A stretch of 64,000 nucleotides of DNA from Planococcus maritimus (GCF_001687625.2 NZ_CP016538.2:2882501-2946500), one strand, 5' to 3'. Shown: positions 1 to 64,000, counted from the stretch's first letter. Numbers and translations are program-made. Notes: a model not told the origin generated them from the letters alone.

Positions 1-154
1 CGATCGCTACTTGAATTTCCTCGCTCATGCCAGTTTCAACTTCGTAGTATGGCATTTCTTCTACTACTGTTAAATCTTCTGCAAAACCGCCCGTCGCCAT
101 CGATAAGATCATCACGAACATTAAGATGAACATTGTCATGCTTTTCTTGAACAT
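1..154 (-). CDS. Secreted protein, N-terminal fragment (runs off the window)
   Basis: An open frame begins at the ATG at 154 behind a strong AGGAGGA ribosome binding site (161-167) and continues past position 1, so only about 51 residues are seen. The N-terminus starts MFKKSM and is a hydrophobic, Met/Leu/Ile-rich stretch ending near ATGGFAED, which looks like a Sec signal peptide cleaved around residue 25. The mature part that follows is acidic (DLTVVEEMPYYEVE). No family is recognisable from the fragment. It is transcribed away from gltD and separated from it by the gltD terminator, so it is probably not part of that operon. Confidence 0.7.
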   Translation of the reverse strand, partial: MFKKSMTMFILMFVMILSMATGGFAEDLTVVEEMPYYEVETGMSEEIQVAI

Positions 155-396
155 TTGAACTCCTCCTAAAATTTTTTATAAAAAATACATCAGAAACCTA
201 GTCGATATGACATCTTCGACCAATGATAACCTCAGCATCCTTAGTATATACAAACTAGGACTTACGCACAATCTCTCCTGAAATAATTTACATTAATAAA
301 TTATTTCCCTATTCAGAAAAAACGTTTAGAAAAAGGCTGTCTCACTCTTTCGCTTTTTGCCGGAAACCTTCGCGCATAAATCATACTTCGTGAACG

Positions 397-434
397 CAGA
401 AAAACTGCCCAAATGCTTTTGGACAGTTTTTCTG
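397..434 (-). terminator. Rho-independent terminator of gltBD
   Basis: An 11-bp arm (CAGAAAAACTG) pairs with its complement across an AT-rich loop, 10 bases after the gltD stop codon. On the minus strand the stem ends in a T-rich run. Bases 155-396 hold nothing else recognisable beyond the upstream region of the fragment at 1-154. Confidence 0.8.
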
Positions 435-444
435 AATCAACATA

Positions 445-1932
445 TTAAGGTAAAACGGTCGCGCCCATCAAATAACGATCGCACTCCCTCGCCGCTTCAC
501 GGCCTTCATTGATCGCCCAAACGATCAAGCTCTGGCCTCTGCGCATATCGCCAGCTGCGAAGATGCCTTCGACGTTTGTGCGGTAATCGCCGTATTCCGC
601 TTTGACGCGTGAATTGGCGTGCGTTTCCACATTCAACTGATCGATTAGCATTTGTTCTGGTCCGCTGAAGCCGATAGCGATTAAGATCAGATCTGCTTTC
701 CATACTTTTTCCGTTCCTGGGATTTCTTCACGGATGCGGTTTCCTTGCTCATCGATTTTCAGTTTGACGTTGACGGTATGGACTTCTTTCACATGCCCGT
801 TTTCGTCACCGACGAATTTCTTCGTCATGACCGCATAAGCACGCGGATCGTCACCGAACGTTGCGGCCGCTTCTTTATGGCCATATTCTACACGGTGCAC
901 TTTTGGATATTGCGGCCATGGATTGCCCTTTTCGTCGCGGATTGCGCCTTTTTGGTCATAGACATCGAATTGCACGAGGCTCTTGCAGCCATGGCGGACA
1001 GAGGTTGCGAGACAGTCGGTTCCTGTATCACCGCCGCCAATAACGATAACGTCTTTGCCTTTGGCTGAAATATAATTGCCATCTTCCAAATCGGAATCGA
1101 GCAAACTCTTCGTGCTGGCGTGCAGGAAATCCATGGCGAAATGAACGCCTTCTAAGTCACGCCCTTCGACATCGATATTACGGTGGACCGTCGCGCCGGT
1201 CGCCATAATAACCGAATCGAAATTATCGCGCAATTCCGTTGCAGGATAGTTTTTGCCGACTTCGACATTCGTCACGAACGTGATGCCTTCCTGTTCAAGG
1301 ATTTTGACGCGGCGCATAACCATATCGTACGGCAGTTTCATCTCCGGAATGCCATAAGTCAACAATCCGCCAATCCGATCGCTTTTTTCGAAGACCGTCA
1401 CGGTATGGCCTGCTTTATTCAATTGCGCCGCTGCTGCAAGACCTGCTGGACCTGAACCCACCACAGCTATTTTTTTACCGGTACGCTGTTTTGGCGGCTC
1501 TGGAACGACCCAGCCTTCCGCAAATCCGCGTTCGATGATGGACCTCTCAACCGTACGGATCGCAACAGAAGGTTCGTTGATCCCGAGCACGCATGCCCCT
1601 TCACACGGCGCTGGACAAGCGACACCGGTGAATTCCGGGAAATTATTCTTTAAATGCTCGCGGTGAAGCGCCTCTTTCCATTGGCCGCGGTAAACGAGAT
1701 CATTCCATTCAGGAATCAAGTGATTAACCGGGCATCCAGTCGTACCATTGTCGAGATCCATACCAGTCTGGCAAGTAGGGACGCCGCAATCCATGCAGCG
1801 GGCCCCTTGTTTTTGTACTTCTTGCTCAGATAGCGGAATCGTATAATCTTTCCAGTCATGCGTTCGCTGTGCCGGGTCACGTTCTTTTACAGTCTGACGG
1901 TCATATTCCATAAATCCGGTTATCTTCCCCAT
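445..1932 (-). CDS. gltD: Glutamate synthase (NADPH) small subunit
   Basis: This 495-residue protein is the beta subunit of glutamate synthase. It passes electrons from NAD(P)H through FAD and iron-sulfur clusters to the large subunit, which makes two glutamates from 2-oxoglutarate and glutamine. The N-terminus carries the cysteine sets CMDCGVPTC and CPAPCEGAC expected for the 4Fe-4S clusters. Two nucleotide-binding motifs follow: [10 protein letters not shown] for FAD and GGGDTGTD for NAD(P)H. The C-terminus has the [16 protein letters not shown] motif of this flavoprotein family. Length is normal. The ATG is preceded by GGAGGG. It lies 51 bases downstream of gltB on the same strand and is followed by a terminator, so gltB-gltD form one transcript. 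In Bacillus subtilis naming the large subunit is GltA and the small one GltB. Confidence 0.96.
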
Positions 1933-1983
1933 CGTTTCCCTCCAGTTCGCGTATTTGCCAAGCTTTTCTCGCTCTTCACGCTA

Positions 1984-4900
1984 TTACTTGCCGGCATTCG
2001 CCATTTTGCTTTCTTCAAATGCAGCCATTTCAGCATCGAATTTCGCCATGCCGCTGTCTTGTAGCTTGCTGATGCGCTCATTGATCTTCAAATAAGCTTT
2101 TGGAATGACGCGGACGAATTTAGCAGACAAAATCTCCCAATGCGTCAATACACGTTTGCCATTCAAGCTTCCTGTATAGTGAACATGATTTTCGATCATT
2201 TCTTTCAATTCCGCTATTTCAACCGGGTCTGCGAGCGGCTGCATATGCACCATTTCAGGGTTGCAGCGTTCACTGAATGTCTCTTCTTCATCTAGAACAT
2301 AGGCGACACCGCCGGACATGCCCGCTGCAAAGTTTTTGCCGGTATCTCCAAGAATGACAACGCGGCCGCCAGTCATGTATTCACAACCGTGGTCGCCGAC
2401 ACCTTCGACGACGATTTTCGCGCCTGAATTTCGGACCGCGAAACGCTCACCTGCCATACCGTGGATATAAGCTTCCCCTGCTGAAGCGCCGTAAAATGAT
2501 ACGTTACCGATGATAATGTTCTTCTCAGGAAGGAATGTCGAATCCACCGCCGGCTTCACAATGATCTTGCCGCCCGACAGTCCTTTTCCGACAAAGTCGT
2601 TGGAATCGCCGATCAGTTTCAAAGTCATGCCTTTCGGGATGAATGCACCAAAGCTTTGACCAGCAGAACCTTGGAAATTGAACGTAATCGTGTCTTCCGG
2701 CAAGCCTTCCGCCCCGTATTTACGGGAAATGGCACTGCCGATAATCGTTCCGGTCGCACGGTGGATATTGCGGATCGCTGTTGATACTTCAACAGGCTCT
2801 CCCGTTTCAATCGCATTGCGGCAGCGAGGCAAGAGCTCCTGCACGTCTAGCGTATGCTTCAAGCCATGATCTTGCTTGATCATTGCATAGCGGCCGACTT
2901 TATCCGGAAGGTCCGGCTGATAAAGAAGCTGCGTCAAATCCAAACCTTCCGCTTTCCAATGCTTGATGGCTTTATTTGTTTCCAGTACATCGGTGCGTCC
3001 GATCATTTCATTGATGGTGCGGAATCCGAGCTCCGCCATCAATTCGCGTGCTTCCATGGCGATAAAGCGCATGAAGTTCGCAACATGGTCTGCTTCGCCT
3101 GTATATTTTTTGCGCAGTTCCGGGTTTTGTGTCGCAATCCCAACTGGGCATGTATCCAAATGACAGACGCGCATCATGACGCATCCAAGGACGACGAGCG
3201 GTGCTGTCGAGAAGCCGTATTCTTCTGCTCCGAGTAGCGCTGCCGTGACGACATCGCGCCCAGTCATCATTTTGCCGTCTGTTTCGACGACGATGCGGTC
3301 GCGCAGGCCGTTCAATAGCAATGTCTGATGCGTTTCAGCAAGGCCAATTTCCCACGGCAAGCCCGTATGCTTCAAGCTCGTTTTCGGTGCAGCACCTGTG
3401 CCGCCATCATAGCCGCTGATCAAGACGAGATCTGCACGGCCTTTCGCAACTCCTGCTGCGATCGTGCCGACACCAACTGCCGACACCAATTTTACGCTGA
3501 TGCGCGCATGCGGATTGGCGTTTTTCAAGTTGAAAATCAGCTCTGCTAAATCTTCAATCGAATAGATATCGTGATGAGGAGGCGGTGAAATCAATTCAAC
3601 GCCAGTCGTCGAACCGCGTACTTCCGCAATCCATGGGTATACTTTCTTGCCTGGCAAATGACCGCCCTCACCAGGTTTTGCCCCTTGTGCGACCTTGATC
3701 TGGATTTCGTCGGCATTGACCAAATAATGGCTCGTGACGCCGAAGCGGCCGGATGCGACTTGCTTAATGGCGCTTCTGCGGCTGTCGCCGTTATCGTCCG
3801 GGATAAAGCGCGAAACTTCCTCTCCGCCTTCTCCGGAGTTGCTGCGGCCGCCGATTTTATTCATCGCGATCGCCAATGCTTCATGGGCTTCTTTACTGAT
3901 CGACCCGTAGGACATCGCACCGGTTTTAAAGCGTGCGCAAATTTCTTCGACCGTTTCGACTTCTTCAATCGGAATCGGCGTGCGCTCTTTGAACTTCAGC
4001 AAGCCGCGCAAGGACTGGAGATTGGCTTTTTCATCCGTTAATAGCTTTGAGTACTTGCGGAAGGTATCGAAATTATTCGTTCGGCACGCCTGTTGAAGCG
4101 TGTGGATGGTCATCGGGTTGTACTGATGGTCTTCGCCGTTTTCACGATATTGATACTCATCGCCTGACTCAAGTGCCGGGTTCGCTCCCTCGCGTTCCGG
4201 ATAAGCAGACGCGTGGCGAAGCAAGACTTCCTTGGCAATGATATCGAGTCCAATACCGCCAAGACGTGAAGATGTCCGTGTAAAGTATTTGTCGATGACA
4301 TCCATATGAATGCCGATTGCTTCGAAAATTTGTGCACCGCGGTAACTTTGAATCGTTGAAATGCCCATTTTAGACAAGATCTTGATAATTCCATCTGTTA
4401 CAGCTTGAACATAACTCGCTTCGGCTTGCACCGCGTCCATGCCATGGATATCGTCTTTCGCCACCAAGTCTTCAATCGATTCGAATGCTAGGTAAGGGTT
4501 AATCCCCTCTGCTCCGTACCCAATCAACATGGCAAAATGATGCACTTCGCGCGGCTCTGCGGATTCTAACAGAATGCTCATACGCGTGCGGGTGCCTTGA
4601 CGGATCAAATGGTGATGCAATCCTGATACCGCGAGCAGTGCAGGAATTGCCGCATGTGTGCTGTCGACGCCACGATCGGACAAGATGACCAGCGTCGCGC
4701 CTTTTTCGATAGCTTCGTCCGCTTCTGCAAATACAGCTTCTAAGCGCGCTTCCATTGCCTCGGCGCCTCCGTCTGCGTCAAATAAAATCGGCAAAGTGAC
4801 AGCCTTGAATTCTGGCAAGTTCTGCTGGCGCAGCTTTTCGAGCTCTGCGTTCAATAAAACTGGCGTTTCCAAGCGAATATGGCGTGCACTTTCCGGTTTC

Positions 4901-6567
4901 GGGTCCACTAGATTGCCTTCTGCCCCAATCGTTGTGCGTGCCGCTGTGATGATTTGCTCACGAATGGCATCAATCGGCGGATTGGTAACTTGTGCGAATA
5001 ATTGCTTGAAGTAGTTATACAAAAGCTGTGGTTTTTTCGACAATACCGCAAGCGGTGAATCGTAGCCCATAGAACCAACCGGGTCTTTTCCATCGGATGC
5101 CAGCGGTTTGATAATTTTCTGAACTTCTTCTTGTGTATAGCCAAATGCCAGCTGCTGCTTTAATAAGCCTTCACTGTTTGGATGCACCACATCTTTCGGT
5201 TCCGGTAAATCCTCTAAATCGAATAAATTGTTTTCGACCCAGTCTTTGTACGGAAGCTCGGATGCAATCTGTGTTTTGATTTCATCATCCGGAATGATCT
5301 TGCCGGCTTCAAGGTCGACCAAAAGCATCTTCCCTGGGCGCAGGCGATCTTTGTAGATGATGTCATCCGAAAAGATATCGAGCGCTCCGACTTCTGAGCC
5401 GAGAACGATCATGCCGCTTTTCGTGATGTAGTAGCGCGCTGGGCGCAAGCCGTTGCGGTCAAGGCAAGCGGCAATCTGACGGCCATCTGTAAAGACGAGC
5501 GCCGCCGGGCCGTCCCACGGCTCCATAAGCGTGCTGTGGTATTCGTAGAAATCACGTTTTTTCTTATCGATTGATGTATCGTTGACCCATGGCTCCGGCA
5601 CCATCATCATCGCCGTATGCGCAAGCGAACGGCCGGATAGGTGAAGGAACTCAAAGCAATTGTCGAACATCGACGAATCGCTGCCTGTCTCATCGATGAC
5701 TGGCAAGACTTTTTGAAGGTCCTGGTCATTGAAATAAGGAGAGTTGCAAGCGAGCTGGCGGGCTCTCATCCAATTGACGTTGCCGCGAAGTGTGTTGAAT
5801 TCGCCGTTATGGATGGAGTAGCGGTTCGGGTGGGAACGCTGCCAGCTCGGGAAGGTATTTGTACTGAACCGTGAGTGGACGAGTGCCAAAGCCGATTTGA
5901 ATTCGGGATGGTTGAGGTCAATATAAAACGAATCTAGTTGTTCCGGGATAAGCATGCCTTTATAGACAATTGTTCCGGCTGACAAGCTGCTGAAGTAGAC
6001 GTCTTTAAATTCTTCCAAACCGCCCATTTCCTGCTCAATTCGTTTACGGATAATGTACAAGCGGCGCTCTAGATCCATGCGCGTCTCAAGTTCTGCTGAT
6101 GCGCCGATGAAGATTTGGCGAATGACCGGCTTGGTTTTCGCCGCGACATTGCCGACAAAAGAATCATTTACAGGCACCGGGCGCCAGCCGAGTGATTCTT
6201 GGCCTTCTTCTTCGACGATGCGCTGAATGATTTCTTTCGCTTTCATGCGAATATCGTAATCTTGAGGCATGAAAATCATGCCGATTCCGTATTTTCCTTC
6301 ATCCGGAAGGGCGATGCCTTCTTTTTCACATTGCTTCAGGAAAAAACGGTGCGGAATTTGCGTCAAGATACCAGCGCCGTCTCCCGTGCTCGTATCAGAT
6401 GATTGGCCGCCGCGGTGCTCTAAGTTACAGAGAATGTTCACCGCGTTCTGTACAATACTATGCGATTTTCTGCCATCTATATTAGCGATCATCCCAATAC
6501 CGCAAGCTTCATGTTCCTGGTCAGGGTGATACAGTCCTTGTGCGATCGGATACTCTTTCTTACTCAA
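1984..6567 (-). CDS. gltB: Glutamate synthase (NADPH) large subunit
   Basis: At 1527 residues this is a full-length glutamate synthase alpha subunit. The class II glutamine amidotransferase domain is N-terminal, and the catalytic Cys is residue 22 ([11 protein letters not shown]), implying a 21-residue propeptide. The central and FMN/2-oxoglutarate domains follow, with the Gly-rich synthase region ([11 protein letters not shown]) and the 3Fe-4S cysteine cluster near [18 protein letters not shown]. The C-terminal beta-helix domain contains [10 protein letters not shown]. The start is a TTG 8 bases after an AAAGGAGG site; no better ATG is available. It heads the gltBD operon. The upstream region has a SigA-like promoter with an inverted repeat across the -10 box and a cre site further upstream, so nitrogen and carbon control are both plausible. 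No gltC-like LysR gene is adjacent, unlike in B. subtilis. Confidence 0.97.
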
Positions 6568-6607
6568 TTGAACCGCCTCCTTTTACGCGCTAATTTGTCA
6601 TAATATT

Positions 6608-6642
6608 ATGATAGTATATCATATAACTGAATATATATACAA
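6608..6642 (-). promoter_or_regulatory. gltB promoter with inverted-repeat operator over the -10 box
   Basis: On the minus strand a -35-like TTGTAT (6637-6642) and a -10-like TATACT (6613-6618) are 18 bases apart. The perfect inverted repeat ATGATA-3-TATCAT (6608-6622) covers the -10 box and could bind a dimeric regulator. The assignment is by pattern only. Confidence 0.5.
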
Positions 6643-6704
6643 TTGCATTTTGTGAAAAATTTAGCAAGTGCATGAAGATTCATTGAAAACGCAAGGGATT
6701 TAAG

Positions 6705-6718
6705 TGAAAACGCTTTCA
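6705..6718. promoter_or_regulatory. Catabolite-responsive element (cre), CcpA site
   Basis: TGAAAACGCTTTCA matches the cre consensus TGWNANCGNTNWCA at every position. It lies between the recQ terminator and the gltB promoter, centred about 70 bases upstream of the gltB -35 box. That position suits activation rather than blockage of gltB. A degenerate half-match (TGAAAACGCAAGGG) begins at 6684. Confidence 0.65.
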
Positions 6719-6895
6719 AATAACGGCTTATAAGGATTCTTCTTTATTCGCAATTTGTGTATATTGATACAGTATTTTTTTTACGGACCAGTCCAAGGTG
6801 GATTTTTTCCCAATTAATAGACAAATCAATAAAAGATTCGCCTATTTTTTCGCGCTGATTTTTTTCTCAAATTCTTTTTTAAGGAAAATCATCCC

Positions 6896-6944
6896 ATAAG
6901 AAAAGAGCGTGGAAAACGACTCGTTTCCCATGCTCTTTTCTTAT
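6896..6944 (-). terminator. Terminator downstream of recQ
   Basis: Long arms (ATAAGAAAAGAGC and GCTCTTTTCTTAT) flank a partly paired centre. The hairpin lies 80 bases after the recQ stop codon. It separates recQ transcription from the gltB promoter region. Confidence 0.75.
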
Positions 6945-7023
6945 ATCAATAAAGTTTTCTTGATTTATCCATTTTTATGTGCACATTTTTAAGGCCAATG
7001 GATCTGACTGGGCAACTAAATCG

Positions 7024-8799
7024 CTACGAATTATTCACCGTTTCATACATTCGAATCGCTTCAAGAAAATATTCTCCGTATTTCTCCAACTTATTCGCAC
7101 CGACTCCGCTGACTTCAAGAAAAGCCTCTTCGTCTTTCGGTTTGCGTGCCACCATGTCCTGCAAACTCTTATCCGAGAAGATGACAAACGGCGGAACTCC
7201 CGCCTCGTCTGCCAATTTCTTGCGGACTATACGCAATTCCTCAAACAACGGATCGTTAGTGGCGATGCGCTTCGTGACGACAGCGCCTTTTCTCATGACA
7301 CGGCGTTTTCCAAGCAGGACATCGCGTCCTCCATCCGGAACGAAAATAGTGGGGAAACTGCCTTGCTCAACAGCTAACAGTTCCTGTGAAATCATAAATT
7401 CGATGAGGTTTGACACTTCCTTCGAATTCATATGCTTCAATACTCCATAAGTCGACAGTTGATCAAAGCGAAAATCGAGCACTTTTTTGTTGCGCGAACC
7501 CGTCAACACTTGGGCGGTCATCGTCTTGCCAAATTTCTGGCCCATGCGGATAACACATGACAGCACTTTTTGGACATCTTCCGTGACATCCTGACCTTCC
7601 CGTTCGTCCACACAATTTCCGCAATGGCCGCACGGAGCCGCATTTTCGTCGCCGAAGTAATGGACGATGAATTGCTGGAGGCAATTTTCCGTATGGCAAT
7701 AATCGACCATCCCCTGGAGCTTTTTCAACTCTCCTGGAATACGCGATGGATCTTGCGCCTGGTCGATTAAAAAGCGCTGTGTCTGAACATCTTGTGACGC
7801 ATAAAGCACGATACACTCACTCGGCAATCCGTCGCGCCCTGCACGCCCGGCTTCTTGGTAATAACTTTCCATATTCTTCGGCAACTGGTAATGGATCACG
7901 TACCGGATATTGGATTTATCGATGCCCATCCCAAATGCATTGGTCGCCACCATCACGGTCACTTCATCGTTCAAAAAGCGTTCTTGTCCGAGACGTCGTT
8001 CATCATCTGGCATGCCGGCATGGTATTTCGCTGCCTTGACACCGCGTTTAATGAGCGCTTCATAGACCGAATCAACCGTTTTGCGCGTCGCAGCATAAAT
8101 GATGCCAGCTTCGTTATCATTTTTCTGGACATAATCGCGGATAAAGCGCTCACGGTCCTGCCCTTGGATCACCGAAAAGCTCAAGTTCGCCCGTTCAAAG
8201 CCAGTGATGACGGTGTGTTGCTCTTCGATAGCCAAAATGCGGCAAATGTCTTCCCGTACTTGAGGCGTCGCTGTGGCTGTCAACGCAAGCACAGTCGGAT
8301 TGTCTGGAAAAATATCCAGCATGCGGCTGATCAAGCGGTAGCTCGGCCGGAAATCATGCCCCCATTGCGAGATGCAATGCGCTTCATCGACTGCGATGAG
8401 CGGAACCTTGACACCTTGCAGGCCATCCAAGAACATTTCCGAGTCGAGGCGTTCTGGCGCGATATACAATAATTTGATAATGCCCATTTGAACTTCGTGA
8501 AGAATTTCGCGGACTTCATAGACATCGAGTGAACTATTAATAGAAGCAGCTGGAATTCCAGCTGCCTGCAAAGAGTCAACTTGGTCTTTCATCAGGGAGA
8601 TCAGCGGAGAGACGACAATGGTCGTCCCTTCCATGGCAAGCGCAGGAATCTGGTAGCACATCGATTTCCCGCCGCCTGTCGGCATGACGCAAATCGTATT
8701 TTGGCCATCGAAAACTTGAGTGATGGCCTGCTCCTGGCCCGTCCGGAAGCTGTCGTACCCGAAATGCGACTGCAGTAATTTTCTTGCTTGTTCCAACAC
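7024..8799 (-). CDS. recQ: ATP-dependent DNA helicase RecQ
   Basis: A 591-residue 3'-5' superfamily II helicase for recombination and replication-fork repair. Motif I is [12 protein letters not shown] and motif II is DEAH ([16 protein letters not shown]). Motif VI lies around [14 protein letters not shown]. The RecQ-Ct zinc site is visible as C...C/CGHCGNC (residues about 370-400). A winged-helix region follows, then a C-terminal HRDC domain ([25 protein letters not shown]). Domain order and length match a standard RecQ rather than a short Bacillus RecS. The start is a TTG; the nearest purine-rich site (AAAGG) is close to it, so the exact start is less certain than the rest. It appears to be monocistronic. 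Confidence 0.95.
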
Positions 8800-8879
8800 C
8801 TTTGAACACTCCCCAACCTGTTTTACTATGAACGTAGCTTACCATATTTGAGCGCGTTTTTCTTTTTTCGCATACGAAA

Positions 8880-8914
8880 AGCCACACCAGAAAATCGTTT
8901 TTTCCGGTGTGGCT
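8880..8914 (-). terminator. Terminator of the SDR gene at 8931
   Basis: AGCCACACC pairs with GGTGTGGCT, with additional pairing inside. It lies 16 bases beyond the SDR stop codon and is followed on the minus strand by TTTTCG. Confidence 0.75.
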
Positions 8915-8930
8915 GAAATGACTATTCACA

Positions 8931-9716
8931 TTAAATCTCTAGTTCCCAATGCTTCGCTTCTTCGTCTTTCATCTGCTGCTCGGTTTCTTCAGGGTACGCT
9001 GTACGGAACTTATGTGAATCCTGTGGAATGATTTCCACCATCTTATCGATCATGTCCTGCGGATCGAATTGGTCTTCTAAGCCTTTCTCCATTTCCTTCA
9101 TGTCTTCTGGGCGCGTGAAATGTATTTTTTCGTCAAACCATTTCCATTTCGCTTCTGCGCTGCGGTCGTTGAAACCGGTAGCGAATGCGCCCGGATTGAT
9201 CGTCGCCACTTGCACGCCGAACTCCGCCATTTCCTTGCGCAATGTTTTCGCAATCGCTTCGATCGCATGCTTCGTCGCCGTATACGGACCGACATAAGGC
9301 GTCGACATGATACCTGCCATGGAAGATAGGAAAATAATCTTTCCTTGGCCTTTTTCGACGAATTGACGCGCTGCGATTTGCGCCGTTTCAAGCGTCTGGA
9401 AGACATTCACTTCAAACAATTCACGGAAGTTCGCCATCGGCACTTCACCGAGCGCGCCGCCTTCATTGACAGCAGCATTCGCCACGAAGATATCAAAATC
9501 ATATTCAAGCATCTGTGCCAAATCCTGCGGGTTTTTAATGTCCATCTTAAACGTCGTCAGTTCAACTCCAGCGGATGCTGCCGCTTCCCGGAGTGATGTT
9601 ACCTGCGGGGCCGTTTCGACTGGTGCGATTACTTTATGCCCTTTTGCCGCGAGGCCGAGTGCCGTGCCTTTCCCGAGTCCACTTCCTGCACCTGTAATAA
9701 AAATCGTTTTGTTCAT
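8931..9716 (-). CDS. Short-chain dehydrogenase/reductase (general stress type)
   Basis: A 261-residue SDR with the N-terminal dinucleotide-binding motif TGAGSGLGKG, the NAA(V)N motif (VANAAVNEGG) and the catalytic YTATK (Tyr-x-x-x-Lys). A Ser in the preceding strand (FLSSMAG) completes the triad. The substrate cannot be read from sequence. The start ATG follows GGAGGAG. Upstream at 9755-9779 is a good match to a SigB promoter, so it is probably a general-stress gene, like several Bacillus SDRs. It is followed by its own terminator and appears to be a single-gene unit. Confidence 0.88.
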   Translation of the reverse strand: MNKTIFITGAGSGLGKGTALGLAAKGHKVIAPVETAPQVTSLREAAASAGVELTTFKMDIKNPQDLAQMLEYDFDIFVANAAVNEGGALGEVPMANFRELFEVNVFQTLETAQIAARQFVEKGQGKIIFLSSMAGIMSTPYVGPYTATKHAIEAIAKTLRKEMAEFGVQVATINPGAFATGFNDRSAEAKWKWFDEKIHFTRPEDMKEMEKGLEDQFDPQDMIDKMVEIIPQDSHKFRTAYPEETEQQMKDEEAKHWELEI

Positions 9717-9754
9717 GTTTTCTCCTCCTGTTTCTGTAAGCTGCTATCATTTGT

Positions 9755-9779
9755 CTTCCCCCTAGCAAACAGAATAAAC
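9755..9779 (-). promoter_or_regulatory. Predicted SigB promoter for the SDR gene
   Basis: GTTTAT (9774-9779) and GGGAAG (9755-9760) are 13 bases apart on the minus strand. The SigB consensus is GTTTAA, 12-15 bases, GGGWAW. The promoter lies about 40 bases before the SDR start codon. Confidence 0.6.
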
Positions 9780-9783
9780 AGGT

Positions 9784-10284
9784 TTAATTGAGCCACCATT
9801 CTCTCCGTTCCATTTCCTCCGCAAAATCAGCGTATTCAGCGAGAGTGTCTTCCAATACTTTTTCACTGCGGGCAAGCATGCGCTCTCTCGCTTTTTTACG
9901 TTTAAAACGGCGTCCATATGCCGCTTGTAATTCATCATAGGAGGCTTTCAGTTCCCGAAAACTCGAAGCAATAATATCATCTTCGTTCGATAGTAAAGAC
10001 GCCAACATCCCAATTTTTCTATATAGCTCTTCCACGGTATAACGTTCACGGTCTTTGTAAAGTAATCCCGCCACAATCGAGGCCGGCAGTTCTTCATCTA
10101 CGCCTCTGGCCAAATCCGTCAGTAATTCGATCATGATGCGGCGGTTGCTCGCGAGCGATAGAACATAAAAAACATGAGGAATCTGATCAATTGGTGTCTC
10201 TTCGATATATTCATCGATTTGCCTGATCAAGTCTTCCGTTTTCAAATGGTCGATGAGAATGCCTAATCGGTAAGTTTCGTACAT
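9784..10284 (-). CDS. Conserved hypothetical alpha-helical protein
   Basis: I do not recognise this 166-residue protein. It starts MYETYRLG, and that ATG is chosen because GAGGAGA sits 6 bases upstream; the longer TTG frame would contain the ribosome binding site. The sequence is rich in Glu, Arg, Leu and Ile with no signal peptide or membrane segment, so it is probably a soluble helical protein. A basic patch (RRFKRKKARERM) lies near residues 125-140, and the C-terminus ends in EMERREWWLN. The neighbours (SDR downstream, XRE regulator upstream) are on the same strand, but a terminator separates it from the regulator. No function is proposed. Confidence 0.75.
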   Translation of the reverse strand: MYETYRLGILIDHLKTEDLIRQIDEYIEETPIDQIPHVFYVLSLASNRRIMIELLTDLARGVDEELPASIVAGLLYKDRERYTVEELYRKIGMLASLLSNEDDIIASSFRELKASYDELQAAYGRRFKRKKARERMLARSEKVLEDTLAEYADFAEEMERREWWLN

Positions 10285-10387
10285 GATGTATCTCCTCAAA
10301 TTCTCACCGCCATTTCCTTAAGTATCTTTTTATTTTGACAGATTATTCTGTCAAAAACAATTCTTCACTTGCTCATGCGCATAAAAA

Positions 10388-10421
10388 ATCCTGCTCACCC
10401 TTTATATTAGGAGAACAGGAT
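10388..10421 (-). terminator. Terminator of the XRE regulator gene
   Basis: ATCCTG and CAGGAT arms flank a weaker inner stem, followed on the minus strand by TTTTTT. It lies 22 bases beyond the stop codon of the XRE gene. Confidence 0.6.
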
Positions 10422-10443
10422 CAAGATTTCACATAAGCATTCA

Positions 10444-10797
10444 TCAAGTCGCCAACCCGTAGCTGCCCATACGGCGTTTTACTTGAATAAAAGAAGCCGC
10501 CTCAGCGAGTTCCGCTTCGTTCAATGGCTGGTCATCGAGCATCACTGTATATTCGTTCAAGAAATTCATATTTTGAAGATCGATATTAATCGTACGCTCA
10601 TTGCGGTCCAGTAAGCTGTCCATTGAGATCTCAAAGAAATCGGCAAGACGTTCCAAATGCACCACCGAGACTTGTTTTTTCCCGCTTTCGTATGCCCATA
10701 CCGTACTTTTCGCAAACCCTAGGTGATCTGCAAGCTGTTCCGCGGACAAGCCTCTCGCTTCTCTTAAATCTTTTATATTTTTGCTTAGCTGTTTCAT
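10444..10797 (-). CDS. XRE-family helix-turn-helix transcriptional regulator
   Basis: A 117-residue DNA-binding protein. Residues 5-65 form a Cro/CI-type HTH domain (IKDLREARGLSAEQLADHLG, then STVWAYESGKKQVSV, then LERLADFFEISMDSLLDR). The last 50 residues (starting about NERTINIDLQ) form a short C-terminal segment, perhaps for dimer or partner contact. The layout resembles SinR- or ImmR-size repressors. It is transcribed alone and ends at its own terminator. Its target is unknown. The AT-rich upstream stretch (10,800-10,979) probably holds its promoter, but no convincing operator is seen. Confidence 0.88.
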   Translation of the reverse strand: MKQLSKNIKDLREARGLSAEQLADHLGFAKSTVWAYESGKKQVSVVHLERLADFFEISMDSLLDRNERTINIDLQNMNFLNEYTVMLDDQPLNEAELAEAASFIQVKRRMGSYGLAT

Positions 10798-10979
10798 AGC
10801 TGATTCCTGCTTTCTTTAATAAATTTCTAATTATTTTAAATATACTGCAATTAAAGTGAATGGGCAATCATTTTTTGGATAATATTTTAAAATAGAATGA
10901 ATATTTAGTGAACAGTATGTATTTTATATAATAATTGGAAACAGAGCAGGTCATAACACATATAAAAATTAAAAAAATC

Positions 10980-11612
10980 CTATTCTTTTATAATTAACCC
11001 TAACTTTTGGGCAAACAGCAAGGCTTGATCTGTAGATACTTTGCACCCCGATAATAATTCAGTGCTTAATTGCAGTTCCTCGAATCGGCTGGTACTGAAA
11101 TCTACTCCTTTTAGAGAAGTTCCTGTGAAGTTGGCTTCGTCTAATTCGCAATCAAGAAATTGTGTGTTGTTTAAATCCACTTCATAGAAATCGCCTTGCC
11201 GCAGGACACTTCGTTCGAAGCTTACGTCATTTATATGCGAAAATCCGAACACCGCATAATCGATTCGGCATTCTTGGAAGTGCGTAAAGCGGATGCTTGC
11301 TTCTGTAAAGTCCGTGCCAAGCAATCGGCAATTTTCGAATTTGACTCGGTGAAAGACTGCACGGCTCATATCGGCATTTGATAAATCGCAATTGACGAAC
11401 ACCACATCCGCAAACTCACTGCGTTCCCATTCGCCGTCCAAAAAACGGACGTTTTCAAACAATACACGATCAAAATGGATTTTTTCTGCCTCTATTTCTT
11501 CGGAAACAATCCGGCAGTCATGGACATATCCATCATCTAATGCTTCAATAAAAGAAATTGTTTCTAATTCCTGGGGGAGCATTGGTTCGTTCTTCTTGTT
11601 CTTTTTCATCAT
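10980..11612 (-). CDS. Pentapeptide-repeat protein
   Basis: A 210-residue protein built of repeated five-residue units of the A(D/N)LXX type (for example FENVRF, FADVVF, CDLSNADMSRAVF, CRLLGTDFTEASI, CELDEANFTGTSL) from about residue 45 to 190. Such units fold into a right-handed quadrilateral beta-helix. Some members mimic DNA and protect gyrase (Qnr/MfpA type), but most have no known role, and nothing here identifies a target. The N-terminus is Lys-rich (MMKKNKKNE). Two adjacent ATGs follow GGAGGAATT; the first is used here and the second is equally possible. Confidence 0.85.
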   Translation of the reverse strand: MMKKNKKNEPMLPQELETISFIEALDDGYVHDCRIVSEEIEAEKIHFDRVLFENVRFLDGEWERSEFADVVFVNCDLSNADMSRAVFHRVKFENCRLLGTDFTEASIRFTHFQECRIDYAVFGFSHINDVSFERSVLRQGDFYEVDLNNTQFLDCELDEANFTGTSLKGVDFSTSRFEELQLSTELLSGCKVSTDQALLFAQKLGLIIKE

Positions 11613-11723
11613 AATTCCTCCTGCCTGTGTTTGTTCTTCCTACATCTTAACGACAATCCAGTTTCTTGTCCCATCCGCCGTGCGAGTTGCATCAAGCCAA
11701 ATCCACTGTAAAGGAGATGCTGC

Positions 11724-12419
11724 ATGGAAAATGTCAAAAGTACGTTGAAAGAAGTCGCATCTGCCATTCTTCCGGTCACGCTTGTCGTCGTCTTGCTTCA
11801 AGTGCTGATCATCCGCTTGCCAATCGAAGCCTTGCTGCAGTTTTTGATTGGTGTTGCCTTTGTCGGCACAGGCTTTTTCCTGTTTCTGCTCGGTGTCAAT
11901 GCCGGGCTTTTGCCGATTGGTGAGTTGATCGGCAAAAAGCTGCCACTAACCCGCAAGCCTTGGCTGATTATCGCAACAGGCCTGGTGCTCGGACTCGCCG
12001 TGACCATTGCCGAACCGGATGTCCGGGTATTGGCCAATCAAATCGAAGAAGTTTCGGGAGGAGATATTTCAAGAAACATCCTTATCTTGTCTGTCTCAAT
12101 CGGCTTGGCGATTTTCGTCGGCTTGTCCATGGTTCGAACGCTGTTCAGCATACCGATCCACTATATGCTGATTGGCGGGTATACCGTAGTCTTTCTATTT
12201 TCCTTCTTTGTTCCGGATGCATTCATTCCGATTTCGTTTGATGCGGGAGGCGTGACGACCGGCCCAATGGCAGTGCCATTTATCTTAGCGCTGGGTATCG
12301 GCGTCGCATCTGTCCTGCGCTCCGACAAGCCAAGCAGTGGTGAAGGCTTCGGCTTGATCGGGCTTGCCTCGATCGGCCCGATTCTCGCTGTCATGCTGCT
12401 GGGGGTGTTGTACCGGTGA
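11724..12419 (+). CDS. DUF1538 integral membrane protein, subunit 1 (UmpA/UmpB-like)
   Basis: A 231-residue protein with about six hydrophobic segments belonging to the DUF1538 family. Two signature stretches are conserved with the next gene: AEPDVRVLANQIEE after the third segment and FDAGGVTTGPMAVPF before the fifth, the latter a plausible re-entrant or ion-binding loop. From memory, a DUF1538 pair in Halomonas (UmpAB) has been described as a two-component Na+/H+ antiporter; that supports, but does not prove, an antiporter role here. The ATG follows AAGGAGA. It overlaps the next gene by 4 bases (GTGA), so the two proteins are translationally coupled and probably form a heteromeric complex. 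Confidence 0.85.
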   Translation: MENVKSTLKEVASAILPVTLVVVLLQVLIIRLPIEALLQFLIGVAFVGTGFFLFLLGVNAGLLPIGELIGKKLPLTRKPWLIIATGLVLGLAVTIAEPDVRVLANQIEEVSGGDISRNILILSVSIGLAIFVGLSMVRTLFSIPIHYMLIGGYTVVFLFSFFVPDAFIPISFDAGGVTTGPMAVPFILALGIGVASVLRSDKPSSGEGFGLIGLASIGPILAVMLLGVLYR

Positions 12420-13159
12420 ATGTGCATATTTTTCACGGTTTCGGGGAAATTCTAGTTGAAGTCAGCTTAGCTCTCCTTCCGCTCGTCCTCTTCTTTAGCG
12501 TCTTTCAATTATTCATGCTTAAATTGCCGAAAGAACGCGTACTACAAACTGGGCTCGGATTTATTTTGACATTTTTCGGACTAGCCTTTTTCTTGCAAGG
12601 GGTCCATATCGGCTTTATGCCTTTTGGGGAATTGATGGGGGCGGCTTTGGGCGATTGGGAGTATCGCTGGGGCATCATCCCAATCGGCTTTATACTCGGC
12701 TTTGTGGCGACATTCGCCGAACCGGCTGTCCGCATCATGAACGAGGAAGTCGACCGTGAAACCGGCGGGTATATCTCCTCGAAAATCATGCTTTATACCT
12801 TATCGACGGGCGTCGGCTTATCCATCGCTTTGTCGATGCTGCGCATTTTGACAGGCTGGTCTATCTGGTATTTTCTCTTGCCGGGGTATGCACTCGCCTT
12901 GATCTTGATTTTCTTCTCCACCCGCACATTTATTGCCATTGCCTTCGACTCAGGCGGTGTCGCTACTGGGCCGATGACGGTCACATTTATCGTCTCTGTG
13001 GCAGTCGGGATTGCTTCTGTCACAGAAGGACGAGATCCCCTTGTCGATGGCTTCGGCATGATTGCGCTTGTCGCATTGACACCGATTATCGCGGTACTGG
13101 TTGTCGGCTTACTCTTTAACCGAAAGGCGGGAAATCCTAACCATGAACCTAAATCATAG
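12416..13159 (+). CDS. DUF1538 integral membrane protein, subunit 2 (UmpA/UmpB-like)
   Basis: A 247-residue paralogue of the preceding protein. It has the same order of membrane segments and matching signatures AEPAVRIMNEEVDRETGGYIS and FDSGGVATGPMTVTF. The start is a GTG overlapping the stop codon of the first gene, with GGGGGTG about 9 bases upstream. The protein is slightly longer at the N-terminus (VNVHIFHGFGEILVEV). Its 3' end overlaps the P-II-like gene by 17 bases, so all three genes form one coupled operon. Two homologous half-transporters in tandem suggest an inverted or pseudo-symmetric pair. Confidence 0.85.
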   Translation: MNVHIFHGFGEILVEVSLALLPLVLFFSVFQLFMLKLPKERVLQTGLGFILTFFGLAFFLQGVHIGFMPFGELMGAALGDWEYRWGIIPIGFILGFVATFAEPAVRIMNEEVDRETGGYISSKIMLYTLSTGVGLSIALSMLRILTGWSIWYFLLPGYALALILIFFSTRTFIAIAFDSGGVATGPMTVTFIVSVAVGIASVTEGRDPLVDGFGMIALVALTPIIAVLVVGLLFNRKAGNPNHEPKS

Positions 13160-13835
13160 ACTGATGATTGCCATCGTAAAGCGCGGCGCTTCCAGAGACG
13201 TTATTGCGGCCGCAAAAGAAGCCGGTGCTGATGGGGCGACAGTGCTTTACGGGGAAGGCATTGGAAGAAATGAAAAACCTACATTCCTCGGGTTGCCTGC
13301 GACGCATGAAAAAGACGTTATCTTTATCGCTGTTGATGGCGGAATCGAATTGGCCGTTGCCGAAGCGATCAGCCATGCCGGAAAATTGGGGAAATCCGGT
13401 TACGGCCTCGGTTTTTCCGTGCACTTGAGCCAATTGCTTGGAGTCCCCCATCTCGATGACCGCGAAGATGACCGAAAACAAAAGCGAGGAGTGGAACTGA
13501 TGCCAGAACCGAAAGATTTCCAACTAATCGTCACCATTGTCAACTCCGGGGATTCCGGACAAGTCGTCAAGGCGGCCGCAAAAGCTGGCGCTGAAGGTGG
13601 TACCATCCTAGAAGGACGAGGCACTGGAGTCAACGAACAGAAAAAATTCATGAACTTTACGATTGATCCGGAAAAAGATGTCGTTCTGACATTGGTGCCG
13701 GCTGCCTTTGCAGAAAAAGTCGTTGCGAGCATCGAGCAGGCAGTTGACCTTGATGCTCCTGGAAAAGGCATCGCTTTCCTGATAGATGTAGAAAATGTAT
13801 TTGGCGTCAATCACTCTTCTTTAAACCAATCCTAA
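13143..13835 (+). CDS. Tandem P-II-like regulatory protein (two GlnB-like domains)
   Basis: A 230-residue protein made of two similar P-II-like domains joined by a charged linker (DDREDDRKQKRGVE, about residues 103-116). Domain 1 begins LMIAIVKRGASRDVIAAAKEAGADGATVLYG and domain 2 begins LIVTIVNSGDSGQVVKAAAKAGAEGGTILEG. Each ends in a matching strand (GFSVHLSQLLGV and AFLIDVENVFGV). The canonical T-loop Tyr of GlnB is not evident, so it belongs with the P-II-like sensors rather than classical nitrogen P-II. The ATG at 13143 is chosen because MNLNHRLM begins the fold and AGGCGGG lies upstream; a longer frame would overlap the transporter gene further. It probably gates or senses for the DUF1538 pair. 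Confidence 0.85.
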   Translation: MNLNHRLMIAIVKRGASRDVIAAAKEAGADGATVLYGEGIGRNEKPTFLGLPATHEKDVIFIAVDGGIELAVAEAISHAGKLGKSGYGLGFSVHLSQLLGVPHLDDREDDRKQKRGVELMPEPKDFQLIVTIVNSGDSGQVVKAAAKAGAEGGTILEGRGTGVNEQKKFMNFTIDPEKDVVLTLVPAAFAEKVVASIEQAVDLDAPGKGIAFLIDVENVFGVNHSSLNQS

Positions 13836-13912
13836 AAATAGCCCTAAGCCATATATGCCGCTAAAAACTAGACGGTATTCAAATCGGGGCTGTCCCATAA
13901 GCCCCTAAAATA

Positions 13913-13955
13913 AAACAGACGGAGAAAAAGAATTTCTTTTTCTCCGTCTGTTTTT
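13913..13955 (+). terminator. Terminator of the DUF1538/P-II operon
   Basis: An almost perfect hairpin with about 18 paired bases (AAACAGACGGAGAAAAAG and its complement) ends in TTTTT. A small GGGGC hairpin lies just before it at 13,886-13,904. Confidence 0.85.
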
Positions 13956-13983
13956 CATTTTTTCTTTTTAACCCGGCTGATGG

Positions 13984-14110
13984 GAATGGAGACGGCGACT
14001 CCAGCGGGGACAGCGCTTGACTTAATTCACATTAAACGCTGGACTGAGCGGAGCGAGGGAAGCGGCTAAGGCCGTGCCCGCGGAAAGCGTCCGTCGAAAT
14101 GGACATCAGC
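13984..14110. repeat. Intergenic GC-rich hairpin repeat, diverged relative of family A
   Basis: This GC-rich stretch carries 'GGCGACTCCAGCGG' at one side and 'GCCCGCGGAAAGCGTCCGTC' at the other. The same edge motifs occur in the family A copies at 17826, 22837, 30025 and 48101. The centre differs, with GCGGAGCGAGGGAAGCGGC. It lies between a terminator and the promoter region of the glycerophosphotransferase gene. No open frame is credible here. The rest of 13,956-14,268 shows only an AAAAGGC stem near 14,122-14,148. Confidence 0.55.
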
Positions 14111-14268
14111 CTTTTCTTTAGAAGACGAAAAGGCTTATCGAAAAGCGCTAATATTCTATTTAATCTCACTCTGTATATATCCCCCTCCCTCCTCCCTCTT
14201 GGAATAGACAAATCTTGCTGAATATGAAAAACTAGAATGGAATCGACTAACAGAAAGCAGGGCTGGAA

Positions 14269-15456
14269 ATGAGCGTTACCTTGAAAGAAAAAGGGAGATG
14301 GGACCCTTTGAAAGTTTTTTTGAAAGTATCAACAGCCTTTGTTCTCTCCCGGTTTTACCGAAATGCAAAAGGACCAAAAATCGCTTTGGTGGGCGGAAAC
14401 CTCGGAGAGAAATATGAAGACAATGCTTCTGTTTTCCATAAATACTTGGTGAATAACCACACGGAGCAAGTCACAGCATATTGGATGTATGACCCGTCGA
14501 CCGATTATGCAAAAAACGGGCAGATTCCAAACGCCGTGCCACTCGGCAGCTTCCGGAATTACTTGCTGTTTTTCCGCGCTGATTACACATTCCATGGGCA
14601 TTCCTTGCTCTATGATATTGTGCCCTCAGCCGATAAATTTTTGAATTTAAACCGCCGGACAATCATTACGCATGTTAGCCACGGGATCGAAGGCTTCAAG
14701 AAAATCCTCATTCAAAAAGAGGATGTACCGCTCCTCAAGCGGACAGATTATTTCAACTGTGCCTCACAGTATGAATACGAGCTAAAACGCGATAAATGGA
14801 ATATTCCTGAAGAAAAACTTGTCATTACCGGGTTCCCCCGTTTTGACCGTTATTTGCCAAACCAGCCGCCAAAAGAAATGAAACGCATCCTTATGATGAT
14901 GACTTGGCGTGAATGGCTGTTCGATCTGTCAAAGGAAGAATTTCTCGAAAGCAATTACTTCCGCAGCACAATCGGCTTATTGGAACACAAAGGGATTCGC
15001 GAACTTCTGAAGTCCAACGGCATCCAACTTCAAATCGCGCTTCACCCATTCATGAAACGCTTTGAAGAACATTTCTTTCCACTTGCCGACCAGGCTTACG
15101 GCATTGAATTTTTGGATTTCAACCATGCCTCCATTGAGCGCTCGATTGAAGAAAACGACATGCTTTTGACAGACATCACAAGCGTTTCTTGGGACTTCCT
15201 GTATTTAAACAAACCGATTATTTTCTTCATGTTCGACCAACAGGAATACACGGAAAGACGGGGTTCGTACCTCGACCTTGATAAGGACCTGTACGGCTAT
15301 AAATCATCGACAATAGAAGATGTCTACCAAACGCTTTCCTATATGCTTGAACACAATATCACGCATAACGAGTGGTATGGAAAAGCTGATGAGTTTATCG
15401 ATTATTTTGACCAGGACAATTGCAAACGCCTGGCACAACGCGTCATGGGCGTTTGA
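14269..15456 (+). CDS. CDP-glycerol glycerophosphotransferase family protein (TagB/TagF type)
   Basis: A 395-residue glycosyltransferase-like enzyme of wall teichoic acid synthesis. Enzymes of this family transfer glycerol phosphate from CDP-glycerol onto a membrane-linked acceptor at the cytoplasmic face. Family marks include the HG pair in THVSHGIEGFK, the GFPRFDRY motif, a His in LQIALHPFMKRF and the LLTDITSVSWDFLYLNKPIIFF segment that contacts the donor. No membrane span is evident; the basic amphipathic N-terminus (residues 1-35) may associate with the membrane. The length fits a TagB-like primase better than a long TagF polymerase. No other teichoic acid gene is nearby, so its exact polymer is unknown. 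The ribosome binding site is weak. Confidence 0.88.
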   Translation: MSVTLKEKGRWDPLKVFLKVSTAFVLSRFYRNAKGPKIALVGGNLGEKYEDNASVFHKYLVNNHTEQVTAYWMYDPSTDYAKNGQIPNAVPLGSFRNYLLFFRADYTFHGHSLLYDIVPSADKFLNLNRRTIITHVSHGIEGFKKILIQKEDVPLLKRTDYFNCASQYEYELKRDKWNIPEEKLVITGFPRFDRYLPNQPPKEMKRILMMMTWREWLFDLSKEEFLESNYFRSTIGLLEHKGIRELLKSNGIQLQIALHPFMKRFEEHFFPLADQAYGIEFLDFNHASIERSIEENDMLLTDITSVSWDFLYLNKPIIFFMFDQQEYTERRGSYLDLDKDLYGYKSSTIEDVYQTLSYMLEHNITHNEWYGKADEFIDYFDQDNCKRLAQRVMGV

Positions 15457-15486
15457 ATGTTTCACGTGGAACTCTTGTGAGACAGA

Positions 15487-15527
15487 AAAACCGGCAAGTC
15501 TGAATGCACTTCAGGCTTGCCGGTTTT
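15487..15527. terminator. Bidirectional terminator between the glycerophosphotransferase gene and exoA
   Basis: AAAACCGGCAAG pairs with CTTGCCGGTTTT across an imperfect centre. A-run and T-run on either side let it serve both convergent genes. Confidence 0.85.
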
Positions 15528-15562
15528 ATTTGGTTCAACTAATAAATTGCTTGAATAATTCC

Positions 15563-16336
15563 TTATGCCGATACATCGTTCAATTGCAGTTCCACAGGAC
15601 AATGATCCGAACCATACACATCTGTATGAATCGACGCACTTCTCATGTTGCCGGCGAGACGGCGTGAGGCGATGAAATAATCGATGCGCCAGCCAACATT
15701 CTTCTCGCGGCAATTAGAGCGGTAAGACCACCATGAATAATGACCACCCTCTTCTGGATGGAAATGGCGGAATGTGTCCACGAAACCGCTGTCGAGAAAG
15801 CGATCAATCTTCCCTCGCTCTTCCGGCGTGAAACCGGAATTCTTTTTATTGGCTTTCGGGTTTTTCAAATCGATTTCCTGATGCGCCACATTCAAATCCC
15901 CGCATAAAACAACCGGTTTTTTCATGTCCAATTGTTGAATATGTGAAAGCAATTGATCTTCCCATAGCAGGCGGTACGCAAGGCGCAGCAGTCCATGCTG
16001 GGAATTCGGCGTGTAGCTATTGACCAAGTAAAAATCAGCAAACTCCAGTGTGATGAGCCTGCCTTCTGAATCGTGTTCTTTGAGGCCGACTCCATACTGC
16101 ACACTCAATGGACGCTGCTTGGTGAAAACGGCTGTTCCTGAATAACCTTTTTTCTCGGCATAATTCCAATATGTATGATAACCCGGAAGTTCCAAGTCAA
16201 TTTGGCCTTCCTGCAATTTGATCTCCTGGACGCACAGTATATCAGCATCCACCTTTTCAAAGAAATCCATAAATCCTTTTTTCACCACGGCCCGCAAGCC
16301 ATTTACATTCCACGACACCAACTTCATCCCATTCAC
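15563..16336 (-). CDS. exoA: Exodeoxyribonuclease III / AP endonuclease
   Basis: A 257-residue Mg-dependent endonuclease/exonuclease/phosphatase-fold protein that cleaves DNA at abasic sites in base excision repair. Active-site signatures are present in order: SWNVNGLRA (Asn), CVQEIKLQ (metal Glu), NSYTPNSQ (Tyr region), GDLNVAH (Asp/Asn) and GSDHCPVEL (Asp/His). Length matches ExoA. Two starts are possible: GTG at 16336, 9 bases after a GGAG site, and ATG at 16327, which gives the usual MKLVSWN terminus. The GTG is reported on ribosome-binding-site spacing. It is monocistronic and convergent with the upstream gene. Confidence 0.95.
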   Translation of the reverse strand: MNGMKLVSWNVNGLRAVVKKGFMDFFEKVDADILCVQEIKLQEGQIDLELPGYHTYWNYAEKKGYSGTAVFTKQRPLSVQYGVGLKEHDSEGRLITLEFADFYLVNSYTPNSQHGLLRLAYRLLWEDQLLSHIQQLDMKKPVVLCGDLNVAHQEIDLKNPKANKKNSGFTPEERGKIDRFLDSGFVDTFRHFHPEEGGHYSWWSYRSNCREKNVGWRIDYFIASRRLAGNMRSASIHTDVYGSDHCPVELQLNDVSA

Positions 16337-16501
16337 TCACTTTCTCTCCTCAGTTTAGCTGAATAAAGACCGTGCCTCAAACAGCATGCTTCGTGTTATG
16401 CTTTTTATTCATTGTAAAATTTCAGCAAATATTCAGTCAAAAACACCTTTTTTTGGAGACTGTCTTGTACAATAGACTTAATAAAAAGGAGGCTTTCGGC
16501 T

Positions 16502-17779
16502 ATGGCGAAGTTTACGAAACCGGAAAAAAGCTGGGCATTTTATGATTGGGGCAGCTCCGCCTATTCCATTATTATTACGACCGCAGTCTTCCCGCTGTTC
16601 TATAAAGCAGCCGCAACAGATGCCGGTGTGGAACTTGCGGATTCAACCGCCTATTTAAGTTACACGATCGCTATATTCACATTCATCCTGGCGATGCTCG
16701 GCCCGCTTCTCGGCACGATCGCCGATTACGAAGGGATGAAAAAGAAATTTTTCACCGTGTTCTTTTTGCTCGGCACCATTTCGACAGCAATGCTCGCGTT
16801 TGTTCCGGAAGGCCAGTGGCTTTGGCTCCTAATCTGCTACGTCTTCGCTGCCCTTGGAGCGACAGGGGCGAACCTCTTCTATGACGCCTTTATTGTCGAC
16901 ATCACAACTGAAAAGCGCATGAACCGCGTTTCCGCATTTGGTTATGGGCTTGGCTATATCGGTTCGACCATTCCCTTTGCACTCGCCATCCTGATCATTT
17001 TGCTTGCTCAAAACGAAGTATTGCCACTGTCTGTCACCAATGCCAGCCGGCTTGCGTTTTTGATCACTGCGGCTTGGTGGATTGTGTTCTCCATTCCGCT
17101 GTTCCGTCATGTAAAACAAAAGCATTTTATCAAACGCGAAGCGAGTCCCGTTGTTCAAAGCTTCCGCCGGCTCAATAAAACCATCCGGGAAATCCGCCAA
17201 TATCGCGCCTTGTTTCTATTCTTGATTGCTTATTTTTTCTATATTGATGGGGTTGGCACAATCATTTCATTGTCCACAGCTTACGGAACAGACCTTGGAT
17301 TGAGTGCCACCAGCTTATTGATTGTGTTGTTCGCGACACAAGTCGTGGCGGCTCCTTTTGCAATTCTTTACGGCAAGCTGTCGGATCGATTTACTGGCAA
17401 AAAAATGCTTTATGTCGGCATTTGCGTCTATATTATTGTTTGTGTTTATGCAGTCTTCATCGAAACCATCGTAGATTTTTGGATTCTGGCGATGTTGGTC
17501 GCTACTAGCCAAGGCGGTATTCAAGCTTTGAGCCGCTCTTATTTCGGCAAGCTGGTGCCCAAGCAAAATGCCAATGAGTTTTTTGGTTTTTACAATATTT
17601 TTGGCAAGTTCGCCGCGATTACGGGACCTTTACTTGTTGGGGTCACTTCCCAACTCACTGGCAACTCCAGTTTAGGCGTTTTGAGTTTGGTCGTACTCTT
17701 TATCATCGGTCTGGTCGTCCTGATTTTTGTACCAGAACCTGCGCCGCATGACCCTGTCGATGAAATTGCAGTTGAATAA
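16502..17779 (+). CDS. MFS transporter of the UMF1 / Atg22-like family
   Basis: A 425-residue membrane protein with about twelve hydrophobic segments. The N-terminal motif KSWAFYDWGSSAYSIIITTAVFP is typical of UMF1-type carriers related to the yeast vacuolar effluxer Atg22. The cytoplasmic loop LGTIADYEGMKKKFF and the second-half loop LSDRFTGKKML fit the MFS pattern. The substrate is unknown; amino acid export has been suggested for eukaryotic relatives only. The ATG follows GGAGG at 9 bases. A strong terminator follows directly. Confidence 0.88.
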   Translation: MAKFTKPEKSWAFYDWGSSAYSIIITTAVFPLFYKAAATDAGVELADSTAYLSYTIAIFTFILAMLGPLLGTIADYEGMKKKFFTVFFLLGTISTAMLAFVPEGQWLWLLICYVFAALGATGANLFYDAFIVDITTEKRMNRVSAFGYGLGYIGSTIPFALAILIILLAQNEVLPLSVTNASRLAFLITAAWWIVFSIPLFRHVKQKHFIKREASPVVQSFRRLNKTIREIRQYRALFLFLIAYFFYIDGVGTIISLSTAYGTDLGLSATSLLIVLFATQVVAAPFAILYGKLSDRFTGKKMLYVGICVYIIVCVYAVFIETIVDFWILAMLVATSQGGIQALSRSYFGKLVPKQNANEFFGFYNIFGKFAAITGPLLVGVTSQLTGNSSLGVLSLVVLFIIGLVVLIFVPEPAPHDPVDEIAVE

Positions 17780-17791
17780 CCTTGCCATACG

Positions 17792-17825
17792 AAAGGCCTC
17801 CCGCCTAAGCAGCGGGAGGCCTTTT
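17792..17825 (+). terminator. Terminator of the UMF1 carrier gene (first of a duplicated pair)
   Basis: AAAGGCCTCCCGC pairs with GCGGGAGGCCTTT with loop CTAAGCA, 12 bases after the stop codon. The same arms occur again at 18066-18096 on the other side of a family A repeat. Confidence 0.9.
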
Positions 17826-18065
17826 CAGGCTGTCGAGAAAGGTAAAAAGTCGCATTTTCCGAAGCTTATCGCTCGCTTTCCGTGAGCTCGCGCCCAAGCC
17901 TCCTCAGTCGCTTTGCGCCTTGCGGGGTCTCGGTCATCTCGCTGATCCACAGGAGTCGAGCGAACGCTTTTCCAAATACTAAGACATTTCGTCAATTTGT
18001 TCATTGTGGAATAGTGTCACATTCTTTTTATTAATAGATGATTATAGACTTCTTCAACACTCTGG
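17826..18065 (-). repeat. Family A intergenic repeat, bracketed by duplicated terminators
   Basis: A 240-bp non-coding element in reverse orientation relative to the copies at 22837 and 48101. Its core has GAAGC...GCTCG and CGAGC...GCTTC inverted ends around CCGAGACCCCGCAAGGCGC. Its outer ends read CCAGAGTGTTGAAGAAG on one side and, as the complement on the other, CAGGCTGTCGAGAAAG. The two are imperfect terminal inverted repeats. Near-identical terminators flank it. Confidence 0.8.
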
Positions 18066-18096
18066 AAAGGCCTCCCGCGTGATGCGGGAGGCCTTT
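18066..18096 (-). terminator. Terminator of the UPF0180/YtxH gene (second of a duplicated pair)
   Basis: The same arms as 17792-17825 (AAAGGCCTCCCGC / GCGGGAGGCCTTT) with a different loop (GTGAT). It lies 9 bases beyond the stop codon of the minus-strand gene at 18106. Confidence 0.9.
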
Positions 18097-18105
18097 TATC
18101 AGTCA

Positions 18106-18861
18106 TTAGTTATTCTTTTTAGCGTCTGTTGGCTCGACCTTGATCTCGCCATCTGAATTTTTGCCGAGCGATGATTCGCCAAATTCTACGACGTCAACGC
18201 CGCCTGCATCTTTTTCAGCTTTTTTGATTTCTTTTTCTACTTTCTTTTCAGCCTTTTCGTGCTCTTTCTCGGCCTTTTCTTCTTTTTTCTCTTCTTTTTC
18301 TTCAGCTTTTTCCTGTTGCTTTACTTCTTTTTCAATCGCTTTTTCTTGCTTTTTCACTTCTTTTTCTTCTTTTTTCTCTTCACGCTTCGTTTTCAATTCG
18401 TCAGCTTTCACTTTCGCCTGCTCGATTGACGTGTTTACTTTTTCACTGGAATCTGCAGTTTTTGTTTTGACTTGCTCCTGCAATTCCTTGCCGCTTTTAG
18501 GCGCGAGCAAAAGACCTGCTGCTGCACCGATTAAAGCACCTGTAACCGCGCCTGCGACGAAGCTTCCGCCACCGCCTGATTCAGAATCGTTTTCCGGTGC
18601 CATCGGTGTTGGAGATTGGATTTTCCCTTGACGTACGAGACGTTCTTCGACTTCTTCAACAATTTCAAATAACGTGCGCCCTCTTGCTTCAACTAATGAG
18701 ACGCTCATGTGGAAATCCGTCAAATCTTCCTGGTCACGGACGACCACTACGTCATAATCTGTCGCATCTGTTTTCTTTTCAAGCATTTCTGCGTTGTACC
18801 CTTTTTGTACTAACGCGTCACGTACGGATGTAAATGGATGTTCGACTGCAATTTTTACCAT
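18106..18861 (-). CDS. UPF0180-YtxH fusion with Lys/Glu-rich coiled-coil tail (general stress)
   Basis: A 251-residue protein of three parts. Residues 1-75 resemble the small UPF0180 (YkuS-like) family (IAVEHPFTSVRDALVQKGYNA, then DYDVVVVRDQEDL). Residues about 98-130 contain a Gly/Ala-rich hydrophobic segment followed by APKSGKELQEQV, typical of YtxH/GvpP-like stress proteins. Residues 130-230 are an almost uninterrupted Lys/Glu coiled coil. UPF0180 and YtxH are normally separate proteins, so the fusion is notable. The ATG follows AAAGGAG. A SigB-type promoter lies 43 bases upstream, suggesting induction by general stress. The role is unknown; it may anchor at the membrane with a long helical rod in the cytoplasm. 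Confidence 0.8.
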   Translation of the reverse strand: MVKIAVEHPFTSVRDALVQKGYNAEMLEKKTDATDYDVVVVRDQEDLTDFHMSVSLVEARGRTLFEIVEEVEERLVRQGKIQSPTPMAPENDSESGGGGSFVAGAVTGALIGAAAGLLLAPKSGKELQEQVKTKTADSSEKVNTSIEQAKVKADELKTKREEKKEEKEVKKQEKAIEKEVKQQEKAEEKEEKKEEKAEKEHEKAEKKVEKEIKKAEKDAGGVDVVEFGESSLGKNSDGEIKVEPTDAKKNN

Positions 18862-18903
18862 TCTGTGTCCACTCCTTTTTTTGAAAACTCTATGTTAAGT
18901 TGT

Positions 18904-18928
18904 TTTCCCCTAATTGTTCGCTCTAAAC
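18904..18928 (-). promoter_or_regulatory. Predicted SigB promoter for the UPF0180/YtxH gene
   Basis: GTTTAG (18923-18928) and GGGAAA (18904-18909) are separated by 13 bases on the minus strand, close to the SigB consensus. Confidence 0.65.
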
Positions 18929-19002
18929 GTATCGTTTGTGAACCCCTCCATTTTTTTCAAATTTTCACGCTTTCATTGACTGCTGAATAGGCTATTCATA
19001 GA

Positions 19003-19560
19003 ACTGGTTTTGGTTCCAACTTATTAGTCGCCTCCCGGCTTGGGGTTGGCCTTTCACCATAAGCCAAAAAGGACATTTGTCTTATGGTTTCGGCTCACCC
19101 TTTTGCGCCGGGCGGCTTTGGGATTTCATTGAAACTTGTGTGGATATCTGGCTGAACTTTTACCATTCATCTGGTGAGGGGGAATCGCTTCCTGCTTTTT
19201 GATTGAAAGTGTTGCCTGTGATTTTCGGTTTTGGCTTCAACTTATTAGTCGCCGCCCGACTCAGGGTTGGTCTTTCACCATAAGCCAATGAATTGGCGAA
19301 AGGAAGTTGAGCCGATTCATTTGCGATGCATTTGCTTGCAAATGTAGGAGCAAAGGGTTCGACCTGATGCTTGAATAAAACTTTTATCTTATTGCGCCGG
19401 GCGGCTTCGTGATTTCATTGGAAATTGGGTGTGTAGATGGTTGGGTGTTTCATTATTCATCCGCCGATGGGGGAATCGCTTCCTGCTTTTTCATAGAAGG
19501 TGTCGCCTTTGGTTGTTGGTTTTGTGTCAGCTAACTAGTCGCTGTCTGGCTTCGGAAAGG
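19003..19560 (+). repeat. Family B tandem intergenic repeats (two and a half units)
   Basis: No credible gene lies here. Unit 1 (about 19003-19225) and unit 2 (about 19226-19520) share the order CAACTTATTAGTCGCC, TTTCACCATAAGCC, GCGCCGGGCGGCTT, GATTTCATTG and GGGGGAATCGCTTCCTG. Unit 2 carries about 75 extra bases in its middle (around GCATTTGCTTGCAAATG). A third partial start lies at 19521-19560. Relatives in the opposite orientation occur at 51085-51577. The remaining bases 18,929-19,002 and 19,561-19,651 show nothing recognisable. Confidence 0.7.
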
Positions 19561-19651
19561 ATGGCGGATATGTTCAAGTGGAAGTGATAAATATCCGTTC
19601 AGGCATCCGATATTGATTTTTTCTTTCTCCCTATTTTTCTCCGCCCAAACA

Positions 19652-19689
19652 AAAACTCCCGTCCAACTTTTTCAGATGGACGGGGTCTT
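19652..19689 (-). terminator. Terminator of the MsmX-type ATPase gene
   Basis: GACCCCGTCCA and TGGACGGGAGTT arms surround an A/T loop on the minus strand, followed by TTTTTG. It lies 6 bases past the stop codon. Confidence 0.8.
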
Positions 19690-19694
19690 TAAAT

Positions 19695-20819
19695 TTATAC
19701 AGTTACTGCTGCTCGTTCTGTAGCTTTGATGCGCGAACCTGATTCCGCGTCGAAGAAATGGACGTGCGTCATGTCGAAGGCGAGTGTCGCTTGATGCCCT
19801 GCTTCGATCGAAGTGGCGGCATCGACACGGGCGATGAAGTCTTGGTCTTCATAGACTGCATGGAGAATGGTCTCCGCACCCGTCAGCTCAGATACGGTGA
19901 TGGTTGCCTCGAATTCGCTTGCTGGGATTTTAGATAGGTCTTCGTTGTTAACATGGATATGTTCCGGGCGGATGCCGAGAGTGATTGGCTTGTTGTCGTA
20001 GCCTTCTGCTTTCAGTACATCCAATAGTTTAGAAGGAATCGTCATCTTTTTAGTGCCGACAGCAAAAGAGTCATCGACCAGCTGTCCTTCAAAGAAGTTC
20101 ATCGCTGGCGAACCGATAAATCCTCCAACAAAGCGGTTTTCCGGGAAATCATACACTTCTTTTGGCGTGCCGACTTGCTGGATCACGCCATCTTTCAATA
20201 TCACGATGCGGGTAGCCATCGTCATGGCTTCCGTTTGGTCGTGCGTTACATAAATCGTGGTCGTTTTCAGGCGGTTATGCAATTTGGAAATTTCGGCGCG
20301 CATTTGCACTCGCAATTTCGCATCCAAATTCGACAAGGGTTCGTCCATCAAAAATACTTTGGCATCGCGGACAATCGCGCGTCCAAGTGCCACACGCTGG
20401 CGCTGTCCGCCTGAGAGCGCTTTCGGTTTTCTGTTCAGGTATTCTTCCAAGCCAAGAATTGCAGCTGCCTCGTCGACACGTTTTTTGATTTCCGATTTTT
20501 TGAACTTTCTCAGTTTCAAACCGAACGCCATATTTTCATAGACCGTCATATGCGGATACAAAGCATAGTTTTGGAACACCATGGCGATGTCGCGCTCTTT
20601 CGGCTCTACATCGTTCATGCGTTTTCCATCAATGAAGAATTCACCTTCTGAGATTTCTTCTAATCCTGCAATCATGCGCAAGGTTGTCGATTTCCCACAC
20701 CCCGAAGGACCGACAAACACGATGAACTCTTCATCTTTTATATGTAAATTGAAATCACTGACTGCCAGTGCCCCTTTATCGTAACGTTTGCCTAATTGCT
20801 CGATTTTAATTTCAGCCAT
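19695..20819 (-). CDS. msmX: Sugar ABC transporter ATP-binding protein, MsmX/UgpC type
   Basis: A 374-residue ATPase of the carbohydrate-uptake CUT1 type. It has Walker A GPSGCGKST, Q-loop FQNYALYPHMTVYENM, signature LSGGQRQRVALGRAI, Walker B VFLMDEPLSNLDAKLR and the switch His in THDQTEAMT. The C-terminal third (after about residue 240) is the TOBE/OB regulatory domain. MsmX-type ATPases energise several different sugar permeases, and no permease or binding protein gene is adjacent, which fits a shared 'multitask' ATPase. The ATG at 20819 is chosen over that at 20825 because the GAGGAG site is then 7 bases away instead of 1. A SigA-like promoter and a palindromic operator lie upstream. Confidence 0.92.
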   Translation of the reverse strand: MAEIKIEQLGKRYDKGALAVSDFNLHIKDEEFIVFVGPSGCGKSTTLRMIAGLEEISEGEFFIDGKRMNDVEPKERDIAMVFQNYALYPHMTVYENMAFGLKLRKFKKSEIKKRVDEAAAILGLEEYLNRKPKALSGGQRQRVALGRAIVRDAKVFLMDEPLSNLDAKLRVQMRAEISKLHNRLKTTTIYVTHDQTEAMTMATRIVILKDGVIQQVGTPKEVYDFPENRFVGGFIGSPAMNFFEGQLVDDSFAVGTKKMTIPSKLLDVLKAEGYDNKPITLGIRPEHIHVNNEDLSKIPASEFEATITVSELTGAETILHAVYEDQDFIARVDAATSIEAGHQATLAFDMTHVHFFDAESGSRIKATERAAVTV

Positions 20820-20848
20820 TCCCATTCTCCTCTTAAGCGTTTTCTTTC

Positions 20849-20876
20849 ATTATAGAGAATTTGCAGTAAATTACAA
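20849..20876 (-). promoter_or_regulatory. SigA-type promoter of msmX
   Basis: On the minus strand TTGTAA (20871-20876) and TATAAT (20849-20854) are 16 bases apart, about 30 bases before the start codon. Confidence 0.7.
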
Positions 20877-20887
20877 ATACATTTGTG

Positions 20888-20899
20888 CAAACGTTTGCG
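20888..20899. promoter_or_regulatory. Palindromic operator upstream of msmX (LacI/CcpA-like)
   Basis: GCAAACGTTTGC is a perfect 12-bp palindrome with the central CG typical of LacI-family operators. It begins 11 bases upstream of the msmX -35 box. It matches 12 of 14 positions of a relaxed cre pattern, so CcpA or another LacI-family regulator could bind. Confidence 0.5.
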
Positions 20900-21050
20900 T
20901 AATTTCGGGTCATACACAGCAAATCCAGTACTGCCATAGGGTTATCCGCTTTTTATTTTTTTTACAATCACCTTAATTTTATCATTTCCAACAGCATATA
21001 AGACTGTCCACAAGAGCGCGCCAGGTTGATTTCGATTTCGATCATACAAA

Positions 21051-21076
21051 AAGCCCCCGAAAAAAATTCGGGGGCT
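21051..21076 (-). terminator. Terminator of rlmN
   Basis: AAGCCCCCGA and TCGGGGGCTT arms with an A-rich loop, 18 bases beyond the rlmN stop codon. On the minus strand it is followed by TTTTTG. Confidence 0.85.
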
Positions 21077-21093
21077 TGCTGTCTGACATGAGA

Positions 21094-22167
21094 TTAGACC
21101 GTTGCTGGTTTTTTCTCTTTTTTGATTTGCTTGCTGCGAAGTTGTCCGCAGGCAGCGTCGATATCTGCACCTTGTTCGTGGCGAACGCCGCAGTTAATGC
21201 CTTTTTTCTTCAATGCATCATAGAATGCACTGATGGCTTCAGGCGTGCTTTGCTGATATTGGTCGTGCTCATCAACCGAGTTATAAGGAATCAAGTTGAC
21301 GTAAGACAAATGGCGCTTGTTTTCAAGCAATTTCGCCAGCTTGTTCGCTTCTTCAACATGGTCGTTGACGTCGCGCAGCATAATATATTCAAAAGTGATG
21401 CGGCGATTCGATTTTTCCAAGTAGTAATCGATAGACTCCATCAATTTTTCAACTGGGTACGCTTTGTTGATCTTCATAATGCGTGAACGCAATTCATTCG
21501 TCGGGGCGTGAATAGAAATCGCCAAGTTGACTTGCAAGCCTTCATCCGCATAATCGTAAATTTTCGGTACGATACCGCTTGTTGAAACCGTGATGTGGCG
21601 CGCTCCGATTGCCAACCCTTTTTGTGAGTTTACAACGTGGAGGAAATCCATCAAGTTCGTGTAGTTATCGAATGGTTCGCCGATACCCATAACAACGATG
21701 TGGCTGACGCGCTCTTCTTTTTGCTCTGCGTCGAAATGTGCTTGTACTTGCATGATCTGTTCAACGATTTCGCCTGCGTTCAAGTCACGGCTCTTCTTCA
21801 AGAGACCACTAGCGCAGAAACTGCAGCCAATGTTACATCCGACTTGTGTCGTTACACAGACCGAGTTGCCGTATTTAAAGCGCATGAGAACCGTTTCGAT
21901 CAAGTTGCCGTCCTGCAAACGGAAAAGGAATTTGATCGTGCCATCAGACGATTCTTGCTTGACTGCCTGGTCTAATGTACGGATCGCAAAATTGTTTTCC
22001 AAAAGCTCGATGCAATCCTTCGATAAGTTCTTCATCTCCGAGAATTCAGTGACACGTTTAATATAAAGCCAATCCCACACTTGTTCTGCGCGGTATTTCT
22101 TCTGGCCATTTTCTACAAACCAATCTTTTAATTGTTCTATCGTCAATCCATAGATGGAATTTTTCAT
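21094..22167 (-). CDS. rlmN: 23S rRNA (adenine-2503-C2)-methyltransferase (dual-specificity RlmN)
   Basis: A 357-residue radical SAM enzyme that methylates A2503 of 23S rRNA; family members often also methylate A37 of some tRNAs. The radical SAM cluster is [19 protein letters not shown] (Cys-x3-Cys-x2-Cys). Further family segments are [35 protein letters not shown] and the C-terminal [17 protein letters not shown], which holds the catalytic Cys. The N-terminal helical RNA-binding domain ([28 protein letters not shown]) is complete. The start ATG follows GAGGG. It is monocistronic with its own terminator. Confidence 0.96.
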
Positions 22168-22331
22168 ATTAGGACCCTCATTTCAGAATTTCACAATTGC
22201 TTATTATAATACTAAAAATCCAGTCTGGCAACAACTATTTTCGACTAATCGCTCAAACAATGCTCTATTGCTGCATATTTCCACCTGTAGAAGGGTACAG
22301 AATCAGTACAGAAAAAAGGAGGAGAATCATC

Positions 22332-22799
22332 ATGGCAGCAATTACGCATGTGGGGCTCGCGGTCCCCGATTTAGATAAAGCGATTAAATGGTACCGAAAA
22401 GTTTTTGATTTTCATATTTTGGCGGGCCCCTTCGACTTTGATGCAGAAACAGAAGGCCCCGAATCGATGACAAATGATTTACAGGGGCCGGAGATTCGCA
22501 AAATGCGCAATGTCCATCTCATGTCCTCCGACGGCTTTGGCATCGAGCTATTCGAATTTCAAGACCCTTCTTTTTCTGAAGCGCCGCCGCGGCATGCAGG
22601 ATTTTTCCATATTGCCCTAGTAGTAGATGATATCGTCGAAACGATTGAACGCATCGTCCAGCACGGCGGCCTTCAGCGGAGCAAAATGTGGAACATCAAT
22701 AAAGGCAAACCGCATTATCTCGTCTACACCGAGGACCCATTCGGCAATATTATCGAATTGTATTCCCGCAATACTTCAGAAATGTATGGCAATCGTTGA
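22332..22799 (+). CDS. VOC-family (glyoxalase/bleomycin-resistance fold) protein
   Basis: A 155-residue vicinal-oxygen-chelate protein with two beta-alpha-beta-beta-beta halves. Candidate metal ligands are His in ITHVGLAVPDL, Glu in GIELFEFQ, His in FFHIALVVDD and Glu in NIIELYSRN. This arrangement fits lactoylglutathione lyase-like or dioxygenase-like members; the reaction is not identifiable. The ATG at 22332 is chosen because GGAGGAGAATCATC precedes it. A longer in-frame start at 22197 would run through untranslated sequence. A degraded terminator and a family A repeat follow. Confidence 0.87.
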   Translation: MAAITHVGLAVPDLDKAIKWYRKVFDFHILAGPFDFDAETEGPESMTNDLQGPEIRKMRNVHLMSSDGFGIELFEFQDPSFSEAPPRHAGFFHIALVVDDIVETIERIVQHGGLQRSKMWNINKGKPHYLVYTEDPFGNIIELYSRNTSEMYGNR

Positions 22800-22808
22800 A
22801 CAAAAAGA

Positions 22809-22836
22809 ACCGGACAGCCACGTGGCTTCAAGGTTT
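22809..22836 (+). terminator. Degraded terminator copy upstream of a family A repeat
   Basis: AACCGGACAGCC-ACGTGGCT matches the left part of the intact hairpin at 23072-23105. The right arm has decayed (TTCAAGG instead of GTCCGG). It follows the VOC gene by 9 bases and is probably a mutated duplicate. Confidence 0.6.
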
Positions 22837-23071
22837 AAAAGTGTTGAAGGAGACTGTTGATCATCTATGAGTTAAGATGGGAATTTTTTAACTTTAAACA
22901 ATCAATGGGCTATTTAAGTATTTGAAGAAGCGTTCGCTCGACTCCAGTGGATCAGCGAGACGACCGAGACCCCGCAAGGCGCAAAGCGACTGAGGAGGCT
23001 TGGGCGCGAGCCCACGGAAAGCGAGCGATAAGCTTCGGAAAATACGGGTTACCTGAATTTCTCGACAGCAC
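22837..23071 (+). repeat. Family A intergenic repeat, bracketed by duplicated terminators
   Basis: A 235-bp non-coding element. It begins AAAAGTGTTGAAGGAG and ends TTTCTCGACAGC. It holds the GC-rich core GAAGCGTTCGCTCG ... CGAGCGATAAGCTTC found also at 17826 and 48101. Both strands of the core give open frames by chance, for example one containing AWARAHGKRAISFGK, which are not genes. Confidence 0.8.
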
Positions 23072-23105
23072 AAAAACCGGACAGCCCACGTGGCTGTCCG
23101 GTTTT
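23072..23105 (-). terminator. Terminator of the CoA-transferase gene at 23109
   Basis: AAAACCGGACAGCC and GGCTGTCCGGTTTT arms form an intact hairpin 3 bases beyond the stop codon. It can work in both directions. Confidence 0.85.
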
Positions 23106-23108
23106 GTT

Positions 23109-24623
23109 TTAGACCAATTGCTCTTTTTTCAAAAGCATTGTGCCGTTTTTAGCTAATGATTCGTGCCAAGAGAAAGCTTTCTCTAAGACATGCGGCGTTT
23201 GGCCTCCGCGTGTCAATGCTTCTTCGTAATACTCGCGCATTTGCGGACGATAATCCGGATGCACGCAGTTTTCGATGATGACTTCCACGCGCTGACGAGG
23301 CGCTAGCCCGCGAAGGTCGGCATAGCCTTGCTCGGTGACCACTACATCGACATCATGCTCAGTATGGTCGACATGCGCTGCGAATGGCACGACGCTTGAG
23401 ATTTTGCCGTCTTTTGCGGTAGATTTCGTCACGAAGATAGCAAGACGCGCATTGCGGGCAAAATCGCCCGATCCGCCGATGCCATTCATCATTTTCGTGC
23501 CGGAAACGTGTGTAGAGTTGACGTTTCCGTACATATCAAATTCCAATGCCGTGTTGATCGCGATCAAGCCGAGTCGACGAACGACTTCCGGATGATTCGA
23601 GATTTCTTGTGGACGCATAATAATTTTGTCGCGATACTGGTCAAATTCACTGAAAACCTGCTCCATCTTCGGCTCGGACAAGGTAATCGAGCAGCAAGAA
23701 GCAAAATCGACTTTGCCCGCATCCATCAAATCAAATACCGCGTCTTGCAAGACTTCCGAATAGACTTCCAAGTGCTCAAACTCTGAATCGATCATGCCGT
23801 GCAGCACTGCGTTGGCCACCGTACCGATCCCTGATTGAAGCGGAGCCAATTTTTCCGTCAACCGTCCAGCTTCAATTTCGCTGCGGAAAAAATTCAATAG
23901 ATGATCAGCGATGATTTTGGTGTCTAGGTCCGGTGCCATAATGGTCGAAGGAGAATCGTCCTGATGGTTAAAGACGATGCCGCGTACACGTTCCATATCC
24001 ACTGGAATGCCTTTTGTCCCGATGCGCTGGTCAACTGAAGTCAACGGGATTGGGTCACGCTCACCTTGTGTGCCGGCATCATAAATATCATGAATGCCCT
24101 CAAATGTTTCAGGCTGCGCTGTATTGATTTCCACAATGATATTTTTGGCGTGTTTCACGAATATGGAAGAGTTTCCGACAGAGGTCGTTGGAATGATCAT
24201 CCCGTCTTCTGTAATGGAAAGAGCCTCGACGATCGCGAAATCGATCGGTTCAATGGCGCCCGTCCGAATCCATTCGGCCGTGTGGGATAAATGATGGTCC
24301 AAAAAGTACATATCCCCTGCGTTAATCGCTTTACGCATCGCCGGGTCTGCTTGGAAAGGCAAACGCTTGTTAACGATTCCCGCTTCCGCAAACAATCGGT
24401 CGACATCAGAGCCAAGAGAAGCTCCAGTAAAGACGTTAACTTTGAAGTTTTCAGTTTTCGCACGTTCCACTAGTGCGTATGAGACCGCTTTTACATCGCC
24501 CGCTCTTGTAAATCCGCTAAGCCCCAGTGTCATGCCATCTTGAATCCACGCAGCCGCTTCTTGCGCTGTGACTACACGATCCTGCAATTCCGTCGCTTTG
24601 ATCCGCTCGAGGTTCTTTTCCAT
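23109..24623 (-). CDS. Acetyl-CoA hydrolase/transferase family protein (succinate CoA-transferase type)
   Basis: A 504-residue class I CoA-transferase of the Cat1/AarC/ScpC group. These enzymes move CoA between acyl-CoAs and acids such as acetate and succinate through a glutamyl-CoA thioester. Visible marks are GLSGFTRAGDVKAV near the N-terminus, VYSEVLQDAVFDLMDAGK, the catalytic-Glu region IAINTALEFDMYGNVNSTHV, and GIGGSGDFARNARLAIF. The ATG at 24623 is used because GAGAG precedes it by 8 bases; a GTG 9 bases upstream is possible. A close paralogue lies at 25617, with a LytTR regulator between them, all on one strand. A 13-base cre-like sequence (24675-24687) lies upstream but lacks one base of the consensus. 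Confidence 0.9.
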   Translation of the reverse strand: MEKNLERIKATELQDRVVTAQEAAAWIQDGMTLGLSGFTRAGDVKAVSYALVERAKTENFKVNVFTGASLGSDVDRLFAEAGIVNKRLPFQADPAMRKAINAGDMYFLDHHLSHTAEWIRTGAIEPIDFAIVEALSITEDGMIIPTTSVGNSSIFVKHAKNIIVEINTAQPETFEGIHDIYDAGTQGERDPIPLTSVDQRIGTKGIPVDMERVRGIVFNHQDDSPSTIMAPDLDTKIIADHLLNFFRSEIEAGRLTEKLAPLQSGIGTVANAVLHGMIDSEFEHLEVYSEVLQDAVFDLMDAGKVDFASCCSITLSEPKMEQVFSEFDQYRDKIIMRPQEISNHPEVVRRLGLIAINTALEFDMYGNVNSTHVSGTKMMNGIGGSGDFARNARLAIFVTKSTAKDGKISSVVPFAAHVDHTEHDVDVVVTEQGYADLRGLAPRQRVEVIIENCVHPDYRPQMREYYEEALTRGGQTPHVLEKAFSWHESLAKNGTMLLKKEQLV

Positions 24624-24836
24624 TCCATCCACTCTCTCTTTCTATCTATTTTTATCTAATTATCAGTTATTTTTTGAAGCGTTTTCATAATACTAAACAG
24701 TTTTGCGGTGCTTCTATAGGTTGAAAATAGGATACAGAGCACCCAATTTACTTGTGTGACCACTATTAATGATAACGCGCAGCGGAGCGAAGCAGGAAAT
24801 ATTGGGATGAAAAAGTAAATACCTTGGGTCAAATAG

Positions 24837-24882
24837 AAAAACGGCTACCCGAGGCAGCATTTTCATGCGTCCTCAGAAGCCG
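24837..24882 (-). terminator. Terminator overlapping the LytTR gene stop codon
   Basis: CGGCT/AGCCG outer arms and GAGG/CCTC and GCAT/ATGC inner pairs form a bulged hairpin followed on the minus strand by TTTTTC. The hairpin starts inside the last codons of the gene. Confidence 0.6.
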
Positions 24883-25517
24883 AGTAGTTTGCGGAAATAA
24901 CTAGAATACGATTGGCTGACAGGCAGGCGTTCCCCGTTGTCCATCTCTAGCACGAATGTCGAATGGGTATCAGGATAAATTTCTTCAATATGATGGACAT
25001 TAACGATAAACGACCGGTGGCAGCGAATAAATGAATCTCTCGGCAGCAAATATTCGAATTCCTGCAGGGAGTTTTTATTGGTGCCGGAAAAATCGGCAGC
25101 ATGGACATGCGTCTTGCGGTCTTTTACTTCCAGATACCGCACGTCAGTAAACGAAATGGGCCTCCAACCATCGGGGCTTTTCACGGTCACGACCGATTTG
25201 CCTTCTGTGTAGGCCGGGTAAATCGCCATCACGCAGCCTGCAAGCTCTCCGTCTTCTTCAAATGGCACTGCCATGCCATGATAGGGCACGCCAAACACTT
25301 CCCGGTTGATAAATTCGGATGCCTTGTGGCCAGTTGTCAGCGCTTTGTGAGCGATGGTGCCTTCACGCACTTTATCTCCTGGCTTAATTTTTAAATCGAT
25401 GCGTTTGCTTGGGCGATAATAGGTGTATTCATCCATATTCGATACCGCTATCGAGATTTCATCTGAGAATAGTTCCCCCATCACATCCAATAGCGGGCCG
25501 GGTGTTATTTTTTCCAT
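24873..25517 (-). CDS. LytTR-type transcriptional regulator with N-terminal sensory domain
   Basis: A 214-residue regulator. Residues about 115-214 are a LytTR DNA-binding domain, with ISFTDVRYLEVKDRKTHVH, LPRDSFIRCHRSFIVNVHHIEEIYP and the terminal LPVSQSYSSYFRKLLGF. The N-terminal 110 residues do not look like a phosphoacceptor receiver. They resemble a PAS-like ligand sensor (IAVSNMDEYTYYRPSKRIDL, VFGVPYHGMAVPF), so the protein is probably a one-component sensor. The ATG at 25517 is chosen because GGAGG lies 10 bases upstream; the longer frame contains that site. It sits exactly between two paralogous CoA-transferase genes, so it probably controls one or both and senses a related acid or CoA-ester signal. 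Confidence 0.85.
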   Translation of the reverse strand: MEKITPGPLLDVMGELFSDEISIAVSNMDEYTYYRPSKRIDLKIKPGDKVREGTIAHKALTTGHKASEFINREVFGVPYHGMAVPFEEDGELAGCVMAIYPAYTEGKSVVTVKSPDGWRPISFTDVRYLEVKDRKTHVHAADFSGTNKNSLQEFEYLLPRDSFIRCHRSFIVNVHHIEEIYPDTHSTFVLEMDNGERLPVSQSYSSYFRKLLGF

Positions 25518-25575
25518 CGCGCATGGGCCTCCAGTAGGGTTCAAATGATATTAGTATACCTGACTTCCAAACAAC

Positions 25576-25607
25576 AGAAAAGACAAGCAGGTGCTTCTGT
25601 CTTTTCT
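25576..25607 (-). terminator. Terminator of the second CoA-transferase gene
   Basis: AGAAAAGACA and TGTCTTTTCT arms lie 9 bases beyond the stop codon of the gene at 25617, upstream of the LytTR gene. Confidence 0.75.
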
Positions 25608-25616
25608 TCACGTCCA

Positions 25617-27122
25617 TTACTGCGCTTTTTTAATCATCGTGCCTTCGCGTGTGTACAGTTCATGCCAAGACAACGCTTCTCCTAGAACATGCGGCGTATG
25701 GCCGCCTTGAGCCATCGCTCGGTTGAAATAATCTTGCAGTTGCGGGCGGTAATCCGGATGAACGCAATTCGCAATGATCCGTTCTGCCCGCTCGCGAGGC
25801 GCCAGATTACGGATATCGGCAAATCCGTACTCCGTGACCAATACGTCCACATCGTGCTCTGTGTGGTCAATATGGGAAGCGAAGGGCACGACACAGGAGA
25901 TCCGGCCGTTTTTGGCAGTGGATTTAGTGACGAAAATAGCCAGCTGTGCATTGCGCCCGAAATCTCCCGACCCGCCAATGCCGTTCATCATCTTGGTTCC
26001 AGCCACGTGTGTGGAATTGACATTGCCGTACATATCAAATTCCAATGCGGTGTTGATGGAAAGGAGTCCGAGGCGCCGGATGATTTCGGGGTGATTGGAA
26101 ATTTCCTGCGGCCGCAGCACCAACCGGTCTCGGTATTGGCTGAAATTACGATAGATTCTTTCCATATAATCTGCGGATAAAGTAATCGCTGAAGCTGAAG
26201 CAAATGATGCCTTGCCCGAATCGAGCAAGTCGAATACGGCATCCTGCAGCACTTCCGAATACAGCTCAAGTCCTTCGAATTCCGAATCGATCAGACCGTG
26301 CAATACCGCATTTGCGACAGAGCCGACACCGGATTGAATAGGCGGCAATTTTTCGCTCAATCGTCCGGCCTGCACTTCGCCACGCAAAAAATCGAGCAAA
26401 TGGTCAGCCATGATATTCGTATCGGCATCGGGTGGTTCGATCGGCGAAGGTGAATCCGGCTGATCGTTCCAGACGATGCCTTTGACTTTCGCTGGATCGA
26501 TTGGGATGCCTTTTGTGCCGATGCGGTCTCTCGGCGAAACGAGCGGAATCGGCTGGCGCACTCCAAGCGCTTGCGGTTCGTAGCAATCGTGTATTCCTTC
26601 GAGTTCCATCGGCTGTGCCGTATTGATTTCGATAATGAGCTTATCCGCATGATGGGCGAATACCATCGAGTTGCCGACAGAAGTCGTCGGGATCAGCAAG
26701 CCCTCCTCGGTAATGCCGAGCGCTTCAATGACGGCGAAATCCAAAGGCCCCGTCACGCCTCCGCGCACCCATTCGGCCGTCTGGGATAAATGGTGGTCCA
26801 CAAACTGCACCTCCCCAGAATTAATCGAAGCGCGCATCAAAGAATCGGATTGATAAGGCACACGTTTCCGAACGATGCCTGACTGTGCAAAACGGCCGTC
26901 GATTCCGCACCCCAGCGAAGCACCACTATAGACATCGATTCGAAACGGCGCTTTCTCTCCGCGTTCCACCAGAGCATTCGGCACTGCCTTGGCGTCTCCT
27001 GCGCGCGTGAAGCCACTGAGGCCAATCGCCATGCCATCCGTTATCCAAGAAGCTGCTTGTTGCGCGCTGACAATCCGCTCGCGTAAAGCCGGTAGTTGGA
27101 TTCTTTCCAGTCGTTGATCCAT
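25617..27122 (-). CDS. Acetyl-CoA hydrolase/transferase family protein (succinate CoA-transferase type), paralogue
   Basis: A 501-residue paralogue of the protein at 23109, colinear over its whole length. It has the same motifs: GLSGFTRAGDAKAV, LYSEVLQDAVFDLLDSGK, LSINTALEFDMYGNVNSTHV and GIGGSGDFGRNAQLAIF. The ATG at 27122 has AAGGGG 6 bases upstream. The difference in base sequence between the two copies is large, so this is an old duplication or separate acquisition rather than a recent tandem copy. It ends in its own terminator. Substrate preference between the two copies cannot be read from sequence. Confidence 0.9.
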   Translation of the reverse strand: MDQRLERIQLPALRERIVSAQQAASWITDGMAIGLSGFTRAGDAKAVPNALVERGEKAPFRIDVYSGASLGCGIDGRFAQSGIVRKRVPYQSDSLMRASINSGEVQFVDHHLSQTAEWVRGGVTGPLDFAVIEALGITEEGLLIPTTSVGNSMVFAHHADKLIIEINTAQPMELEGIHDCYEPQALGVRQPIPLVSPRDRIGTKGIPIDPAKVKGIVWNDQPDSPSPIEPPDADTNIMADHLLDFLRGEVQAGRLSEKLPPIQSGVGSVANAVLHGLIDSEFEGLELYSEVLQDAVFDLLDSGKASFASASAITLSADYMERIYRNFSQYRDRLVLRPQEISNHPEIIRRLGLLSINTALEFDMYGNVNSTHVAGTKMMNGIGGSGDFGRNAQLAIFVTKSTAKNGRISCVVPFASHIDHTEHDVDVLVTEYGFADIRNLAPRERAERIIANCVHPDYRPQLQDYFNRAMAQGGHTPHVLGEALSWHELYTREGTMIKKAQ

Positions 27123-27345
27123 ACGCATCCCCTTCCCCGTAGTCGATCTTAGATATTACCTTATACCCGAGAATCGCGATGGCTCAACCCGTTTCATTTT
27201 GCGCGACTGCCCCTCTTGGATTTGCACTTAAAATAAAATCCACATCCAACTTGCAAAGTCATTGACAAGCATTGGAAGTATACATAATATGGGGAAGTCA
27301 ATATAACTGTCCTGCGTATGTATATATAAGAAAGAAGGCACACCC

Positions 27346-28554
27346 ATGTCCAAAGACCAACGCAAAAAAATCCTGATTTTAATGATCAATATGTTCATCG
27401 CCATCGCCAGTTTCGGCATCATCATTCCGATTCTGCCATCGTATCTTGTCTCCATCGATCAAGGCGGCATGGCGGCCGGTTTGATGATCGCCATCTTCGC
27501 CGCTGCCCAATTCCTGTTCTCGCCGATCGCCGGTAAATGGGCCGACCAATACGGGCGACGCATCATGATCATCTGGGGTCTGGCAGGGCTGACCTTATCG
27601 ATGTTCATTTTCTATGCTTCCGACTTTATTTGGGTGCTGTACTTCTCACGCGTCGTCGGAGGCATTGGCGCGGCGATGCTCGTACCAGCCATTTTCGCTT
27701 ATATCGCTGATATCACAACATTCGATCAACGCGCCAAAGGCACAAGCCTGGTATCAGCTGCGATGTCACTCGGCATCGTCATTGGCCCGGGGATTGGTGG
27801 ATTTCTTGCCGACTTCAGCCTGAAGCTGCCGTTTCTCGTGTCAGCGCTCGTGTCGCTCGCAGCCGTTCTCTTCTCTGTCTTTGTCTTAAAAGACAGCGAC
27901 GCCGAAAAAGCGGATCCGAATCTCGCTTTAACGATGACCCAGTCCGAATCGATGTTTAAGAAAATCGCCCGCTCCACTTCAGTGCCATATTTTTTGCCGC
28001 TAGTCATCACGCTGGTCATGAGTTTTGGCTTGCTCGCATATGAGTCTGTCCTCGGGCTTTATCTCGACAACCAATTCAACTCCACCGCAAAAGACATTGC
28101 CTTTATGATTACCGCTACCGGAACGGTGAGTGTCATCGTTCAATTGTTTGTCGTCGATCGCATCGTTTCGCGCTTCGGGGAAATCGGTGTCTTAATCACC
28201 TTCCTTGGCGTTGCCGCGGGCGGCTTTCTGGCCTCGTTATTTGCCAGCAGCTACGTCATGTTCTTCGGAGTATCGCTGATCATCTTCCTGGCGACCTCTA
28301 TTCTGCGCCCTGTATTGAATACATTGATTTCAAAACTTGCAGAAGGCGAAGTCGGCTTTGCAATGGGCATGAATAACGCCTATATGAGTATTGGAAATGT
28401 TATGGGGCCACTTCTCGCAGGGATTTTATTCGATATCAATATCATTTTTCCGTTTATCCTCGGCTTGATACTATTATTGGCTACACTTACCATTACGGTG
28501 GGGTGGCAGCGTTCAAGATCTGCCAAACGCATACGTACAATCGAACAACAATAA
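27346..28554 (+). CDS. MFS drug efflux transporter (NorA/Bmr-like, 12 TM)
   Basis: A 402-residue MFS protein with about twelve membrane segments. Motif A (GKWADQYGRRIMI) follows TM2, motif C (GIVIGPGIGGFLADF) lies in TM5 and the RVVGGIGAAMLVPAIFAYIAD stretch in TM4 is typical of proton-coupled drug antiporters of the DHA1 group. The substrate is unknown. The ATG follows GAAGG at 7 bases. It is divergent from the CoA-transferase gene (27,123-27,345 holds both promoters, none clear) and ends at its own terminator before the MerR-B12 gene. Confidence 0.9.
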   Translation: MSKDQRKKILILMINMFIAIASFGIIIPILPSYLVSIDQGGMAAGLMIAIFAAAQFLFSPIAGKWADQYGRRIMIIWGLAGLTLSMFIFYASDFIWVLYFSRVVGGIGAAMLVPAIFAYIADITTFDQRAKGTSLVSAAMSLGIVIGPGIGGFLADFSLKLPFLVSALVSLAAVLFSVFVLKDSDAEKADPNLALTMTQSESMFKKIARSTSVPYFLPLVITLVMSFGLLAYESVLGLYLDNQFNSTAKDIAFMITATGTVSVIVQLFVVDRIVSRFGEIGVLITFLGVAAGGFLASLFASSYVMFFGVSLIIFLATSILRPVLNTLISKLAEGEVGFAMGMNNAYMSIGNVMGPLLAGILFDINIIFPFILGLILLLATLTITVGWQRSRSAKRIRTIEQQ

Positions 28555-28608
28555 GCACCCCAAATCTGAGTCATTTACAGATTTTGTATCAGTTTTATAC
28601 TCCCTTAT

Positions 28609-28642
28609 AGACAGTGCCGCCCATAAAGCGCACTGTCTTTTT
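28609..28642 (+). terminator. Terminator of the MFS gene at 27346
   Basis: AGACAGTGC and GCACTGTCT arms followed by TTTTT, 55 bases beyond the stop codon. Confidence 0.85.
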
Positions 28643-28745
28643 CCATGTTAAGGATTTATCGCGGCGCTATGCACTAAATAGCCCGTTTCTTTCTTTAAGG
28701 ATTTGTTTTTTCTTGCTCTTTTCTGCTGACAATAAAGCCAATAAC

Positions 28746-28787
28746 TTTACGCTTGAGATAGTTGGTTGTATAATATTTGTATAACAA
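28746..28787 (+). promoter_or_regulatory. Promoter of the MerR-B12 gene with two 11-bp direct repeats (CarH-like operator)
   Basis: A -35-like TTTACG (28746-28751) and TATAAT (28769-28774) are 17 bases apart. Two head-to-tail 11-bp repeats, TTGTATAATAT (28766-28776) and TTGTATAACAA (28777-28787), cover the -10 box. Their complement contains TATACA, matching the TnTACA core known for CarH half-sites spaced 11 bp apart. Autorepression by the downstream gene product is likely. A second pair lies at 37840-37861. Confidence 0.65.
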
Positions 28788-28812
28788 AAAACTACGGAAT
28801 GAAGGTCATGCT

Positions 28813-29709
28813 ATGTACAATATCAAAGCTGCTGCTAAACTACTCGACATGCCCAAAGTGACCATCCGTTCTTGGGAAACGCGCTACAATGCCATCACGC
28901 CTGCGCGCACAGAATCGGGCCACCGGCTGTATTCTGATCAAAACTTGGAAGATTTGAAATGGCTGAAAATCCAAGTTCAGGAAAATGGCATGAAAATCAG
29001 CGAAGCCGTCAAGTTATTGCATACTTCGAGAAAACAGTTCTATCACCCTGAAGTTACCGATCACAAGGAACCGATTGAGTACGCGAAGCAAATTGAAGAA
29101 CTGTATCAGGCCGCTGTAGAAATAGACATTGACCGGTTTAATTATTTGCTCGACTTGAAATTCTCGTTGTTCCATCACCAAACCGTTTTCTTTCACATCA
29201 TCGCGCCACTCATGGTACGAATTGGCGCCGAATGGGAAAACGGCCAAATTAGCGTGGCACATGAACACATGATCACCAATATCATCCAACAGCGCTTTAA
29301 CCAATTTTTCCGCATCTTCCCGGTTGCGCCTCATTTGCCGAAAGTGTTAGCACTTAGCCCGAGCGGCGAGCATCATCAGCTCGGCCTGTTATTGTTCTCC
29401 CTGTTCCTTCGGGAGAACGGCTTCCACGTAGTTTATACAGGTCCTGACACACCACTTGATGGCCTGGCAGAAATGGTGGCCAAGCAGGATTTTCAAATCG
29501 TCTGCATGTCTGTTATGACACCCAAAAGCCGTCCTGTTGCAGAACAATATATCAAAGAGCTTTCCGAAACAATTCCGAACCTCCACTTTTTGCTTGGCGG
29601 CCAAGGCATCGATTGTGATGACCAAAAGATTAACCGCTATTGCATCGGCACCACACTTGAATCCTGGCAGCAATGGCTCGAGGAATTCAAAACTGCCCGT
29701 ACATCTTAA
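28813..29709 (+). CDS. MerR-family regulator with cobalamin-binding domain (CarH/LitR-like)
   Basis: A 298-residue regulator. Residues 1-70 are a MerR winged helix (YNIKAAAKLLDMPKVTIRSW, then SGHRLYSDQNLEDL). Residues about 90-165 are the helical cap with the W-x9-EH motif (Trp141, Glu151, His152). Residues about 175-290 are a B12-binding Rossmann fold with the E-x-H-x-x-G signature (EHHQLG, His188 as lower axial ligand). This architecture is that of adenosylcobalamin photoreceptor repressors. One caution: the residue after Trp141 is Glu, where Thermus CarH has the His that forms its light-state adduct, so light sensing is inferred, not assured. The ATG at 28813 has GAAGG 7 bases upstream. 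It ends in a bidirectional terminator. Confidence 0.88.
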   Translation: MYNIKAAAKLLDMPKVTIRSWETRYNAITPARTESGHRLYSDQNLEDLKWLKIQVQENGMKISEAVKLLHTSRKQFYHPEVTDHKEPIEYAKQIEELYQAAVEIDIDRFNYLLDLKFSLFHHQTVFFHIIAPLMVRIGAEWENGQISVAHEHMITNIIQQRFNQFFRIFPVAPHLPKVLALSPSGEHHQLGLLLFSLFLRENGFHVVYTGPDTPLDGLAEMVAKQDFQIVCMSVMTPKSRPVAEQYIKELSETIPNLHFLLGGQGIDCDDQKINRYCIGTTLESWQQWLEEFKTARTS

Positions 29710-29718
29710 CCGAATAGA

Positions 29719-29757
29719 AAAGCCATGAGCGAAGGATTCCCTCGCTCATGGCTTTTT
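29719..29757. terminator. Bidirectional terminator between the MerR-B12 gene and the 61-residue gene
   Basis: AAAGCCATGAGCGA and TCGCTCATGGCTTT arms with A-run and T-run on the two sides, between convergent genes. Confidence 0.9.
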
Positions 29758-29943
29758 TTACTGATTATCGATTTCTTGATATTGCTTCATGAAAGGGCCG
29801 CTGTCCGCCACTTCTGAGTGGTAAAGCGCTTTTAATGCAAAGCTTTTTTCAAGCTCCATTTCTTTCATCAACACTTTCAACCGTTGTTTTAGTTCCGGCT
29901 CCTGGCTGACCAGTTTTTCCATATTCGATTTAAAATAGCGCAT
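29758..29943 (-). CDS. Small helical protein of unknown function (61 aa)
   Basis: A 61-residue open frame starting MRYFKSN with GGAG 8 bases before its ATG. It is highly charged and predicted to be helical (LKQRLKVLMKEMELEKSFAL). There is no signal peptide, membrane segment or known motif. A longer frame upstream would run through a terminator hairpin and a repeat, so the short start is preferred. I do not recognise the family. A TATAAT hexamer lies on the minus strand about 25 bases upstream, but no good -35 box is present. Confidence 0.65.
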   Translation of the reverse strand: MRYFKSNMEKLVSQEPELKQRLKVLMKEMELEKSFALKALYHSEVADSGPFMKQYQEIDNQ

Positions 29944-29988
29944 CGTGATCCGCTCCTTTTCTATTATTATAACATGCCCAAATAAGCA

Positions 29989-30020
29989 AAAAGCGCATCC
30001 ATCGACCGGATGCGCTTTTT
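29989..30020 (-). terminator. Terminator distal to the NCS2 permease gene
   Basis: AAAAGCGCATCC and GGATGCGCTTTT arms. It probably ends transcription coming from the permease gene at 30320, with a family A repeat now lying between the two. Confidence 0.75.
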
Positions 30021-30024
30021 CACA

Positions 30025-30310
30025 TGTCTGGATTCTTGAATCATGTTTTCCGAAGCTTGAACCGCCCGCTTTCCGTGGGCTCGCGCCCAAGCCTCCTCGG
30101 TTTGCGATACTTTCGCTACGCTTAAGTATCGCAAATGAATGAACTCGGCATGCCTCGCTCATTCATGCCCTGCGGGGTCTCGGTCGTCTCGCTGATCCAC
30201 AGGAGTCGGGCGGACGCTTCTACAAACACTTAGAAAGTTTACAAACTATTCGTTGTGTAACATTACTTGCTTTTTAATTTCAGTGACATATTCTAAGTAT
30301 TTAAAAAATA
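30025..30310 (-). repeat. Family A repeat, diverged and enlarged by an inner hairpin insert
   Basis: Reverse-oriented copy sharing TTTTCCGAAGCTT, GTGGGCTCGCGCCCAAGCCTCCTC, GGGGTCTCGGTCGTCTCGCT and GATCCACAGGAGTCGGGCGG with the other copies. About 66 bases at 30101-30166 replace the usual short centre. The insert contains a 12-bp inverted repeat (TTTGCGATACTT) and a second 8-bp one (ATGAATGA). This copy is not bracketed by duplicated terminators. Confidence 0.75.
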
Positions 30311-30319
30311 TGCGTTTTT

Positions 30320-31618
30320 TTAGCCGATTACGTGAAAGACGTAATTGACGAAAAACAGACAAGCAATCACATAAAGTGCAGGAGACACTTCACGCCATTT
30401 GCCGATTGCCACTTTTAGCACCGGATACAGGATAAACCCGATCGCGATGCCGTCCGCGATACTGTACGTAAACGGAATGAGCGCTACAATCAACAATGCC
30501 GGAAAGGTCTCGCTCATGTCCTTCATGTCGAGATTCTTGATGTTTTGAAGCATCAACCCACCGATAATGATTAAAATCGGCGCAATTGCGCTATCGGGAA
30601 TGATCTTGATCAGTGGAATGAAGAATGCTGCACCTATAAACAAAAATCCTGCCGTCAACGAAGTTAATCCAGTGCGACCGCCAGCAGCCATCGCCGCTGC
30701 GCTTTCCACACTGGCCACCGTCGGGCTTGTGCCCAGAAATCCTGAAGCCATCGTCGAAACCGACGTCGCCTGGAACGCACGCGAATACTTTTCCGGGCGG
30801 CCGATAAAATTCACCTGTCCGTGGACAAGGCCGATGTTTTCAAACACCAGCACCATCGTCAAGGAAAAGACCGCTACCCAGAACGTCGTCGACAAGAAAC
30901 CTGCAAACGACATCGAGCCGAACACCGCAAATGCTTCTGCCGGATTGACGCCTGGCTCGCTCACTTGGCTGAGGTCGATCATGCCGAAGAAATACGCAAT
31001 GACCGTTCCGAGTACAATCGTGATCAAAAAATTCCCCGGCACATTGCGGATGAATAAAATGATCGCGAGCAAGAACGTCACAATCGTCGACAGCACCAGT
31101 GGATCCGATAGCGAACCGAGCGAAAGAATCGCCCCGTCGCCAGGACCCACAAGGCCGCCTTTCTCCAGACCTAACAGCATCAGAAATAGCCCAAGCCCAA
31201 CCGTAATCGCTTCTTTCAGCGAATTTGGAACAGCCTCGCTGAGCATTTTCGAAAAGCGCGTAAACGCGACAAAGACGAAAATAAACCCTGAGACGAACAC
31301 AACGGCAAGTGCTTCCTGCCAGCTAAGCCCCATCGACTGGACGAGCGTATACGAGAACAATGCATTGATCCCCATGCCCGGAATGAGCAAGATGGGCGCA
31401 TTGCCCCAAAAGCCCATTAATAACGCTCCAACGACAGAAGCGGCAATGGTCCCGATAATGGCGTACTCGATCGGCATGCCGGACTCCGATAAAATCAGTG
31501 AGTTGACGGCGATGATGTAGACCACGGTGAAAAATCCGATCAAGCCGGCTGTCATTTCCCGCTTGATGGTCGTCCCGTTTTCGTTAAGACCGAAAAATCG
31601 GTCCATCCAATTTGCCAT
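30320..31618 (-). CDS. NCS2 family purine permease (adenine/guanine/hypoxanthine, PbuG/PbuO-like)
   Basis: A 432-residue membrane protein with about 12-14 hydrophobic segments. The N-terminus DRFFGLNENGTTIKREMTAGLIGFFTVVYI is characteristic of the AzgA-like branch of nucleobase permeases. GMGINALFSY and GTSPTVASVESAAAMAAGGRTGLTSL are the conserved substrate-site segments of TM3 and TM8-9. It should import purine bases with protons; the exact base is unknown. The ATG follows GAAGG. No purine riboswitch was found in the 245 bases upstream. A nucleoside transporter gene lies upstream on the same strand, separated by a terminator. Confidence 0.9.
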   Translation of the reverse strand: MANWMDRFFGLNENGTTIKREMTAGLIGFFTVVYIIAVNSLILSESGMPIEYAIIGTIAASVVGALLMGFWGNAPILLIPGMGINALFSYTLVQSMGLSWQEALAVVFVSGFIFVFVAFTRFSKMLSEAVPNSLKEAITVGLGLFLMLLGLEKGGLVGPGDGAILSLGSLSDPLVLSTIVTFLLAIILFIRNVPGNFLITIVLGTVIAYFFGMIDLSQVSEPGVNPAEAFAVFGSMSFAGFLSTTFWVAVFSLTMVLVFENIGLVHGQVNFIGRPEKYSRAFQATSVSTMASGFLGTSPTVASVESAAAMAAGGRTGLTSLTAGFLFIGAAFFIPLIKIIPDSAIAPILIIIGGLMLQNIKNLDMKDMSETFPALLIVALIPFTYSIADGIAIGFILYPVLKVAIGKWREVSPALYVIACLFFVNYVFHVIG

Positions 31619-31782
31619 AAGACATACCTTCTATGAAATTAGCCCTCTCCCTACCCGCTCTGCCTGAAAAATCAGGTAAGCCAAGATTGAAGTGTAATCC
31701 TAAAAAAAGCCGCTGTCAAGGCTTTCTTCTTGAAAGGCAGCTGGCAGCATGCAGAAGCCGATGAAGCTTGCAATAAAGAAAA

Positions 31783-31837
31783 AAACCACCTGTTCCCTTG
31801 TCCATCTCATTAGATGAACAAGGAAACGAGTGGTTTT
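31783..31837 (-). terminator. Terminator of nupC
   Basis: A long imperfect hairpin: AAAACCAC/GTGGTTTT outer arms and CCTTGT/ACAAGG plus CATCT/AGATG inner arms. It lies 26 bases beyond the nupC stop codon. A second short hairpin (AAAGCC/GGCTTT, 31706-31725) followed on the minus strand by a T-run lies further on, before the permease gene. Confidence 0.7.
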
Positions 31838-31863
31838 GATTTGCTCAAACAACGAGCGCTTGC

Positions 31864-33075
31864 TTAAACGAACATCCCAGCGATTGCTGCACTCAATAGA
31901 GACGCAAGCATACCGGCTGCAATGGCGCGCATGCCAAGGCGCGCAATTTCCGGGCGACGGCTTGGCGCCATTGCACCAAGACCGCCGAGAAGGATAGCGA
32001 GTGAGCTGAAGTTGGCGAATCCACAAAGCGCGAAGCTGACGATGATGACCGTCTTCGGAGACAAATTCGCGATTTCCGGAGCGAATGCCGTGTAAGCGAC
32101 AAACTCGTTCAAGACGAGCTTCTGTCCGATAAAGCTACCGGCTTGCACAGCTTCTTCCCATGGGACGCCGATTGCAAACGCGAGCGGCGCGAAGATATAG
32201 CCAAGAATGCCTTGGATGGTGATGTTTTCAGCACCGAACCAGCCGCCGATGCCGCCAAGGACACCGTTTGCCAATGCGATCAACGCGATAAACGCAAGAA
32301 GCATCGCCCCGACGTTCAAGGCCAGCTGGAGGCCGTCTGAAGCCCCGCGTGCAGCTGCATCGACAACGTTGACTGATTGCTTGTCTTTTTCCATGACAAA
32401 CTCTTTTTCTTCCACTTTTTCTTGTTCCGGGATCATGATTTTCGCCATGATCAAGCCGGCAGGTGCCGCCATGAAACTCGCAGCGAGCAAGTATTCAAGT
32501 GGAACACCGAGAAGCGCGTACCCTGCGAGCGTAGAACCTGCGACTGAGGCAAGCCCACCGGTCATGACCGCGAACAATTCGGACTTGGTCATATTCGGCA
32601 GGAACGGGCGGACGACTAGCGGCGCTTCCGTCTGGCCGACGAAGATATTGGCCGCTGCGGAAATTGATTCCGCTTTACTCGTGCCGAGCAATTTCGCCAA
32701 AGCCCCACCGAGCAAGCGGATAATGAATTGCATGATGTTCAAGTAATAAAGCACCGAAATCAAAGACGAGAAGAAAATGATGATCGTCAGCACTTGGAAC
32801 GCGAAGACGAAACCAAAGTTTTGCGTATCAGCTGCAGGACCGAATACAAACGCGATCCCTTCACCGGCGTAATTGATGATGTTTTGCACGCCTTGCGACA
32901 ATTTGAGCAAAGCTTGTCTGCCAAGTTCCCATTCCAGTACCATAAACGCAAACGTAAGCTGTATGGCCAAACCGCCGAGAATCGTCCGTGGCTTGATGGA
33001 TTTTTTGCCATCAGAGAACAAGAAAGCGATTCCAAGAACGACGATGATACCGAAGATGCCCCATAGTAAATTCAC
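31864..33075 (-). CDS. nupC: NupC-family concentrative nucleoside transporter
   Basis: A 403-residue nucleoside:cation symporter of the CNT family. The N-terminal module ([20 protein letters not shown]) precedes the core transport fold. Core marks are [44 protein letters not shown] and [26 protein letters not shown], all standard for nucleoside and cation binding. A GTG start follows GAGGTG. It lies next to a purine permease, so this stretch serves salvage of nucleosides and bases. A perfect inverted repeat 58 bases upstream may be an operator. Confidence 0.93.
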
Positions 33076-33132
33076 AACTTCACCTCATTAAAAGTAGTTT
33101 TATCAGAAATTGAACAAATCATTCTTATTCAT

Positions 33133-33148
33133 TGTCTGTCGTCAGACA
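33133..33148. promoter_or_regulatory. Inverted-repeat operator candidate upstream of nupC
   Basis: TGTCTG-TCGT-CAGACA is a perfect 6-bp inverted repeat with a 4-base spacer, 58 bases upstream of the nupC GTG start. GntR-type regulators often use such sites. No regulator gene is adjacent. Confidence 0.45.
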
Positions 33149-33203
33149 TCTTACCAAATCTGATAGAAGAAGTAAATGCACATATTGTGACATCTTCCGG
33201 TTA

Positions 33204-34613
33204 TCACTTGCCTTGTTCCTGGGCCTTTGGATTTTTCATAAAAAATGCTAAAACGATGCCAATGGCACTCAAAACGCCTGTCACCATAAAGGACATATTG
33301 ACCCCTCGAATCAAGCCCTCAACGCCGTAGCGCCCCGGATCGAGCGCGGCGCTGGTCATGATCGTTACCAGCAATGCCGTACCGATAGACCCCGACACTT
33401 GGCGCATCGTATTGCTCATCGCCGTGCCATGAGGGATAAGGTGATCCGGTAATTGGTTGAGCCCAGCTGTGGTTACCGGCATCATGACAAGTGCAACCCC
33501 TAACATGCGGATGGCATGCATAACAGCCAAATAGACGAATGTTGTTTCAGAAGTCAGGACTGTAAACTGAAAAGTTGAGCCGGTCACAATCGACAAGCCC
33601 GCGACTGCCAGCCATTTGCCGCCCACTTTGTCGAAGATGCGCCCGGCAATTGGGTTCATGAGCCCCATGATGATCGCTCCTGGCAATAATGCCAATCCCG
33701 ATTCAAGTGCCGTAAACCCATGCATATCCTGCATATAGATCGGCAAAATCGTCGCACTGCCGATCATCGTGACGAACACGATAATGCTGAGTATCGTCGA
33801 TAAAGTAAATATGCCATATTTAAAGACACGGAATTCCAAAATCGGCTGTTTGAGCCTGCCCTGCCGACGGATGAAAAACACTAAAGCCAGCATGCCGACA
33901 CCGATTGTGGCAATTACGGACATACTGCCCCATCCGGCTGCCCCAGCACTTGAGAAGCCATAAAGCAATCCACCGAATCCTAACGTCGACAACATAATCG
34001 AGACGATATCGATTTTTGGGAAAGTCCGCTCCGTTACATTGCGTAAGAAGAAATACGCCAACGCTAAGTCAATGAGCGCAATCGGAATGACGATATAAAA
34101 TAATGACCGCCATGGATACTGGCCGACCAAATAACCAGACAAAGTTGGCCCGATCGCCGGCGCGAAGGAAATGATCAATCCGAACATGCCCATTGCCTGT
34201 CCTCGTTTTTCAATCGGGAAGATGACGAACAGCACAGTTTGCGCGAGCGGTATCATGATGCCTGCCCCTGATGCTTGAACGATGCGCCCAACCATCAAAG
34301 TTGCAAAGCCAGGCGCCAGTGCACAAATAATCGTTCCGGCCGCAAATAAACCCATCGCAGCAAAGAATAGATGGCGTGTCGTATATTTATTGATTAAAAA
34401 AGCAGTGATCGGTATCATGACGCCGTTGACGAGCATGAACACCGTCGTCAGCCATTGTGCCGTATTGGCAGTGATATCGAGATCTCTCATAATATGCGGC
34501 AAAGCGGTGGCGAGCAGCGTTTGGTTCAGGATCGCTACAAATACGCCAGCCATCAATACCGCGAGCAACGGTTTTCTATATTTTTCTTCTAAGTCCAAAG
34601 TCCGCAAACGCAT
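33204..34613 (-). CDS. DHA2-family MFS multidrug efflux protein (EmrB/QacA type, 14 TM)
   Basis: A 469-residue proton-driven exporter with about fourteen membrane segments. Signature stretches are LNQTLLATALPHIMRDL in TM1, TVFMLVNGVMIPITAFL, GRIVQASGAGIMIPL in TM4, GLIISFAPAIGPTLSGYLV (motif C, TM5) and TMRQVSGSIGTALLVTI. The substrate is not predictable. The ATG at 34613 (MRLRTLDLEEKY) is preferred, with AAAAGGGG close upstream; a TTG 51 bases upstream would place a ribosome binding site within the gene. It follows the RND gene on the same strand, but a terminator lies between, so the two pumps are probably transcribed separately. Confidence 0.92.
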   Translation of the reverse strand: MRLRTLDLEEKYRKPLLAVLMAGVFVAILNQTLLATALPHIMRDLDITANTAQWLTTVFMLVNGVMIPITAFLINKYTTRHLFFAAMGLFAAGTIICALAPGFATLMVGRIVQASGAGIMIPLAQTVLFVIFPIEKRGQAMGMFGLIISFAPAIGPTLSGYLVGQYPWRSLFYIVIPIALIDLALAYFFLRNVTERTFPKIDIVSIMLSTLGFGGLLYGFSSAGAAGWGSMSVIATIGVGMLALVFFIRRQGRLKQPILEFRVFKYGIFTLSTILSIIVFVTMIGSATILPIYMQDMHGFTALESGLALLPGAIIMGLMNPIAGRIFDKVGGKWLAVAGLSIVTGSTFQFTVLTSETTFVYLAVMHAIRMLGVALVMMPVTTAGLNQLPDHLIPHGTAMSNTMRQVSGSIGTALLVTIMTSAALDPGRYGVEGLIRGVNMSFMVTGVLSAIGIVLAFFMKNPKAQEQGK

Positions 34614-34687
34614 CGTCCCCTTTTCAAAAATTGCCCTTTCTCTCCTGCTTACCCCATCACGCAAGCTTTACTCTGCCTACAAACAAC

Positions 34688-34722
34688 AAAAAGCTGCAAA
34701 GTCCGAAGACCTTGCAGCTTTT
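34688..34722 (-). terminator. Terminator of the RND pump gene
   Basis: AAAAGCTGCAAGGTC-type arms (plus strand AAAAAGCTGCAA / TTGCAGCTTTT) lie 3 bases beyond the RND stop codon. Confidence 0.85.
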
Positions 34723-34724
34723 CA

Positions 34725-37700
34725 TCAGGCAGTTGTTTTCTCGCCTTTACGGTTGAACAGATAATACAAGGCAGGAATCATGACGAGCGTGAAGATTCCT
34801 GAGAACATGAGACCCGCAATGATCGTCACGGCCAGCGGTTCAAACAATGGATCGCCAGAAAGTGCAACCGGCAACAACGCCACGATCGACGTCAAAGAGG
34901 TCAACACGATCGGCTTGATGCGCGCATAGCCAGACTCGATGATTGCTTCTTTAATATTGAAATCTCCTGTCAGGCGTCGCACTTCGACAAAGTCGATTAG
35001 TACCACTGCGTTTCGAACGACAATCCCCGTCAAGGAGACGATTCCCATGACGCCTAGGAAGCTGAGCGGCGTCTGCGTCAGGAACAAGCCCAAGATAGCG
35101 CCTGAGATGCCGAGGTATACAGCAATCAGGACAAGGAATGGCAGGCCAAACGACTTGAACTGGAAGGCGATGACAAGATAAACCAGCAATAGGACGACTA
35201 AGAACAAGATGCCGATTTCAGCGAAGAATGCTTCCTGATCGGAATTCTCGCCGCCTGTCGACAATTCGTAGCCGGCCGGTAAATCGGCGCGAGCGTTGTC
35301 GACGATTTCAAGCATTTGCGCTTCAAAGTCATCGGCTTCACCGAACGCACGAAGCGTGATGGCACGGTCTCCGGATTGATGCGGCACTTGTGCAAGTGTC
35401 GTCGTCTCCTGTGCCGTGAGTAGTTCGTCTAATGCGATCAGTTCAGGCGGACCTGGCTGTGCGGCAGCTGGGGGCCCCGCTTCACCGTCTTGCGCTTCTT
35501 CATCGCTTGCGGCAGACGAGGCCGGCAAGCTGAACGCAGAGAGGTCGATGGTTTCGCCTTCTGTAATACCCGCTTGTTTCAAGATGACTTGATAAGGGGT
35601 CTGGCCTTCATACAAGGTATAAAGCGGCACGCCTTGCGTCAATAGCTGCAATTGATTGGTAACGGTCGATAAGGCGATGCCGTTGTCTTCAAGCATTTGC
35701 TGTTCCGGCACATATTCAATCGCCGGTACCGCAGCCCCGAGGTTATCAGTTACAACACTCGCACCGTTTGCGAGCATCTCTTCTTCAAGCGTGTCACGGA
35801 GTGCGGCGAGTTCGTTGATGTCTTCACCTGTCGCCGTTACGGTCACTGGTGCGCCGACTGGCGGGCCTTGGACAATCGTATCGAGGAAGATTTCCGCATC
35901 CGGGTAACGTTCGCGAAGCTCTGGCTGCCATTTATCGATAAACGCAGAAGCGGAAGTCGCTTCACGGTCGATACGGAATGCCACTTGGCCCGTATTAGCG
36001 CCTGTGTTGTCCATGGACGCGGCAAAGAGATTTGGCAAGCCTTCCCCTGTGAAGACAGCCGTTTCGTTGACATCCGCGTCTTCAGAAGCGACTTCTTCAG
36101 TCACTTCCTGAATGAATGCATCGGTTTCTTCAATAGTTGTGCCTTCTGCGAGACGGACATTCATTGTCACTTCTTCGCGATCTGCTTCAGGGAAAAATTC
36201 GAACGGCGTGAACAGTGCCAGTGATAGCAAGGCTGTCGCAATGACCAATCCGCCAACCCCTGTCAGCCAAGGATGTTTTAAAACACCCTTTAATACTTTT
36301 TCGGAATACACTTGCGCCAGTTTTTCAAGCGGCTTGCCCAGGAAGCCTGGGGTATCCGAAATTTTGCGTTTTTTGCGCTTCGTGCGCAGATATTGCATCA
36401 TCGGCACGAGTGTAATCGATAAGACCGTCGAAGCTAATATAGTCGTGATCAAGACACTCGGCAAGGCTTTGATGAACGCACCATTTCCTCCCGATAGCAA
36501 TAATAGTGGAGAAAACGTCACAACAATGGCTAAACTCGACGACACGATCGACGGATAGACTTCTTTCACCCCGTTGATGGCCCCCGTTAGCGCATTATCG
36601 CCAAGCTTGTAGCGCCGCTGGATGTTGTCGTTGACCACAATGCTGTCATCGACCAATATCCCGATGGCAATGATCAAGCCAATAACCGAGATTTGGTTCA
36701 AATCGACGCCGAGCGATGGGATCGGAATCAGCCCAATCAAGACCGATGCCAGGACCGTTAACGCTACGGCAAATGCGCCGTACAGCGTAAGTCCTGCAGT
36801 TGTCACGATCAAGACCGCGAGTACCGCAATTAATAGGGAAATATAAAGCGTGCTGAAAATTTCATTGACGTTTTCTGCTTGAGACACATAACGTTCAGCT
36901 GAAATGCCAGCAGGCAAGTCTTCGTTAAAGCCATCAATCACTTCGCTGACGCGATCATCGACAGATGGCACATCTTGTCCAGTTTGCAAAAAGACTGTAT
37001 AAGAAACGGACGACTCGCCTTCAAAGGTGACAATATCGTCAGCCTGCACTTCAGTCAGTTCGACCGACGCCACGTCTGCAAGCGGCACGGCAGTCTGGCC
37101 GACCTGCAGTTCGCGCAGTTTCTCAATGCCTTGACCTTGCTGGACGGTCAAGACGAATTGCTGCTCGCCGTCGCTATGGGTGCCAAGCGATAAAGGTTGA
37201 TTGGCCTGCTGCAGGCTTTGTAGCACTTCAAATGGCTGCAATTGGTTTTCCGCCAATGCGTCACCATCTAGTTCAATGACGACTTGCTCTCCGTTTAAGC
37301 CTTTTACTTGCGTACCGGCTACACCGGATACTGCTTCTACTTCATCGGATAGCTTGGCAAGCGGCTCTTCGAGTTCAGCCAATTCCGCTTCATCCCCGGA
37401 GAACATGTAGGAGACCAGCGGGAAAGTCAGATCCAGCTTCTCGACACTGATGTCCTGCGCCTGGTCCGGGAAACTGCCGGCAGCGCGCTGTGCCTGTTGT
37501 TGAATTGAATTGATTAAGCCATCCGGTTCGATGCCATCTTCAATTTCCAGCGTGATAATAGAAGCCGAATTCGCTGAGATGGAATTCATCGACGCGATGC
37601 CATCGATGCTTTGCAATTGCCTCTCAATCGGGTTGGTAATGCTTGTTTCCACTTCTTCCGGCTCTGCGCCAGGCAAAATGGTGGAAATCAGCACGAGCCC

Positions 37701-37817
37701 TGGAGGCGTTTCGGGAATTTCTCGCTGTGGCAGTGTAAGAAATGTATAAACACCGACCAACATGAGGATCAGAATCAAGAAAATGAATAATTTACTGCGT
37801 TCAAGTATGTAGTGCAT
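34725..37817 (-). CDS. RND-family efflux transporter (AcrB/SwrC-like)
   Basis: A 1030-residue RND pump with twelve expected membrane segments and two large extracytoplasmic loops. TM4 contains IGILVDDSIVVNDNIQRRY, with the Asp pair of the proton relay. TM10-11 have GIVVRNAVVLIDFVE. The two halves are homologous, as usual. In Gram-positive bacteria such pumps (SwrC and relatives) work without an outer-membrane channel and export lipopeptides, fatty acids or drugs. A low-complexity insert (residues about 766-791, Ala/Glu/Pro-rich) in the second outer loop is unusual. No membrane-fusion partner gene is adjacent. Two 11-bp repeats matching the operator of the MerR-B12 gene lie 23-44 bases upstream of the start codon. 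Confidence 0.93.
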   Translation of the reverse strand: MHYILERSKLFIFLILILMLVGVYTFLTLPQREIPETPPGLVLISTILPGAEPEEVETSITNPIERQLQSIDGIASMNSISANSASIITLEIEDGIEPDGLINSIQQQAQRAAGSFPDQAQDISVEKLDLTFPLVSYMFSGDEAELAELEEPLAKLSDEVEAVSGVAGTQVKGLNGEQVVIELDGDALAENQLQPFEVLQSLQQANQPLSLGTHSDGEQQFVLTVQQGQGIEKLRELQVGQTAVPLADVASVELTEVQADDIVTFEGESSVSYTVFLQTGQDVPSVDDRVSEVIDGFNEDLPAGISAERYVSQAENVNEIFSTLYISLLIAVLAVLIVTTAGLTLYGAFAVALTVLASVLIGLIPIPSLGVDLNQISVIGLIIAIGILVDDSIVVNDNIQRRYKLGDNALTGAINGVKEVYPSIVSSSLAIVVTFSPLLLLSGGNGAFIKALPSVLITTILASTVLSITLVPMMQYLRTKRKKRKISDTPGFLGKPLEKLAQVYSEKVLKGVLKHPWLTGVGGLVIATALLSLALFTPFEFFPEADREEVTMNVRLAEGTTIEETDAFIQEVTEEVASEDADVNETAVFTGEGLPNLFAASMDNTGANTGQVAFRIDREATSASAFIDKWQPELRERYPDAEIFLDTIVQGPPVGAPVTVTATGEDINELAALRDTLEEEMLANGASVVTDNLGAAVPAIEYVPEQQMLEDNGIALSTVTNQLQLLTQGVPLYTLYEGQTPYQVILKQAGITEGETIDLSAFSLPASSAASDEEAQDGEAGPPAAAQPGPPELIALDELLTAQETTTLAQVPHQSGDRAITLRAFGEADDFEAQMLEIVDNARADLPAGYELSTGGENSDQEAFFAEIGILFLVVLLLVYLVIAFQFKSFGLPFLVLIAVYLGISGAILGLFLTQTPLSFLGVMGIVSLTGIVVRNAVVLIDFVEVRRLTGDFNIKEAIIESGYARIKPIVLTSLTSIVALLPVALSGDPLFEPLAVTIIAGLMFSGIFTLVMIPALYYLFNRKGEKTTA

Positions 37818-37839
37818 AAGGATTCTCTCCCTCCGATTA

Positions 37840-37861
37840 TTGTATAACTATTGTATAACCG
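37840..37861. promoter_or_regulatory. Second CarH-like operator (two 11-bp direct repeats) upstream of the RND gene
   Basis: TTGTATAACTA (37840-37850) and TTGTATAACCG (37851-37861) are head-to-tail with exact 11-bp spacing. They share TTGTATAA with the pair at 28766-28787. Relative to the gene, the orientation is opposite to that at 28766. The site lies immediately before the ribosome binding site, within the expected promoter. Confidence 0.6.
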
Positions 37862-37891
37862 AAGAGTAGAAAGTACCACTTTAAACACTTG

Positions 37892-37921
37892 AAAACCGGC
37901 CGATTTTTTTCGGCCGGTTTT
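37892..37921 (-). terminator. Terminator of the small membrane protein gene
   Basis: AAAACCGGCCGA and TCGGCCGGTTTT arms with an A/T loop, 3 bases beyond the stop codon of the gene at 37925. Confidence 0.85.
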
Positions 37922-37924
37922 CGT

Positions 37925-38170
37925 TCACACTTTTTCAGGTCGGCGCTGTTTAAAGAAGTACGCCCCGATAAACATCAGAAGAGGCGGCACGATGCTCAAT
38001 TTGAACACCCAGCTGTCATCTCCCATAAAGATTAAGCCCATCGGCAAAAGTGACGCAACCCCTCCCCAAAACAACGCTTTCCATGATCTTTTCCAAACGC
38101 CGTACAATCCGAGCAGCAATGCGGCAATGACCAGTGACCACAACAAGATTCCCATCAGCAGGAAATCCAT
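37925..38170 (-). CDS. Small membrane protein of unknown function (81 aa)
   Basis: An 81-residue protein with three likely membrane segments: FLLMGILLWSLVIAALLLGL, ALFWGGVASLLPMGLIFM and LSIVPPLLMFIGAYFF. The C-terminus is basic (KQRRPEKV). The second of two near ATGs (38170) is chosen because GGAGG is then 8 bases away rather than 3. It has its own terminator. No family is recognised. It lies directly upstream of the RND gene on the same strand, but the terminator argues against cotranscription. Confidence 0.75.
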   Translation of the reverse strand: MDFLLMGILLWSLVIAALLLGLYGVWKRSWKALFWGGVASLLPMGLIFMGDDSWVFKLSIVPPLLMFIGAYFFKQRRPEKV

Positions 38171-38276
38171 CTCCATGCGCCTCCGTTCGGTTTTATACTT
38201 TAGTTATACTCCTTTTTATGATAAAAATCACTCATCAAGAGTGCTTTTTTACATTTTTATGCGAATATCCGGAAAT

Positions 38277-38310
38277 AAAAAGCTTCCGCGGGATGTCCCG
38301 CAGAAGCTCT
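38277..38310 (-). terminator. Terminator of the TraB-family gene
   Basis: AGCTTCTGCGGGA and TCCCGCGGAAGCT arms with a short loop, followed by TTTTT on the minus strand, 11 bases beyond the stop codon. Confidence 0.85.
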
Positions 38311-38320
38311 AAAAATCCAA

Positions 38321-39502
38321 TTATAAGTTTTCGAAAAACAAACGCAGCACGTCGGCTCCGCCGATAAATGTGCCGAGTGAACTGCCGAGGTTGGTCAAGA
38401 CGATGACCAGCAATACGCGGGTCACTTTATTGTCCCAAAAGCCTTTCACCGTGAAGACGTCCTTCGACAAAGTATCGAAATCGCCGACATTCGGGCGGCG
38501 CACAAACGCTTGTGTCAGCCCGGAAAACCAACCGGCCGCAACGAGCGGATTGAGCGAGGAGATCGGCGCGGCGACAAAGGCGGTGAGAATCGCGAGCGGA
38601 TGGCCGAATGCGACCGCAGAACCGATGGCAGCCAGCGTGCCGTTCCAAAGAATCCAGCTGATGGCTTGGTCAAAGCCCGCTGCCGGGTTGGCATAGAACG
38701 TATAGGCAATAATCGACAAGATCATTATCGGAATCGCCCAGCCGATGATTTTCGGCCAGTTCGATTTTTTCGGCACTTCATTGAGTGCTTTCAAATCTTG
38801 ATCACGGTAAATTTCTTGCGTAATGCCCGGAATATGCGCCGCCCCAAGTACCGCCACTATCTTTTGGCCGGGAGCCTCTTTGATTTTTTGCGCCAAATAC
38901 TGGTCGCGTTCATCGATGAGCGGCTTTTTGATTCGCGGAAAGGCTTTGGTGAAATCGTCCATGACGGCATTCAAGGTATCTTGCTGTTTCATCTTTTCGA
39001 GTTCTTCTTCAGAGATCGATTCCTTGCTGAAAATGCTGAAAAACACTGAAGAAATCAGCTGGACCTTGCCCATCAACCCAATACCGCCCCAGATGCGGGA
39101 AAACGTCACTTGGATATTGCGGTCAGCGAGCACGAGTTCCGCCCCGGTTTCTTCTGCTGAACGGATACCTTGGATCATTTCAGACCCAGGCTTGATGCCG
39201 AACTGGTCAGCCAGGCGATTCTGAAACGAGGAAATCGCCAAGTTCATCAACAGCAAACTGGCTTTCTTGTCTTTGATGATCTTGAAAATATCGGTCTCTT
39301 TCCATTTCTTATCCTGCGTTACCGATTCATAGCGCTGCGCATCGAGTTCAATGCACACTGAATCCGGACGTTCGCGCTCGACCACTTCTTTTACTTGCTC
39401 AGCACTCCGCTTGGATACGTGCGCAGTGCCGATCAAAATCACTTGCTTGCCGTCCACTTCAAGACGGGTAATATTGTCTTCTGTCATTAGCTCTTCTGTC
39501 AT
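38321..39502 (-). CDS. TraB/PrgY-family membrane protein
   Basis: A 393-residue protein of the TraB/GumN superfamily. Residues 1-235 form the cytoplasmic TraB domain with two conserved GxxH motifs (ILIGTAHVSKRS near the N-terminus and AVLGAAHIPGI near residue 225) and the conserved Glu/Arg stretch CIELDAQRYE. The C-terminal part has about four membrane segments (starting WAIPIMILSIIAYTFYA). Enterococcal PrgY/TraB lowers pheromone activity and a metalloprotease function has been proposed; the role of chromosomal members is unknown. The ATG follows AAGGAAG at 7 bases. Confidence 0.9.
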   Translation of the reverse strand: MTEELMTEDNITRLEVDGKQVILIGTAHVSKRSAEQVKEVVERERPDSVCIELDAQRYESVTQDKKWKETDIFKIIKDKKASLLLMNLAISSFQNRLADQFGIKPGSEMIQGIRSAEETGAELVLADRNIQVTFSRIWGGIGLMGKVQLISSVFFSIFSKESISEEELEKMKQQDTLNAVMDDFTKAFPRIKKPLIDERDQYLAQKIKEAPGQKIVAVLGAAHIPGITQEIYRDQDLKALNEVPKKSNWPKIIGWAIPIMILSIIAYTFYANPAAGFDQAISWILWNGTLAAIGSAVAFGHPLAILTAFVAAPISSLNPLVAAGWFSGLTQAFVRRPNVGDFDTLSKDVFTVKGFWDNKVTRVLLVIVLTNLGSSLGTFIGGADVLRLFFENL

Positions 39503-39614
39503 GAGTGTACTTCCTTCATAGAATAGGATTTCTTCTTCATTTTTTCATGATGAAAAAGACTGTCTATTCTTTATAATGAATCACTAAGCGCAAAATATCA
39601 ATCTTTTCGAAAGC

Positions 39615-40460
39615 TTATAATTCCGGGGCGTCAAAGGTATTGCCGCTATTGAGATCACCTGCTTGAAAGCCTTTATAGAACCATTCTTTGCGCTGCTCCG
39701 AAGTACCGTGCGTAAAGCTTTCCGGAACGGCATAGCCGCGCGTCCGCTTCTGGATCGTATCATCGCCAACTGCACTCGCTGCAGTCAAGGCTTCTTCTAG
39801 ATCGCCTTCTTCCAAATAGCCCATGCCTTGAGCATGATGTGCCCAGACGCCCGATAAATAATCCGCCTGCAACTCCAGACGCACTTGCAATTGGTTGTAT
39901 TCCGTCTCGCTTAGCTGATTACGCGCCTGCTGCACGTCTCCAAGCACACCGAGCAGATTCTGCACATGGTGGCCGACTTCATGTGCTACGACATACGCCA
40001 TCGCAAAATCACCGGGCGCATTGAACTGGCGCTCTAATTCGTCATAAAAACTTAAGTCGATATACAATTTGGAATCCGCCGGGCAATAAAACGGCCCTGT
40101 CGCAGCACCTGCCATGCCACAAGCTGACTGGACACTCCCAGAAAACAGCACCAAAGTCGGCTCGACATACTCCATGCCTTCTTCAGCAAATACTTCTGCC
40201 CAAACCTCTTCTGTATCCGCGAGAACGACCGATACGAAATCGGCAAGTTCTTCTTCCCGCTCACTCGCCACATATGGTTCGGAGTTAGAATCCCCTCCGC
40301 CCTCGCCGCCAAGGATCGCCCCCGGGTCACCCCCGAGAAATGTGATCAACAAGACAATCAGCAAGCCGCCAATTCCGCCGCCGGCAAGAACCGGTCCGCC
40401 GACACCGCGCCCTCTCCTGTCCTCTACATTTTTACTGCCCGCTCGCCCTTTCCATTTCAT
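39615..40460 (-). CDS. Neutral zinc metallopeptidase family protein (YpfJ-like)
   Basis: A 281-residue membrane-bound protein. A basic N-terminal tail (MKWKGRAGSKNVEDRRGRG) and a Gly-rich membrane segment (VLAGGGIGGLLIVLLITFLGG) are followed by a Gly/Glu linker and an outer domain. The zinc site HEVGHH lies in AMAYVVAHEVGHHVQNLLG, and a third ligand is likely in LELQADYLSGVWAHH. FYCPADSKLYIDLSFYDEL is also typical. The family is common but its substrate is unknown. The ATG follows AAAGAGGG. Upstream and downstream genes are on the same strand but well separated. Confidence 0.9.
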   Translation of the reverse strand: MKWKGRAGSKNVEDRRGRGVGGPVLAGGGIGGLLIVLLITFLGGDPGAILGGEGGGDSNSEPYVASEREEELADFVSVVLADTEEVWAEVFAEEGMEYVEPTLVLFSGSVQSACGMAGAATGPFYCPADSKLYIDLSFYDELERQFNAPGDFAMAYVVAHEVGHHVQNLLGVLGDVQQARNQLSETEYNQLQVRLELQADYLSGVWAHHAQGMGYLEEGDLEEALTAASAVGDDTIQKRTRGYAVPESFTHGTSEQRKEWFYKGFQAGDLNSGNTFDAPEL

Positions 40461-40519
40461 AACCGAAACCCTCTTTCCGCTTTCATTTTAATAAAGCTAT
40501 ACCCGTTTCAGCGGAAGAT

Positions 40520-41116
40520 TCAATCCCACTTCGGCAACCGGTAAATCAGAAACCGCTCGCGCGGATCTTCCGTCTCTACTGGCAGCTCGATGTCGCCGGT
40601 CCATTCAAAAGCGGTACGTCGTTCGAGAAAGTCGGTATACTCGACCGATGGATAAAATAACATCACGACGATTTCCCGTGGATGCTCCGCCACAGACGCC
40701 AAAATCCTGTCTATCACCGTCATAAAAACCGGATCGGAAAATGGATTGAAAAAATAAAACCAGCGATCTTCCGGCTGTACCTCATAGTTTTGCGCATAGC
40801 CATTGATGAACTCGATGTCCGGGTTTCCTTTATAATTTTTCAAGTTCCGAAGCGAAGCCTCGTGCAGCGATGGGTCGACTTCCACTCCTGCCGACGGCGT
40901 CCCAAACAGATGGTGCGCCAAAAAATTCAAGCGTCCTTTGCCACTCCCGAAGTCAACCAGCCTGCCGCTGCCTTTCAGCGGATGCGCACGGAATAATCGA
41001 GCTAGCCAGGCATAAGGCGTCACTTCGAAACGGTGCTCATGCATCGACGCGTTAAAGCCCATTTGTTCGCCGCCCGTTTGGATATTCAATTGACGGTCCA
41101 TTTGCTGATCATTCAT
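40520..41116 (-). CDS. SAM-dependent methyltransferase (class I fold)
   Basis: A 198-residue protein with motif I LVDFGSGKGRLNF, an acidic residue after strand 2 (AGVEVDPSLHEASL), and an active-site-like NPF (YFFNPFSDP) after strand 4. NPF/NPPY motifs are usual in N-methyltransferases acting on amines, nucleic acid or protein, so this enzyme may modify such a group, but the substrate is unknown. The ATG follows GGGAGGC at 6 bases. It is transcribed away from the dapA riboswitch region, and the promoters of both genes lie in 41,117-41,235. Confidence 0.82.
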   Translation of the reverse strand: MNDQQMDRQLNIQTGGEQMGFNASMHEHRFEVTPYAWLARLFRAHPLKGSGRLVDFGSGKGRLNFLAHHLFGTPSAGVEVDPSLHEASLRNLKNYKGNPDIEFINGYAQNYEVQPEDRWFYFFNPFSDPVFMTVIDRILASVAEHPREIVVMLFYPSVEYTDFLERRTAFEWTGDIELPVETEDPRERFLIYRLPKWD

Positions 41117-41204
41117 TTGAATGCCTCCCTTTTATACATCAACTCATATTCAAGGTTTATACCTAAATTTCCCACATATTACAAAATAAAAAACGCATTT
41201 CTAC

Positions 41205-41233
41205 TTGCCATTCCCATTTCTTTCTGTTATATT
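41205..41233 (+). promoter_or_regulatory. SigA-type promoter of the dapA riboswitch transcript
   Basis: TTGCCA (41205-41210) and TATATT (41228-41233) are 17 bases apart. They lie about 40 bases upstream of the aptamer P1 stem. Confidence 0.7.
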
Positions 41234-41269
41234 ACAGCTAATTCAATAATTTCTTGCTTCCTTAGCGGA

Positions 41270-41446
41270 GCGAGGATAGAGGCGCAAAAACCATCAGTAC
41301 GCAACCCGAGGAGTATGGGCTCTTAGGACGGTTGCCGAAAGGGGGATTTGCCGAAGCGGCAGGATGCTCATATTCCTGTGCGCTGGTTCTGCACTGAAGA
41401 AGTGCCGGACTGTCATATAGGAAACTATATGGAGGGCTATCTGACG
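41270..41446 (+). ncRNA. Lysine riboswitch (L box) aptamer
   Basis: The P1 stem pairs GATAG (41275-41279) with CTATC (41437-41441). Inside are the L-box signatures AGAGGCGC at the 5' side, GAGTATGGGCTCTTAGG, GGTTGCCGAAAGGGGG, GCCGAAGCGGC, CTGGTTCTGCACTGAAG, AGTGCCGGACTGTCAT and GGAGGGCTATC at the 3' side. Lysine binding should stabilise the aptamer and favour the terminator at 41479, reducing dapA expression. Confidence 0.95.
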
Positions 41447-41478
41447 AACAGGAACGATGGGTAAACATTGTTTCTAAC

Positions 41479-41509
41479 GGCAGCAACGGGCCCCCGTTGC
41501 TGCCTTTTT
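41479..41509 (+). terminator. Riboswitch-controlled terminator upstream of dapA
   Basis: GGCAGCAACGGG and CCCGTTGCTGCC arms followed by TTTTTG, 65 bases before the dapA start codon. This is the expression platform of the lysine riboswitch. Confidence 0.92.
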
Positions 41510-41573
41510 GTTTACTGCGGACCGGCCCCCACCTCTAACTTTTGAAAAAAACTTAGAAAAGGGTGTGTTCTCT

Positions 41574-42464
41574 ATGAATTTCGGTCAAGTGATCACTGCG
41601 ATGGCGACGCCATTCGATGCAAACGGTGAAATCGATTTTCAGGCAACAACAAATCTTGTGGAATATTTGATCAATAACGGCTCTGACGGCATCGTCGTCG
41701 CCGGAACAACCGGCGAATCGCCGACTTTGTCGATAGACGAAAAAGTGGCATTGTTTGTCCATGTTGTTACCGTAGCCGATGGGCGCGCGAAAATCATCGC
41801 GGGCACTGGCTCGAACAACACGCGTGCATCGGTCGCTTTGACCGAGCAAGCAGAGCAAGCGGGCGTCGACGGTGTCATGCTCGTCACTCCTTACTATAAC
41901 AAACCGTCGCAAGAAGGCATGTATCGCCATTTTGAAGCGATCGCAAGTGCGACGACGCTTCCGGTCATGCTTTACAACATCCCAGGCCGCAGTGTTGTCA
42001 ATCTATCGGTCGATACCATCGTCCGCCTGTCGCTCATCGACAATATCACCAGCGTTAAAGAAGCAAGCGGTGATTTGGATGCTGCTTCTGAAATCATCGA
42101 ACGCACTGGCACTGGCTTCGCTGTCTATAGCGGCGATGATAGCTTGACCTTGCCGATGCTTTCTATTGGCGGAACCGGTATCGTGTCGGTCGCTTCGCAT
42201 ATCATTGGCAATGACATGCAAGACATGATCAAAATGTTCCGCACCGGCGATACGGTTGGAGCCGCTGCGCTTCACCGCCAATTGCTGCCGACAATGAAAG
42301 CTTTGTTCGCAGCACCAAGCCCAAGCCCTGTCAAAGCGGCACTCAACTTGATGGGAGTGCCAGTCGGCGGCGTACGCTTGCCGATGCTCGCTTTAACCGC
42401 AGAAGAAACCGCGACGCTGCAACAATTCCTGCCGTCCGCGAAACAAGACGCCGTCACCAATTAA
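41574..42464 (+). CDS. dapA: 4-hydroxy-tetrahydrodipicolinate synthase
   Basis: A 296-residue class I aldolase that condenses pyruvate with aspartate semialdehyde in lysine and diaminopimelate synthesis. The catalytic Lys lies in TSVKEASGDLD and the Tyr in MLYNIPGRS. The N-terminal GTTGESPTL stretch binds pyruvate. The ATG at 41574 is chosen because AAGGGTG lies about 8 bases upstream and MNFGQVITAMATPF is the usual terminus. The longer TTG frame would start inside the terminator. Expression is governed by the upstream lysine riboswitch. The gene stands alone, without other lysine pathway genes, and ends in a strong terminator. Confidence 0.96.
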   Translation: MNFGQVITAMATPFDANGEIDFQATTNLVEYLINNGSDGIVVAGTTGESPTLSIDEKVALFVHVVTVADGRAKIIAGTGSNNTRASVALTEQAEQAGVDGVMLVTPYYNKPSQEGMYRHFEAIASATTLPVMLYNIPGRSVVNLSVDTIVRLSLIDNITSVKEASGDLDAASEIIERTGTGFAVYSGDDSLTLPMLSIGGTGIVSVASHIIGNDMQDMIKMFRTGDTVGAAALHRQLLPTMKALFAAPSPSPVKAALNLMGVPVGGVRLPMLALTAEETATLQQFLPSAKQDAVTN

Positions 42465-42510
42465 AAAAAGCTTCGCCGCTCCTTTTTCGGGAGCAGCGAA
42501 GCTTTTTTTT
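42463..42510. terminator. Bidirectional terminator between dapA and the RsbR-like gene
   Basis: AAAAAGCTTCGCCGCTCC and GGAGCAGCGAAGCTTTTT arms (one mismatch) with A and T runs on either side. It overlaps both stop codons. Confidence 0.9.
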
Positions 42511-43345
42511 AGTTATACATCTTTTCCAAGGCTCGTTTCAAGCTGCCCCCGATATTTAAGGTGCGCACATCAACGCCAAGTGCCGTCATGGATTGCGCCG
42601 TTTCCGGCCGGATTCCTGTCAGCACTGCTTCGACACCGATCAGCCCAAGCGACTGGATGATTTTGATAATTTGCTCTGCCACCATCGTATCTACACGGAC
42701 AACTCCGGATAAATCGACAATCAAGGTGCTAATTTTCAATTCACTGGCAGACAATAAGGTTCGTTCTAAAATATAACGCGCCCGGTCGATTTCGATGCTG
42801 CCGACTAATGGCAAAATCGCAACTGAATCACTAATCGGAACGACGGGTGCGGACAATTCCAGAAACTCCTTACGCGCGGTTGCCAGATTTCGTTGATAAG
42901 AAGTGGTGTAAGCGTGAGTATAAGCATACGTCGCGTGATCCAAAAGTGCATGCAATAGTTCTGCTGCATCGTACGTTATTTCCGGGGAAATAGTTAAGCG
43001 GCGGCCTTCGCTTTTAATCAAAGTCGCGATGTGCTTTCGGTACAAGGCGGTTTCCGCAAGCGCCACGTCCAATGTCATGCCATGCGCTAAAAAGAAATTG
43101 CCGGTCGCAGTTCCCCATTTTTCCATATCCGCCATAATCTTCTCTTCATAGCAGCTATTCTGTATCGACGTCCCCAACAAATCGATGAAGCGGACGCGCT
43201 CTTCCAATACCATCGCTGAAAACTCCTGATTGCTCTCTAAAGTTTGTAATGATGAGTCCGCATGCCGCTCTTCCTGAATCAATCCTGCAATCATATATTT
43301 TTCCTCTACCACTCGTTTACCGAATAACACCATTTCCTTTTCCAT
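42509..43345 (-). CDS. RsbR-family stressosome protein (globin-like N-terminus plus STAS domain)
   Basis: A 278-residue protein. The first 150 residues are helical and should form the non-heme globin-like sensor domain of RsbR paralogues. Residues about 165-278 are a STAS domain, starting at LELSAPVVPISDSVAILPLVGSIEIDRA. The loop DLSGVVRVDTMVAEQ carries a Thr in the position phosphorylated by RsbT in known RsbR proteins. RsbR paralogues build the stressosome that releases RsbT and turns on SigB. No rsbST or sigB genes are in the window, so it acts at a distance. The ATG follows GGAGGTAGCC. Four SigB-type promoters in this window fit an active SigB system. Confidence 0.9.
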   Translation of the reverse strand: MEKEMVLFGKRVVEEKYMIAGLIQEERHADSSLQTLESNQEFSAMVLEERVRFIDLLGTSIQNSCYEEKIMADMEKWGTATGNFFLAHGMTLDVALAETALYRKHIATLIKSEGRRLTISPEITYDAAELLHALLDHATYAYTHAYTTSYQRNLATARKEFLELSAPVVPISDSVAILPLVGSIEIDRARYILERTLLSASELKISTLIVDLSGVVRVDTMVAEQIIKIIQSLGLIGVEAVLTGIRPETAQSMTALGVDVRTLNIGGSLKRALEKMYN

Positions 43346-43434
43346 GGCTACCTCCGTTAGTTGCTGACAGCTTTATTTCTTTCGATAGATTCATTATACC
43401 CAATGTCTTATACCTGAATAGTCTTTTATTGCAT

Positions 43435-43465
43435 AAAAAATACCCGCCGGATGGCAGGCATTTTT
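43435..43465 (-). terminator. Terminator of the CWB2 protein gene
   Basis: AAAAATGCCTGCC-type arms (plus strand AATACCCGCC / GGCAGGCATT) with loop GGAT, followed by TTTTTT on the minus strand, 6 bases beyond the stop codon. Confidence 0.75.
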
Positions 43466-43471
43466 AAAATA

Positions 43472-44479
43472 TTATTTAGCGAACAATTTTTTCAATGTAT
43501 CAGATGAAACGGCCCCTTCGCCGCCTAAGATCGTGTAGTAGGAATACTTCGTGCTAAAGTCTTGAATTTGCTCTTTAGAAGCGGCTGTTGGTGTTTTAGC
43601 CGTTAAGACCAAAGGCCCGCCATACAAAGCAGCTAAAGAACTTCCTGACAATGCATCCGGATAATTGGTGCCAGTTGCAATAAAGATCTCATTTGGATTT
43701 ACAACGAATTCGTTTTCCAAAGCAAATTCGTTAAATTGTTGGTTTGTCTCATAACGAGTCGCACCTGCGAAACGAATCGGCTCTTCTTCGAACAACTCTT
43801 CAACTGCCGGTCCTACTGCGCTCTTACCACCAACGATAAGCGGCCATTCCGGCTGGTTTTCTTCAATGTAATCCGCAACGACTGTTGGAACCGCGCCAGT
43901 TGCCGGCACAAGAAGGATTGGATCTGCGAAAAGCGCTGCTGATGGGGAAACGGACAATGAATCTGCGAAGTTTGCGCCTGTAGCCACGTAAAGCGTGTCT
44001 CCCATGCCTACTTCTTCTGCGATGCTAACAGCAGTTTCGTAACGCGTCTTGCCGCTGATACGATCCACTTTTACGCCAAGATTCTTGATTTGAGTTTGGA
44101 CTTTGTCAGAAATAGCACCAGTTCCGCCGACTAGGATAACGTTATCCGCACCCAATCGCTTCAACTCAGCTGCAAATCCTTCAGGCAATGAATCCTTTTT
44201 CGTCAAAAGCAAAGGTGAATAATGAAGACCTGCCAGCGGTGCTGCAGCTAAAGCATCCGGGAAATCGGCGCCAGTCGCAACTACTACTGTTCCAACACTG
44301 TCATCGTCCCAGCCGGAAAAAGAAACTTCCAAGCTTGTCTGGTAACGGTCGCTGCCGAAAATGCGTTCTGAATTGTCTTCCGTCAATGTGGCTGCAGAAG
44401 CTGCGCTAGTCGGTAAAACTGCTCCAAGAGCCAAAGCTGCAGTCAATGCTGCAGTCGTTAAAACTTTGCTATAAGTCAT
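43472..44479 (-). CDS. Secreted cell-wall-binding repeat 2 (CWB2) protein
   Basis: A 335-residue exported protein. The signal peptide is residues 1-30 (MTYSKVLTTAALTAALALGA ... SAASAATL). Three CWB2 repeats of about 95 residues follow, each starting with an R(I/F)xGxxRY(E/Q)T motif (RIFGSDRYQTSLEVS, RISGKTRYETAVSIA, RFAGATRYETNQQFN) and containing ATGxxFxDxL. In clostridia and bacilli this domain triplet binds anionic wall polymers and anchors the protein non-covalently. There is no additional catalytic domain, so it is a wall-binding module only. The ATG at 44479 is preferred because GGGGA lies 10 bases upstream; the ATG at 44497 has no ribosome binding site. Confidence 0.9.
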   Translation of the reverse strand: MTYSKVLTTAALTAALALGAVLPTSAASAATLTEDNSERIFGSDRYQTSLEVSFSGWDDDSVGTVVVATGADFPDALAAAPLAGLHYSPLLLTKKDSLPEGFAAELKRLGADNVILVGGTGAISDKVQTQIKNLGVKVDRISGKTRYETAVSIAEEVGMGDTLYVATGANFADSLSVSPSAALFADPILLVPATGAVPTVVADYIEENQPEWPLIVGGKSAVGPAVEELFEEEPIRFAGATRYETNQQFNEFALENEFVVNPNEIFIATGTNYPDALSGSSLAALYGGPLVLTAKTPTAASKEQIQDFSTKYSYYTILGGEGAVSSDTLKKLFAK

Positions 44480-44694
44480 CGTTAATCGTTTCCCCATTCT
44501 GTAATGTATTCATTTCTTTTCCAATTATATGATATTTTACGAACATTACAATAGGTTTACAAAAATTTTTATTACTAGGCACAAATGCTTTTCTACTTTT
44601 TTCATTTCAATAAGCTTTTTGCAACTTCGTACTTTCTTCTCCCGAAAGGAAAAGTGTTTATTGCTAAGCTCTTCCAAGGCAAAATAAGCTGAAG

Positions 44695-44721
44695 GTTTAT
44701 CGATTCTCGCTTTCCGGGTAC
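44695..44721 (+). promoter_or_regulatory. Predicted SigB promoter of the YflT-like gene
   Basis: GTTTAT (44695-44700) and GGGTAC (44716-44721) are 15 bases apart, about 50 bases before the start codon at 44774. Confidence 0.65.
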
Positions 44722-44773
44722 ATAAGCCATAAAGAAGCGACGGTTAAAAATGACCTTACAGGAGGATACAAGG

Positions 44774-45178
44774 ATGCAAAAACACGGCCACAAAATGATC
44801 GGTACATTCGATGTGCAGGCGGAAGTGATTCACGAAATCGGAGAATTGAAAGCACAGGGATATAGAGAACAAGACATGTACGTCGTCGCATTGAACGGCC
44901 AACAGCTACAGATGGTACAAGGCCAGACAGATGTCCAATTGAATACGGATGAAGGCGACTTCATGGATAAGTTCAAATCGTTTATTTCCGGGGAAGACCC
45001 AACGAAAGATGCGCTCATTCAAATGGGGCTCTCTGATGCGGAAGCGGAACAATATTATCAGCAGATCCAAAACGGCAAGCTCGTTCTTTACGTCGATAGC
45101 GAATACGGCATGAACTACCGGAACTTTGAGGCTGCAGCGGCGAAATTGACTGGCAAGGAACAGGACGAAAACGCCTGA
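44774..45178 (+). CDS. General stress protein 17M-like (YflT family)
   Basis: A 134-residue soluble protein. Residues 1-100 contain the heat-induced stress YflT domain (MIGTFDVQAEVIHEIGELKAQGY, then MYVVALNGQQLQ, then DPTKDALIQMGLSDAEAEQYYQQIQNGKLVLYVD). The tail is Ala/Lys/Glu-rich. In B. subtilis proteins with this domain are members of the SigB regulon with unknown biochemical role. The ATG at 44774 is chosen because AGGAGG lies 8 bases upstream. A SigB-type promoter precedes it. It shares a bidirectional terminator with the convergent Yip1 gene. Confidence 0.87.
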   Translation: MQKHGHKMIGTFDVQAEVIHEIGELKAQGYREQDMYVVALNGQQLQMVQGQTDVQLNTDEGDFMDKFKSFISGEDPTKDALIQMGLSDAEAEQYYQQIQNGKLVLYVDSEYGMNYRNFEAAAAKLTGKEQDENA

Positions 45179-45250
45179 ATAAAAGGGAAATATTCACAAA
45201 GCGTGTTTCTCGCCCATCCAAAATGAAATGAAAAGTTTTAGAATGAACAC

Positions 45251-45288
45251 AAAAAGCGATTCCGAAAATATACGGAATCGCTTTTTTT
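45251..45288. terminator. Bidirectional terminator between the YflT-like and Yip1 genes
   Basis: AAAAAGCGATTCCG and CGGAATCGCTTTTT arms with an AT-rich loop between convergent genes. Confidence 0.9.
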
Positions 45289-45296
45289 GCTTTCCT

Positions 45297-45935
45297 TTAA
45301 AATGTCGTAAACAAGATGGCCACTAAGAAAAATATAACGACAACAGCTAGTAGAAAAGAAGGAATCACGATTACGAAAAACCCTTTCCACGCTGAAAATC
45401 GATGCGCTTCTCCCACTGCCTTGCATTGAATGACGAAGGTCCAAACTGCGACGATAGACGAAGCGGCTAGAAGTATAAAACCAATTACCATGCCGATACC
45501 CGTATCCGCTTGTGTCTGGAGAGGGTCATTTTCCATATAAAATGTTGCTGGTGATGCCAGGAGCCAAATCAGCCACATCGGCAAAAGCCAAATTTGCGGA
45601 ATGCTTGAGGTGGTGACTGCCCGAAACATTTCCGTATAAGTCCCGACCCCGCCGAACAATTTGCCGAACAAAAGATAAATGCCGGAAGCAATCGAAATCC
45701 CAACTAAGATAGCAAGGGGTCCTAAAAACAAAGATCCGAGGATGACCGTCACTGCAGAAAAGATTTGTTCCTCACTCGACGCACCCGAAAGTCCCCCTGC
45801 AAAACCAGTCAAAATGAGCAGAATGATAATAAAACTTGTCCGCTTTTCTTCAATAACATAGCGGACGGTCTCGCGCGGACGTGTCCAAATAGCCGTAAAC
45901 GGATTTAATTGAGTGTATTCAGTCGCTTCACGCAT
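45297..45935 (-). CDS. Yip1-domain membrane protein
   Basis: A 212-residue protein with five likely membrane segments (starting SFIIILLILTGFAGGLSG). The N-terminal NPFTAIWTRPRETVRYVIEE is the classic opening of the bacterial Yip1 family, whose function is unknown. The ATG at 45935 has AGGGTGG 8 bases upstream; the GTG at 45947 lies inside that region. A 15-codon open frame with a better ribosome binding site overlaps the start (45928-45975), which may couple or limit its translation. Convergent with the YflT-like gene. Confidence 0.83.
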   Translation of the reverse strand: MREATEYTQLNPFTAIWTRPRETVRYVIEEKRTSFIIILLILTGFAGGLSGASSEEQIFSAVTVILGSLFLGPLAILVGISIASGIYLLFGKLFGGVGTYTEMFRAVTTSSIPQIWLLPMWLIWLLASPATFYMENDPLQTQADTGIGMVIGFILLAASSIVAVWTFVIQCKAVGEAHRFSAWKGFFVIVIPSFLLAVVVIFFLVAILFTTF

Positions 45936-45975
45936 GCCATCGACCACCCTGATGTTCTTTTTCTGTAATATTCAT
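45928..45975 (-). other. Possible 15-codon leader ORF overlapping the Yip1 gene start
   Basis: An ATG at 45975 behind GGGGGAAG opens MNITEKEHQGGRWHA and stops at 45928, 7 bases inside the Yip1 gene. The overlap would allow translational coupling. It may equally be the trace of an old frame change. There is no other support. Confidence 0.3.
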
Positions 45976-46056
45976 GAGCACTTCCCCCTTATATTTCCAT
46001 CTAATCATATTCCACTATTCTTGTAAACAACTGGAAGAATAGATTCTGCTCCTATA

Positions 46057-46088
46057 AAAAAAGCTCAGGCACACTTGCCTAAGCTTTT
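46057..46088 (-). terminator. Terminator of the SDR pair
   Basis: AAAAGCTTAGGCAA and TTGCCTGAGCTTTT-type arms on the minus strand, followed by a T-run. The stem overlaps the stop codon of the gene at 46079. Confidence 0.8.
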
Positions 46089-46966
46089 CGGTGATCGCCG
46101 GGAGGTTTCTCCCTTTCCTCTGTCGATTCATGCAGAATTCCACTATGCGCCGCTTCAGGCGGCAAATTTTCAAGATTGACCCTAATGAAACGCACTGAAC
46201 GTCTCTCCCTTACTTTCGGTGCCATTCGTGACAATAAGCGCACGGTTTTCATTCGTTTGCCCACTTCCACTACTTCTCTCGGCTCATCGATCAAGTCAAG
46301 GATCACTTTAGCTGCTTGCCGGGGATCGTTCATCGACTTCATATCGACGACTTTCCCTGAATAATTCCCTGCATATTCGAACCACGGTGTATCTGTTGCC
46401 CACGGGAGCACCGAACAAACATGGATGTTGTGGTAGCCTTCGAGTTTCATTTCTTCATTGAGCGCTGAACTGAAACCCAGAACGGCATGCTTGCTGGCGC
46501 TGTAGCCGGTAAAATAGGGAAAAGAGACATCACTCGCTACCGAGCCAATATTGATCAAGGTGCCGCTGCCGATTTCTTTAAAATGGCGAAGCGCAAAATG
46601 ACTGCCGTTGACTGTTCCTTTGACGTTCACTTCCACCATGCGCGTGAGATCTTCAAGCGGAATAGATGTGAACGGGCCAATCACTCCCACACCTGCATTA
46701 TTAATCCATACATCGATTTTCCCAAAACTGGTCAAGGCTTCCTCAAACAACCAAGCGACATCCGCTTCACGACTGACATCCATCGTTACGGCAATGGCAT
46801 TTGGCCCGAGTTCACAAGCAAGCGCTTCGATCAAGCCGGTGCTGCGTGCTGCCAGGACTAAGTTGGCCCCGTCCATAGCCAATTGCCTTGCCACTTCCTT
46901 GCCGAGCCCACTGGAGGCACCGGTGATAACGATTGTCTGGCCGCGCCGTGATTTTTCCTGTGCCAT
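46079..46966 (-). CDS. Short-chain dehydrogenase/reductase (second gene of a SigB-type pair)
   Basis: A 295-residue SDR with TGASSGLGKEVARQ for cofactor binding, INNAGVG, a Ser in NIGSVAS and the catalytic YSASKH. A C-terminal extension of about 50 residues follows the core. The substrate is unknown. The ATG at 46966 is chosen because AAAGGAGGAGG precedes it; that site lies over the last codons of the upstream SDR, so the two genes are tightly coupled. The pair shares one SigB-type promoter (47934-47959). The two proteins are paralogous along their whole length, probably an old tandem duplication that may form a heteromer. Confidence 0.88.
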   Translation of the reverse strand: MAQEKSRRGQTIVITGASSGLGKEVARQLAMDGANLVLAARSTGLIEALACELGPNAIAVTMDVSREADVAWLFEEALTSFGKIDVWINNAGVGVIGPFTSIPLEDLTRMVEVNVKGTVNGSHFALRHFKEIGSGTLINIGSVASDVSFPYFTGYSASKHAVLGFSSALNEEMKLEGYHNIHVCSVLPWATDTPWFEYAGNYSGKVVDMKSMNDPRQAAKVILDLIDEPREVVEVGKRMKTVRLLSRMAPKVRERRSVRFIRVNLENLPPEAAHSGILHESTEEREKPPGDHRKA

Positions 46967-46983
46967 GTCGCCTCCTCCTTTCT

Positions 46984-47889
46984 TCACAGCTCTTCTTGTT
47001 GTTCAAAACGCTCACGCAAATCTCCCGAAACCGCACGCCCTTCCTCAACCGGCTCATGCAGGTTGCCAGAAGTCAGCCCCGCTGCCGGAGCCGATTCGAT
47101 CATTTCTTTTAATTCCTGTCCGCTGAGCCCCTTCGAAAGGGTTGGCACAAGCTGCCCAAAAATAGCCGCTGCTTTCCCTTTGCCAACTTCCAAGTTTTTT
47201 CTCGGTTCATCAATCAAGCCGAGAATGGCTTCGATTACTTTGACCGGGTCATCCGGCGGACCGACCACTATCTCATGCCCAGAATAATTAGCTGCATGTT
47301 CTGTCCATGGAGTGTCCGTGACCCAAGGGTCGATGGAGCAGACATGAATATCCGGAAAATCTTCCAGCCGAAGCTCTTCATACAAGCCATCCGACAAGCC
47401 GCTGACGCCAAATTTACTGCCGGTATAAGCAGCTCCATAGGGCATCGGTATTTTGCTTGCAAATGACGAAACATTAATCAAGGTGCCGTACTTCTGCTCC
47501 CTGAATCGGCGCAACGCAAAATGGCTGCCGTACATAGTGCCCAGCATATTGACTTCGACTATGCGATTCAAATCGCGCAGCGGCGTGTTGGTAAATGGAC
47601 CGTAGACACCGGTTCCAGCGTTATTGATCCACACATCGATGCTGCCAAAATTGTTTACCGCCGCTCTATGCAAACTTTCGACATCTTTTGCATGACTGAC
47701 GTCTGCGGTTACAGGAACGACCAATGGACCCAGTACGCCTGCCAGTTCCTCGATCAATCGCGTCCTGCGGGCAGCAATGACCAATTTCGCCCCTTCTCCC
47801 GCTAAGCGCTCAGCCAACCCACGGCCGATTCCACTTGACGCTCCGGTAATGACTACAACTTTTCCACGCATTGAAGTGTTTGCCCCCAC
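46984..47889 (-). CDS. Short-chain dehydrogenase/reductase (first gene of a SigB-type pair)
   Basis: A 301-residue SDR with TGASSGIGRGLAERL, INNAGTGVYG, a Ser in NVSSFAS and the catalytic YTGSKF. The C-terminal extension (LVPTLSKGLSGQELKEMIES) matches that of the following gene in position but differs in sequence. The start is a GTG at 47889, 8 bases after GGAGG; the ATG 18 bases downstream lacks good spacing. A SigB-like promoter lies 45 bases upstream, so the pair is probably stress-induced. Confidence 0.88.
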   Translation of the reverse strand: MGANTSMRGKVVVITGASSGIGRGLAERLAGEGAKLVIAARRTRLIEELAGVLGPLVVPVTADVSHAKDVESLHRAAVNNFGSIDVWINNAGTGVYGPFTNTPLRDLNRIVEVNMLGTMYGSHFALRRFREQKYGTLINVSSFASKIPMPYGAAYTGSKFGVSGLSDGLYEELRLEDFPDIHVCSIDPWVTDTPWTEHAANYSGHEIVVGPPDDPVKVIEAILGLIDEPRKNLEVGKGKAAAIFGQLVPTLSKGLSGQELKEMIESAPAAGLTSGNLHEPVEEGRAVSGDLRERFEQQEEL

Positions 47890-47933
47890 AGTACCCGCCT
47901 CCTTCTTAGAAAAGTACAGAGTTTTATCTATAA

Positions 47934-47959
47934 ATACCCTTTTTAAATATTCAGAAAAC
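47934..47959 (-). promoter_or_regulatory. Predicted SigB promoter of the SDR pair
   Basis: GTTTTC (47954-47959) and GGGTAT (47934-47939) are 14 bases apart on the minus strand. The -10 element is a perfect consensus match. Confidence 0.68.
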
Positions 47960-48072
47960 CATTTATGGCAGTGCTTGAGAAGAACAGTTCTAAAGGTACG
48001 GATACAAGAATCACACCTCTACCTAAACACCTACGAAAGGAGAGGGTTTGACCGAAAGTTTCCCATACAAAA

Positions 48073-48100
48073 AGAGCAGCACTTGTATAAGTGCTGCTCT
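48073..48100 (-). terminator. Terminator copy 1 of the duplicated pair at the anti-sigma gene
   Basis: AGAGCAGCACTT and AAGTGCTGCTCT arms. It is identical over 28 bases to 48342-48369. This copy has the better T-run on the minus strand (TTTTTG) and is probably the original. Confidence 0.85.
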
Positions 48101-48341
48101 CCAGAGTGTTGAAGAAGTCCATAGTTCGCTCTCAATTATGAAAGAGCGAACCTTTCTCTATGTCCAACAATCAATGACCACTCTAAGTATTTGGAGAAGC
48201 GTTCGCTCGACTCCTGTGGATCAGCGAGACGACCGAGACCCCGCAAGACGCGAAGCGGCTGAGGAGGCTTGGGCGCGAGCCCACGGAAAGCGAGCGATAA
48301 GCTTCGGAAAATACGACTTTATCACTTTCTCGATTACCTAA
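48101..48341 (+). repeat. Family A intergenic repeat, bracketed by identical terminators
   Basis: A 241-bp non-coding element beginning CCAGAGTGTTGAAGAAG and ending TTTCTCGATTACC. It has the GAAGCGTTCGCTCG ... CGAGCGATAAGCTTC core. A further inner hairpin (AGTTCGCTCTC/GAAAGAGCGAACC) lies at 48122-48153. The flanking 28-bp terminators are identical to each other. Confidence 0.85.
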
Positions 48342-48369
48342 AGAGCAGCACTTGTATAAGTGCTGCTCT
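48342..48369 (-). terminator. Terminator copy 2, next to the anti-sigma gene
   Basis: Identical to 48073-48100. It lies 19 bases beyond the anti-sigma stop codon, but is followed on the minus strand by TTAGG rather than a long T-run, so it may be leaky. Confidence 0.8.
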
Positions 48370-48388
48370 CAGAATAAGTTTGATGCGC

Positions 48389-49138
48389 TTATGCTTCTGG
48401 CTCGATCGCTGCGCTAAGGACAACTTCTCCCTTAGGCGTAGTGTTCCCGCGATTCGGTTCCAATGTGACTGCGATGGTATCCCAGCCTTCTGTGTCTTCT
48501 TCTAGACTGAAGAACACGGCGCCTTCATTTTCCTGGCTCGGCGTGAATGCACCGGTCGGAATCGGCTTACCGTCTTTCAGCAGCCATACCTGATAGACTT
48601 CGTCTCCACTCGTCGGCTGCAGCTGATTTGCCTGAACTAAAAGGTTCAGCGCCCCTTCTTCATGGACCAATGCAGCCGTCCCTGCTCCTGCAAATGTTTC
48701 ACTTGCCTGCAAATCCACTGTCTCAAAAGCAACTTCAGGTGCTGTTGGAGCGTTTGGCTGATCGTTTAGTTCGTAAAACGCGTAGGCGTTTCCGAGCAGC
48801 GAGACGAGCAACGCTGCTGCGACGAGCGGTGTCCACTTTGAAGTCCGGAAGCCCCGTTTTGGCACAGCCACAGGAGGCGCCGTTTTTTCACGTATTGGCG
48901 TCGGTTTTTCGATAGGCGCATCTTGCTCACTCTCATCGAAGACCGTATCCAAAATACGAGCTTTCATGCCGGCATCCGGCTGTACCGGTTCCGCGAGATA
49001 AGGGAGCTCTCCTGTCGCATCTACGATATCACGACATTCCGGACACTCCGCTAAATGTGCTTCAAATTGTTTTTGTTCTTGTTCGTTCAAAGTGCCGTTC
49101 AAATAATCGATCAATTGATCACAATTCACGTTTGTCAT
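48389..49138 (-). CDS. Anti-sigma factor (zinc-finger ZAS domain plus RskA domain)
   Basis: A 249-residue membrane anti-sigma factor. The N-terminal ZAS domain has the H-x3-C-x2-C motif (HLAECPECRDIV, residues about 28-39) that clamps an ECF sigma factor in the cytoplasm. One membrane segment (WTPLVAAALLVSLLGNAYAF) lies near residues 102-121. The outer part is an RskA/anti-sigma-K domain (EVYQVWLLKDGKPIPTGAF). It overlaps the sigma gene by 20 bases and so is translationally coupled to it. Signals at the cell surface are expected to act through regulated proteolysis of this protein. It is probably cotranscribed from the ECF promoter at 49781-49817. Confidence 0.92.
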   Translation of the reverse strand: MTNVNCDQLIDYLNGTLNEQEQKQFEAHLAECPECRDIVDATGELPYLAEPVQPDAGMKARILDTVFDESEQDAPIEKPTPIREKTAPPVAVPKRGFRTSKWTPLVAAALLVSLLGNAYAFYELNDQPNAPTAPEVAFETVDLQASETFAGAGTAALVHEEGALNLLVQANQLQPTSGDEVYQVWLLKDGKPIPTGAFTPSQENEGAVFFSLEEDTEGWDTIAVTLEPNRGNTTPKGEVVLSAAIEPEA

Positions 49139-49697
49139 CCAGAACTCCCCCTTCCTGCACTGCTTGCAAGGATGTTTTCAATTTTTTCAATGCTAAGCGT
49201 ATTCGACTCTTGACCGTTCCGAGCGGAATGCCGCATGTTTCTGCGATGGTTTCATGTGTGTAGCCTTTAAAATAAAATAGTTGTACCATTTTCTGTTGCT
49301 CCTCCGATAAATGCCGGACGGCTTGATGAATCTGGTCGCTTTTCTCTTGCCATTCGGCAGTTTCTTCCACTGAAGACTCTGTGCTTTCCACTTCGGCAAT
49401 CTCATCCAATGGAACAGATGGTTTTTTCTGCTTGCGGATCAAATCCACTGCCGAATTACGCGACATCGTTACTAGCCAGGCGACAAACTTGCCCTTGCTT
49501 TCATCATAACTGCCGATTCCCCGCCATACTTTGACGAATACTTCCTGCAGCGCTTCTTCTGCCAAATCCCGATCACGCGTCATTTTACACAGGTACGAAT
49601 ATAGCATTTTTTCGTAGCGGTCGTACAATTCCTCAAGCGCATCCTTGTCCTTGCTCCTGACGCGCTCGTATAGCAATGCATCTGAAATTTTTTCCAT
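49119..49697 (-). CDS. ECF RNA polymerase sigma factor (SigK-like)
   Basis: A 192-residue extracytoplasmic-function sigma factor. Region 2 runs from ALEELYDRYEKMLYSYLCKMTRDRDLAEEALQEVFVKVWR to VAWLVTMSRNSAVDLIRK. Region 4 is QQKMVQLFYFKGYTHETIAETCGIPLGTVKSRIRLALKKL, with a clear helix-turn-helix for the -35 element. The linker is acidic (EVESTESSVEETAEW). It is partnered with the RskA-type anti-sigma factor directly downstream. The promoter 84 bases upstream shares its sequence and spacing with promoters before the sortase gene at 50062 and the anchored-protein gene at 52189, indicating autoregulation and a small regulon. Confidence 0.94.
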   Translation of the reverse strand: MEKISDALLYERVRSKDKDALEELYDRYEKMLYSYLCKMTRDRDLAEEALQEVFVKVWRGIGSYDESKGKFVAWLVTMSRNSAVDLIRKQKKPSVPLDEIAEVESTESSVEETAEWQEKSDQIHQAVRHLSEEQQKMVQLFYFKGYTHETIAETCGIPLGTVKSRIRLALKKLKTSLQAVQEGGVLDDKREL

Positions 49698-49780
49698 ACC
49701 GTTTCCCCTTTGTCGCAGATTTCGTATACTTAGCTTACTACACTCTGCAGCATTTAGGTTGTGTAACTCTTTTTTGGTTC

Positions 49781-49817
49781 TTACTTATTCAACGCACAAG
49801 AGGCCAAATTAGTTCAC
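49781..49817 (-). promoter_or_regulatory. ECF-type promoter of the sigma/anti-sigma operon
   Basis: On the minus strand GTGAACTAA (49809-49817), 14 bases, CGTTGAATAAGTAA (49781-49794). It shares -35, spacing and -10 with 49892-49918 and 53592-53618. Confidence 0.7.
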
Positions 49818-49891
49818 TTTTCCTGATTTTTTCTTTCGCACAACAAAACGGCTGTCCGTAATCGTCCATTGCCAAAAAACACATTAAAAAA

Positions 49892-49918
49892 GTGATCCAA
49901 ACAACGAATTTTTACGTT
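49892..49918 (+). promoter_or_regulatory. ECF-type promoter of the sortase gene
   Basis: GTGATCCAA (49892-49900), 14 bases, CGTT (49915-49918) followed by ATTACTA. It is divergent from the sigma promoter and about 145 bases before the sortase start codon. Confidence 0.65.
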
Positions 49919-50061
49919 ATTACTATAAGAGGCCATTTAGATCACAAACGGCCAAGTCCGGCAAGAAAGCAAAGAAACCTGAAGCTTTCTGTTTCCAAAG
50001 CCGGCCATTATCATTCAAAATGAACATATTGATTAACGAACGATGGAAGGTGGATGTGCAG

Positions 50062-51045
50062 ATGAGACAATATTTAATCATGGGATTGGCTACAGCTCTT
50101 TGTATTACCCTATTCTTCATTCTCGACCCGTTGAATAGCCAAGATTCACAAAAGACCGAAAGCCAGACGGCCGACACCACCCAGACAGCCGCTAAACCGG
50201 CTGAAGAAAAAACGCCAAGCGAACGGCTTGATACCCAGTATAAAGACAAAATTGCTGAGTTTCCTGTTCGCCCCGTGCAACAGGAAAAGCTGGCAGAACT
50301 GCGCCAAGAACGAATCGACAATTTGCTCGGTATGAAACCGGTACGCATTTCAATTCCTTCTATAGGAGTCGATGCCGCCATTGAAGAAACCGGCGTATTG
50401 GACAACGGCGAGATGGGCGTCCCGGATGATGTCGACCAAGTCGGCTGGTTCGCTCCAGGCTTTAAAGCAGGCGCAGAAGGCAATACCGTTCTTGCCGGCC
50501 ACGTTGACAGCCTGACAGGCCCCGCCGTCTTTTACAAACTAGATCAATTGAAAACAGGCGATCAATTTACGCTGACAGACAAAGATGGACGCGAAATGGT
50601 ATTTGAAGTGCGCGGCACCTCAAGTTACATCACAGACGAGGCACCCGTACAGGAAATCTTCGGACGTTCTGACAAACGTATGGTGAACCTTATCACATGC
50701 ACTGGCGATTACAATCGCGATATCGGTTCTCACGAAGAACGCCTAGTCGTTTCCGCAGAACTCATCTCCGATTCGGCCATGAAAGAACAAGCACCTGACG
50801 CTCCTGATAACGTGAAGCTTAATACAGCTTCATTATCATGGTACGCCGTTCGTGACGATTCTGTTGTTGGCTACCGTGTCTATGAAGAAGATATTGAAAG
50901 CGGCGAAGCAGAGAAAATTGCAACCATCTCTTTATTCGAACGCAAAAGCATTGCGCTTGAAGCCGACGAATCGAAACGCTATTACGTCGTTTCTGTTAAC
51001 GTCGACTTGGAAGAATCCGAAAAAGCTTATGTAGCTGAAGAATAG
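50062..51045 (+). CDS. Class F sortase with C-terminal fibronectin-III-like domain
   Basis: A 327-residue transpeptidase. An N-terminal signal-anchor (YLIMGLATALCITLFFIL) is followed by a Gln/Thr/Ala-rich linker. The sortase barrel spans about residues 93-235, with catalytic His147 (LAGHVDS), Cys213 (LITCTGDYN) and Arg227 (EERLVVSA). Residues 245-327 look like an FN3-type domain (SLSWYAVRDDSVVGYRVYEED), an unusual addition for a class F sortase. The ATG at 50062 has AAGGTGG 8 bases upstream. It is divergent from the ECF sigma operon and shares its promoter motif. The likely substrate is the anchored protein at 52189. Confidence 0.9.
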   Translation: MRQYLIMGLATALCITLFFILDPLNSQDSQKTESQTADTTQTAAKPAEEKTPSERLDTQYKDKIAEFPVRPVQQEKLAELRQERIDNLLGMKPVRISIPSIGVDAAIEETGVLDNGEMGVPDDVDQVGWFAPGFKAGAEGNTVLAGHVDSLTGPAVFYKLDQLKTGDQFTLTDKDGREMVFEVRGTSSYITDEAPVQEIFGRSDKRMVNLITCTGDYNRDIGSHEERLVVSAELISDSAMKEQAPDAPDNVKLNTASLSWYAVRDDSVVGYRVYEEDIESGEAEKIATISLFERKSIALEADESKRYYVVSVNVDLEESEKAYVAEE

Positions 51046-51047
51046 CA

Positions 51048-51084
51048 AAATCCCTGTCCAGCATTGCCGGACAGGGATTTTTTT
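51048..51084 (+). terminator. Terminator of the sortase gene
   Basis: AAATCCCTGTCC and GGACAGGGATTT arms followed by TTTT, directly after the stop codon. Confidence 0.9.
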
Positions 51085-51577
51085 GCGTTCGACGCTGAGT
51101 GCCTAGGGTGAGCCGACGCGACATGTGAAAATTTCTATCTAGGTATCATATAACTCCCCTTGCCCCGACATCTGCAAGCAAATGCATCGCAAAAAACATT
51201 GCAAGCAGATGCGTCTCAAATGAATCGGCGGCGATTAGTAAAACGAATCTCGAGTTAATATTCAGTATTCAGTAACATTTTTATAAAAAACGTCTCGTTA
51301 CTTTAGCTCACGCTCAACCAGGGAAGCGATTCCCCCACTAGCCGGAACGATGTATGGAAGCCGATTCTAATTAAACATACACATCTTAACGAAATCTCTG
51401 AGCCGCCGAGCGCCTAGGGTGAGCCGACGCCGCAAGACGGATGCTCTTTCCGGCTTGAGGCATGAGGCCATCCCAAAGCCCGGGCGGCGCCTCTTCCATA
51501 AGACATCCATCCAAAACCCAAAACATTTCCACACCCCTCGTCCGACTCTCAGCAAGCGATTCCAGGATAGAAAAAGC
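51085..51577 (-). repeat. Family B intergenic repeat region (reverse orientation)
   Basis: No gene is supported here. In reverse complement it repeats the family B order: TCGGCTCACCCTAGGCGCTC, CGGCGGCT, GATTTCGTT and GGGGGAATCGCTTCC. The CCTAGGGTGAGCCGACGC segment occurs twice (51,101-51,118 and 51,413-51,430). An internal GCATTTGCTTGCAGATG block matches the extra block of the unit at 19,226-19,520. It separates the sortase gene from its probable substrate gene. Confidence 0.65.
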
Positions 51578-52078
51578 TTAACTGCCTTTCTTAAAGCTCA
51601 GCGTCGTCACTGTCAGAAGAATAGTCACCATACCGATAATCTGGACAATCGCCAACTTATCGCCAAGCAGCCCAATCCCGAACAACGAAGCCGTCACCGG
51701 TTCTACTATCGCAATAATCGATGCAGTAGAAGGAGCGGTCCACTGAATGTCGATCGTAGGCCGGCAAGCAATAGCCAAAAACCAAAGAGCATCACTTGAA
51801 CTGAATACAGAAGCCGCTTCCTCGACATTTATAAAGAAGGCAAAAACGACACTGAAAGCAATAAAAGCAAAAGTCAAAACCACCTGTGGCCTGGCGTTTT
51901 CAGAAGCATTCTTGAAATCAAATATGAACAAGGTACCGTAAAGCCCCGCTCCAAGACCAGTGGCGACACCAATGAGATTGACTGTAGAAGAGCCCTTATT
52001 ATAGGCTTCCGTCAATAAGACGATGCCCGTGAGAACACTGGCGATACAGCTCCATTTAAACCAAGTCGGTTTTTCCAA
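51578..52078 (-). pseudogene. EamA-type drug/metabolite transporter, degraded remnant
   Basis: A 166-residue frame that matches the second half of an EamA (DMT) carrier, which normally has about 300 residues and ten membrane segments. It begins MEKPTWFKWSCIASVLTGIVLLTEA, equivalent to the fourth membrane segment, so roughly the first hundred residues are absent. In the middle, SSDALWFLAIA joins CRPTIDIQWTAPSTASIIAIVEPV directly, which implies an internal deletion of most of one or two membrane segments. No ribosome binding site precedes the ATG. The C-terminal EPVTASLFG motif is intact. Surrounding repeat sequence fits decay by rearrangement. Confidence 0.75.
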
Positions 52079-52140
52079 TTGATTGATTGAAAATAATTTC
52101 TAGCCAGAAATTCTTATGTACGTTGTTTTTTCCATAGAAA

Positions 52141-52171
52141 AAACCGGAGAAGCTTGGGGCTTCTCCGGTTT
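52141..52171 (-). terminator. Terminator of the anchored His-rich protein gene
   Basis: AAACCGGAGAAGC and CTTCTCCGGTTT arms followed by TTTTTTC on the minus strand, 18 bases beyond the stop codon. Confidence 0.88.
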
Positions 52172-52188
52172 CCTAAGTTATGTCGTTC

Positions 52189-53544
52189 TTATTGTTTTCT
52201 TGTACGAACCGATACTGTTGTGATCAACGCTGCAAGCAATAGTCCAGCAAGTGCCCATAGGTAAGGCGCTGTGGAGTTACCGCTCATGCCGCCCATGCCT
52301 GTTGATGGCATTTCTGATGGCATTTCCGCTTCACCGAACTGTTCTGGGAACTGGTCAGTGATTGCTGCAGACAAGCCAGCTGCTGGCATGTTCATGTGTG
52401 CGTAAGCTTCACGGATCGAAGCGTAAGCTGTTTCGTAATCTCCAGCAACATAGCTGTCGAATGCTGTTAGCAATTGTTCAACGTGTGCTGTCAATCCTTC
52501 TTCAAGTGCGTCAGCCGGTACGCGTCCTTCTGTTGCTGAATCCAGGAATGCTGCTTGGTCCATGATGTATTGATCCAACTCAGCGCGCGCTTGTTCTTGG
52601 CCTTCTTCGTTGCCTTCACCAGTTGCTGTTACATAGTCGACGAAATAGCCGATGTGGGATTTCCACGTTTCTTCAAACTGTGCTCCGGCTTCTTCACCGT
52701 AAACAGAACCGACTGCTGCAGAAAGGTCATCTGCGTTCGCAAGTAGTGCTCCAGCTGCCTGGTCGAAGCTTTCCGCTCCATCAGCACCGTCTTGCATAGC
52801 CATTGCTGCAAGTCCAGCATGCTCTGTGAACGTCATGTTAAGGCTAGCACGGAGGTCAACCGCTGGTGTATCAGGGTTTGTGTTGTTGAATTTGTCAGGG
52901 AATTGATCTGTGATCGCAATTGACAAAGTTTCAGCGAACATGCTCATGTGGTGAATGGATTCGCGCTCCCACTCATAAGCTGTTTCGAAGTCGCCTTCAA
53001 CGTATGCATCAAATGAACCGATCAATTGATCAACGTGTGCGTCCAATCCTTTGACGACTGCTTCTTCAGACAAACGTCCTTCTGTTGCTGCATCAAAGAA
53101 TTTAGCTTGTTCAACTTTGTATTCTTCCAATTCAGCGAGTGCTTGTTTTTTGCCTTCTTCGTTGCCTTCTGCTGTTGCTGTTACATAATCAACGAAATAG
53201 CCGATGTGTGACTGCCAGATTGCATCGAATTGCTCTCCGCCTTCTTCACCGTAAACAGAAGCAACTGCCGCTTTCAAGTCTGCTGCGTTAGCGAGCAATG
53301 CGCCAGACGCCTGTTCGAAATCTTCAGCGCCGTCTACGCCTTTACGCATAGCTTCAACTGCGAGGAATGCGTGCTCCGTCAATACTGTATCAAGGGCGAT
53401 GCGAAGTTCTGCCGCTTCCGTAGCTGTCGGCGACTCCATTTGCATTTGGCTATGTCCTCCGTGGTCATCTGCAAGTGCTGCTGTTGGTACGAGTAGGGAT
53501 AGGCTTAGTGGTAGTGCCACCATCAATTTATTCATTTTCATCAT
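52189..53544 (-). CDS. Sortase-anchored secreted protein with duplicated His/Met-rich helical domains
   Basis: A 451-residue wall protein. Residues 1-25 are a signal peptide (MNKLMVALPLSLSLLVPTAALA). The mature start DDHGGHSQMQME is His/Met-rich. Two homologous domains of about 175 residues follow (about 42-220 and 228-400). Each repeats TEHAxLAxxAM, GALLANAxDLxAAV, VYGEEgGxQF, WxSHIGYFVDYVTAT, AHVxQLxxxFDxYV and HMxM in the same order. Four conserved His per domain, spread over helices, suggest a metal- or cofactor-binding helical bundle. The C-terminus has MPSTG, a hydrophobic segment and RTRKQ, a sortase signal with Met in place of Leu. An ECF promoter shared with the sigma and sortase genes lies upstream. 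Function unknown. Confidence 0.88.
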   Translation of the reverse strand: MMKMNKLMVALPLSLSLLVPTAALADDHGGHSQMQMESPTATEAAELRIALDTVLTEHAFLAVEAMRKGVDGAEDFEQASGALLANAADLKAAVASVYGEEGGEQFDAIWQSHIGYFVDYVTATAEGNEEGKKQALAELEEYKVEQAKFFDAATEGRLSEEAVVKGLDAHVDQLIGSFDAYVEGDFETAYEWERESIHHMSMFAETLSIAITDQFPDKFNNTNPDTPAVDLRASLNMTFTEHAGLAAMAMQDGADGAESFDQAAGALLANADDLSAAVGSVYGEEAGAQFEETWKSHIGYFVDYVTATGEGNEEGQEQARAELDQYIMDQAAFLDSATEGRVPADALEEGLTAHVEQLLTAFDSYVAGDYETAYASIREAYAHMNMPAAGLSAAITDQFPEQFGEAEMPSEMPSTGMGGMSGNSTAPYLWALAGLLLAALITTVSVRTRKQ

Positions 53545-53591
53545 CCATCTCTCCTTTGTTTTTGTTATTGTTTTTTTCGTTCTACTTACTC

Positions 53592-53618
53592 AACGGAGAG
53601 CGGATCAGTTTAGATCAC
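53592..53618 (-). promoter_or_regulatory. ECF-type promoter of the anchored protein gene
   Basis: On the minus strand GTGATCTAA (53610-53618), 14 bases, CGTT (53592-53595) followed by GAGTAAGTA. It is nearly identical to the sigma operon promoter (49781-49817). It lies 48 bases before the start codon. Confidence 0.72.
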
Positions 53619-53747
53619 ATTTTTTAAAAAGAATTTTAAAATTGATAAAATCTTTTTTGTTTCGGGTAACTCCACTAGCTTTTCTTAGGCAGGAAATCAC
53701 TAGCGAGTGCTATGCTTAATGAAAAGAAACCGATAGGAGCTGTGGTC

Positions 53748-54218
53748 ATGCAATTTTATTGCGAGCAAGTATTTCACCAATTGGAACTCATCGTTTCCTC
53801 CGCCGGTGAATTAATCTCTACTATAGAAGAAAGCGAATGGGAACTGCGGCCAACCGAAGGGAAATTTTCGATTGGCGAATTGGCTAGCCATCTCGCATTG
53901 GTTTGTGCAGCAGACCTTCACATTGCAAATGGGGCAGATGAACATGAGATGACGGCCTTTTACAGATCGCGAATGCCCGCTTCCAAAGGCCAGGCATTAA
54001 CTGAACTGGCCCACAGCTACGATCAGCTCCACCGTTTTTACTTATCATTAGATGAAGAACAACTTCAAAAAAAGCAAATCGCTTACTGGGGCGTTAGCTA
54101 TAGTCGCTTTGAATGGTTATTGGAAATACTCGTCCACCTCACTCATCACCGTGCCCAATTGCATTCACTTATCGTGCACTATCTAAACAAAGAACCAAAC
54201 CTCGCGTTATTCGAATAA
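53748..54218 (+). CDS. DinB-family (YfiT-like) helical protein
   Basis: A 156-residue four-helix protein of the DinB/YfiT superfamily. Likely metal ligands are His in LASHLALV and the HLTHHRAQLH cluster in the last helix. Members include thiol-dependent transferases and proteins of unknown role; the substrate is not predictable here. The ATG at 53748 is chosen because TAGGAGC lies 7 bases upstream; the longer frame has no ribosome binding site. It is divergent from the anchored-protein gene; their start codons are about 200 bases apart. No clear promoter is visible. Confidence 0.82.
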   Translation: MQFYCEQVFHQLELIVSSAGELISTIEESEWELRPTEGKFSIGELASHLALVCAADLHIANGADEHEMTAFYRSRMPASKGQALTELAHSYDQLHRFYLSLDEEQLQKKQIAYWGVSYSRFEWLLEILVHLTHHRAQLHSLIVHYLNKEPNLALFE

Positions 54219-54605
54219 AGTACTAGAACATTTCAGTACTTCGCTTACAAGTTTTCCATTTTGGGTATGGAAAACAGCCTATTGAAAATACTAAAGGACG
54301 TCATGAGTCTGCTCACGCCTCAAATTAGCTAACACCATCGCTCTTGTATAAAATCCCGCTTTGCTCGCTGAAGACTTCACGGTTCGCCGCCAAATCGCTG
54401 CCGTTACACCATTTCTAGCTTATTTCAGTACATCTCACAGAATAGACGATGTTACTTATCTTCTGTAATAGTTTTTTATTCTCTATCGATAATTGTCATG
54501 AATTTCTTTTCAGTATAACTTTTATAGGTGTTTTTTCTGTACTTTTGTACCGCTCAGATGGGGTATAATAGTCCTCATAATACAATCACGAAGGGACTGT
54601 CTCAT
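54219..54605. other. Intergenic region without a gene
   Basis: About 390 bases without a credible open frame. A hairpin GTTTTCCAT/ATGGAAAAC (54251-54275) follows the DinB gene but lacks a T-run. The rest is AT-rich before the diguanylate cyclase gene. No repeat of family A or B was seen. Confidence 0.5.
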
Positions 54606-57600
54606 ATGCCTCTCGAATTTGCACGCCTGGTTTTTATGGCGTTTTCTGTTATGACAGCCATCGCCGCTTCCTATATTGCGCTCCTTTTAATCGGCCGGAT
54701 TGCCGATAGGAGCCGCACGCATCCGCTCTGGTGGGTCATTGGCAGCTCACTGGTGTTCGGCACGGGCATTTTTTCCATGCATTTCATCGGCATCTTGACT
54801 TATCATTCCGCATCTCCCGTGCAATACGATCCGATTTTGCTGTGCATTTCGCTGCTCGGAGCATTCGGTGCAGCATTTCCCGCTTTCTATGTATTGCGTA
54901 CAACGAATCCTCCTAAAAGACATTTGTATTTCAGCGGGTTTTTCATTGGATTCGGGGTGTTGTTCATGCATTACACCGGCAATGCAGCCGCTCAAGTGCC
55001 GGGCAATGCCCAGTTCGCCTTAATGCCGTTTCTTTTATCGATAGCCATCGCATTCGGTTTTTCAATTGCCGCTTTGCGCATTTTCTCGCGCACTCGCAAA
55101 CAGCCGGAATCTTCGGCCAGAAAACTTCTCAGCGCTATAGTTCTTGGCGTAATGATCTCAGGTGCGCATTATGCCGGGATGCAAGCCGTCAGCTATTCCA
55201 CTGCCTCCGCAGGTCCCGCTTCTTTCACGAACATGGGCCTCGCGTTCGTGGTGTCGGCGCTGATTGTTTTGCTGCTGGCCATTGCAGGGTATTTGGCTTA
55301 TCTCGACCGTAAACAATTGATCAATGAAAAGCTTTATTTGAGCAAAATCCGTGAAAGTGAACGGCGATTTCGCAGGCTTGCAGAAATATCTCCAGAAGCG
55401 ATCGCTATTCACAGCGACGGCAAGCTCTTGTATGTGAATAAAGCCTGCCTGGAAATGTTTGGTGAAACCGACGCTTATAAATTGATTGGAACTGCCGTGC
55501 TGGATTATGTCCACCCCGACTACCACGACATAGCAAAGTCCCGTATTGCTTCCATGAATCAAGGACTCACCACTCCCCCCGCTGAGCAATTGTGGGTAAC
55601 GCCAAAAGGCATCTCTCACGAAGTTGAGCTGACGGGCATGAGCATCGAATTTGAAGGCACCTCTGCTGTACAATTACTGATTCGCGATATTACAGTCCAG
55701 AAACAAATTGAACGTGAGCTTGAATTGAACCGACAGCGTTACGAATCGCTATTCGAAAACAATCCTGACGGGATTTTTTCAATGGATTTGTCTGGGCGTT
55801 TAATAGACGTCAACGACTCGCTCGTTCACTTGCTTGGCTATTCACGGAACGAACTGATTGAAAAAACGTTCCACGCACTGGCAGATCACCGTCAGTTGAA
55901 AACCACCGAGACAAAATTTCAAATGGCGCTTAATGGCATCACTCAAAATTTTGAAACAGTAGGTTTACACAAATCTGGCCGACGCGTGTCGTTGCGCATC
56001 ACCAATATGCCGATTTTGACGGACGGGCAAGTAACGGGCGTCTACGGCATCGCTAAAGACATCTCTGCTGAAAAAGGTGCACTGGCGATGCTTGCGGAAA
56101 GTGAAGAAAAATACCGTTCGCTCTTTGACTACAATTTGGACGCAGTTTTTGAAATGGATAAAGATGGGCGTTTCGTCAACGCGAACTCCATGACAGAAGA
56201 ATTGAGCGACTACACGCGCGCGGAATTGATCGGCATCGATTTCACACCGCTGATCGCAGAAAATCTTGAACGCGTACAAAGCTTTTTCGCATCCGCCGTT
56301 TCTGGTGAAGCGGTCAATTTCGAACAGCGCATCAAACGGAAAGACGGCAACATCATCGAAGTCGACATCAATGCCGTGCCAAAACGGCGCAACGGCAAAA
56401 TTGACGGCGTCTTTGCGATTGTTCGCGACATCACAGAGAAAAAAGCGTCAGAACAAAAAATCAATAACCTGGCCTTTACGGACCAGTTGACGGAGCTTCC
56501 AAACCGGCACTGGTTCTATCAAAATATCCGAGATGTACTTTCGAGAACGGAAGAACATCAGCAAAAAATCGCTGTCTTGCTGGTCGATTTCGACGACTTC
56601 AAGAACGTCAACGACTTGCTCGGGCATTTCGGCGGTGACCAATTCCTGAAAATTGTCGCCAACCGTATCCATTCCTGCTTGGGTCCACGGGATACCATTT
56701 CACGTTTTGGGGGCGATGAGTTTATCATCGTATCGGAAAATACGACCGAAGCTAAAGCCCACGCACTTGCCGAAACGATTCTCGACGTTATGCGTGAGCC
56801 AGTGCAATTGCTCGGCCAGGAATTTTCTGTGACCTTGAGCATCGGCATCGCGGTTCAGACAGGCTGTGAAAGCGACGGGGAAGAACTCATTAAGGAAGCC
56901 GATTTTGCCATGTATTCGGCAAAAGAGAATGGCAAAAACAATGTTCAAGTATTTACCCGCGAACTCAATAGCCAAATGACACGGAAAACCCAACTGGAAC
57001 AAGCGCTAAAAAAAGCGCTCGATGAACAGCAATTCGCCCTTCATTACCAGCCGCAAATCAACTTGGCAAGCGGTGAAGTGATCGGCTATGAGGCGCTTCT
57101 TCGCTGGCAATCGCCGCTTGGCAACGTATCCCCGTCGGAATTCATCCCTATTGCTGAAGAAACCGGCTGGATTGTGCCGATTGGCGAATGGGCGCTGCGC
57201 CAAGCCTGCCGCGACAGCAAAGAATTTTCAGCACTGGGCCACGCAGCCCAAAAAATTTCGGTCAATGTGTCAGCGCGTCAATTCAAGGATCCCGACTTCA
57301 GCGAAAAAGTGCGCATCATTTTTGAAGAAGAACAAGTGGATGCGACACGCTTTGAAATCGAGATCACCGAAAGCGTCATGCTCGACATCGAGCAGTCGGC
57401 ACGCATCATTTGCGAGCTGAAGGAGCTCGGCCTGCGCATCGCCATCGATGATTTCGGTGCTGGCTATTCTTCATTGAACGTTGTTAAAAATGTCGAAATC
57501 GATACCTTGAAAATCGACAAATCCTTGATTGATGAAGTCCTGATTAATCGACGGAACTTGTTCATCCTCGCCGCCATCATCGAAGTCGGCAAAAACCTTG

Positions 57601-57779
57601 ATGCCCATATCGTCATTGAAGGCATCGAGCTCGAAGAACAGGCTGAACTATTGAAACCATTTGGGATTCTCGGGCAAGGCTATTTGTTCAGCCGGCCGTT
57701 GCCACCGGGAAGCCTCGACTCTTTTCTCAGCGAGTCTACGGCCGTCACTGCCCGCACCGCACCAAAACCAATACAATAA
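54606..57779 (+). CDS. MHYT-PAS-GGDEF-EAL cyclic-di-GMP turnover protein
   Basis: A 1057-residue membrane signalling protein. Residues 1-235 hold seven membrane segments with three MHYT-type motifs (SMHFIG, FMHYTG, GAHYAG), a proposed sensor of O2, CO or NO through copper. Three PAS domains follow (about 265-380, 385-505 and 510-625). The GGDEF domain has an intact RFGGDEF active site near residue 702, so cyclase activity is possible. The EAL domain has YEALLRW near residue 828, DDFGAGYSS and KIDKSLI, all intact, so phosphodiesterase activity is possible. The ATG at 54606 has AAGGG about 10 bases upstream and begins the first membrane segment. It is a single-gene unit. Confidence 0.93.
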   Translation: MPLEFARLVFMAFSVMTAIAASYIALLLIGRIADRSRTHPLWWVIGSSLVFGTGIFSMHFIGILTYHSASPVQYDPILLCISLLGAFGAAFPAFYVLRTTNPPKRHLYFSGFFIGFGVLFMHYTGNAAAQVPGNAQFALMPFLLSIAIAFGFSIAALRIFSRTRKQPESSARKLLSAIVLGVMISGAHYAGMQAVSYSTASAGPASFTNMGLAFVVSALIVLLLAIAGYLAYLDRKQLINEKLYLSKIRESERRFRRLAEISPEAIAIHSDGKLLYVNKACLEMFGETDAYKLIGTAVLDYVHPDYHDIAKSRIASMNQGLTTPPAEQLWVTPKGISHEVELTGMSIEFEGTSAVQLLIRDITVQKQIERELELNRQRYESLFENNPDGIFSMDLSGRLIDVNDSLVHLLGYSRNELIEKTFHALADHRQLKTTETKFQMALNGITQNFETVGLHKSGRRVSLRITNMPILTDGQVTGVYGIAKDISAEKGALAMLAESEEKYRSLFDYNLDAVFEMDKDGRFVNANSMTEELSDYTRAELIGIDFTPLIAENLERVQSFFASAVSGEAVNFEQRIKRKDGNIIEVDINAVPKRRNGKIDGVFAIVRDITEKKASEQKINNLAFTDQLTELPNRHWFYQNIRDVLSRTEEHQQKIAVLLVDFDDFKNVNDLLGHFGGDQFLKIVANRIHSCLGPRDTISRFGGDEFIIVSENTTEAKAHALAETILDVMREPVQLLGQEFSVTLSIGIAVQTGCESDGEELIKEADFAMYSAKENGKNNVQVFTRELNSQMTRKTQLEQALKKALDEQQFALHYQPQINLASGEVIGYEALLRWQSPLGNVSPSEFIPIAEETGWIVPIGEWALRQACRDSKEFSALGHAAQKISVNVSARQFKDPDFSEKVRIIFEEEQVDATRFEIEITESVMLDIEQSARIICELKELGLRIAIDDFGAGYSSLNVVKNVEIDTLKIDKSLIDEVLINRRNLFILAAIIEVGKNLDAHIVIEGIELEEQAELLKPFGILGQGYLFSRPLPPGSLDSFLSESTAVTARTAPKPIQ

Positions 57780-57780
57780 A

Positions 57781-57815
57781 AAAAGGCGTGCAGCTAGGTC
57801 AGCTGCACGCCTTTT
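57781..57815. terminator. Bidirectional terminator between the GGDEF-EAL and LLM genes
   Basis: AAAAGGCGTGCAGCT and AGCTGCACGCCTTTT arms with loop AGGTC between convergent genes. Confidence 0.92.
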
Positions 57816-57823
57816 CGTGTACC

Positions 57824-58882
57824 TTATTTGAGGCGCGTGTATTTGCGCACTGCTGGCAAAATTTCTGATGCCAATAACTCAAGATTTCGCTCGAGGCGCT
57901 CTATTGGCACCCCACCGAAATCCATTTGCGCGATATAGCGCTGATGCCCATAAAGCTCGTGCTGGTAAAGAATCTTCTCGATAATTTCTTGTGGGCTGCC
58001 AATGTTCATGACGCTTTCTTTTTCTGCTCCGTGCTGGAACGCTTCCTGTGGATAACCGCGGCCGTTGGTTTTGAGCATTCCTTTATCCACATGTGGATAA
58101 TATTCCGCAAGCGCCTGTTGGGTCGTTTCAGCAGCATTGAAAAACCCTGCAGTCGCAACCGGCAATTGCGCAGCGTCATAGCCCGCTTCTGTCGCGGCCT
58201 TGCGATACGCGTCGATGGTCATCTTGAAAGTTTCCGCCGGTCCGCCAAGTGTCGCGAGCATCATCGGCACGCCAGCCTGCCCTGCTTTAATAGCACTCGA
58301 TGGATGCCCACCGACCGCTCGCCAAATCGGCAGACTGCCGTGTTCTGGGCGTGGCAATACTTGAGCATCTTTTAGCGATGCGCGAAAACGGCCGTTCCAA
58401 TTGACGGTTTCCTGCTCATTGATTTCAAGCAATAGCTTGAATTTTTCTTCGTACAATTCTTCGTAATAGCGGATATCGTAGCCGAGCAAATCGAAAAGCC
58501 CGACACGCGATGCACGGCCCGCGATGATTTCAGCGCGGCCTTGCGAAATCAAATCGATCGTCGCAAAATCCTCGAATACGCGAACCGGGTCTGAAGTCGA
58601 GATGATGGTCGACGAGCTTGAAATTTTGATTTTTTCAGTTGCCTGTGCGATTGCCGCCAAGACGACCGTATGCGCTTGCGTAGCGAAATACTCCTGATGG
58701 CTTTCGCCGACGCTGAAAAAGTCGACGCCTGCTTGTTCGGCGAGTTGTGCGAAGCGGATAATCTCGCGAACGCGTTCCCCTTCCGATTGCCGTTTTCCTG
58801 TATGTGGATCCGGCAAATGATCGCCGAGTGTATAAATGCCGAACTCGAGGCCGTTGTTCGGATTAATGCGGTATTGTTCCAT
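57824..58882 (-). CDS. LLM-class flavin-dependent oxidoreductase (luciferase-like)
   Basis: A 352-residue TIM-barrel enzyme of the bacterial-luciferase-like superfamily, using reduced FMN or F420. It starts MEQYRINPNNGLEFGIYTLGDHLPD and contains FFSVGESHQEYFA, ISSSSTIISTSDPVRVFEDFATIDLISQGRAEIIAGRAS and GGHPSSAIKAGQAG, the usual cofactor-site segments. The substrate is unknown. The ATG at 58882 is chosen because AAAGGACGGAG lies just upstream; the longer frame lacks support. Divergent from the lipoprotein hydrolase gene. Confidence 0.9.
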   Translation of the reverse strand: MEQYRINPNNGLEFGIYTLGDHLPDPHTGKRQSEGERVREIIRFAQLAEQAGVDFFSVGESHQEYFATQAHTVVLAAIAQATEKIKISSSSTIISTSDPVRVFEDFATIDLISQGRAEIIAGRASRVGLFDLLGYDIRYYEELYEEKFKLLLEINEQETVNWNGRFRASLKDAQVLPRPEHGSLPIWRAVGGHPSSAIKAGQAGVPMMLATLGGPAETFKMTIDAYRKAATEAGYDAAQLPVATAGFFNAAETTQQALAEYYPHVDKGMLKTNGRGYPQEAFQHGAEKESVMNIGSPQEIIEKILYQHELYGHQRYIAQMDFGGVPIERLERNLELLASEILPAVRKYTRLK

Positions 58883-59036
58883 GTGCTCCGTCCTTTCGCC
58901 ATGCGTTTTCCCAATCCTTTTCAGTATAGCGGCTCGCATGACGCAGTGGAAATCAGCCATTCGACTGAAATAGGGAGGAGAAGAACATGCTCATGCTGAA
59001 CTAGTTAAAGAAGCAGATGCACGAGGAGGCAGACAA

Positions 59037-60317
59037 ATGACTAAATGGACAACCGCTCTCCTGGCACTCGCAGGAATCCTGCTCGTTGCCGGATGCTCGA
59101 GCGGAAATAACGAACGTGCAGAAAAAGACGCAACGGCATCGGAAATCGACGGGTTCTGGCAAGGCGCCATCGAAGTGCCCGGACAGCCGATTCCTTTTTC
59201 AATTGAATTTATAGAAGACGAAGGGTTCTTAAGCATTCCGCTGCAAGGCGTTAAAAATTATCCTTTGTCGACCGTTAAGCTTGATCTTCCGGAAGTGGCA
59301 TTCGACGCCAACTTGCAAGGACAACGATTGGTATTCGAAGGTGCCATCGAATCGGAAAAAATCACGGGTCAAATGACGCAACAAAATCAGAAGTTCCCTT
59401 TCACACTCGAGCGCGGCGAGAAAGAACCAGCCGCCGACCCTGAGAAAATCATTGAAACAGCCGTAGAGGGCGGTACGATGCAGGCGCTCGAAGAAATTCC
59501 GGAAACAGATGGCCCTTACCCCGTCGCGATTTTGATTGCCGGTTCCGGCCCGACCGATAAAGACGGCAACTCGCTGACGCTCGCCGGCAAAAACAATAGC
59601 CTGAAGATGCTCGCCGAACAGTTGAAAGCTGAGGGCATCGCCGTGATCCGCTACGATAAGCGCGGCGTCGGCGACAATGCTGCACTTGCAAAAGCCGAAT
59701 CCGAACTGCGCTTTAATGACTATGCGGAAGATGCAGCTGCCTGGATCCGCTTCGCGAAAGAAGATGAACGGTTTACGGATGTCACAGTCATCGGCCATAG
59801 CGAAGGCGCACTCGTCGGGCTCGTTGCCGCCAATCAAGAAAGTGCCGATTCCTATGTCTCGCTAGCAGGCGTCGGCCGAACTGCCGATGAACTATTGAAA
59901 GAACAGCTCAGCACTTTGCCGGCAGCGCAAGTAGAAGAAGCACAATCGATTCTCGACCAACTCGCTCGAGGCGACACCGTGGATGATGTGAGTGCGGAAC
60001 TGCAGCAAGTCTTCCGGCCATCCGTTCAGCCTTATCTTCGGTCGTGGATGGCGTATGACCCCATTGAACAAATCGAACAACTCAACGCCGAGACGCTGAT
60101 CATCGGCGGTACACGCGATTTGCAAGTGCCAATAACAGACGCTGAACTATTGCACGAAGCGAAGCCTGGCTCTGAATTATTGATTGTCGACGACATGAAC
60201 CATGTGCTGAAATCTGTACCGGATGACGAAGAAGCCAATCTAGCGGCTTATGCCGACCCCGAATTGCCGCTTGCAGATGGTTTGTTGGAACGAATTGCGG
60301 AGTTTGTGAAAAACTAA
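59037..60317 (+). CDS. Lipoprotein alpha/beta hydrolase
   Basis: A 426-residue exported lipoprotein. The signal peptide ends in the lipobox LVAGC (Cys about 19). Residues 35-130 form a beta-rich N-terminal domain with WQGAIEVPG and ITGQMTQ repeats. The hydrolase fold covers about 135-426, with the nucleophile elbow GHSEG, GSGPTDKDGNS as the oxyanion region, an Asp near GTRDLQV and a His in DDMNHVLK. It is a cell-surface esterase or peptidase-like enzyme of unknown substrate, similar in layout to other 'alpha/beta hydrolase' lipoproteins of bacilli. The ATG follows GAGGAGG. A terminator follows directly. Confidence 0.9.
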   Translation: MTKWTTALLALAGILLVAGCSSGNNERAEKDATASEIDGFWQGAIEVPGQPIPFSIEFIEDEGFLSIPLQGVKNYPLSTVKLDLPEVAFDANLQGQRLVFEGAIESEKITGQMTQQNQKFPFTLERGEKEPAADPEKIIETAVEGGTMQALEEIPETDGPYPVAILIAGSGPTDKDGNSLTLAGKNNSLKMLAEQLKAEGIAVIRYDKRGVGDNAALAKAESELRFNDYAEDAAAWIRFAKEDERFTDVTVIGHSEGALVGLVAANQESADSYVSLAGVGRTADELLKEQLSTLPAAQVEEAQSILDQLARGDTVDDVSAELQQVFRPSVQPYLRSWMAYDPIEQIEQLNAETLIIGGTRDLQVPITDAELLHEAKPGSELLIVDDMNHVLKSVPDDEEANLAAYADPELPLADGLLERIAEFVKN

Positions 60318-60358
60318 AAAGAAAAGGCGGCACCCCGTGGGATGCCGCCTTTTCTTTT
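60318..60358. terminator. Bidirectional terminator between the lipoprotein hydrolase and RDD genes
   Basis: AAAAGAAAAGGCGGCA and TGCCGCCTTTTCTTTT arms between convergent genes. Confidence 0.92.
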
Positions 60359-60359
60359 A

Positions 60360-60743
60360 CTACTTGAGTTCTCTTACCAAAGTATGGGCAAAGCGGTCAT
60401 GCGGCATTTGTTCGCCCATGTCTCGGCCGCGTTCTTTGTACCATTCGAGCGGCATAATTGAATCACGATAAGCAAGGCGTTTAAAGATTTGCTGATTGGT
60501 CAGTTCCCCTCCGTCTTCGCTTTCGATCTTGATGCCCGCTACTTTGTGTCCGATTGTCTGGCCGCGCGTCTTCAACTGCACATATTCCAATCCCCAAGCC
60601 AAAGCGGTCGGCGTGATAAGCGCATGCACCCATTCCTGCTTGAACTTTTTACGGAGCAGCGGTTCGATGATTCCGTTCACCGCAGCGCATACCGCAAAAT
60701 CGATGGCAATGGCTTTGCCGCGCTTTTTCGTCAATGCATCCAT
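60360..60743 (-). CDS. RDD-family membrane protein
   Basis: A 127-residue protein related to the RDD family. RGKAIAIDFAVCAAVNGIIEPLL contains the first membrane segment with the conserved Arg and Asp; TPTALAWGLEYVQLKTRGQTIGHKVAGIKIESEDG is the second conserved block. RDD proteins are small membrane proteins of poorly known function, sometimes linked to ion transport. The ATG at 60743 is chosen because AAAGGGG lies 9 bases upstream; the longer frame lacks a site. Divergent from the next membrane protein gene. Confidence 0.8.
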   Translation of the reverse strand: MDALTKKRGKAIAIDFAVCAAVNGIIEPLLRKKFKQEWVHALITPTALAWGLEYVQLKTRGQTIGHKVAGIKIESEDGGELTNQQIFKRLAYRDSIMPLEWYKERGRDMGEQMPHDRFAHTLVRELK

Positions 60744-60857
60744 CTTCCATTCCCCTTTCTTCCTCATTGCTTTCATTATAACGCTTAGGTTCGGCAAAGA
60801 CAGCAGGGGCTGTATGCGTTATGATAAGGAAAACTCAAGGAAAACGAGGTGGCACGC

Positions 60858-61463
60858 ATGGCATTTTTAGTGATTTGGCTGATGATGATTACATACGCTG
60901 TCTTTTTCGCGCCATCGGGTTCTGGCGGATACGAATTCGGCCCGCTGCTCATGGGAGACTGGGAAGGTGTCGACCCGCTCATTCTCGCCGTTTTCAACTC
61001 ACTTGGCATTTTCCCACTCGTCTTTTTGACGCTGCTTGTGCCAAATGACCGCTTCCGCTGGCCGGCGTGGCCGTTTGCGCTTGTATCATTCGGGGTTGGG
61101 GCATTCTCGCTATTGCCGTATTTCGCATTCGGCAACAAGCCGCCTGAGAAAACACGCCGCGGGCCGAACTGGCTGCACCGTATCCTGCGCTCAAAAGCGT
61201 GGCTGATCTTTGTTGCCGCCATCAGCATCATCAATTTCCTCACCGTCTTCCGCGGCTTCTCGCCGAAAACCTACGCGGAAGCGTTCCAGACGTCCAGTTT
61301 GGTATCGGTCATGACCATCGACTGGTTCGTGTTATGGGGCTTGTCGGTTTATGCCACGTACCGCTTATTGCCGGACGCACGCTTCAAGCAATTGGCCTTG
61401 CTGCCGGTCGTTGGGCCGATTTTGGTCGTATTGTTTAACCGCACAACAAATAAAGAGCATTAA
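60858..61463 (+). CDS. Integral membrane protein of unknown function
   Basis: A 201-residue protein with about five membrane segments (MAFLVIWLMMITYAVFFAP, ILAVFNSLGIFPLVFLTLLV, FALVSFGVGAFSLLPYFAFG, WLIFVAAISIINFLTVF and MTIDWFVLWGLSVYATY). A loop with GNKPPEKTRRGPNWLHRILRSK lies in the middle. I cannot name the family. It resembles small membrane proteins also found in cyanobacteria and plastids, but this is an impression only. The ATG at 60858 is used because GAGGTGG lies 5 bases upstream; a GTG 9 bases earlier is possible. A terminator follows. Confidence 0.8.
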   Translation: MAFLVIWLMMITYAVFFAPSGSGGYEFGPLLMGDWEGVDPLILAVFNSLGIFPLVFLTLLVPNDRFRWPAWPFALVSFGVGAFSLLPYFAFGNKPPEKTRRGPNWLHRILRSKAWLIFVAAISIINFLTVFRGFSPKTYAEAFQTSSLVSVMTIDWFVLWGLSVYATYRLLPDARFKQLALLPVVGPILVVLFNRTTNKEH

Positions 61464-61498
61464 AAACGTTCCCGGCATCATGCTGGGAACGTTTTTTT
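61463..61498. terminator. Bidirectional terminator between the membrane protein and ABC-F genes
   Basis: AAAAACGTTCCC and GGGAACGTTTTT arms with an inner GC pair run, between convergent genes. Confidence 0.92.
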
Positions 61499-61511
61499 AT
61501 GGCGATTTCAT

Positions 61512-63134
61512 TTATTGCAAGATGCCGCCGGCGTTTTTCTGTTTGTCCGCCGCCCACTCGTACGAACCTTCGTGTAAGGTCAGAGTTTGGTGTTCAATCC
61601 AAGCGACTTTTGTGAACAGCTTTTGCAGAAAATAGCGGTCGTGGCTGATCGCGATAATCGTGCCGTTAAACTCCTTTAACGTTTCCTCAAGCACTTCGCG
61701 CGATTCGATGTCGAGGTGGTTGGTTGGCTCATCCAATACGAGAACATTGCAGTCTTCTTGCATGAGCTGAGCGAGACGCAGACGCATCTTCTCGCCGCCG
61801 CTGAGGTCTTTGACGCGCTTGAAGACGTCGTGGCCATAGAACAAAAATTGCGCAAGCACATGACGGGCATCGCCTTCGGTCATCGACAAATGCTCACGGA
61901 ACGCCTCGATGACCCGTGCCTCCCCGTCAAACGCTTCAAACTGCTGGGCGAGATAGCCGATTTTGACATTGCTGCCGCGGCGTACTTCCCCGCCGACCGG
62001 CTCGATTTCGCCCAATAAAATTTTCAACAAAGTTGATTTGCCGGTGCCGTTGTCGCCGACAATCGCCAGGCGATCCTGCCAGTAAACCGACAAGTCAACA
62101 TCGGCAAACAACACCTCGTCGCCGAAACCGTGAAACACCTCCTGCAGCTCGAAGACTCGTTTGCCGCTACGGTCCTTGGCTTGCAATTTTAAGTTCATCG
62201 CCTTTTCCGCTGCTGGCCGTTTGACTAGTTGCATACGCTCAAGCATTTTCTCCATCATTTTCGCCTTGCGAAACAGATCGGGGTTCGGCGGTGAGGCTTC
62301 ATTCGCCCATTGGCGCAGGCGGCGGATCGATTCTTTGATCTTTTGGATTTTCTTCTGCTGCTCTTTATACGCTGCAAATTGCTGCTCCATTTTTGCCTGC
62401 TTATTGCGTAAATAGGCGTCATAATCGCCTTTGCTTTCCCAAATTTCGCCGTCTTCAATTTCGTAAACCTTGTTTACGACATGGTTCAAAAACTGACGGT
62501 CATGCGAAATAACGACGACCGATCCGTTGTAATACTCCAAATAATGTTCCAGCCATTCAATCGCTGATAAATCCAAGTGATTGGTTGGTTCATCGAGCAA
62601 GAGAACAGATGGTTTGCTTAAAATAAGCTGTGCGAGCATGACTTTCGTCTTCTCGCCGCCACTCAGCGCGTCAAACGGCTGCTCGATCAGCGAAGTGATG
62701 CCAAGGCCATTCGCTACCGCTGCGATTTTGGATTCTGTTTCGTATCCGCCCGCTTCCATAAACTGCTCCTGCAATTCGCCGTATTGCCGCAATATCCGTT
62801 CATCGGCACTGCTTGCCAAATGCTGCTCAAGCTCACTCAGCCGGCTTTGCATGGCGTGCAAGGCGCTGAAGCTTTCATTTAAGACTTCGTATACGCTGTA
62901 TTCCGGATAGTCCGGGATTTGGTGCAGATAGCCGATTCGGGTATTTTTTGTCCGGATGATGGTGCCGGCATCCGGCTCTTCCAGTCCCGCCAATAGCTGG
63001 AACAAAGTCGTTTTGCCTGAGCCGTTGCGGCCGACCACTGCAATGCGTTCTTGTTCATTGATTTCAATCGATAGATTGGTGAAGATTTCATTGCCGCCGA
63101 TGGATTTGGTTAATTGTTGTGCCGTAATTTGCAT
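61512..63134 (-). CDS. ABC-F family ATPase (ribosome-associated)
   Basis: A 540-residue protein with two ATPase domains and no membrane segment. Domain 1 has Walker A GRNGSGKTT, signature LSGGEKTKVMLAQ and Walker B LLLDEPTNHLDLSA. Domain 2 has GDNGTGKST, LSGGEKMRLRLAQ and VLDEPTNHLDIES. The inter-domain linker (QQKKIQKIKESIRRLRQWANEAS ... ERMQLVKRP) would enter the ribosomal E/P site. ABC-F proteins either resolve stalled ribosomes or protect them from antibiotics; which applies here is unknown. The ATG at 63134 has GGAGG 8 bases upstream. A short ORF and a terminator hairpin precede it closely, which resembles attenuation control of antibiotic-responsive ABC-F genes. Confidence 0.92.
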   Translation of the reverse strand: MQITAQQLTKSIGGNEIFTNLSIEINEQERIAVVGRNGSGKTTLFQLLAGLEEPDAGTIIRTKNTRIGYLHQIPDYPEYSVYEVLNESFSALHAMQSRLSELEQHLASSADERILRQYGELQEQFMEAGGYETESKIAAVANGLGITSLIEQPFDALSGGEKTKVMLAQLILSKPSVLLLDEPTNHLDLSAIEWLEHYLEYYNGSVVVISHDRQFLNHVVNKVYEIEDGEIWESKGDYDAYLRNKQAKMEQQFAAYKEQQKKIQKIKESIRRLRQWANEASPPNPDLFRKAKMMEKMLERMQLVKRPAAEKAMNLKLQAKDRSGKRVFELQEVFHGFGDEVLFADVDLSVYWQDRLAIVGDNGTGKSTLLKILLGEIEPVGGEVRRGSNVKIGYLAQQFEAFDGEARVIEAFREHLSMTEGDARHVLAQFLFYGHDVFKRVKDLSGGEKMRLRLAQLMQEDCNVLVLDEPTNHLDIESREVLEETLKEFNGTIIAISHDRYFLQKLFTKVAWIEHQTLTLHEGSYEWAADKQKNAGGILQ

Positions 63135-63171
63135 GATTGACGCCTCCAGGGCGCAGCTTGAAAATCGGTAC

Positions 63172-63203
63172 AAAAAAAAGACCGCCCGTATCAGGCAGTC
63201 TTT
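63172..63203 (-). terminator. Terminator/attenuator in the ABC-F leader
   Basis: On the minus strand GAAAGACTGCC and GGCGGTCTTT arms are followed by eight T residues, 38 bases before the ABC-F start codon. A competing hairpin, CTTTTCAC/GTGTGAAAG (63199-63217), shares GAAAG with the terminator's first arm. Confidence 0.75.
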
Positions 63204-63222
63204 CACACTAGTGAAAAGAATG

Positions 63223-63363
63223 TCAGATATCAGCTGCGCGTGATTTTAAATTGACTACAAAAGGGCAGACTTCTCCCGTTGGCGTCAAATCAAACGTAAT
63301 GACACGCGTGAAATACAAAGCTTCCTCCATTTTCACACCCATCACCGCAGCACATTTCTCCAT
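63223..63363 (-). CDS. Small ORF upstream of the ABC-F gene (46 aa)
   Basis: An open frame MEKCAAVMGVKMEEALYFTR continuing to SRAADI, starting 4 bases after a strong GGAGGTGAGAAG site and ending 20 bases before the attenuator. It contains two Cys but no clear motif. Its strong translation signal and position directly upstream of a terminator and an ABC-F gene suggest either a leader peptide or a small independent protein. I do not recognise it. Confidence 0.6.
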   Translation of the reverse strand: MEKCAAVMGVKMEEALYFTRVITFDLTPTGEVCPFVVNLKSRAADI

Positions 63364-63401
63364 TCTTCTCACCTCCGTTTCGTTGAATTATTTCAATATT
63401 A

Positions 63402-64000
63402 TCACACTTTTCTGTGAAGGGGAATATTCAATGCTGTCTTTTCGCGAGATTCGACTTCAGCCAATACGTTTATAAGCTCTCCAAAGCCTTCAATCACCAC
63501 ATCCGCCTCTTTCAATTCCTGTTCCTGCGCAAAATCAAAACGGCAGCCAACCGCCACAAAGTTGTTCGCTTTCGCCGCGCGGATATCGGACAAGCGATCT
63601 CCGACAACCGCGCCGTCGGTCACCGCGTATTTCTCTTTGATCATGCGGACCAGGTCTCCTTTATCGAACGTTGCAGCTTGTTCGATGCTGAACGTTTCCG
63701 TCACCCATCGATTCAAGCCGTAATAAGATACAATCGCCTCTAAATAGCGCACCAGCCCGTTGCTTGCGATAAACACCGAGTAGCCTTCCGAGCAAAGTTT
63801 CTCGAGCACCTCTTCCACTCCCGGATATAAAGCGCCATGGCCTTCTCTGATGTTGTCGATCAGCCGTTCAAGAAAATGCCCATCCATTTCACCTTTCAAT
63901 TCATCCGACTTCTCCGGCAACAATGCCTGCCATACCGCAGGCAGCGGCACGCCCATAATGTTCCGGTACTCATCGATCGGTGCCGCACCTTGCCATTCGC
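63402..64000 (-). CDS. HAD-family hydrolase, partial (5' end outside the window)
   Basis: About 199 residues of a haloacid-dehalogenase-type hydrolase. The frame is open from 64000 with no start needed (EWQGAAPIDEYRNIMGVPL), so the N-terminal nucleophile motif DxD lies beyond the edge. Visible are the cap region (ALYPGVEEVLEKLCSEGYSVFIASNGL, motif II with its Ser), the Lys of motif III in TFDKGDLVRMI and the metal-binding motif IV VVGDRLSDIRAAKAN. It resembles phosphoglycolate phosphatase-like enzymes, but the substrate is unknown. Confidence 0.85.
   Translation of the reverse strand, partial: EWQGAAPIDEYRNIMGVPLPAVWQALLPEKSDELKGEMDGHFLERLIDNIREGHGALYPGVEEVLEKLCSEGYSVFIASNGLVRYLEAIVSYYGLNRWVTETFSIEQAATFDKGDLVRMIKEKYAVTDGAVVGDRLSDIRAAKANNFVAVGCRFDFAQEQELKEADVVIEGFGELINVLAEVESREKTALNIPLHRKV

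Follow-up and report, generated by a model that had tools for sequence, protein, structure and literature searches.

Sortases dedicated to particular substrates are known from the SrtB/Isd and class C pilus operons, in which the sortase gene lies beside, and is co-regulated with, the gene for its own substrate. The Planococcus maritimus genes described here appear to resemble such operons in this respect, but differ from them in sortase class, sorting signal, substrate fold and type of regulator. Envelope signals are the usual trigger for RskA-type anti-sigma factors, the group to which the SigK-RskA system of Mycobacterium tuberculosis belongs. By score, the nearest sortase class is class F; the class F enzyme of Cutibacterium (Propionibacterium) acnes recognizes the signal LPXTG (PMC13257024), and what class F sortases do physiologically is described as unknown or inconclusive (PMC13251363, PMC13257024).

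In P. maritimus, genes for an ECF sigma factor, an anti-sigma factor, a class F-like sortase and an exported anchored protein occupy ~5 kb (48389–53618) of the stretch of DNA that was analysed (64 kb, hereafter the window). All four were found where an earlier note on this DNA had placed them, with the identities it had given (ORFs; Pfam and NCBIfam domains; Table 1). The note had also called the module self-contained, which did not hold: a fifth member, a second anchored gene that likewise carries the promoter motif and encodes an MPxTGxGG protein, is located outside the window, ~140 kb from the first. Each part is of a known kind. No description of their combination, of the signal motif or of the substrate family turned up in the literature searched. 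That search, which covered sources other than subscription journals, returned nothing relevant on an ECF sigma factor with a sortase and this anchored family, and no paper on an MPXTG signal.

Table 1. Features of the sigma factor, sortase and anchored protein set of P. maritimus (window coordinates unless stated)
Feature	Position (strand)	Sequence	Remarks
RskA-type transmembrane anti-sigma factor	48389..49138 (-)		zf-HC2 H-x3-C-x2-C, one TM helix, RskA_C outer domain
ECF sigma factor, SigK-like	49119..49697 (-)		Overlaps anti-sigma gene by 20 bp
Motif before sigma factor gene	49791..49817 (-)	GTGAACTAATTTGGCCTCTTGTGCGTT	Same motif precedes sigma factor gene in relatives
Motif before sortase gene	49892..49918 (+)	GTGATCCAAACAACGAATTTTTACGTT	Same motif precedes sortase gene in orthologous loci
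Class F-like sortase, N-terminal membrane anchor	50062..51045 (+)		PF04203; best class F
FN3-like C-terminal extension of sortase	50779..51042 (+)		Fibronectin type III chains lead its PDB profile matches
Exported sortase-type anchored protein, 451 aa	52189..53544 (-)		Signal peptide, two helical domains, predicted sorting signal
Sorting signal of anchored protein (coding site)	52289..52311 (-)	MPSTGMGG	Followed by hydrophobic stretch and RTRKQ tail
Helical domain 2, anchored protein	52327..52869 (-)		61% identical to domain 1 (alignment)
Helical domain 1, anchored protein	52873..53421 (-)		AlphaFold2 pLDDT 96, pTM 0.88
Motif before anchored gene	53592..53618 (-)	GTGATCTAAACTGATCCGCTCTCCGTT	Relaxed form before 69/79 related anchored genes
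Second anchored gene (subfamily B)	3,076,170-3,077,498 of genome		40% identical to window copy; motif before it

The sigma factor is a 192-aa protein in which Sigma70_r2 (PF04542) and r4_2 (PF08281) exceed their Pfam cut-offs and TIGR02937 scores 121 bits (cut-off 42.9); it has regions 2 and 4 only, as an ECF factor does. Its closest solved structure is M. tuberculosis SigK (4nqw, E 9e-24). The anti-sigma factor combines zf-HC2 (PF13490, 36.8 bits against a Pfam cut-off of 22.2) with RskA_C (PF10099, 66.7 against 29.4), and also matches NCBIfam NF052375 (113.6 bits, cut-off 100). An RskA_C domain together with an anti-sigma N-terminal domain, in a gene adjoining that of the sigma factor, identifies it as RskA-type. 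The pair thus recalls SigK-RskA in both partners. However, the Planococcus sigma factor scores 136.6 bits against the SigK family model (NCBIfam PRK09646), below its cut-off of 226 bits; a zinc-finger motif is retained in the anti-sigma factor; and the apparent targets here are a sortase and its substrates.

A common promoter motif, claimed in the earlier note, links the genes. Its definition is GTGAWCYAAW-N13-CGTT under exact matching, with a relaxed form for wider relatives. Four exact matches are present in the 3.28-Mb genome, located before the sigma factor, sortase, anchored and second anchored genes, where ~0.2 would be expected per genome as estimated from base frequencies alone; the reversed pattern, used as a control, gives one exact match. 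The exact motif is present in 38 of 40 genomes of the genus. In 36 genus genomes 60 of 91 exact motifs precede a same-strand gene of the anchored family by 36–132 bp, and the majority of the remaining motifs for which the downstream gene was read precede a sigma factor or sortase gene. Across the named genomes, 69 of 79 anchored genes have the relaxed form no more than 130 bp away, whereas shuffling yields 0.05 on average. Several Exiguobacterium loci, with a different upstream sequence, are the main exception. The motif therefore marks almost only members of the set, and the SigK-like sigma factor is, judging from sequence, its probable reader.

ECF promoters are similar to one another, and other ECF sigma factors could read this motif as well. 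The genes could then be unrelated neighbours that share either a generic ECF promoter, served by several sigma factors, or a likeness due to chance. This is very improbable given that every exact match in the genome precedes a member of the set, that the motif lies 36–49 bp from most start codons across the genus, and that the order of the genes is conserved over many genera.

Two further placements of the motif were observed. One copy precedes a gene for a flavodoxin-like oxidoreductase in two genomes of the genus, and in two relatives the motif stands before a PepSY_TM gene that contains a His/Met-rich stretch.

The neighbourhood is conserved in relatives. A scan of named genomes revealed 358 relatives of the anchored protein; the best 80 of these include members of Planococcus, Jeotgalibacillus, Domibacillus, Fictibacillus, Sutcliffiella, Metabacillus, Peribacillus, Rossellomorea, Exiguobacterium, Paenisporosarcina, Halobacillus, Priestia and Paenibacillus. 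Among 37 chosen loci a sortase gene is nearby in 26, a sigma factor gene in 19 and an anti-sigma gene in 19, and clustering of the neighbours of these loci revealed no further conserved gene except large generic families. The usual order, on one strand, is sigma factor, anti-sigma factor, anchored protein and sortase; it is colinear in Paenisporosarcina, Rossellomorea, Metabacillus, Exiguobacterium, Chryseomicrobium, Jeotgalibacillus and others, and is thus kept across genera of the Bacillales. In the window the sortase gene (+) is divergent from the sigma/anti-sigma pair (-) and the anchored gene (-) is located farther along, a rearranged version of the usual order.

Co-occurrence, which the earlier note had suggested surveying, was assessed in 399 Bacilli genomes, with a strong match to the anchored family defined as E 1e-150 or better. 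When the two lists were compared, a class F-like sortase was present in all 64 genomes with a strong match, versus 31 of the 335 others. Weaker matches (1e-110 to 1e-149) belong mostly to Paenibacillus-like families and end before the sorting signal, and most genomes with such matches are without the sortase.

The sortase ORF spans 50020–51045 (+); the ATG at 50062 is preferred as the start because AAGGTGG stands before it. The protein scores 82.6 bits against PF04203 (cut-off 26.6). The earlier note had assigned it to class F, and this is the nearest class (132.9 bits, compared with no more than 42 for any other), yet the NCBI cut-off of 166 for class F (NF033748) is reached neither by the window sortase nor by any match in the 399 Bacilli genomes. 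Since class F is by far the best class and its cut-off is not reached, the label ‘class F-like’ is used here. Alignments show H147, C213 and R227, the catalytic set, to be invariant in 44 relatives, and the predicted model resembles known sortases (best E 5e-10); one row, from a plasmid record, was left out of the alignment used for structure prediction.

The FN3-like domain described by the earlier note is borne out. It forms an all-beta extension in the sortase model, and fibronectin type III chains are the first PDB matches of its profile (best E 2e-5). Pfam fn3 weakly matches 7 of 17 orthologues (best E 0.0019), the window copy being unmatched. The P. maritimus enzyme is similar to the C. 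acnes class F sortase in its nearest class by score and in its invariant His, Cys and Arg. It differs in being part of an apparent sigma factor regulon, in its FN3-like tail and in the signals that accompany it, MPxTGxGG in place of LPXTG; additionally, most Bacillales relatives of the Planococcus enzyme carry a lipobox.

The anchored protein has no family above cut-off in Pfam or NCBIfam. With a signal peptide, a C-terminal motif, a hydrophobic stretch and a positive tail, it is predicted to be a sortase-anchored surface protein. The earlier note’s exported protein with a sortase signal is thus present, the signal being of the type MPxTGxGG and not LPxTG. Only two sites encoding MPxTGxGG were found in the genome, both in the two anchored genes, and the form MPx[TA]G[MLF]GG is shared by 78 of 79 related proteins. 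The class F-like sortase probably acts on these MPxTGxGG proteins.

The other three sortases of the genome each adjoin a protein that bears a sorting signal (LPKTA, LPDTA and MPTTGLGT). The last of these sortases, located at 0.88 Mb, is a second class F-like enzyme; it has a lipobox and adjoins a DUF4397 protein. Of 19 further class F-like loci, six have a substrate next to them with MPxTGLG[GT] or APETGQGG at its end, and the sorting-signal filter found no adjacent substrate at the other 13. Because the 0.88-Mb locus and these six adjoin such substrates, MPxTGxG may reasonably be taken as the signal that class F-like sortases of the Bacillales use. The 0.88-Mb locus is similar to the set in pairing its sortase with such a substrate, but the substrate there contains DUF4397 domains, and the whole-genome search placed no exact copy of the motif at that locus.

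Sortase architecture follows substrate subfamily. Forty-one short sortases with an N-terminal lipobox adjoin genes of subfamily A, to which the window protein belongs. Thirteen FN3-tailed sortases adjoin genes of subfamily B and none adjoins subfamily A on the same strand; nearly all FN3-tailed sortases have a membrane anchor in place of the lipobox. Six more FN3-tailed sortases, all from close relatives of the window, are without an adjacent anchored gene on the same strand, and a few sortases, forming a third group, are short and have no lipobox. The window sortase is therefore of the type that elsewhere pairs with subfamily B, although the anchored protein beside it is of subfamily A.

These pairings, and the presence of a lipobox class F-like sortase at 0.88 Mb, raise the possibility that the distant subfamily B protein is the sole substrate of the window sortase, and that anchoring of the subfamily A protein falls to the second class F-like sortase or to another enzyme. 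We consider this unlikely, if by no means far-fetched. Both anchored proteins carry MPSTGxGG, and the promoter motif of both also precedes the window sortase gene, whereas the 0.88-Mb sortase is without a match. Action of the window sortase on both proteins is the reading followed below.

Homologues of the anchored protein on Planococcus plasmid records are labelled ‘copper amine oxidase’. In two of three Paenibacillus-type copies checked, Cu_amine_oxidN1 (PF07833) is fused at the C-terminus and replaces the sorting signal, which explains the public name. The Paenibacillus-type proteins share the duplicated helical domain, and some copies follow the same motif or have a sigma/anti-sigma pair next to them; they differ in carrying this C-terminus where the Planococcus protein has a sorting signal. 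Cu_amine_oxidN1 is absent from the Planococcus protein, in which Pfam and NCBIfam reveal no amine oxidase domain. That it is a copper amine oxidase, as the records for its homologues would have it, is almost certainly wrong.

The duplication noted earlier is evident, with two copies of a ~180-aa domain per anchored protein, matching halves and a confidently predicted helical bundle (Table 1). Comparison with the PDB gave no clear structural match, whether by Foldseek (best E 0.32) or by VIA-align (best match a designed bundle, Z 9.5), and a profile of the domain sequence gave chance-level matches only. All 88 domains compared contain H17, N45, Y57 and H129; H72 is kept in 84 and M159 in 83, and M25, like these two, in >90 %. 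A helical-wheel estimate, which provides angles and not distances, turns H17, H72, H129, M25 and M159 inward. The mature N-terminus of the window protein is rich in His and Met, and such N-termini recur in subfamily A across genera.

The conserved, inward-facing His and Met suggest that the bundles may bind a metal ion or haem, and the His/Met-rich N-termini and the PepSY_TM gene behind the motif agree with this. It is the ligand step favoured here, yet taken alone we regard it as tentative and rather improbable. A single shared metal site is made less likely by the subfamily B paralogue, in which H158 is missing and the surroundings of H72 are changed in the first domain. The regulon could also be as proposed here with bundles that are structural or sensory, binding an envelope component or a small ligand in place of metal or haem and perhaps feeding back on the outer domain of the anti-sigma factor. 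This alternative is a serious one, which we put somewhat short of an even chance. It agrees with the envelope signals that RskA-type anti-sigma factors usually answer and with the loss of some His from the second class of paralogue, and the VIA-align rows include ligand-binding sensor domains, though with Z values such as unrelated bundles commonly give. It does not readily account for His and Met residues that are conserved to an unusual degree and turned inward when the rest of this exported protein varies, nor for the His/Met-rich N-termini in several genera.

The set is probably a dedicated ECF sigma factor regulon for wall display, comprising the sortase and its substrates, and the joint function proposed in the earlier note is supported. 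The SigK-like sigma factor would be held at the membrane by the RskA-type anti-sigma factor and released by an envelope signal. The freed sigma factor would then act at GTGAWCYAAW-N13-CGTT promoters and raise expression of its own operon, the class F-like sortase and the two exported MPxTGxGG proteins. The sortase would cut the MPxTGxGG signals and link the proteins to the wall, where, at the cell surface, the displayed, paired helical bundles might bind a metal ion or haem via their inward-facing His and Met. A wider version of this proposal is doubtful and, in our view, will probably not hold in full: that the set represents a widespread, undescribed form of sigma-controlled wall display in the Bacillales, with class F-like sortases, many of them lipoproteins, dedicated to MPxTGxGG bundles that capture metal or haem.

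For the substrate family, a misleading database name is corrected, and for the sortases, architecture is seen to track substrate subfamily. The set occurs in culturable environmental bacteria. It provides a class F-like sortase with its probable substrates, an MPxTGxGG signal and a likely regulator, and thus the role and specificity of such an enzyme become directly testable.

The anchored gene is present in at least three copies per genome in several of the compared genomes (G029, G030, G034, G013 and G007), with the maximum count, seven, in G007; one of the copies in P. versutus is plasmid-borne. The putative promoter motif (GTGAWCYAAW-N13-CGTT) also precedes further genes: two genomes from a single related genus have it before a PepSY_TM gene, while Rossellomorea and one more genus have it before a gene for an exported protein ending near PPSQPPQQS (compared loci L160, L161 and L187; L111 and L150).

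Within the window, the EamA-family gene is approximately half the normal length and is possibly a truncated remnant. The dispersed repeat near the sigma/anti-sigma genes is found 40 or more times in this genome, with identities of 91–100 %. The hairpin GAGCAGCACTTGTATAAGTGCTGCTC occurs on either side of it, as if the repeat had inserted into a terminator.

Features in the window near the sigma/anti-sigma, sortase and anchored genes
Feature	Window position	Details
Short-chain dehydrogenase genes	46079–47889	tandem pair, 4-base overlap
Hairpin, first copy	48072–48101	
Dispersed repeat	48100–48340	126-base core at 48190–48315
Hairpin, second copy	48342–48371	
EamA-family gene	51578–52078	166 aa
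Large c-di-GMP protein	54528–57779	MHYT, PAS repeats, GGDEF, EAL

Most class F-like sortases of the set (genes adjoining subfamily A of the anchored gene, loci L083–L186) contain a lipobox and are therefore probably lipoproteins, a form that is uncommon among sortases. Other class F-like sortases adjoin proteins with MPxTGLG[GT] or APETGQGG signals, at position 878834 of the window's own contig (G000:C1:878834, locus L140) and at L225, L231 and L234–L237. The proteins of this type that were checked contain DUF4397, and proteins with these signals are probably a second kind of substrate for class F-like sortases.
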